Position numbers and translations under genes: made by a program. Shown in pieces: positions 1 through 20,857 of a stretch of DNA of 20,857 nt (its first letter is position 1; each line of letters begins with the position of its first letter). This stretch comes from a virus. The DNA is taken from IMG/VR virus record IMGVR_UViG_3300027851_000501, positions 1 to 20,857 of that record; one strand, written 5' to 3'. The notes under the pieces are model-generated. The model saw nothing but the letters and a program-made list of their open reading frames with translations. It did no database searches and was not told where the DNA came from.

Positions 1-20
1 GTTTACACTCATCTGTAACC
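1..20. repeat. Dyad motif, candidate integrase arm-binding site (left arm)
   Basis: The sequence reads GTTTACA, six bases, then TGTAACC, an imperfect inverted repeat. It shares GTTTACAC-N4-CTGTAA with the perfect dyad at 190-213, on the other side of the tRNA-derived core at 91-135. Repeats of this kind around a tRNA-fragment core are typical of arm sites for tyrosine recombinases or excisionases. The assignment is an inference from layout; no integrase gene is in the window. Confidence 0.5.
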
Positions 21-49
21 TATTGAAAAATAAGGCCCCCAAAAACCAC

Positions 50-57
50 GGTTTACA
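50..57 (+). repeat. GGTTTACA half-site
   Basis: This is a third copy of GGTTTACA, in direct orientation with the left halves of the dyads at 1-20 and 190-213. It lies 33 bases before the tRNA-derived core, in an A-rich stretch. It could be an extra arm-type binding site. An 8-base match alone is weak, but its place between the other copies and the core supports a link. Confidence 0.35.
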
Positions 58-90
58 AAAAAACCGAACAAAAACAGCAAAGCGCCATAA

Positions 91-135
91 TTTGTAATCA
101 GGGGGCCAGGGGTTCGAATCCTCTAGCCGGCACCA
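91..135 (+). other. Attachment-site core: 3' part of a tRNA-Thr(TGT) gene
   Basis: These 45 bases fold as the 3' part of a tRNA: anticodon loop TTTGTAA (91-97, anticodon TGT), 3' strand of the anticodon stem (98-102), five-base variable loop (103-107), T stem AGGGG/CCTCT around loop TTCGAAT (108-124), acceptor strand AGCCGGC (125-131), discriminator A and an encoded CCA (133-135). The 5' half is missing: the bases before 91 (GCGCCATAA) do not restore the anticodon stem, D arm or acceptor strand. A 3' tRNA fragment next to phage genes is the usual footprint of tyrosine-recombinase integration. The threonine identity follows from the anticodon; the att role is an inference. Confidence 0.75.
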
Positions 136-165
136 TGAAACCCAATAAAAACAGATGTTTAGCCC

Positions 166-182
166 TTCGGAATTTTTCCGAA
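166..182. repeat. Perfect 7-bp inverted repeat
   Basis: TTCGGAA, a TTT spacer and TTCCGAA form a perfect hairpin or dyad between the tRNA-derived core and the arm-like dyad at 190-213. No T tract follows, so it does not look like an intrinsic terminator. It could be a protein-binding site in the att region. Confidence 0.4.
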
Positions 183-189
183 TTAGGAG

Positions 190-213
190 CGGTTTACACA
201 TGGCTGTAAACCG
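190..213. repeat. Perfect 9-bp dyad, candidate integrase/excisionase arm site (right arm)
   Basis: CGGTTTACA (190-198), six bases, then TGTAAACCG (205-213) is a perfect inverted repeat. It is a longer version of the dyad at 1-20. The two copies lie on opposite sides of the tRNA-derived core, at roughly comparable distances from it. Such placement fits recombinase or excisionase arm sites. An operator for an unseen regulator is the main alternative. Confidence 0.55.
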
Positions 214-285
214 TACCCGACTTCCCGATTCCCTTGACGGCATTCAGCACTGCACCGCGATCACTCATTGCAGGAGCGGAGGTAA

Positions 286-310
286 TGCCTGAATTCTGTT
301 ATATCAGGCA
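286..310. repeat. 7-bp inverted repeat with 11-base loop
   Basis: TGCCTGA (286-292) and TCAGGCA (304-310) are perfect complements around an A/T-rich 11-base loop. No run of T follows, so an intrinsic terminator is unlikely. It may be an operator or a chance hairpin. Confidence 0.3.
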
Positions 311-435
311 GTTAACTTGGCAAACATCGCAAAACTGACCCACGCATTTCTGCGGCATCCCAAGGAAAATGGCTAACCAAATGACGTGTCAGCAGACCAT
401 GGTAATGATGGGCTGGCTGATCCATAACTGCGGTC

Positions 436-627
436 ATGAACAGCCCACTCGCCGCTCGCACCCAACAGCTTTTTGACAAGCTCAAAGACTTCCCCGAGGC
501 TGGTCGATGCGAGCATGGCACGCACTTGAAGCGCGATGCTTATGTGGCGTTTCTCGATTTGCGCCAGCTGCTCGAGCGTGAAATCATTCCGGCATTGGAA
601 CGTGCGGATGCGAAAGATCCGACCTAA
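436..627 (+). CDS. Small hypothetical protein (63 aa)
   Basis: This short frame encodes a charged, probably helical soluble protein with no signal peptide or membrane segment. Its composition looks protein-like: many Leu, Glu, Arg and Ala, with a leucine- and arginine-rich central part ending in KDPT. No family was recognised. ATG at 436 is the only standard start because an in-frame stop sits at 418-420. No good ribosome-binding site precedes it, which lowers confidence. It is convergent with the large minus-strand gene ending at 642, with only 14 bases between them, and it runs opposite to the late operon. It could be a phage accessory gene or the first gene of the flanking DNA. Confidence 0.45.
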   Translation: MNSPLAARTQQLFDKLKDFPEAGRCEHGTHLKRDAYVAFLDLRQLLEREIIPALERADAKDPT

Positions 628-630
628 GGA

Positions 631-674
631 TTCGCTGCGCGTTAGGCTCTCTTATTCCTGAAAAGCGCAGCGAA
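631..674. terminator. Inverted repeat at a convergent gene junction (weak terminator candidate)
   Basis: TTCGCTGCGC (631-640) and GCGCAGCGAA (665-674) are a perfect 10-bp inverted repeat with a 24-base loop. The pair straddles the stop codon of the minus-strand gene at 642 and follows the plus-strand stop at 627. It could form a G+C-rich stem in transcripts from either side. No T tract follows on either strand, so a terminator role is unproven; mRNA 3'-end stabilisation is another option. Confidence 0.3.
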
Positions 675-2657
675 CGAGGCTGCACTTACCGCCCCCAGCA
701 TAAAGACAGCTACCATCGCTACGATCCATGATTTTACAGAGAAGCCCGAAACAACTTTTTCAGCTTTCCATAAAATGCTTTCAAACTGAGAAGGAGGTAC
801 AGGGTGCCATCCAGCATCAGAGACTGAACGCGCAAGTCTGCCACCATGCACAAAGTAAGCTTGCTCCGGCGTTGCTGGGTCAAGATTATCGGACTTGAGT
901 CCTCTCCAAGTGTAATTGAATGAGCCACCCCTGAGGCCTTTGGTCCATTCATTGCAGCGCCAACAATCACCTTCGCCTGTCGATCGCCAGTTTTCAACCC
1001 ATTCCCACAGGTTGCCACCCTGTTGAAGGGTTCCCATTGGGCTGGGGCTCCCGCCAAAACTCTCAGCTTCGGATATAAAAAAGGGCTCTCCTTCCGCAAG
1101 GCGATCACCGATCTGGTAATTTGCAGAGCCTGGTCCGCCTTGCCCCGGCGGAAAATCTGAAATCGTGGGATAAGCCCAGTATTTTGAACGTCCTTCACGA
1201 TAAGGGTCAAAGTATGCAGCCTTGTACCATTCATCGTCGCTCGGGATGAAGTAACGAGCGCCAACGTTGCGGGCCTTCGGCAACTTTGCTGATTCAAAGG
1301 TTGTACGATCGCCATAAGGAAAGGCTCTTGTGTCATAAGCCCCTATCGTTTCATTGCCTTCAGTAGTTCCGAGAATGGCTTTGCCGACAGTTGGACTGCC
1401 AAAATGTCGCCAGTTGGCCATTCTGGCCAATGCAAACCAAGAAATGTAATTTGCAGCCCTTTTGCCCCATCCCTGCTTTGCCGAAAATTGCCATGCTCCC
1501 GGTCTACCTGACCGTACGATTCCCCCACCAATACCCTCCTGCATGTCTTTACGAAAAAGGCCCGCCTGGTTGCCCTCTCTTGCTACTGCATTCAAAAACG
1601 AGGAATATTGATCGTTGGTAATTTCAGTCCGCTGTATCTCGAAATCATAACCGACATTGCCATGCATGCTCTGCAAATCAGGACGGTTGCCCGAATATCC
1701 CACTTTAACGAATTCAGCTTTCGCAAATCCTGAAGGATTAACTGCGACACGCTTTGAGTTGCTTAGCTTTGCAATTCGGAACCCAAAAGTTGCTATCTCG
1801 TGATCGGGCTTTTCACTGTCCGAGTAATCGGCCGCGGTTGATGTAGTGTTCATAAATAGAGAGCCACCCATCACCCTCTGATCACCACCAAGTTTGCTAT
1901 CCACCCACTCCATGACATTACCGGCCTGATTGAACGTACCGCTCATCGATGGGTAATAGCTTGTGACCGCAGTGAGATGTGGGAACGGGTTTGCAAAACC
2001 TGAACGATCAGACACGTTCACGCCGTTTCGGTTTAAGCTATCGGCGGGGGCAGAAACTGTTTCTGAACCCGTAATCCAATCTGCAAATCGCCCTGAGGCT
2101 GGATTGAAGTAAGCAGCCTTTGACCATTCATCACAGTTCGGAATGACGAAGGTGGAAAATACATTTCGTTTCGGTTCCCGGCCTCTGGTATCGTAGCTGC
2201 CGCTTCGGTCATCACCTTCTGTCCTGCCCGGGCCCGCCTCACCGACGGGACGGCTAAAGTGTAGCCAGTTAACATATCTGACAGCATCGAAGAACGAAAC
2301 GAACGTAACCGGAAGATCGGCATAACCCGGCTTTGGCTCGAACCGCACCCGGTCTTTAGCGGCTATCTTCACTATACCACCCCAAAAATGGGATGACATC
2401 AGTGGTGAGTAGAGCCCCATATGGTCGCTCCTCGATGCTACCGCATTTAAGAAGTCGGCATATTCCGAGTTGCTGACCTCACCTTGGCCGATGTAGAAAT
2501 CGTAAGTCACTTTGCCACATCGCCCTGATGGTGGCTTGGCCGTACCTCCGGAAACTAGAACAAGGTTTTGGTCCGCAATAGGCAATTTCGCGATTGCTTC
2601 TGGAGTGTAGATTAGGAGACCGATCGATGTGGCTACAAAAGCCCTGCCCCGGCTCAT
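642..2657 (-). CDS. Tandem FGE/sulfatase-modifying-factor-like (C-type-lectin-fold) protein with C-terminal membrane anchor
   Basis: The 671-residue product has a hydrophobic N-terminus (residues 7-23) resembling a signal peptide. Two tandem formylglycine-generating-enzyme-like domains follow (about 32-297 and 315-612), then a membrane helix (about 642-666) ending in FRNKRA. Both domains show family landmarks: EVSNSEYADFLNAVA and EITNDQYSSFLNAVA, VIPNCDEWSKAAYF and FIPSDDEWYKAAYF, GNVMEWV and GNLWEWV, then MGGS and RGGSF. The paired cysteines that catalytic FGE uses after the RGGS motif are not seen, although a CWRC motif lies just before it (565-568). A binding rather than enzymatic role is therefore likely. 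The start at 2657 has GGAG eight bases upstream. It is the last gene of the minus-strand series, 51 bases after the fibre gene. Sampled lines have somewhat lower G+C than the tail genes. It may be lysogenic-conversion cargo displayed at the cell envelope, or an unusual adhesin. Confidence 0.8.
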   Translation of the reverse strand: MSRGRAFVATSIGLLIYTPEAIAKLPIADQNLVLVSGGTAKPPSGRCGKVTYDFYIGQGEVSNSEYADFLNAVASRSDHMGLYSPLMSSHFWGGIVKIAAKDRVRFEPKPGYADLPVTFVSFFDAVRYVNWLHFSRPVGEAGPGRTEGDDRSGSYDTRGREPKRNVFSTFVIPNCDEWSKAAYFNPASGRFADWITGSETVSAPADSLNRNGVNVSDRSGFANPFPHLTAVTSYYPSMSGTFNQAGNVMEWVDSKLGGDQRVMGGSLFMNTTSTAADYSDSEKPDHEIATFGFRIAKLSNSKRVAVNPSGFAKAEFVKVGYSGNRPDLQSMHGNVGYDFEIQRTEITNDQYSSFLNAVAREGNQAGLFRKDMQEGIGGGIVRSGRPGAWQFSAKQGWGKRAANYISWFALARMANWRHFGSPTVGKAILGTTEGNETIGAYDTRAFPYGDRTTFESAKLPKARNVGARYFIPSDDEWYKAAYFDPYREGRSKYWAYPTISDFPPGQGGPGSANYQIGDRLAEGEPFFISEAESFGGSPSPMGTLQQGGNLWEWVENWRSTGEGDCWRCNEWTKGLRGGSFNYTWRGLKSDNLDPATPEQAYFVHGGRLARSVSDAGWHPVPPSQFESILWKAEKVVSGFSVKSWIVAMVAVFMLGAVSAASFAALFRNKRA

Positions 2658-2681
2658 TCACAAATCTCCGTCGAAAAATTC

Positions 2682-2712
2682 CTTATAGACTAAAGGGCGA
2701 AGTCATATTCAA
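2682..2712 (-). promoter_or_regulatory. Candidate promoter for the FGE-like gene
   Basis: On the minus strand TTGAAT (2712-2707) and TATAAG (2687-2682) are separated by 19 bases, about 25 bases before the start at 2657. The 51-base gap before this gene is larger and more A+T-rich than most gaps in the operon. The spacing is longer than ideal, so this is a weak call. Confidence 0.25.
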
Positions 2713-4865
2713 GTCAATCGCACAATCTCGGTTTGGGCCTTGATCACGAACGACTGCCCCGCCGCGCAAATGCCGACATAATGCAGGAACGAACTTGCCC
2801 CTGCACCCACGACAACCGTGTTTATTTGGTCGATCGTGCCGGTGCCGGTCAGGTCAAACACCGTCGTTCCGGTAAGCCCGACACCATCCGATGCGGTGCG
2901 GCAGATAATGCGCGTGGCGTTGTTGTATTCGATCACCGACCGAACGCGGTAAGACAGCGCAATGGTTGGATCATTGCCCAGCGCTACCCATGCGCGGCCA
3001 TTGGAAGCGCCTGCCCGTGTCGTGATGCGAATGTCATCACCGCTTGCGCTTGGATCACCGGCAACAGTCGGATCGGTTGACGCGGTGAAAAACGGCAAAG
3101 CGCGCCGCCCGATGAACTTATCGGCTAGCGTAATGCCACCGACAACCGTTGGCAGCGTCGTGCGGAAGTCCCAAACATTGGAAGCGGACGGCCCTGTCCA
3201 AGCCGTGTTATCGCGCGCCGATGCGAACAGGGTAGAGGCTTGAGCATCGGTCAATTCAGACCCCCAAACCTGCACACGGTAAATCTCACCAGTGCGGTTG
3301 ATGTTGTTGCCCGCGAAATTGGCCGAGTTGACATAGACCGGCAGCGATGTGCCAGCCCCGCCATTGGTACGGTTGCCGTATGCCGGTTGGTTTAGATCGA
3401 CATTGTATTCCTTGACCACATGGCCGTTCAGCCAGACACGCCATTTGCCCGTGCCGTTGTGCGTCACGACTACGTGGATTGCATCGCCCTGACGAACCAG
3501 AACGCCCGTGTTCATGTTGTAATAGTTGATATTGGCGTTGGCGCCGGTCCGTGCCCGTGCAAGGTAATTGCTATGGATCACACGCAGCACACCGCCGCGC
3601 CAACCGTTCGCATCGGGGTCAGTGGCAAACAGGTAAATGCCGCCGTTCATCGTGCCAGCAGCGCCCTGGTCTGCACCATCGCCAAACATGAGCAGCGGGT
3701 TCGACCATGACGAAAAATCACCAGCACCGGGCTTGCCGTAGTATTCGTAAGAGCAAGCGCCCGACATAGATAGGCCGCTGGTCAAAGTGGCAAGGCCATA
3801 TGTACGACCAGACTTGGCAGTGACCGGCTCAACAGGTTCTGGCACAATAGCTGCGCCTGCATCATCAAGTGACAGCACGATGTAATCAACGCCCGTGGCA
3901 TTGTAGGACGTTGGAAGTGTCAAAGAGCCGCCGGACAGGCTCACGGGAGCCGCAGGAGCCGTGCCGTTAAAGCCGTCGCCATTCTGCCCGTCGATCACGA
4001 TTTGAGGCACCACAGCCCCGCCGCCGCTTGTCCGTGTGGCATCCAGAACGAATGCGACCTTGCCGTGCCCCGTCAGAACGCGAGAGCCTGCACCGTTGCC
4101 GGTAATGCGCTCAACCTTTACGCCTTCGCCGTTGATGAACGACAGATATTCGATGCCTTCACCAAGGGCTGGAGGCGTGTTTTCATTGACCCAAACGGAG
4201 TCCGAAAGCGTCACGCCCGCATCACGAATGGCGATTGCGCTGGTTAGCGGCCCTTCGCTGATTGCGCCGGTTGGATTGGCTGTTGCGCCATCCGTTGCCC
4301 AAACCGATGACCGCGTACTGTCCCGCTTGCCAATGACCAGCGCGCTACGGCGTGTCGTGAAGTCAAGCAGGCGACCGGACAAAGCGTTACCGATGATCGA
4401 GACTTCTTCGACCGCATCGCCGCCGTTGACCTTGATAGCCGCGTAACGATAGACCTTGGCGCTTACCGAATAGGACGCTTCAACCGAAAACTTGGCTTCA
4501 AAGAACGGGAGCCACACCGGATCAGTAGCGTTCGGCCCAATGATATGCGCGGAAGGTGAGGCGTCCAGACGTTGCGACCGGCCATGCCATGCCGTGCGAT
4601 TGCGCCAATATGGGGCTTGATCAGCGGCCCATACGTAAACCATATCCGGCACGAACGGCAGTGTGATTTCCTGCTTTGCGCCAGTGCCTGTAAATGTACC
4701 GGTAGCAGTGCGCAGTGGTGCAACTGCCCCTGTAGTCGTAACAGCCGCCCCGATAGGCTCCACCATCACCGTGTCGCTGCCCACCGATGGGATTGCATAA
4801 GGCAACGTGCTATCGACAACTACCCAAGACGTGCCACTGTCCAACGAGTAACGAAATTTTGGCAT
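2709..4865 (-). CDS. Phage tail fibre/spike protein with LamG-like domain
   Basis: The 718-residue protein is beta-rich, with many Gly, Thr, Ser, Val and Asn, and has no signal peptide. Residues 1-45 (FRYSLDSGTSW onward) resemble the Ig/Fn3-like module that ends the previous protein. Residues about 50-150 (TGTFTGTGAKQEITLPF, then PDMVYVWA) resemble a phage tail domain of the DUF7483 type, a tentative match. Residues about 352-555 look like a LamG/concanavalin-type jelly roll, with HVVVTHNGTGKWRVWLNGHVV and the closing YRVQVWGSELTDAQ motif. The C-terminal 150 residues are unassigned. AAGGGG precedes ATG 4865, 12 bases after the upstream fibre gene. A role in binding cell-surface glycans is likely but inferred. 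Confidence 0.7.
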   Translation of the reverse strand: MPKFRYSLDSGTSWVVVDSTLPYAIPSVGSDTVMVEPIGAAVTTTGAVAPLRTATGTFTGTGAKQEITLPFVPDMVYVWAADQAPYWRNRTAWHGRSQRLDASPSAHIIGPNATDPVWLPFFEAKFSVEASYSVSAKVYRYAAIKVNGGDAVEEVSIIGNALSGRLLDFTTRRSALVIGKRDSTRSSVWATDGATANPTGAISEGPLTSAIAIRDAGVTLSDSVWVNENTPPALGEGIEYLSFINGEGVKVERITGNGAGSRVLTGHGKVAFVLDATRTSGGGAVVPQIVIDGQNGDGFNGTAPAAPVSLSGGSLTLPTSYNATGVDYIVLSLDDAGAAIVPEPVEPVTAKSGRTYGLATLTSGLSMSGACSYEYYGKPGAGDFSSWSNPLLMFGDGADQGAAGTMNGGIYLFATDPDANGWRGGVLRVIHSNYLARARTGANANINYYNMNTGVLVRQGDAIHVVVTHNGTGKWRVWLNGHVVKEYNVDLNQPAYGNRTNGGAGTSLPVYVNSANFAGNNINRTGEIYRVQVWGSELTDAQASTLFASARDNTAWTGPSASNVWDFRTTLPTVVGGITLADKFIGRRALPFFTASTDPTVAGDPSASGDDIRITTRAGASNGRAWVALGNDPTIALSYRVRSVIEYNNATRIICRTASDGVGLTGTTVFDLTGTGTIDQINTVVVGAGASSFLHYVGICAAGQSFVIKAQTEIVRLT

Positions 4866-4877
4866 TTTCAGTACCCC

Positions 4878-7223
4878 TTAAGAAACGGTGACATTCTTGG
4901 TGTCAGATGGATCAGCGTTCATCGTATAGTTCGATGCTGTAACAGCCGGATTGGTCGCCAGCGTCTCAGCCACAGGACGAACGCGGATGGACCGGCTACC
5001 AGCGGTTAGGCCTGTGATCGTCTGGTTGCCCGTTGTCCCTGCGAACCGCGTCCATGCGCCAGCGTCAACGCTGTATTCGAGGTGCGTCGGACGGAAGCCA
5101 GTGTTCAATGGCCGGAACTGCGACACATTAACCACCACTTCGCCAGCACCACCGGCCACAGCGGTCCAGTCGATAGCCTGTAGCAAGGTATTTTGAGGCC
5201 CAAACATAGTGCCGCTAACATCGCTAAATCGCAGAAGCGGGTGCGAGATAGGCACAGTGTTCGGTCCAACCCAGCCCGTCAATTGGTCGCTCATCCATTG
5301 CTGAATGACCATGTTTTGAGCGTTAACGTGCCAGCCTGCATCACGCGGATGGACGTAGGTGTCACCGATATTAAACCGCACACCTTCATTTGTGTAGGGC
5401 GTGAAGGTCTGCACCGAAGCATCCCACCCACTTCCACGAATATAGCGTGTTAGAAGCTGGTCTTCGTAGAACCATTCCACCCGATCGACATTGGCAAGGA
5501 TTGTCCACTTCCGCAGGCCGGTGAATGCTTCTTCAGGCGGGGTTATTTGAATGCCTTGCGCTACAGAACCACCACCATTGTTTGGTTCGAGATGGATCGT
5601 GCATTCCATATGACCTGTTTTTGAGTTGTATTCGAAGTCATATTCGCGGCGTGGCTGGTTCCACGGATCAGTAAAAGTGAAGGCCGTTTGAATATAGCCT
5701 TTAGCCTGCCCAGTACCGCGCGTATCTATAAGCTGCATCGTGAAGTCAGCGCGATATATCCTTGCCGCCCATCCCGCCGTGCCGCCTGACGGTGGTTGGA
5801 ACCGGATTTGCACAGACGCGCCAGTGTTAGATCTGCCCGATCCTGCATTCTTAATGATCCGCAGGCCAACCGTTCCATCACCCGGATCACACACGCATTC
5901 AGGCTTCCAAACGGTATCTGACGGGAATCCTGCGTCCATGTTATCGACGTAAAGTTGATCCAGCTGGCACGACAGCCGTGTTGCGATGTCCGATGCGCTA
6001 AGAGTTGGATAGGACACCGCCACAGGCAGTACCTTCTGCACCGTGACAGGCGGATGAACGCCATTATCTGCGGTCATTTCATATGTGAGGTAGCCTTCGC
6101 CTGGTGTGATAACTGTCAGGTCAGGTGGTGTAATATCCGTACCAATGCCCGCAGTCGGACCAAACATAACCTTATGTGTGATCGCAATCGGCCCTGTGAT
6201 CCCATGCACAGCCCGTCCCGGTAGCAACGACACCAACCCGCCGACCATTTGCAGGCTTGAAGGCGATGTATTTGGAAGCGCGGAAAACTTCAAAGCATTG
6301 TCAGGCTTGGGTGTTGGCATGGTGCCGAGGATTTGCAAACCGCTTGGACGCTGCGAAACAATCGTCTTTGCCTCGTTGCGCGCCCAAGCAATTTCGGCCT
6401 CCGTCAGTTCACCCACAAAGATGGATGTATAAGAGATGTAGCCGGTGAAGGCCCGACCGCCTGACGTAGCGTTGCCGATATTGATGCGCGGGACGACAAC
6501 CGTATTGAGTCCCGCAGTTGTGACGACTGTTTCACGCAGTTCGCCATTCACGAAAAGGTCTGTGCGAATGCCGCGATATTGAATTTCGATTAGCACCGGC
6601 GTGTCATCAACAAAGACGTTTTTGATCGCAACGCCACGGACGATCAGGCTACCGTCTGGCTGGCGCCTGCATGTCGTGATGCTTGAACTCCCGGATTGCC
6701 CACCAGTGCCGCTCAAAAGTTCAAACAACATCCCTTCGGCGCGGTCCGTCCATGTGCGTGGTTGAACCAACATGATAACTCGGATCGTATCTGTGCCGGT
6801 CAGCTTGTCGAGTGGATCGGAAATAAGCCGCCTACCTTCGACATCACCGCCGTAAAATGATGCACCATATCCGCCATTTGCAGCGCCGTTATGCGTCCCA
6901 TAAGCCATTGCCGCCCAAGACACGTTTATGTCGTTCAGGATTGAAGCAATGCCGCGCTTCCCATCCGGCCCGAAGTCGGTGAAATAGCTAGATGGGCCAA
7001 CTCCGCTTTGTGTCGTCAGGAAGTGCCAGCGCAAGACTTGCTTTGCCGATGCTGGTTCTGCTGCTGCGATGGTGTTCGTACCGGACATTGCAGCAGAGAA
7101 ACTGCCCACAACCGCAATCTCGGTCGATACGTCACCGTAGCCTGTGGTGATACTGGTAGGCAGAGCTTGGTCTTTGACCAGAGCAAAGGGAGCGCCAACG
7201 CGACGATGTATGATCTTAGGCAT
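4878..7223 (-). CDS. Large phage tail fibre/spike protein with LamG-like domain
   Basis: The 781-residue protein has an N-terminal region ending near residue 140. A LamG-like jelly roll follows (about 145-290: IRVIMLVQPRTWTD, TPVLIEIQYRGIRTDLFVNGEL, GYISYTSIFVGELTEAEIAWA). A long central beta-rich part has aromatic and Asp-rich stretches typical of glycan-binding modules. The end is an Ig/Fn3-like module (about 715-781: LEYSVDAGAWTRF, then TAGSRSIRVRPV). The protein probably recognises or degrades surface polysaccharide, but no catalytic residues were identified. The start overlaps the previous gene by 8 bases. Together with the next LamG protein and the spike base protein it forms a probable adsorption module. 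The exact family is unknown to me. Confidence 0.65.
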   Translation of the reverse strand: MPKIIHRRVGAPFALVKDQALPTSITTGYGDVSTEIAVVGSFSAAMSGTNTIAAAEPASAKQVLRWHFLTTQSGVGPSSYFTDFGPDGKRGIASILNDINVSWAAMAYGTHNGAANGGYGASFYGGDVEGRRLISDPLDKLTGTDTIRVIMLVQPRTWTDRAEGMLFELLSGTGGQSGSSSITTCRRQPDGSLIVRGVAIKNVFVDDTPVLIEIQYRGIRTDLFVNGELRETVVTTAGLNTVVVPRINIGNATSGGRAFTGYISYTSIFVGELTEAEIAWARNEAKTIVSQRPSGLQILGTMPTPKPDNALKFSALPNTSPSSLQMVGGLVSLLPGRAVHGITGPIAITHKVMFGPTAGIGTDITPPDLTVITPGEGYLTYEMTADNGVHPPVTVQKVLPVAVSYPTLSASDIATRLSCQLDQLYVDNMDAGFPSDTVWKPECVCDPGDGTVGLRIIKNAGSGRSNTGASVQIRFQPPSGGTAGWAARIYRADFTMQLIDTRGTGQAKGYIQTAFTFTDPWNQPRREYDFEYNSKTGHMECTIHLEPNNGGGSVAQGIQITPPEEAFTGLRKWTILANVDRVEWFYEDQLLTRYIRGSGWDASVQTFTPYTNEGVRFNIGDTYVHPRDAGWHVNAQNMVIQQWMSDQLTGWVGPNTVPISHPLLRFSDVSGTMFGPQNTLLQAIDWTAVAGGAGEVVVNVSQFRPLNTGFRPTHLEYSVDAGAWTRFAGTTGNQTITGLTAGSRSIRVRPVAETLATNPAVTASNYTMNADPSDTKNVTVS

Positions 7224-7509
7224 TGGTCACCTCGATAGTTCCAGCACTTGGCGTTGTTGTGAAAGGCATGCCCATGTCAGGCGCGGAAGAAATGCTAAGA
7301 CCACCCGCAACGGACGTCATCACCATGGCACTGTAGAGTACAGTGACCGTGCCGTCGGGCTGGCGCTCAAGCATTAGTGACCACGTTGGCCCGAGGCTCT
7401 CGATTGTTACACTGCCGTCCGCTTCGCGCGTCAGAACGGTTACAGCTGGAGCAAGGCTTTTACGACGGGCGGCACGGGAAAACCCATAACCATAGCCAAA
7501 GCCTGGCAT
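7216..7509 (-). CDS. Small phage protein linking spike base and fibre genes (97 aa)
   Basis: This short protein begins with a Gly- and Tyr-rich stretch (MPGFGYGYGFSRAARR). A beta-rich middle follows (VTVLTREADGSVTIESLG, then LMLERQPDGTVTVLYSAM), and the tail is Ser/Thr/Pro-rich. It has no signal peptide or cysteine and I do not recognise a family. The start lies two bases after the stop of the spike base gene, and its end overlaps the fibre gene start by 8 bases, so it is clearly part of this operon. From its position it may be a minor fibre-attachment or spike component. Confidence 0.65.
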   Translation of the reverse strand: MPGFGYGYGFSRAARRKSLAPAVTVLTREADGSVTIESLGPTWSLMLERQPDGTVTVLYSAMVMTSVAGGLSISSAPDMGMPFTTTPSAGTIEVTNA

Positions 7510-7511
7510 GA

Positions 7512-7784
7512 TCAGGCGTACCCGATGATCGTGCCGATCACCGTAGTGCCGGCTTCGCGAACGTATTGCGCGCGAACGTCAATGCACTCTCCAGCAAGTA
7601 CCGGGTGTGCGACATCGTCTTCACTATCGATGGCCCGCAGGGTGATGACGCCATCACTCGGGGCGCGGATGGCTTTAGGCAGGATCGCCAGCTCGTCAGT
7701 TGCATGTGGCGTGATGACGAAACAGCGGCGAGCAGGTGCAGTTGCAATGTCGCTGTTGCCGGCGAAAAAATCATTAACAGCCAT
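7512..7784 (-). CDS. Head-spike/fibre base protein, GTA rcc01079-like
   Basis: The 90-residue protein fits the small spike base family known from the Rhodobacter capsulatus gene transfer agent (RCAP_rcc01079). It has FFAGNSDIATAPA at the N-terminus, then FVITPHATDELAILPKAI, a beta-hairpin region with GVITLRA, a VLAGECIDVRAQYV segment, and a C-terminal REAGTTVIGTIIGY. In the gene transfer agent this protein anchors spikes that bind host capsule. Here the next genes are two LamG fibres, which suggests the same adaptor role. GGGG lies upstream of ATG 7784. Family assignment is from memory of motifs and length. Confidence 0.65.
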   Translation of the reverse strand: MAVNDFFAGNSDIATAPARRCFVITPHATDELAILPKAIRAPSDGVITLRAIDSEDDVAHPVLAGECIDVRAQYVREAGTTVIGTIIGYA

Positions 7785-7835
7785 TTGAATTCCCCTTGTT
7801 CGGATCGATCGCCATCAGGCTTTCGACGTTTGTAT

Positions 7836-8402
7836 TCAGTCGCTCGAGTGTTCTTCGGGCGCGGCCACCGCGGCGCCGGAAGCAATCAGGGTTTGGCCGT
7901 CGCGGGCACACAGATAACCTTGTCCGGCGGCAGCAGTGACAAGGGCCCAGTCGGCGCGGGCAACGGAAACCCACTCGGCAGGATCGGCAGCGTCATTTGG
8001 GCTTTCGACAGGACTATCGGTTCCGGGCAGATCGGCACCGCCGCCCGGACGTTCAGCGGCTTTTCCGGCCCGCATCCCGTCAGCATAGCGGCGCAGAGCA
8101 TCGTAATAAGCAGGTGCAGTCGCATCGGAAATCCTTGCGATTATGGCGCTGTCACGCGCTGGTTTGTGATTTGCGGCGATTTGGGCAGCCGTGGCTTGTG
8201 CGGCAGCGGTTTTGTAATTGGCCTTGGTCTGGCGGTGGCTTTCCACATTCGACGCATTCAGCGCGGCCAGATGGTCGACCTTGGCCAGCAACCCGCCGCC
8301 GATGACGGGCAATCCGAAGATCCAGAGCGTCAATGCCAGGACTATGGCCAGCGCGCCTGCCGCCGCCGCGCGCCACAGGTTGCCGGTGATTGCATCGATC
8401 AC
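7836..8402 (-). CDS. Rz-like i-spanin (inner-membrane spanin subunit)
   Basis: Spanins fuse the inner and outer membranes in the last step of lysis. The 188-residue product starts with an N-terminal membrane helix (about residues 9-33, RAAAAGALAIVLALTLWIFG). A periplasmic Ala- and Lys-rich helical region follows, plausibly coiled coil, and then a Pro/Gly-rich part. I chose GTG at 8402 because it overlaps the endolysin stop in a GTGA junction and puts the helix at the N-terminus. The longer open frame upstream only mirrors endolysin DNA. The nested lipoprotein frame at 7886-8125 strongly supports the spanin call. Rz sequences are poorly conserved, so the call rests on architecture. Confidence 0.8.
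   Translation of the reverse strand: MIDAITGNLWRAAAAGALAIVLALTLWIFGLPVIGGGLLAKVDHLAALNASNVESHRQTKANYKTAAAQATAAQIAANHKPARDSAIIARISDATAPAYYDALRRYADGMRAGKAAERPGGGADLPGTDSPVESPNDAADPAEWVSVARADWALVTAAAGQGYLCARDGQTLIASGAAVAAPEEHSSD
7886..8125 (-). CDS. Rz1-like o-spanin lipoprotein, nested in Rz
   Basis: The 79-residue product starts with a short lipoprotein signal peptide, MRLHLLITMLCAAMLTGC, with lipobox LTGC and lipidated Cys18. The mature part is about 62 residues and proline-rich, as in known o-spanins. AAGGA lies seven bases before ATG 8125. The gene lies entirely inside the Rz gene on the same strand in another frame, the arrangement seen in lambda. The outer-membrane lipoprotein should pair with the i-spanin across the periplasm. 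Two mature cysteines (in VPICPEP and DKVICVP) could form disulfides. Confidence 0.85.
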   Translation of the reverse strand: MRLHLLITMLCAAMLTGCGPEKPLNVRAAVPICPEPIVLSKAQMTLPILPSGFPLPAPTGPLSLLPPDKVICVPATAKP

Positions 8403-8986
8403 GACACGATGCCCCTCAGACACATGGTCCGTTCGCGAACGCGCCGGTTGGTGAGGCCCTGTACCGGGCGCAAGACGCCATTCACGCGCGCCTTGTTCCA
8501 CGGCAAGAACGCCTCGCACCCGCCGCGAATGTCGCCCGCGTTGAAGCGGCGCGCAGCTGTCGATCGGCAGAACCCAGCGACGCCGATGTTGTAAGCCAGC
8601 GAGACGGCAGCCGCGCGCTGGGGAGCAAGCCGCTCAGGCCGCAGACCGGGCGTGCAGTTCATCACGCCTTGCGCATGGATCACCAGCTCACGCTCGAGCA
8701 GCATCGCGCATTGGGCCTCGGTATAAACCTGCCCCATTCGGACGCCCTTGGTGATCCCGTCGCAGGCTGTGGCGATTCCCGCGATGTCCAAATAGGCGCG
8801 CAAATACTGGGGGCCACGAACGTGCTGCACAGTGGCAGCGCCATCCTGCGCAATGGTCACATTCACGTGCCGCCCGCTTTCATCCTCCGGGACGGTCTGC
8901 ATCACAAGCGCCGCAGCCGCGATGCCGATGATAGATGCCAGCGAGCCCTTCTTGAGCGCGGTTACTGGCTTGGACTTTTCAACCAT
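8399..8986 (-). CDS. GH24-type endolysin (lysozyme) with N-terminal signal-anchor
   Basis: The 195-residue protein resembles R21/P22-type lysozymes that cleave peptidoglycan glycan strands. Residues about 15-31 (SLASIIGIAAAALVMQT) form a weakly hydrophobic Ala/Gly-rich helix after a basic start, resembling a signal-arrest-release anchor. The GH24 core shows AYLDIAGIAT (Asp67 and Thr73 in the usual D and T positions), YTEAQCAMLLERE, QRAAAVSLAYNIGVAGFCRS, FNAGDIRGGCEAFLPWNKA, and a final GLTNRRVRERTMCL. The catalytic Glu expected nine residues before Asp67 is Gly58, and no Glu occurs between residues 37 and 89. The start overlaps the holin stop by 8 bases, with GGAGGC upstream. Confidence 0.85.
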   Translation of the reverse strand: MVEKSKPVTALKKGSLASIIGIAAAALVMQTVPEDESGRHVNVTIAQDGAATVQHVRGPQYLRAYLDIAGIATACDGITKGVRMGQVYTEAQCAMLLERELVIHAQGVMNCTPGLRPERLAPQRAAAVSLAYNIGVAGFCRSTAARRFNAGDIRGGCEAFLPWNKARVNGVLRPVQGLTNRRVRERTMCLRGIVS

Positions 8987-9200
8987 AGTCTTTGCCTCCC
9001 TGTTTCACGATGCGCGAGTAGATGGCCGACCCAGCGACCAGAAAGCCGACCAGCGGACGCAAGGGCTCAGGCACAGTCTCCATGAGCCGCGCGAACCCCT
9101 GTGGATCAGTGGCGGCCCAGCCCGAGATAAAACCGGCCACGATAGCCAGGCGCACGGATGCGAACCGCCAAGCCTGGCGGGCTTCTTCAATCAAAGTCAT
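8979..9200 (-). CDS. Holin candidate (73 aa, two membrane helices)
   Basis: The short protein has two predicted membrane helices, about residues 16-31 (VRLAIVAGFISGWAAT) and 47-62 (LRPLVGFLVAGSAIYS). A basic C-terminal tail (RIVKQGGKDYG) follows. Size, topology and position directly upstream of the endolysin fit a class II holin. It resembles small holins of alphaproteobacterial phages that begin with an AWR.ASVRLA-type segment. AAAGGA lies six bases before ATG 9200. It would form inner-membrane lesions that set lysis timing and activate a signal-arrest-release endolysin. Confidence 0.7.
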   Translation of the reverse strand: MTLIEEARQAWRFASVRLAIVAGFISGWAATDPQGFARLMETVPEPLRPLVGFLVAGSAIYSRIVKQGGKDYG

Positions 9201-9215
9201 GGAAGTCCTTTCGGA

Positions 9216-9668
9216 TCAGGTGTCCGTGGTGTGGCCGTTTTCGGCGTCAACCTTCTTCGCCAAAGCGTCGAGCTCAGCGGGTGTTGGTCGGATTTTCAGT
9301 GATTGTAGCAAGCGCCGCGCCCGGATCAGCGACAAGGCTTGCGGCGCATGACTTTCCAATTCGGACGTCAGATCTTCGACGGCCACGACCAGTGTCGAAA
9401 CCGTATAATTCAAGCGTTCGGCAACGCCGTTGGCCTTCGCCAAATCAGCCTGCACTTGATCAAGGCGATGCTCAATCTCTTCGCGGTAGGCCTTTTCACG
9501 TTCGGCAAGGGACTTTTCCCAAGTGGCGAGGCGGTCCTCCTTTTCGCCGCGACGAGCGTCATTCCAATTGAGCAACCAAGCTATTCCTTTTGCGACCGCC
9601 GCTCCGCCCGCGATAATTCCGGCCATAATGCCGCCGACTTCACCAGCACTTACGTTCACGTTGTCCAT
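9216..9668 (-). CDS. Membrane-anchored coiled-coil protein of the lysis region
   Basis: The 150-residue product from ATG 9668 begins with a Gly/Ala-rich hydrophobic segment (about residues 8-32, AGEVGGIMAGIIAGGAAVAKGIAWLL). A long charged helix with coiled-coil character follows (RGEKEDRLATWEKSLAEREK onward), and the C-terminus is helical. I know no named family. It lies between a small membrane protein and the holin. It could be an accessory lysis factor or antiholin, or a structural membrane protein. An alternative start at 9680 overlaps the upstream stop; neither start has a strong ribosome-binding site. The longer frame from 9809 mainly mirrors the neighbouring gene. Confidence 0.65.
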   Translation of the reverse strand: MDNVNVSAGEVGGIMAGIIAGGAAVAKGIAWLLNWNDARRGEKEDRLATWEKSLAEREKAYREEIEHRLDQVQADLAKANGVAERLNYTVSTLVVAVEDLTSELESHAPQALSLIRARRLLQSLKIRPTPAELDALAKKVDAENGHTTDT

Positions 9669-9672
9669 GGCC

Positions 9673-9957
9673 TTAATCATCCAAGTGCCGATAGTTTTCA
9701 AAGGCGCGCTGACAATGATCAGGGCGGTCCCCCAACCAGAGGAACACGCGGTCGATAATGGCAGCCATGATGCGGCCCCAGCGGTGCCCGTTCGCGGCTG
9801 CTTCGCCAACGAAGGTGCTCGTCATTCGCCGACCCGATGGCCTTGAAGCCAGCCCGAACGGATAGAGCGCGCCCTGCCAGATGGTGCAGAGTAGAATTGT
9901 CGTTGTAACCAATAACGCAAAGGCGCTTTGCCGCACGCGGGTGAAAAAACCGATCAT
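9673..9957 (-). CDS. Small membrane protein of unknown function (94 aa)
   Basis: After a basic start (MIGFFTRVRQ) comes one hydrophobic segment (about residues 11-34, SAFALLVTTTILLCTIWQGALYPF). A soluble region follows, rich in Arg, Trp and His and ending in ENYRHLDD. The start overlaps the previous stop in an ATGA junction, good evidence for coupled translation. No family was recognised. Position after the tail genes and before the holin suggests a lysis or membrane-associated accessory role, perhaps an antiholin. This is an inference only. Confidence 0.6.
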   Translation of the reverse strand: MIGFFTRVRQSAFALLVTTTILLCTIWQGALYPFGLASRPSGRRMTSTFVGEAAANGHRWGRIMAAIIDRVFLWLGDRPDHCQRAFENYRHLDD

Positions 9958-10448
9958 TGCGGCCAGCCCGCCGTCACGTCGATTGCCAGCAACTCGGCCA
10001 TGTTGATTGCAGCTTCGATCTCGGCCCGGAATTCCCGCGCTCGCTCGTGACAGGCGTTCACATGGGTTAGGACAGCCAATGCCATCCCAATCATTTCATC
10101 AGCGTCGAGCGCAACCGTGCTGTTATCCAGCATCGTCCATGTCACCGAGTATGGTGCATTTGCGCTCTTGGCGATCAAGGCACCCAACGCCGCCCCCGAT
10201 ACGTTTGAGCGCGCGGCCTCATCGCTATCAACAACACCAAACGGGGTTGGTGCGCCAACGTCAATTTTCTCATTGCGTAGGTTGCGGGCTTGTTCCCAAA
10301 CGATCAGCCGGTTGCCGTCCACCGTCAGCGCCGAGGTGGCCAAAGCCCGCTCGCCCGGTCCCGCCTGCGCATCAAGCAATTCGGGCTGACATTGGCCCCA
10401 TTTAACCGGCGCTCCCGTGGCAGTGTCGAACACAACATATTGGATCAT
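9954..10448 (-). CDS. DUF4376-like phage tail-associated protein
   Basis: The 164-residue protein has an N-terminal beta-rich part (MIQYVVFDTATGAPVKWGQC). Its C-terminal half fits the DUF4376 pattern: an RNLRNEKID helix, GVVDSDEAARSNVSGAALGAL, a WTMLDNSTVALDADEM segment, then HVNACHERAREFRAEIEAA and the final AIDVTAGWP. Such proteins occur beside tail fibre genes in phages of alphaproteobacteria and others and may take part in fibre assembly or the tail tip. The function is not established. Its start overlaps the J-like gene by 4 bases (ATGA), and the next gene overlaps its stop in the same way. Confidence 0.75.
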   Translation of the reverse strand: MIQYVVFDTATGAPVKWGQCQPELLDAQAGPGERALATSALTVDGNRLIVWEQARNLRNEKIDVGAPTPFGVVDSDEAARSNVSGAALGALIAKSANAPYSVTWTMLDNSTVALDADEMIGMALAVLTHVNACHERAREFRAEIEAAINMAELLAIDVTAGWPQ

Positions 10449-13400
10449 CGTTTCGTCTCCATTGCGACAAGGGAGCGATGGGTAAGATTGGCCGAACCCC
10501 CGCTCGTTTGCAGGAATGCTTGGACTTTGTAGGTAATCGTCCCCGCGCTCGGCACATCGGTTATGCTTAGTGAGACGTTGCGGTTTTCATCAGCATAGGC
10601 CCAATTTTCGATTGGCCCTTGAATCACAGTTGCATCGCGCAAAATCCGGTATCGGATGATATCGAAAACGCCTGATGTTACCTGCGACGATTGCCCGTTG
10701 AACAAGATCAGGATTGGCGCGCCGATGGTCGTGATTGTTACGGACTGCACATCCACCCAAGCATCATCAACAAGGTTGACCGATGTGCTGGTGTAAGCGC
10801 TGCTTGTCAGGGTTACGGCGTTACCGGCGATCTTGAGCGTTGAAACAGTCAAGTCTTTGATGTTACCGGTGAATGCGATGATTTCGTTGGTGCCGACCTT
10901 CGCCGCAGTGATTGCGCCTGCTTCGATCTTGTCCGCCGTGATTGCGTTCGCCGCGATTTTACCAGCGACAATTGAGCCATCGACAACCATCGTCGCGCCA
11001 GCTGCTTCACGGACGCTTACGTTTGAGACAAACTGAGCGCCAGAAAGGGTGTTATTGCCTTCGTTATAGACGACAATCCGGCCATACGAGGCGTTGGCCG
11101 GAGGAGACACTTGGATTGCTTTGGTGGCAATCTCGCCGGGCGCAAAGCCGATGCTATGATCACCACCAACGTATGTATTAGAGACATTGAACCACTGGAT
11201 TGTTACCCATGCGGTTTGATTGGACGCATTCTGGCAGCCACATTTAAATTCATAGACGGTGCTGGGGACGACGCGGAAGCGGTTGTTTTTTTCCTGATCC
11301 TTAGCGTAGCAGTGATAGCGATTGTTTACATTGTTCATGCCAGATCGCCCAGACCAAAGAACAATGTAGCGATTTCCGACTGCTGCGTTTGCGGCAGCGC
11401 CATAGGCGTTGGTAGCGACCTCCTCTGTGTACCAGCCCGTAGCTGGCGCTACCAAGTCAGAACTGACAGTCGAAGCATTATCAATGACCAGCCATGCGGT
11501 GAGGTCGCGGAATTGAGGGTCAGGATGCAGGTTATTCGGTGCGACAAGCAGATGCTGCACACGGACTGCGTTCGCCGCGATTTCATTTGCTGAAACAGCG
11601 TTGGCCGCGATCTTACCCGCGACAACGCTATTGGCGGCTAGTTCGGTAGCCGAAATGGCCCCTGCGGCGACTTTCCCCGCGATGACAGATCCTGCCGCAA
11701 GTTCAGAAGCGGTGACGGCACCGGCTGCAATGTTTGCGGCGGTAATGGTGTCAGCCGCGATTTGCCCGGCTGTGATGGCACCGGCTGCGACCTTGGCCGT
11801 CGTCACCGCCCCGTCTGTGATTTGAGTGCCGACGATCTGGCCTGTCAGCTTGGCCGCGCTTATCGCTGCCAATTGGGCATCGCTTAGCTGTCCGGTCACC
11901 TTCGCAGCGGCAACGGCCTCGATTTGTGAATTGGCCAGCAGTCCGGCTATCTTTGAAGCACTCACAGCTTGTATCTGTGTGTCGACCAGCTGGCCCGCAA
12001 CGTCAGCCGCAGGAACGGCTGCCGTCCATGCCGTGCCCGTGTAGCGGTAAAGCTTATCGTCGACCTCATTGAACACCACGCGGCCCGAAAACAGGTTCGT
12101 GGAAGGCAATGCCGCGACGATCTCATAGCCGCCCTTCGCCTTGGAAAGCGACAGCACCTTATCGAACACGACGCCTGAATATCCGCCCGAACCAGTAGCG
12201 CGAATGGTTACGGTTGCCGTGTCCTCGCCAGCGTCAAAACCTGCTGTCACCGTGTACGTGCGACCCGAATAACCAATTGTCAGGGCTTGCGGGTTGGCCT
12301 GTGTTGAAAGCGTGAACGATGCGCTGATGTCGGTCGAACCGGCGAACACTTTGAAGTCGCCTGTCGCGCCCGTGTAGGACACCACGTTGCCGTTGGCATA
12401 GGCGAATAGCTGCACTGCCTCATTCGTCAGGTATGCGGACGTGGCGGGCGCGCCAGCAGCGCCGGGACTGCCATCTGCGCCTGGAGGACCGGGAGGGCCA
12501 TCTGCGCCCGGAGCGCCGTCCGCTCCGGGAGTTCCGATCACGGTCGAACTGCTGATGTCATCGCGCTGCTCTGCAGTCTGCGTCAGCGCGGCAGTTGGCG
12601 GTGGCACTGCTGTCCGCCCGAGGGCATAGTCGTGCTTCTCGGCTGTCTCCCCGAGAAGCACCAACCGGACCGTCATGCTTCCGGGTTCGATCACCCTGCG
12701 AAGGATAACAGCCTGAACATTCGACAAGCCTTCCTCTGGCAAATCGATATTCAAGCACTCTCCAGGACGGTACTGGCGAAGCCTGGGGCCGCACGAAAGC
12801 TCGATCGTCCCAAGCTCGCGACGCTCCAGAAGCTCGTATGCAGCCAGCTGGGCCGACTGGTCAGCGTTGTCGACCAGATTGTACTGGCGCTCTTCCTTCT
12901 TCTCTTCGCCGTCTTCGGTCACCGCTGTGCTCAGAACGATTGGCGCTCCGGCTGTGTATTCCCAGTTGTGGGCCCCCGATCGCCACTTCGGCACGATTGT
13001 GTTGATGCGCTCGCGGTAGCTGCGCATGGCGGTTATCGTTCCGCCTTGATCGGTCAGGTCGGCCTCGGTGATCGTGTCCAACGAAACTCTTGGCGCATGG
13101 TATTTGACCGACAAAACAGCGCCAGAGAATACAGGCTCTGCCCCGCCAGCTGCCATGATGTCCTTGAGGTTCTTCCAACGGTCATCTGGCTCAAAGATGA
13201 TGCCTGAGATCGTCCAATCGTTTGCGTCGCAGACATTTGCCCAAGCCACCATCGCTTCAAGGTCAATTGCCTCGACCGGCAGGCCGATGCCGAACGTCTT
13301 CTTGCCATTTTGGTAGCGGCCATAGGCGTAGGCGATTGCGTGAAGGGCTGGGTTCTTGGAGAACTGCCAAGTCGCCTCATTGTTTATGCGGTGCGCGCCA

Positions 13401-14074
13401 GCGCCTCCGGGATAGGTGCTGTCCAGTCGAGGGTCATATGTCTTGACGCCATCCATGATGGCACCAGTGTTAGGCAGCCCGCTCGCGAACTTCTTGCCAT
13501 CCTTGTCGAACTTGAAGTTCCAAAGCATCGCCGCTTGGCCAGACAGCTTGTTCGCTGCACCCCAGTTGGGGAAGCCAGACCAGAATGGAGTCAAGGCGGT
13601 TGATTCAGGGCAAGCCCCGAGCTGTTGATCCACGTCGAGGAAGCCGCTGTAATATGCACCGAGAGGCTCGAAGTCAGTCGTAGGTGCAATGAATCCTTGG
13701 ATCGGTCCGCCGCCAGAGTATACGACCACGCGCCCGAGATACGGGTTGGGGACATCTTTCAGGGTCGGACCATAGGCTGCTGTGTGCCTTAGGACGCCGC
13801 CGAAATAGGTCCGCCCCATTGCGTACGGCTGCGGCGGATCGACTTGTATCAGCAGCTGGTTGACTGAGCCTCTTGCCGGTGGTGGCTTGGTCAAAAGTTG
13901 GGAGCCGAATGATGCTGCAAGCCCAACAACACCAGCAACAGCAGCGATTGTTGTGAGGGTAGCTGCGGACGCCCCTAAGAATGTGCCTGCCACGCCCGCC
14001 AAAGCTGCACCGCCGCTGGCGACAACGGCGACGATGCCAGCCACGACGGCCACAACTTTAAGCACTTTAGACAT
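10445..14074 (-). CDS. Tail tip / host-specificity protein (J-like), 1209 aa
   Basis: This is the central tail-tip protein, expected to bind the receptor. It starts with an Ala/Gly/Val-rich hydrophobic region (about 1-62), as in other J-like proteins. The conserved tail-tip part follows (about 65-500: QPYAMGRTYFGGVLRH, VVVYSGGGPIQGF, AIAYAYGRYQNGKKTFGIGL, then a baseplate-like stretch ending near LVLLGE). Then come ten collagen-like Gly-X-Y triplets (514-543), a beta-rich part, a pseudo-repeat block (about 688-838), a probable carbohydrate-binding jelly roll (about 838-1028), a short second repeat block and a beta-rich end. A ribosome-binding site (GAGGG) precedes ATG 14074. The usual upstream neighbour in the operon is separated from it by a plus-strand gene. 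Confidence 0.85.
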   Translation of the reverse strand: MSKVLKVVAVVAGIVAVVASGGAALAGVAGTFLGASAATLTTIAAVAGVVGLAASFGSQLLTKPPPARGSVNQLLIQVDPPQPYAMGRTYFGGVLRHTAAYGPTLKDVPNPYLGRVVVYSGGGPIQGFIAPTTDFEPLGAYYSGFLDVDQQLGACPESTALTPFWSGFPNWGAANKLSGQAAMLWNFKFDKDGKKFASGLPNTGAIMDGVKTYDPRLDSTYPGGAGAHRINNEATWQFSKNPALHAIAYAYGRYQNGKKTFGIGLPVEAIDLEAMVAWANVCDANDWTISGIIFEPDDRWKNLKDIMAAGGAEPVFSGAVLSVKYHAPRVSLDTITEADLTDQGGTITAMRSYRERINTIVPKWRSGAHNWEYTAGAPIVLSTAVTEDGEEKKEERQYNLVDNADQSAQLAAYELLERRELGTIELSCGPRLRQYRPGECLNIDLPEEGLSNVQAVILRRVIEPGSMTVRLVLLGETAEKHDYALGRTAVPPPTAALTQTAEQRDDISSSTVIGTPGADGAPGADGPPGPPGADGSPGAAGAPATSAYLTNEAVQLFAYANGNVVSYTGATGDFKVFAGSTDISASFTLSTQANPQALTIGYSGRTYTVTAGFDAGEDTATVTIRATGSGGYSGVVFDKVLSLSKAKGGYEIVAALPSTNLFSGRVVFNEVDDKLYRYTGTAWTAAVPAADVAGQLVDTQIQAVSASKIAGLLANSQIEAVAAAKVTGQLSDAQLAAISAAKLTGQIVGTQITDGAVTTAKVAAGAITAGQIAADTITAANIAAGAVTASELAAGSVIAGKVAAGAISATELAANSVVAGKIAANAVSANEIAANAVRVQHLLVAPNNLHPDPQFRDLTAWLVIDNASTVSSDLVAPATGWYTEEVATNAYGAAANAAVGNRYIVLWSGRSGMNNVNNRYHCYAKDQEKNNRFRVVPSTVYEFKCGCQNASNQTAWVTIQWFNVSNTYVGGDHSIGFAPGEIATKAIQVSPPANASYGRIVVYNEGNNTLSGAQFVSNVSVREAAGATMVVDGSIVAGKIAANAITADKIEAGAITAAKVGTNEIIAFTGNIKDLTVSTLKIAGNAVTLTSSAYTSTSVNLVDDAWVDVQSVTITTIGAPILILFNGQSSQVTSGVFDIIRYRILRDATVIQGPIENWAYADENRNVSLSITDVPSAGTITYKVQAFLQTSGGSANLTHRSLVAMETKR
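10880..10984 (-). repeat. Second pseudo-repeat block in J (VAGKIAANAITADKI type)
   Basis: Coding repeats of about 8 to 10 residues (VAGKIAANAITADKIEAGAI, then TAAKVG) match the larger block at 11563-12013. The two blocks flank a roughly 190-residue probable carbohydrate-binding domain. Boundaries are approximate. Confidence 0.6.
11563..12013 (-). repeat. Long pseudo-repeat block in J
   Basis: About fifteen imperfect units of 8 to 10 residues, alternating small residues with a hydrophobic position (TAGQIAAD, TAANIAAG, TASELAAG, VAGKVAAG), make a fibrous segment. Such repeats occur in tail fibres and can form elongated trimeric shafts. The DNA repeats are similar enough to permit length change by recombination. 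Boundaries are approximate. Confidence 0.7.
12446..12535 (-). repeat. Collagen-like Gly-X-Y repeat in J
   Basis: Ten uninterrupted Gly-X-Y triplets (GTP GAD GAP GAD GPP GPP, then GAD GSP GAA GAP) are encoded in 90 bases. Collagen-like segments are known in phage fibres and fold as triple helices. This one would act as a flexible or trimerising stalk between the conserved tail-tip part and the distal receptor-binding part. Confidence 0.85.
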
Positions 14075-14116
14075 TTATGCCGCCCTCGGTATATATCGCA
14101 TCAGACCCACCGGGAG
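14066..14116 (+). promoter_or_regulatory. Candidate promoter and ribosome-binding site of the plus-strand moron
   Basis: TTTAGA (14066-14071), an 18-base spacer and TATATA (14090-14095) resemble a -35/-10 pair. GGGAG at 14112-14116 sits seven bases before the TTG start at 14124. The -35 part overlaps the first codons of the J-like gene in antisense. The motifs are imperfect, but spacing and order fit a stand-alone promoter for a gene that runs against the operon. Confidence 0.4.
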
Positions 14117-14123
14117 ACTGACG

Positions 14124-14543
14124 TTGCTGAATTTCTTGCTGCTTGCTGCCGCCACATGCGCCGATCCGACCACAGCAGCCGGAATGCGGGCGATCGATAT
14201 GGGTACGCCGTCTTGCGTTAAGCCAGTCCACCGCGCGCCGTTTAAGCCCCGCCCGATCACTGCTGCCGAGCAGGCAGCGATTAAGGCAAAAGCTGATTTA
14301 CTGATGTTCGATGGCCCAAGCAGCCGATGGCAATGGCCGCTTAAGCGCGACGCAGACGTCTACTGTGGCTTCGTCAATGGCAAAAACAGAATGGGCGCAT
14401 ACGTTGGGTGGACGCCCTTTTACATTTCTGGTGGCGAACTAGCTATCATTGGCGAAGGTGACAGGCGGTTTGGTTATGAATTGCAATGCGGAATGACGGG
14501 TTACATCCCCAAACCCGAATGGTTGTCTGACAAAAAACCCTAA
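14124..14543 (+). CDS. Small secreted protein, probable moron (139 aa)
   Basis: This is the only well-supported gene on the plus strand inside the tail operon. From TTG 14124 the protein begins with a short hydrophobic signal-like segment (MLNFLLLAAATCADP). The Cys follows LAAAT, so a lipoprotein is possible but the lipobox is poor. The middle is Pro/Lys/Ala-rich. A conserved-looking C-terminal domain follows, with VYCGFVNGKNRMGAYVGWTP, FYISGGELAIIGEGD and the second cysteine in FGYELQCGMTGY. Small periplasmic proteins with a similar NGKN..G.YVG.. motif occur in proteobacteria, from memory; I cannot name a family or function. It ends with a 4-base convergent overlap of the papain-like gene. 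A longer frame begins at 13860 but mirrors J coding sequence. Confidence 0.7.
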   Translation: MLNFLLLAAATCADPTTAAGMRAIDMGTPSCVKPVHRAPFKPRPITAAEQAAIKAKADLLMFDGPSSRWQWPLKRDADVYCGFVNGKNRMGAYVGWTPFYISGGELAIIGEGDRRFGYELQCGMTGYIPKPEWLSDKKP

Positions 14544-14947
14544 GCCCGCCACGCACGCTCAATAAGCAAAGCCTCCATCACGACCATGCGCGGCTGATCG
14601 TCGTGCCATCCCATGACCTTCCCGCCCACATTAACAACCAGCGCGCCAATGCCTGCTCCGTCCTGAAGCATCGCAACATCACCAAGCAGCATGGCCGCTG
14701 GCGGTATTTCAGGCAGTATAGCGTCAATCAGTTCACCGACATTCTCAGCGCCGCGCTCTTTCAAGGCACGCTTTGCGCCAAGCAGCGAGCGAATATCCGG
14801 TATCGTCGGCGGCTTGTGGCCCATCTGCACAAGATGGAAACGAACCATGTGAATGCAGGTGGAGCGCTTCGCCCAGTCGAACTTCTTCTTACCGAAGCGT
14901 TCCATCGTGGTCTGGGTCGCTTTTTGACGCCTGATCAGATCAGTCAT
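14540..14947 (-). CDS. Papain-like (DUF6950 / NlpC-P60-like) tail protein
   Basis: The 135-residue protein has Cys31 in STCIHMVRFHLVQMGH at the start of a helix. His115 lies in a beta segment (GALVVNVGGKVMGWHDD) after a GDVAML strand. This Cys...GD..... His order is the NlpC/P60 or papain-like layout, and the gene sits between hub and J genes, where siphophages usually encode a tail-tip peptidase. It may cleave or bind cell-wall peptide during DNA entry. Residue 31 seems suited as nucleophile; the third catalytic residue is not clear. ATG 14947 is chosen, with GAGAGG upstream and an 8-base overlap with the hub gene. ATG 14968 is possible. Confidence 0.7.
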   Translation of the reverse strand: MTDLIRRQKATQTTMERFGKKKFDWAKRSTCIHMVRFHLVQMGHKPPTIPDIRSLLGAKRALKERGAENVGELIDAILPEIPPAAMLLGDVAMLQDGAGIGALVVNVGGKVMGWHDDQPRMVVMEALLIERAWRA

Positions 14948-15551
14948 AGCCCAATCTGCCTCTCGCATAGTCGAATGCAGGGTTGTTGAAGTTAAAGCCG
15001 CCTGATGGTTGGTAGGAAGGCCTCGGAGCTTCCACGCCCCATGCGATGGATACCGTCAGCCCACTGGCCTCGTCATGGCCAAGTTCCCCCGGCCATATTG
15101 ATTTATGCCAAGACGAGTTCAGGCTGTTGCCATCGTTGCGCATGAACAGCCTTTCAGCGGTGGAAACCACTTCGGTGTCCAATGTCCGCGTTCCCTTGCT
15201 GAATTTCAGCGTCGTCTTGTCCAACTGACCATCAAACTGCAGCTCGGGCGTGCCCACCAGCAAACCGGTGTCGGGCGCATATTCGGCAATGTAAAACCGC
15301 ACGCGTGACTTCTGAAAGCCGGGCTGCGAAAGGTCTGCTGCCGCTGCCGCACTTGCCGGAATGAACGTCATGGAAAGCGCGGGCACTTCTTCACCTGCTC
15401 CTTCAGACAATGCTTCAACAGATTCCACCGTGCCAAATGTTTGATGCTCGGACAGGAACAAATCGCTGCCCCAATAGAAGAACCCACCGTCGCATAGGCG
15501 CACGGTTTCGCCGGGTAATTCCATGACCAACAAGCCTGTGAGCGCGACCAT
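14940..15551 (-). CDS. Baseplate-hub-like tail protein
   Basis: The 203-residue beta-rich protein starts MVALTGLLVMELPGETVRLC. It carries a WGSDLFLSEHQTFGTVESVE segment, then RVRFYIAEYAPDTG, and a C-terminal region with RTLDTEVVSTAERLFMRNDG, SSWHKSIWPGELGHD and SIAWG. These features resemble the roughly 200-residue tail protein found between the distal tail gene and the peptidase gene in many siphophages, of the DUF2163-like baseplate hub type. ATG 15551 overlaps the previous stop by one base (TGATG), with GGAG nine bases upstream. GTG 15560 is less likely. Exact family uncertain. Confidence 0.65.
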   Translation of the reverse strand: MVALTGLLVMELPGETVRLCDGGFFYWGSDLFLSEHQTFGTVESVEALSEGAGEEVPALSMTFIPASAAAAADLSQPGFQKSRVRFYIAEYAPDTGLLVGTPELQFDGQLDKTTLKFSKGTRTLDTEVVSTAERLFMRNDGNSLNSSWHKSIWPGELGHDEASGLTVSIAWGVEAPRPSYQPSGGFNFNNPAFDYARGRLGYD

Positions 15552-16147
15552 CAGCCCCACTCCTCAATCGTCACAGCAAGGCCAACATGGTGCGCTAGGT
15601 CCATTTGCCAGCCCCACTCTTCGCCCACCACAAACCCATCGATGACCGGTTGCGCCAATTTGATCACCGCACCGTTCGCAAAAGGAAACCTTAGCGCAGG
15701 CGTGATCTGCACAGCCGCCTTGCCGTCAGAACCAGCGGCGACAGTAGCCGCCACATTGTGCAAGAACGACCGCGCGCCATTGCTGACCGAGAACCAGTAA
15801 CCCTCTTTGATCTGGTAGCCGGCTGTCAGGCCCCTAATGTTCAATGTCGTGCCTGACTGTGCCGCCCCGTCAACGACCGGAGAACCCGGCGCGCCCTGAT
15901 TGACGCCCAACAAAGGAAAGTCGGTGATGATGCCTTGCGTCTTGCCGCGTAGGAACCGGGAGACAAACACCATGCCCGTTTCCTTGTTGGGCATTGGCGG
16001 GAATTGCAGATCAATCCGAAAACGTGAACCAGGACGATCCAGACGTTGCGCCGCAGCGCCAGTGCCGGGACGTTGCATTGACCCGTAATCGATTAGCGTT
16101 GGGGTTGCACCGTTTGGCGCGGGCAGGTCGGGAAGCGTGACTGCCAC
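15551..16147 (-). CDS. Distal-tail-like protein
   Basis: The 198-residue protein follows the tape measure, where distal tail proteins are encoded. It starts at GTG 16147, which overlaps the tape-measure stop by one base (TAGTG). Motifs include LPDLPAPNGATPTLIDYG, the RPGSRFRIDLQFPPMP segment, FPLLGVNQGAPGSPVVDGA, GTTLNIRGLTAGYQIKEGYW, and LRFPFANGAVIKLAQPVIDG. This pattern matches a family of phage tail proteins that I recall from proteobacterial siphophages without a firm name. It likely forms the ring joining tail tube and tip. The role is inferred from synteny. Confidence 0.65.
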   Translation of the reverse strand: MAVTLPDLPAPNGATPTLIDYGSMQRPGTGAAAQRLDRPGSRFRIDLQFPPMPNKETGMVFVSRFLRGKTQGIITDFPLLGVNQGAPGSPVVDGAAQSGTTLNIRGLTAGYQIKEGYWFSVSNGARSFLHNVAATVAAGSDGKAAVQITPALRFPFANGAVIKLAQPVIDGFVVGEEWGWQMDLAHHVGLAVTIEEWG

Positions 16148-18558
16148 TAGCCAACCCTCCGAGATTGCGACCGCGCCGCCCGTGCGCCAGTTTCAGCCAC
16201 ACTGGCTCCAATCAGCATAGGAGCCGCGCTTTGGACTGCACTTTGCGCCCGCCCGTCAACAATGGCTGTGAAGTATGGTGAAGGCACGATCTCCACCCGC
16301 GAACCGCCCAACGCCTCATTCGGAATGACTTGTGAGCCGCGCGGCAGGTTGACCAGTTCCGGCCCGCGTTCACCCACCAAGGCCATGCCGCCCGGCGCGA
16401 AGTTCGTGCCGTTTGCATAGCCTTTGATAGGCCTGGGAGTGTTGATATTGGTAGCAATCTTGCTGCCAAAGGCGCCGATTGACCCAAGCTGCAGGCCAAG
16501 GCCTACAACTGCGCTCAAGATGTCAAGGAAACCCCCGCCCTTGATCGCGCTGGTCATGGATTGCAGCGCGCCGATTGTGTCTTTGGCCATATCCGCAAAG
16601 GTCTTGGCAATAGCCACTGTGGCACCGCCCGCCTTCTTCTTCATGCCGTCCATGGCCTCGTTGATCTTGCTCATTTCATGCACGAAAGGGTCAGCCAATA
16701 TGAGCGGGATTGCCGAATCTGTCGGACGGTCTTGAAAGCCAAGCTGCTTCTTCCCTGCCTCTGCAAGTTCGGGCGTTATCAGACCTGCTTTAGCGCCGTC
16801 CGTCAGCTTCTTGAGCTTAGCCTGATATAAGTTCATCGCCGCAGCGTCAGGGAACAACTCATCAAGCAACGGCTGCAATTCTGCTGCTAGTTTCTGGAAG
16901 GCCTGCTTTGTGGCGCTGGTTGCCTTGCCCGCTTGATCAACCATCACAGCATCTAGGCGCAGCATTTGCGCCGCAATGCCATCCACCATGTCCGGGATAT
17001 AGGAATGGCCGACAACGGCATCGTACAGGCCAAAGAAGCCCTTTTTGACTGTGTCAATTTTGTCTGTGACACTCTTGAAGATGGCTGAAAGCTTCCCGCC
17101 AAGCCACTCATCAATCCCTTTGACCATCCCGCTAACATAACCGATCGCAGCCTGAGCCATCCCGCCAAGGAAGTTGCCAATCATCCCGACGAAGTGCTTG
17201 CAGAGGTCTTGTGCCGCCTGCAGAGCGCCACTGAAGTCGCCAGAGAACAAGCGCACGATGATCTTGATGGCATCGGTTATGACCTGAACAACTCCGACAA
17301 GGATGCCAGACAAGGCGCGCAGCACTCCTGGAAGAGCGCCGCCGAACGCCTGCAACATCACCTTGCCGTAGTTGCCGATCGCATCGATCAAACCGCTGGC
17401 GAATATGGCGTCCATGGCAGACTTCAGCGAAGCGAGTATCTCTGTGAGAGCGGGGCCAAGCGACGCTTGGATGGCAGTCCACATCTCCTTCAGCACAGGA
17501 GCGATCTTTTCCCAGTTGTAATAGATCAATGCACCGGCAGCAGCCAAAGCTGCGATCGGCACAAGGATTGGCCCAAGTGCTGCCCCAAGGCCGACAAGTG
17601 CCGCCTTGGCCGCAACAAGTATGCCGCCTTGGGCAAAGGCCGCACCCAGTACCGATAGGAACGGCGCCATGGCTGATGCCATAGCGCCGATGCCGATCAT
17701 CACAGGCCCCAGCGCCGCAGCAACCGCTCCAAATGCGATGACAGCTGTCTGCATACCGGGTGACAGCGTAGCGAAGGCATCAAGAATCGATGTCAGCGCC
17801 TCAGTGATACGCGGCAGCAGCGGTAGCAGCTTCGAACCAATTTCCTCTTGAAAGTCCGCCCATGACATTTGCAACGCTGCGAATGGATCGGCAGCCCGCA
17901 TAGCCGCGGCAGATCCACCAAATTGACGCTCCAACTCTGCAAGCATGATGGTTTGTGCACCAGCCATATTGCCGACTTTGGCCATGGCCTCAACTTGCGC
18001 GATCTGTTGATCCGTGAACTGGATGCCAACGCGCTTCATGGCATTAATGCCCTTTACAGGGTCATTTAGTGCCTTGCCCACCATCAGTGCAGCAGACTGC
18101 AAATCAGTGCCCATGCGCGCGGCGAGATCGACCGCAGCTTGCTGTGCGCGGTCAAACTGCGTGCTGGCGACATTGCCAAACGTCAGCATGTTCGCCGTGA
18201 CTTTGCGCAGGATGTCGTCGTCATCGTACAAAGACTTGCGCATGATCCCGGTGGCCAAACCAGAAAGCTGGTCACTGGTCCGTTGCGCGCCATCACCCAT
18301 TGATTTTAGAGCAGCATTGACCTGACCGATTGCCTCCTGGCTCTCAGCAGCCGCTTTGATCGATGATACCGCCATCGCAGCCAGTGGAAGGGTAACAGCA
18401 ATAGACAGCTTCTTGCCGATGTCGCCCATCGACTTTCCGATGTTTTCAATCCGCTTGGTGGAGGCGCGCAGCTCTTTTTCCGTCGCGCTCAAACCAGAAC
18501 GGAATTCGCCGGAATCCAGCCCCAGGGATATCAACAGCGAACCCAGCATCGTTGCCAT
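16147..18558 (-). CDS. Tail tape measure protein (803 aa)
   Basis: The tape measure sets tail length and enters the host envelope with the DNA. The N-terminus (LGSLLISLGLDSGEFRSGLS) and the helical part after it are typical. Phage tail families share the segment with LRKVTANMLTFGNVAST and DPVKGINAMKRVGIQFTDQQ. Residues about 269-344 are strongly hydrophobic (GAVAAALGPVMIGIGAM, then LAAAGALIYYNW). The C-terminal hallmark YANGTNFAPGGMALVGERGP, followed by ELVNLPRGSQVIPNE, is present. ATG 18558 has GGAAAGG upstream; an earlier in-frame start at 18576 lies inside the preceding gene. At about 1.5 angstrom per residue the tail would be roughly 120 nm. Confidence 0.9.
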   Translation of the reverse strand: MATMLGSLLISLGLDSGEFRSGLSATEKELRASTKRIENIGKSMGDIGKKLSIAVTLPLAAMAVSSIKAAAESQEAIGQVNAALKSMGDGAQRTSDQLSGLATGIMRKSLYDDDDILRKVTANMLTFGNVASTQFDRAQQAAVDLAARMGTDLQSAALMVGKALNDPVKGINAMKRVGIQFTDQQIAQVEAMAKVGNMAGAQTIMLAELERQFGGSAAAMRAADPFAALQMSWADFQEEIGSKLLPLLPRITEALTSILDAFATLSPGMQTAVIAFGAVAAALGPVMIGIGAMASAMAPFLSVLGAAFAQGGILVAAKAALVGLGAALGPILVPIAALAAAGALIYYNWEKIAPVLKEMWTAIQASLGPALTEILASLKSAMDAIFASGLIDAIGNYGKVMLQAFGGALPGVLRALSGILVGVVQVITDAIKIIVRLFSGDFSGALQAAQDLCKHFVGMIGNFLGGMAQAAIGYVSGMVKGIDEWLGGKLSAIFKSVTDKIDTVKKGFFGLYDAVVGHSYIPDMVDGIAAQMLRLDAVMVDQAGKATSATKQAFQKLAAELQPLLDELFPDAAAMNLYQAKLKKLTDGAKAGLITPELAEAGKKQLGFQDRPTDSAIPLILADPFVHEMSKINEAMDGMKKKAGGATVAIAKTFADMAKDTIGALQSMTSAIKGGGFLDILSAVVGLGLQLGSIGAFGSKIATNINTPRPIKGYANGTNFAPGGMALVGERGPELVNLPRGSQVIPNEALGGSRVEIVPSPYFTAIVDGRAQSAVQSAAPMLIGASVAETGARAARSQSRRVG

Positions 18559-18559
18559 G

Positions 18560-18853
18560 CTATTGCCTTTCCACACGTCGGATTGTCATCGGTGCACCGG
18601 ATGCCTTTATGGCTTTCAGCACGGCGAGCATTTCAGAGGGCTTTTGGCCCGATGTCTTGCGTAGGTATTTTGCCAGCGGGCCCAGCTTGCCCACCTTCGC
18701 AGCTGCACTGAATCGCGCAGTGTCATAAGCCAGTCGGATCGATGCTTCTGCTTCGCTTTCAAGCCGCTTGCGAACGCCTGCCATGATCGCCTGAAACGTG
18801 GCCAACGATTGGCGCCAGAACCCATCAGGTTCCAACCCGGCACTCACCCACAT
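18560..18853 (-). CDS. Tail assembly chaperone, C-terminal (gpT-like) part, read by -1 frameshift
   Basis: This frame encodes a 97-residue helical region, with LEPDGFWRQSLATFQAIMAG near the start and LAKYLRKTSGQKPSEML later. It lies directly upstream of the tape measure, where lambda encodes T of the G-T chaperone pair. Its frame is -1 relative to the preceding gene and is open from that gene's slippery site, with no stop between 18907 and 18853. ATG 18853 has no good ribosome-binding site. The real product is thus probably a fusion of about 213 residues made at low frequency. Such fusions bind the tape measure and recruit tail tube subunits. Confidence 0.75.
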   Translation of the reverse strand: MWVSAGLEPDGFWRQSLATFQAIMAGVRKRLESEAEASIRLAYDTARFSAAAKVGKLGPLAKYLRKTSGQKPSEMLAVLKAIKASGAPMTIRRVERQ

Positions 18854-18873
18854 CTCAAGATAATCAAGGCAGA

Positions 18874-19200
18874 TTAGGCTTTTGGCCGCGCCTTCGGCTT
18901 GGCGTTTCCCGGCACGCTCGGCTTTGCGCCAAACTTGGCAAAAAGTTCCGGCAAAGCTTTTGCAACGCCAGCTTGGCCGCGCATAACGATGGCCAGCGCT
19001 TCGTCGTTGGTCATCTCTGGATGATCTTCAACCGCCAAGCAACGCACCAGCACCGCAACCTTGAGTGGCGGAATCTCTTTGCCTGAAAGCAGGTCGATAC
19101 CCTCAGCTTCGGCCAAAGCAATCGACCGAAAGTTCAGGCGGAGGGTGATTTGCTCACCCTCCACCATGAACGTCGATTTTGCGTCAATGGGCGCAACCAT
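18874..19200 (-). CDS. Tail assembly chaperone (gpG / GTA gp10-like)
   Basis: The 108-residue protein is of the gene-transfer-agent gp10 or lambda gpG type. It shows a beta start (STFMVEGEQITLRLNFRSIA), the segment AEAEGIDLLSGKEIPPLKVA, and a helical part with VLVRCLAVEDHPEMTNDEAL, VMRGQAG and LPELFAKFG. The C-terminal tail is Lys/Pro/Ala-rich. Its ATG overlaps the tail tube stop by one base (TAATG). The GGGAAAC heptamer at 18910-18904 lies in the correct zero frame (G_GGA_AAC) nine codons before its stop. Short and frameshifted forms together are expected to control tail assembly. Confidence 0.85.
   Translation of the reverse strand: MVAPIDAKSTFMVEGEQITLRLNFRSIALAEAEGIDLLSGKEIPPLKVAVLVRCLAVEDHPEMTNDEALAIVMRGQAGVAKALPELFAKFGAKPSVPGNAKPKARPKA
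18904..18910 (-). promoter_or_regulatory. Programmed -1 ribosomal frameshift site GGGAAAC
   Basis: On the minus strand GGGAAAC has the canonical X_XXY_YYZ form in the zero frame of the gpG-like gene. Shifting back one base enters the downstream frame, which is open to its stop at 18560. The heptamer differs from lambda GGGAAAG only in the last base. No strong downstream stem was obvious. A second, weaker A-run (CCA AAA GCC) lies just before the zero-frame stop. Confidence 0.8.
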
Positions 19201-19628
19201 TATGCGCCAGCTCCTTCAGTCGAAGCACCGGTGAAGCGCACGGTCAACGTGCCGGTCATGCGGTCATCAATCGGGACGCCGCGCTCATAACCTTTCACGA
19301 TGCATTCGCCAGCGACTTCCCATGTCCCTGCGCCATCTGGGAGAACGACCTTGTATTCGCGAGCGTTTCCATCCTCCAGCGCAGCGCGCACCAGAACGTC
19401 AGTTGCAGAACCCGGCACGTAATTCATTTCAAAGGTGCCTTCGCCGTCTTCGATCAGGCCGGCAATGTATTCACGGCGGCGGTTCAAAGACTTGAAGTGC
19501 GTTGCCTCAACATCCGATACCTGAGGGTTTGGCAGGCTGATTGCGGTGATCTCGCCCAGTTCGGTCAGGACGCCCAGCGCCGTGGCCATGTGGAATTCCG
19601 TGCCGTAGCCAATGGCTGCTTCGGTCAT
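19200..19628 (-). CDS. Major tail tube protein
   Basis: The 142-residue beta-rich protein begins MTEAAIGYGTEFHMATA. Its pattern is typical of siphophage and gene-transfer-agent tail tube subunits: LGEITAISLPNPQVSDVEAT, then FKSLNRRREYIAGLIEDGE, a FEMNYVPGSATDVLV segment, YKVVLPDGAGTWEVAGE, and a closing GTLTVRFTG. Subunits stack as hexameric rings around the tape measure. AGGAG precedes ATG 19628 by eight bases, and the gap to the upstream gene is 18 bases. A strong ribosome-binding site fits the high copy number of a tube protein. Confidence 0.85.
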   Translation of the reverse strand: MTEAAIGYGTEFHMATALGVLTELGEITAISLPNPQVSDVEATHFKSLNRRREYIAGLIEDGEGTFEMNYVPGSATDVLVRAALEDGNAREYKVVLPDGAGTWEVAGECIVKGYERGVPIDDRMTGTLTVRFTGASTEGAGA

Positions 19629-19646
19629 TGCATTGTCTCCTAAAAA

Positions 19647-20036
19647 CTAATCGTGCCAGAACAGCGCGTCGATTGAGTCCCGATGGACGAAACCCGTCTC
19701 GCTGTTCGCGCTAAGGTCGCGGACGGTATTGATGGTGGCACGCCGGAATGACCTGCCGGAAACTTCAGCTTCAGGCAGGATCGCTGCAATCACTGCCTCG
19801 CGCAGTGCTGCTTTCTGCGCAGCGGACTCGGCAAAACAATCAATCTGCACTCGCGTTGGGCGATATGTTTGCAGGCCCTTCATGTGTTGGGGCCTGCCAT
19901 CTGCCACCAGCTGCAGAACAACCGCAGGATATGCGCTGCGCTCTGGCCGCACAGTCCAATCAATGCGCGCGGCCACAATGGCTGCAACTGGGCTGGTGCC
20001 CTTCAAACGGGTGCGCAGCGCAGTCTCAAAGCTCAT
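19647..20036 (-). CDS. DUF3168 tail completion protein
   Basis: The 129-residue product starts MSFETALRTRLKGTSPVAAI and continues with IDWTVRPERSAYPAVVLQLV, a TRVQIDCFAESAAQKAALRE segment, and a C-terminal RDSIDALFWHD. These are typical of DUF3168 proteins (gp17-like), which terminate the tail tube or join tail to head. The start at 20036 is set by its ATGA overlap with the HK97 gp10-like gene. An upstream extension in the same frame only mirrors that gene. The single cysteine (in QIDCFAE) sits at a position often polar in the family. Confidence 0.85.
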   Translation of the reverse strand: MSFETALRTRLKGTSPVAAIVAARIDWTVRPERSAYPAVVLQLVADGRPQHMKGLQTYRPTRVQIDCFAESAAQKAALREAVIAAILPEAEVSGRSFRRATINTVRDLSANSETGFVHRDSIDALFWHD

Positions 20037-20494
20037 TTCTTGGCTACCTTTTTGGCACGGGCCTTTGCCACTTTGGTAATTTCGGCCCGCATGGCATCTC
20101 CAATCAGGTTGAAAGCGTTCATCTTCTCGGCTTCCCACGCTGATCGGCCTGCAGGGTTTGCGGGCTGGCGATCACTGCCAAATTCTTCAATCACAGAATA
20201 ATCGGGCAACCGCTCGTTCACTTGCGCATCAATGCCAATGAACTGCTCAACGGTGTCCTGCCCATCCGTCCGCCTGAACTTCCGGGTAGCTTTGGTTTGC
20301 GCTCTGCTGCCAATTGCGATGGATCGTTTCAGGTCACCGCTTTGTTCATCTGCACCATCAACCCACGCATCACGGATTGGCACAGCCGCCTTCTGCAATG
20401 CCCGCAAAGCGATCCCGCGTTTGCGACCGACTGTAACATCAAGCGCCTTCAAGGCTGCCTCGATCTCCTTACCGCCGCTGAACTTAACCTTCAT
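20033..20494 (-). CDS. HK97 gp10-family tail completion protein
   Basis: The 153-residue protein begins MKVKFSGGKEIEAALKALDV. It has the ALRALQKAAVPIRDAWVDGA helix, a basic region (GDLKRSIAIGSRAQTKATRK), VNERLPDYSVIEEFGSDRQP and a final YP-less F...GDAMRAEITKVAKA helix. A Lys-rich tail (RAKKVAKK) follows. This is the HK97 gp10 layout. Family members help attach the tail to the head. The gene overlaps the upstream head-closure gene by 11 bases and the downstream gene by 4. Confidence 0.85.
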   Translation of the reverse strand: MKVKFSGGKEIEAALKALDVTVGRKRGIALRALQKAAVPIRDAWVDGADEQSGDLKRSIAIGSRAQTKATRKFRRTDGQDTVEQFIGIDAQVNERLPDYSVIEEFGSDRQPANPAGRSAWEAEKMNAFNLIGDAMRAEITKVAKARAKKVAKK

Positions 20495-20816
20495 CGCCAG
20501 CCACCGTAGTCAGGCGGATACCTTCACGCCTGCCGAGCTCTTCCACGCCGGTGATCTCAAACTCACGCCCATCGAAAACCAGACGCCACGTTGCGTTGAT
20601 CGTGCGGGTCAGAGTGTCGTTGCGCAGAGTAAACAGAACAGGCATCTTGGCCTCTCGGCCCGCGTTCTCGAACACTTCACGCGCGCGCGCAGGTTGATAT
20701 CGAGCCTTGCGAGTGCCCACATCGTCGAACCCGTCGGCGAGAGTAGTGTAACCGTCGTCAATCGCAGCGCCTGGGCGAAGTAAAATCACAACGCGATCGA
20801 ACTGGCCAGCTTTCAT
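20484..20816 (-). CDS. Phage head closure / head-tail adaptor protein
   Basis: The 110-residue protein is a compact beta-barrel type. It starts MKAGQFDRVVILLRPGAAID, then has ARYQPARAREVFENAGREAK, PVLFTLRNDTLTRTINATWR, LVFDGREFEITGVEELGRRE and GIRLTTVAG. The pattern of an RV.I.R start, an R.T..I..T....DG..F.I..V......R. middle and a beta end matches SPP1 gp16-like head-tail joining proteins. It would close the connector after DNA packaging. ATG 20816 overlaps the preceding stop by one base. Confidence 0.85.
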   Translation of the reverse strand: MKAGQFDRVVILLRPGAAIDDGYTTLADGFDDVGTRKARYQPARAREVFENAGREAKMPVLFTLRNDTLTRTINATWRLVFDGREFEITGVEELGRREGIRLTTVAGDEG

Positions 20817-20857
20817 CAGAGCACAATCCCGCGCAACGACCGCACCATCGCCAAGGC
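20816..20857 (-). CDS. C-terminus of a head-tail connector protein (partial)
   Basis: Only the last 13 codons and the stop lie in the window (ALAMVRSLRGIVL). The short helical, Arg-containing end and the position just before the head-closure gene fit the gp6/gp15-like head-tail connector of siphophages and gene transfer agents. The call rests mostly on gene order; the rest of the gene lies beyond the right edge. Confidence 0.5.
   Translation of the reverse strand, partial: ALAMVRSLRGIVL

What the first reader, a model, noticed from the sequence alone, without database searches (positions are those of the whole stretch)
14066..14543. Plus-strand secreted-protein gene inserted between the tail peptidase and J genes
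A TTG-started gene with a spaced GGGAG, a promoter-like TTTAGA-N18-TATATA and a signal-like N-terminus runs against the late operon, ending in a 4-base convergent overlap. Its placement in an otherwise conserved tail gene order is the signature of a moron expressed from the lysogen. The conserved-looking NGKNRMGAYVGWTPFY region suggests a real folded domain of unknown function, perhaps for superinfection exclusion or envelope change.
Basis: partly seen in the sequence, partly recalled or inferred. Interest (0 to 1): 0.72.

Follow-up and report, generated by a model that had tools for sequence, protein, structure and literature searches.

The report
Antisense moron slot beside gene J
In a tailed phage related to prophages of Sphingomonas-like bacteria, a small gene for an apparently exported protein lies backwards between two tail genes; relatives show that this spot is an optional slot filled by different small exported proteins that probably serve the dormant phage's host, for example by keeping rival phages out.

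Summary
A TTG-started, 139-codon plus-strand ORF (14124-14543) lies between J (10445-14074, -) and a DUF6950 gene (14540-14968, -), with a 4-nt convergent overlap. It is homologous to PHROG 2320, a family of unknown function with no Pfam model, whose signature is DPxSAxF...CGxVNxKNxxGxYxG...C. ORF length alone is not significant (84/2000 shuffles); homology is what makes the gene real.

The slot is optional. In 160 related tail modules, 127 have the two tail genes touching (gap up to 40 nt). In 33 they are at least 298 nt apart, and 32 of those hold an antisense gene next to J. The cargo differs: lipoproteins of PHROG 914, a related 'YRQPDRPDD' family, a third small family, and PHROG 2320. A clean empty/occupied pair exists (L140/L147, 94% identical flanks). 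Occupancy needs 17 changes on the J tree.

PHROG 2320 genes elsewhere sit beside the tape-measure gene, often antisense; one PHROG 914 gene does too. HK97 carries morons in both equivalent slots.

Best explanation: a lysogen-expressed moron for a periplasmic protein, most likely a superinfection-exclusion factor acting at genome entry. Moron status is strong; expression and function are untested. No known fold matched.

The parts
14124..14543 (+). Moron gene, 139 aa, TTG start, TAA stop; PHROG 2320 relative
14124..14162 (+). Hydrophobic signal-like N-terminus MLNFLLLAAATCA (no basic n-region; degenerate lipobox-like AATC)
   Evidence: sequence; relatives with clear signal peptides or lipoboxes
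14364..14408 (+). Family signature CGFVNGKNRMGAYVG; C81 invariant (pairs by hypothesis with C122 at 14487-14489)
14066..14095 (+). Weak promoter-like TTTAGA-N18-TATATA overlapping the start of J
   Evidence: not found by the stricter scan; group comparison
14112..14116 (+). Shine-Dalgarno-like GGGAG, 7 nt before TTG
   Evidence: SD-like G-rich sequences precede the cargo start in most occupied relatives
14540..14543 (.). 4-nt convergent overlap of the two stop codons
   Evidence: same 4-nt overlap in several relatives
14540..14968 (-). Flanking tail gene, DUF6950 / phrog_2134
10445..14074 (-). Flanking tail gene J (phrog_5616 tail fibre protein, 1.2e-66)
14075..14539 (.). The moron slot: 465-nt interval between two genes that touch in most relatives

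Best explanation
The gene is a moron: an optional, self-contained gene placed antisense in a permissive slot between the DUF6950 gene and J of a siphophage tail operon, so that it can be transcribed from the prophage while the late operon is silent. It encodes a small exported, probably disulfide-bonded periplasmic protein. Most likely it protects the lysogen by superinfection exclusion: it sits in the periplasm and blocks an incoming related siphophage at the tail-tip or tape-measure (genome entry) step, as HK97 gp15 and TP-J34 Ltp do. Shown here: the family, the optional slot, cargo exchange, orientation, and recurrence of the family beside tape-measure genes. Inferred: lysogenic expression, export, and exclusion as the function. 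I put moron status at about 0.9, export at about 0.8, and exclusion at genome entry at about 0.45.
For: Slot survey: 127 of 160 related tail modules have a gap of 40 nt or less; 33 have at least 298 nt. In 32 of the 33 (28 of 29 distinct) the gene next to J is antisense. Junction control: TMP|distal 0/124, hub|DUF6950 1/153, distal|hub 12/151 (the seven clearest hold a sense membrane protein), DUF6950|J 33/160. L147 (occupied) v L140 (empty): 93.9% and 94.4% identity on either side of the insert. Occupancy needs 17 changes on the J tree, at least 14 forced by supported branches. Cargo: PHROG 914 lipoproteins (15 loci; 14 match the family) and the 'YRQPDRPDD' family (9 loci), related to each other by profile; PHROG 2320 in the window and in L065. 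Purifying selection on cargo pairs (pN well below pS). PHROG 2320 genes beside TMP: at least 20 of 61 dereplicated viral loci, 7 of 7 checked TMPs confirmed, Gordonia phages antisense, Pkon1 antisense, ES18 gp20 annotated 'possible moron', and modules with a J related to the window's. A PHROG 914 gene lies antisense beside TMP in Mae-JY04. HK97 has gp15 between chaperone and TMP and 'reverse moron' gp23 between I and J. Antisense placement is described as characteristic of morons (PMC7067206); Ltp and gp15 act through the tail/TMP step (PMC10883804).
Against: No transcript or phenotype. The promoter match is weak and there is no terminator. The start codon and signal peptide are uncertain. HK97 gp15, gp22 and gp23 show no evident sequence resemblance to the cargo (by eye). 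Apparent 'Cor' matches of PHROG 914 members cover only the signal peptide. No PADLOC match. PHROG 2320 also occurs on plasmids and in 41 of 298 genomes of the order, and near integrases, so its role need not be tied to tails.
Confidence: 0.55

Rival explanations
1. The gene is a lysogen-expressed moron, but it serves host fitness rather than phage exclusion: a periplasmic protein that alters the envelope or helps stress tolerance.
For: Slot cargo is varied and exported. PHROG 2320 relatives occur on small plasmids and near integrases, where lysogenic-conversion genes often lie.
Against: Recurrent placement beside tape-measure genes and J is easier to understand if the target is an incoming tail.
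Confidence: 0.3
2. The antisense transcript itself matters: transcription into DUF6950 and the tail genes lowers leaky late-gene expression or acts as an antisense RNA against related phages.
For: No terminator between the gene and the DUF6950 gene, so a transcript would run antisense into it. An antisense RNA over tail genes excludes phage BTP1 in Salmonella (PMC7067206).
Against: Cargo proteins are conserved with purifying selection and differ between phages with similar flanks. Relatives beside TMP are often in sense orientation.
Confidence: 0.07
3. The gene is part of the lytic programme: a late-expressed tail accessory, chaperone or lysis factor.
For: It lies inside the tail operon; some relatives lie in sense orientation in tail operons.
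Against: Opposite strand to the late operon, absent from most relatives, apparently exported, replaced by unrelated families at the same place.
Confidence: 0.05
4. The ORF is spurious, an open frame in a non-coding insertion.
For: Length alone is within reach of chance (84/2000 shuffles).
Against: Family match (7.2e-6), nine invariant columns in 58 relatives, confident predicted core, second member in the same slot (L065).
Confidence: 0.03

Closest known systems
PHROG 2320 family (unknown function; e.g. Enterobacteria phage ES18 gp20 'possible moron', Gordonia phage gp15/16, Paracoccus phage Pkon1 p57)
   Same: Signature DPxSAxF...CGxVNxKNxxGxYxG and C-terminal Cys; signal peptides; positions in tail modules, often antisense
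   Different: Weak-scoring member (7.2e-6); slot beside J instead of TMP; D-G-P-S-S instead of D-P-x-S-A
HK97 gp23 'reverse moron' between genes I and J
   Same: Antisense single gene in the equivalent place of the tail operon
   Different: No evident sequence resemblance; gp23 has no evident signal peptide; HK97 also has gp22 there and a terminator
HK97 gp15 and TP-J34 Ltp (superinfection exclusion at DNA injection)
   Same: Small prophage-encoded envelope proteins of siphophages; gp15 shares the chaperone|TMP slot with PHROG 2320 relatives
   Different: gp15 is a predicted inner-membrane protein and Ltp is a repeat-containing lipoprotein of Gram-positives; no homology seen
PHROG 914 lipoproteins (unknown function)
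   Same: Same DUF6950|J slot, antisense, small, exported, conserved Cys pair; also antisense beside TMP in Mae-JY04
   Different: Different family and predicted fold

Membership tests
PHROG 2320 | Profile match | tested here: met
   E = 7.2e-6, residues 61-102; typical relatives score 1e-11 to 1e-27
PHROG 2320 | Signature CGxVNxKNxxGxYxG with C-terminal Cys | tested here: met
   Invariant C81 G82 V84 N85 N88 G91 G95 C122 in 58 sequences
PHROG 2320 | Exported (signal peptide or lipobox) | tested here: inconclusive
   Window N-terminus hydrophobic but short and uncharged; relatives clear
Moron | Present in some relatives, absent in others with flanks conserved | tested here: met
   33 of 160 occupied; clean pair L147/L140
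Moron | Own promoter | tested here: inconclusive
   Weak site; strict scan none; group-level enrichment
Moron | Own terminator (common in lambdoid morons, absent in some) | tested here: not met
   None found in 13900-14700; convergent overlap leaves no room
Moron | Expressed in the lysogen | not testable with these tools
   No RNA data
Superinfection exclusion protein | Protects the lysogen against related phages at entry | not testable with these tools
   No functional data; genomic context only
Cor (phrog_1119) | Homology beyond the signal peptide | tested here: not met
   Matches of PHROG 914 cargo cover residues 1-22 only; the window protein has no match
Known anti-phage defence (PADLOC) | Profile match | tested here: not met
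   No match at E <= 0.1

The most novel reading that the evidence does not exclude
Siphophage tail operons have two recurrent antisense docking sites, beside the tape-measure gene and beside J, into which unrelated families of small exported proteins (PHROG 2320, PHROG 914 and its relatives) are exchanged; these form an uncharacterised, widespread class of periplasmic superinfection-exclusion proteins that target tail components of incoming phages.
Probability: 0.35. Interest if true: 0.8.

Novelty: new variant of a known kind. Interest (0 to 1): 0.6.

Why it matters
Morons, including a reverse moron between I and J of HK97, are known. What appears undescribed in the papers I could search is a lineage-wide antisense slot beside J whose cargo changes between unrelated exported families, and the link of two families of unknown function to the same two tail positions. 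If the exclusion reading is right, gene position would predict a class of exclusion proteins and their targets, and dozens of candidates become directly testable.

Tried and rejected
Cor homology of PHROG 914 cargo was rejected: the matches cover only the signal peptide. ORF length as evidence was rejected. No Pfam or PADLOC match for the window protein. No PDB sequence match. No convincing PDB fold match for the window model or for the PHROG 914 model; among predicted viral structures, one uncharacterised phage protein matches the window model (5.8e-4). The 61-aa minus-strand frame has no homologue in the related loci beyond the sister contig. No tRNA or Rfam hit in the window. The 18-sequence alignment was too diverse to scan with and a smaller one was used. 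The literature searches found no description of this slot.

Full report
What is there. The window is a 20,857-base virus record. Its tail genes run on the minus strand in the order tape measure (TMP, 16147-18576), distal tail protein (15551-16147, phrog_1302), hub (14940-15560, phrog_2048), DUF6950 gene (14540-14968), J (10445-14074) (TMP by size, position and similarity to confirmed TMPs). The reported ORF lies between the last two on the plus strand: TTG 14124 to TAA 14543, 139 codons, GGGAG 7 nt upstream, and a 4-nt convergent overlap with the DUF6950 stop. DUF6950 stands where a tail-tip peptidase is often found, but no model here shows peptidase activity.

Is it a gene? Length alone does not prove it: 84 of 2000 dinucleotide shuffles of the interval reach 139 codons. 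Homology does. The protein matches PHROG 2320 (7.2e-6) and, more weakly, several related PHROGs, all of unknown function, and typical relatives score the same set strongly. No Pfam, NCBIfam or PADLOC model matches. In 58 aligned relatives D63, C81, G82, V84, N85, N88, G91, G95 and C122 are invariant. AlphaFold2 gives an alpha-beta-beta-beta-beta-alpha domain, with block means of 88-93 over residues 41-70 and 81-110 (80 at 71-80, 75 at 111-130); the first 30 residues are uncertain (mean 77.4, pTM 0.62). No solved structure matches convincingly.

The slot. A profile of J found 80 loci in bacterial genomes, nearly all Alphaproteobacteria and mostly Sphingomonadales, and 80 in viral contigs. In 160 loci (these searches plus a few phage records) with both flanking genes, the DUF6950-to-J gap is bimodal: 127 at 40 nt or less, often a 4-nt overlap, and 33 at 298 nt or more. 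Of the 33, 29 are distinct; the gene next to J is antisense in all but L036. On the J phylogeny, occupancy needs 17 changes among 145 distinct J sequences, at least 14 forced by supported branches (quick tree, so branch detail is approximate). L147 and L140 are about 94% identical on both sides of a 398-nt insert. Where the host is named, occupied loci are all in Sphingomonadales. The slot is special: TMP|distal has 0 of 124 insertions, hub|DUF6950 1 of 153. Distal|hub has 12 of 151; in the seven clearest the cargo is a sense-strand membrane protein.

The cargo. Fifteen loci carry small proteins, 14 of them with a lipobox, with two invariant cysteines; 14 match PHROG 914. Nine carry a 'DVERCLID...YRQPDRPDD' exported protein with no PHROG match; profile comparison links the two (94% probability). 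Two carry a third family (L035, L046). PHROG 2320 occurs in the window and in L065, where it follows a PHROG 914 gene. The window's nearest relative, L010 (84% J identity), has the YRQPDRPDD family, and so does the more distant MT835566, so cargo has been exchanged within an otherwise similar module. Five cargo pairs show far fewer nonsynonymous than synonymous changes per site. Predicted folds for PHROG 2320 and PHROG 914 differ in order of elements, and the PHROG 914 model has no convincing PDB match.

The family elsewhere. Among 78 viral loci with a PHROG 2320 relative, a TMP is the immediate neighbour in at least 20 of 61 dereplicated ones; seven of seven neighbours checked by PHROGs are TMPs. 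Orientation is antisense in L210-L217, L225, L248 and L258, and in Gordonia phages (one of 41 similar records examined), and sense in others. ES18 gp20, annotated 'possible moron' with its own terminator, lies just before TMP; Pkon1 p57 lies antisense after TMP in the order of the late genes' neighbours; KpLi5 has a homologue between tail-tip genes K and I, and Fraca has one after the equivalent of K. Within the J-related set, L020, L086, L088, L059 and L062 have the gene at TMP, and L085 just after it (TMP in some by size and position only). A PHROG 914 gene lies antisense between a tail protein and TMP in Mae-JY04. So two families share the same two tail positions. Relatives also occur on plasmids, near integrases and in 41 of 298 genomes of the order.

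How it most likely works. Antisense placement in the late region is described as characteristic of morons (PMC7067206), since a separate promoter can serve the lysogen. In occupied loci the antisense 5' end of J scores higher for promoter-like sites than in empty loci (6.9 v 6.1, p = 7e-6; the control region is not exactly equivalent), but the window's own site is weak. The protein is probably exported: relatives have signal peptides or lipoboxes, though the start positions for the viral set were chosen to include a hydrophobic N-terminus, and 23 of 78 had a lipobox-like match. HK97 gp15 and TP-J34 Ltp block DNA injection and are overcome by changes in tail tube or tape-measure genes (PMC10883804). 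HK97 carries gp15 in the chaperone|TMP slot and gp22 and 'reverse' gp23 between I and J. I therefore favour superinfection exclusion at genome entry. This last step is inference from position, export and analogy.

Limits. No transcript, localisation or phenotype data. The window lacks a terminator for the gene. Apparent Cor matches cover only signal peptides. Slot counts depend on the J profile and may miss distant modules. The literature library holds only open-licence papers, so absence of a description is weak evidence.

Verdict. Observation confirmed; moron reading strong; exclusion plausible but untested. New variant of a known kind, interest 0.6.

Noticed in passing
L126, L124, L044, L053, L043, L082, L061 (distal|hub junction); L036 and L070 (DUF6950|J slot, sense strand): A second optional slot holds a sense-strand, multi-helix membrane protein family ('NGGALVALFTFIGN...LSQDQFY') of unknown function; similar proteins lie on the sense strand in the DUF6950|J slot of L036 and L070.
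   Followed up: partly
L010 5746, L147 2438, L101 5319: In three occupied loci J appears to begin with ATT behind a strong GGAGG-like site, where empty relatives have ATG.
   Followed up: no
window 642-2657 (-): Protein with two FGE-sulfatase-like regions and a C-terminal hydrophobic stretch, downstream of the tail-fibre genes.
   Followed up: no
L021/L151 5099-5590 (+), L024 1421-1996 (+); L106 5205-5645 (-): A further gene family ('VVGESxY/F') shares the slot with the lipoproteins, in either orientation.
   Followed up: no
L027 5133-5396 (-); L150 5262-5965 (-): Extra small exported proteins in the slot, one very rich in cysteine.
   Followed up: no
L006 437-895: A 2.6-kb Klebsiella plasmid with three annotated genes carries a PHROG 2320 homologue.
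   Followed up: no
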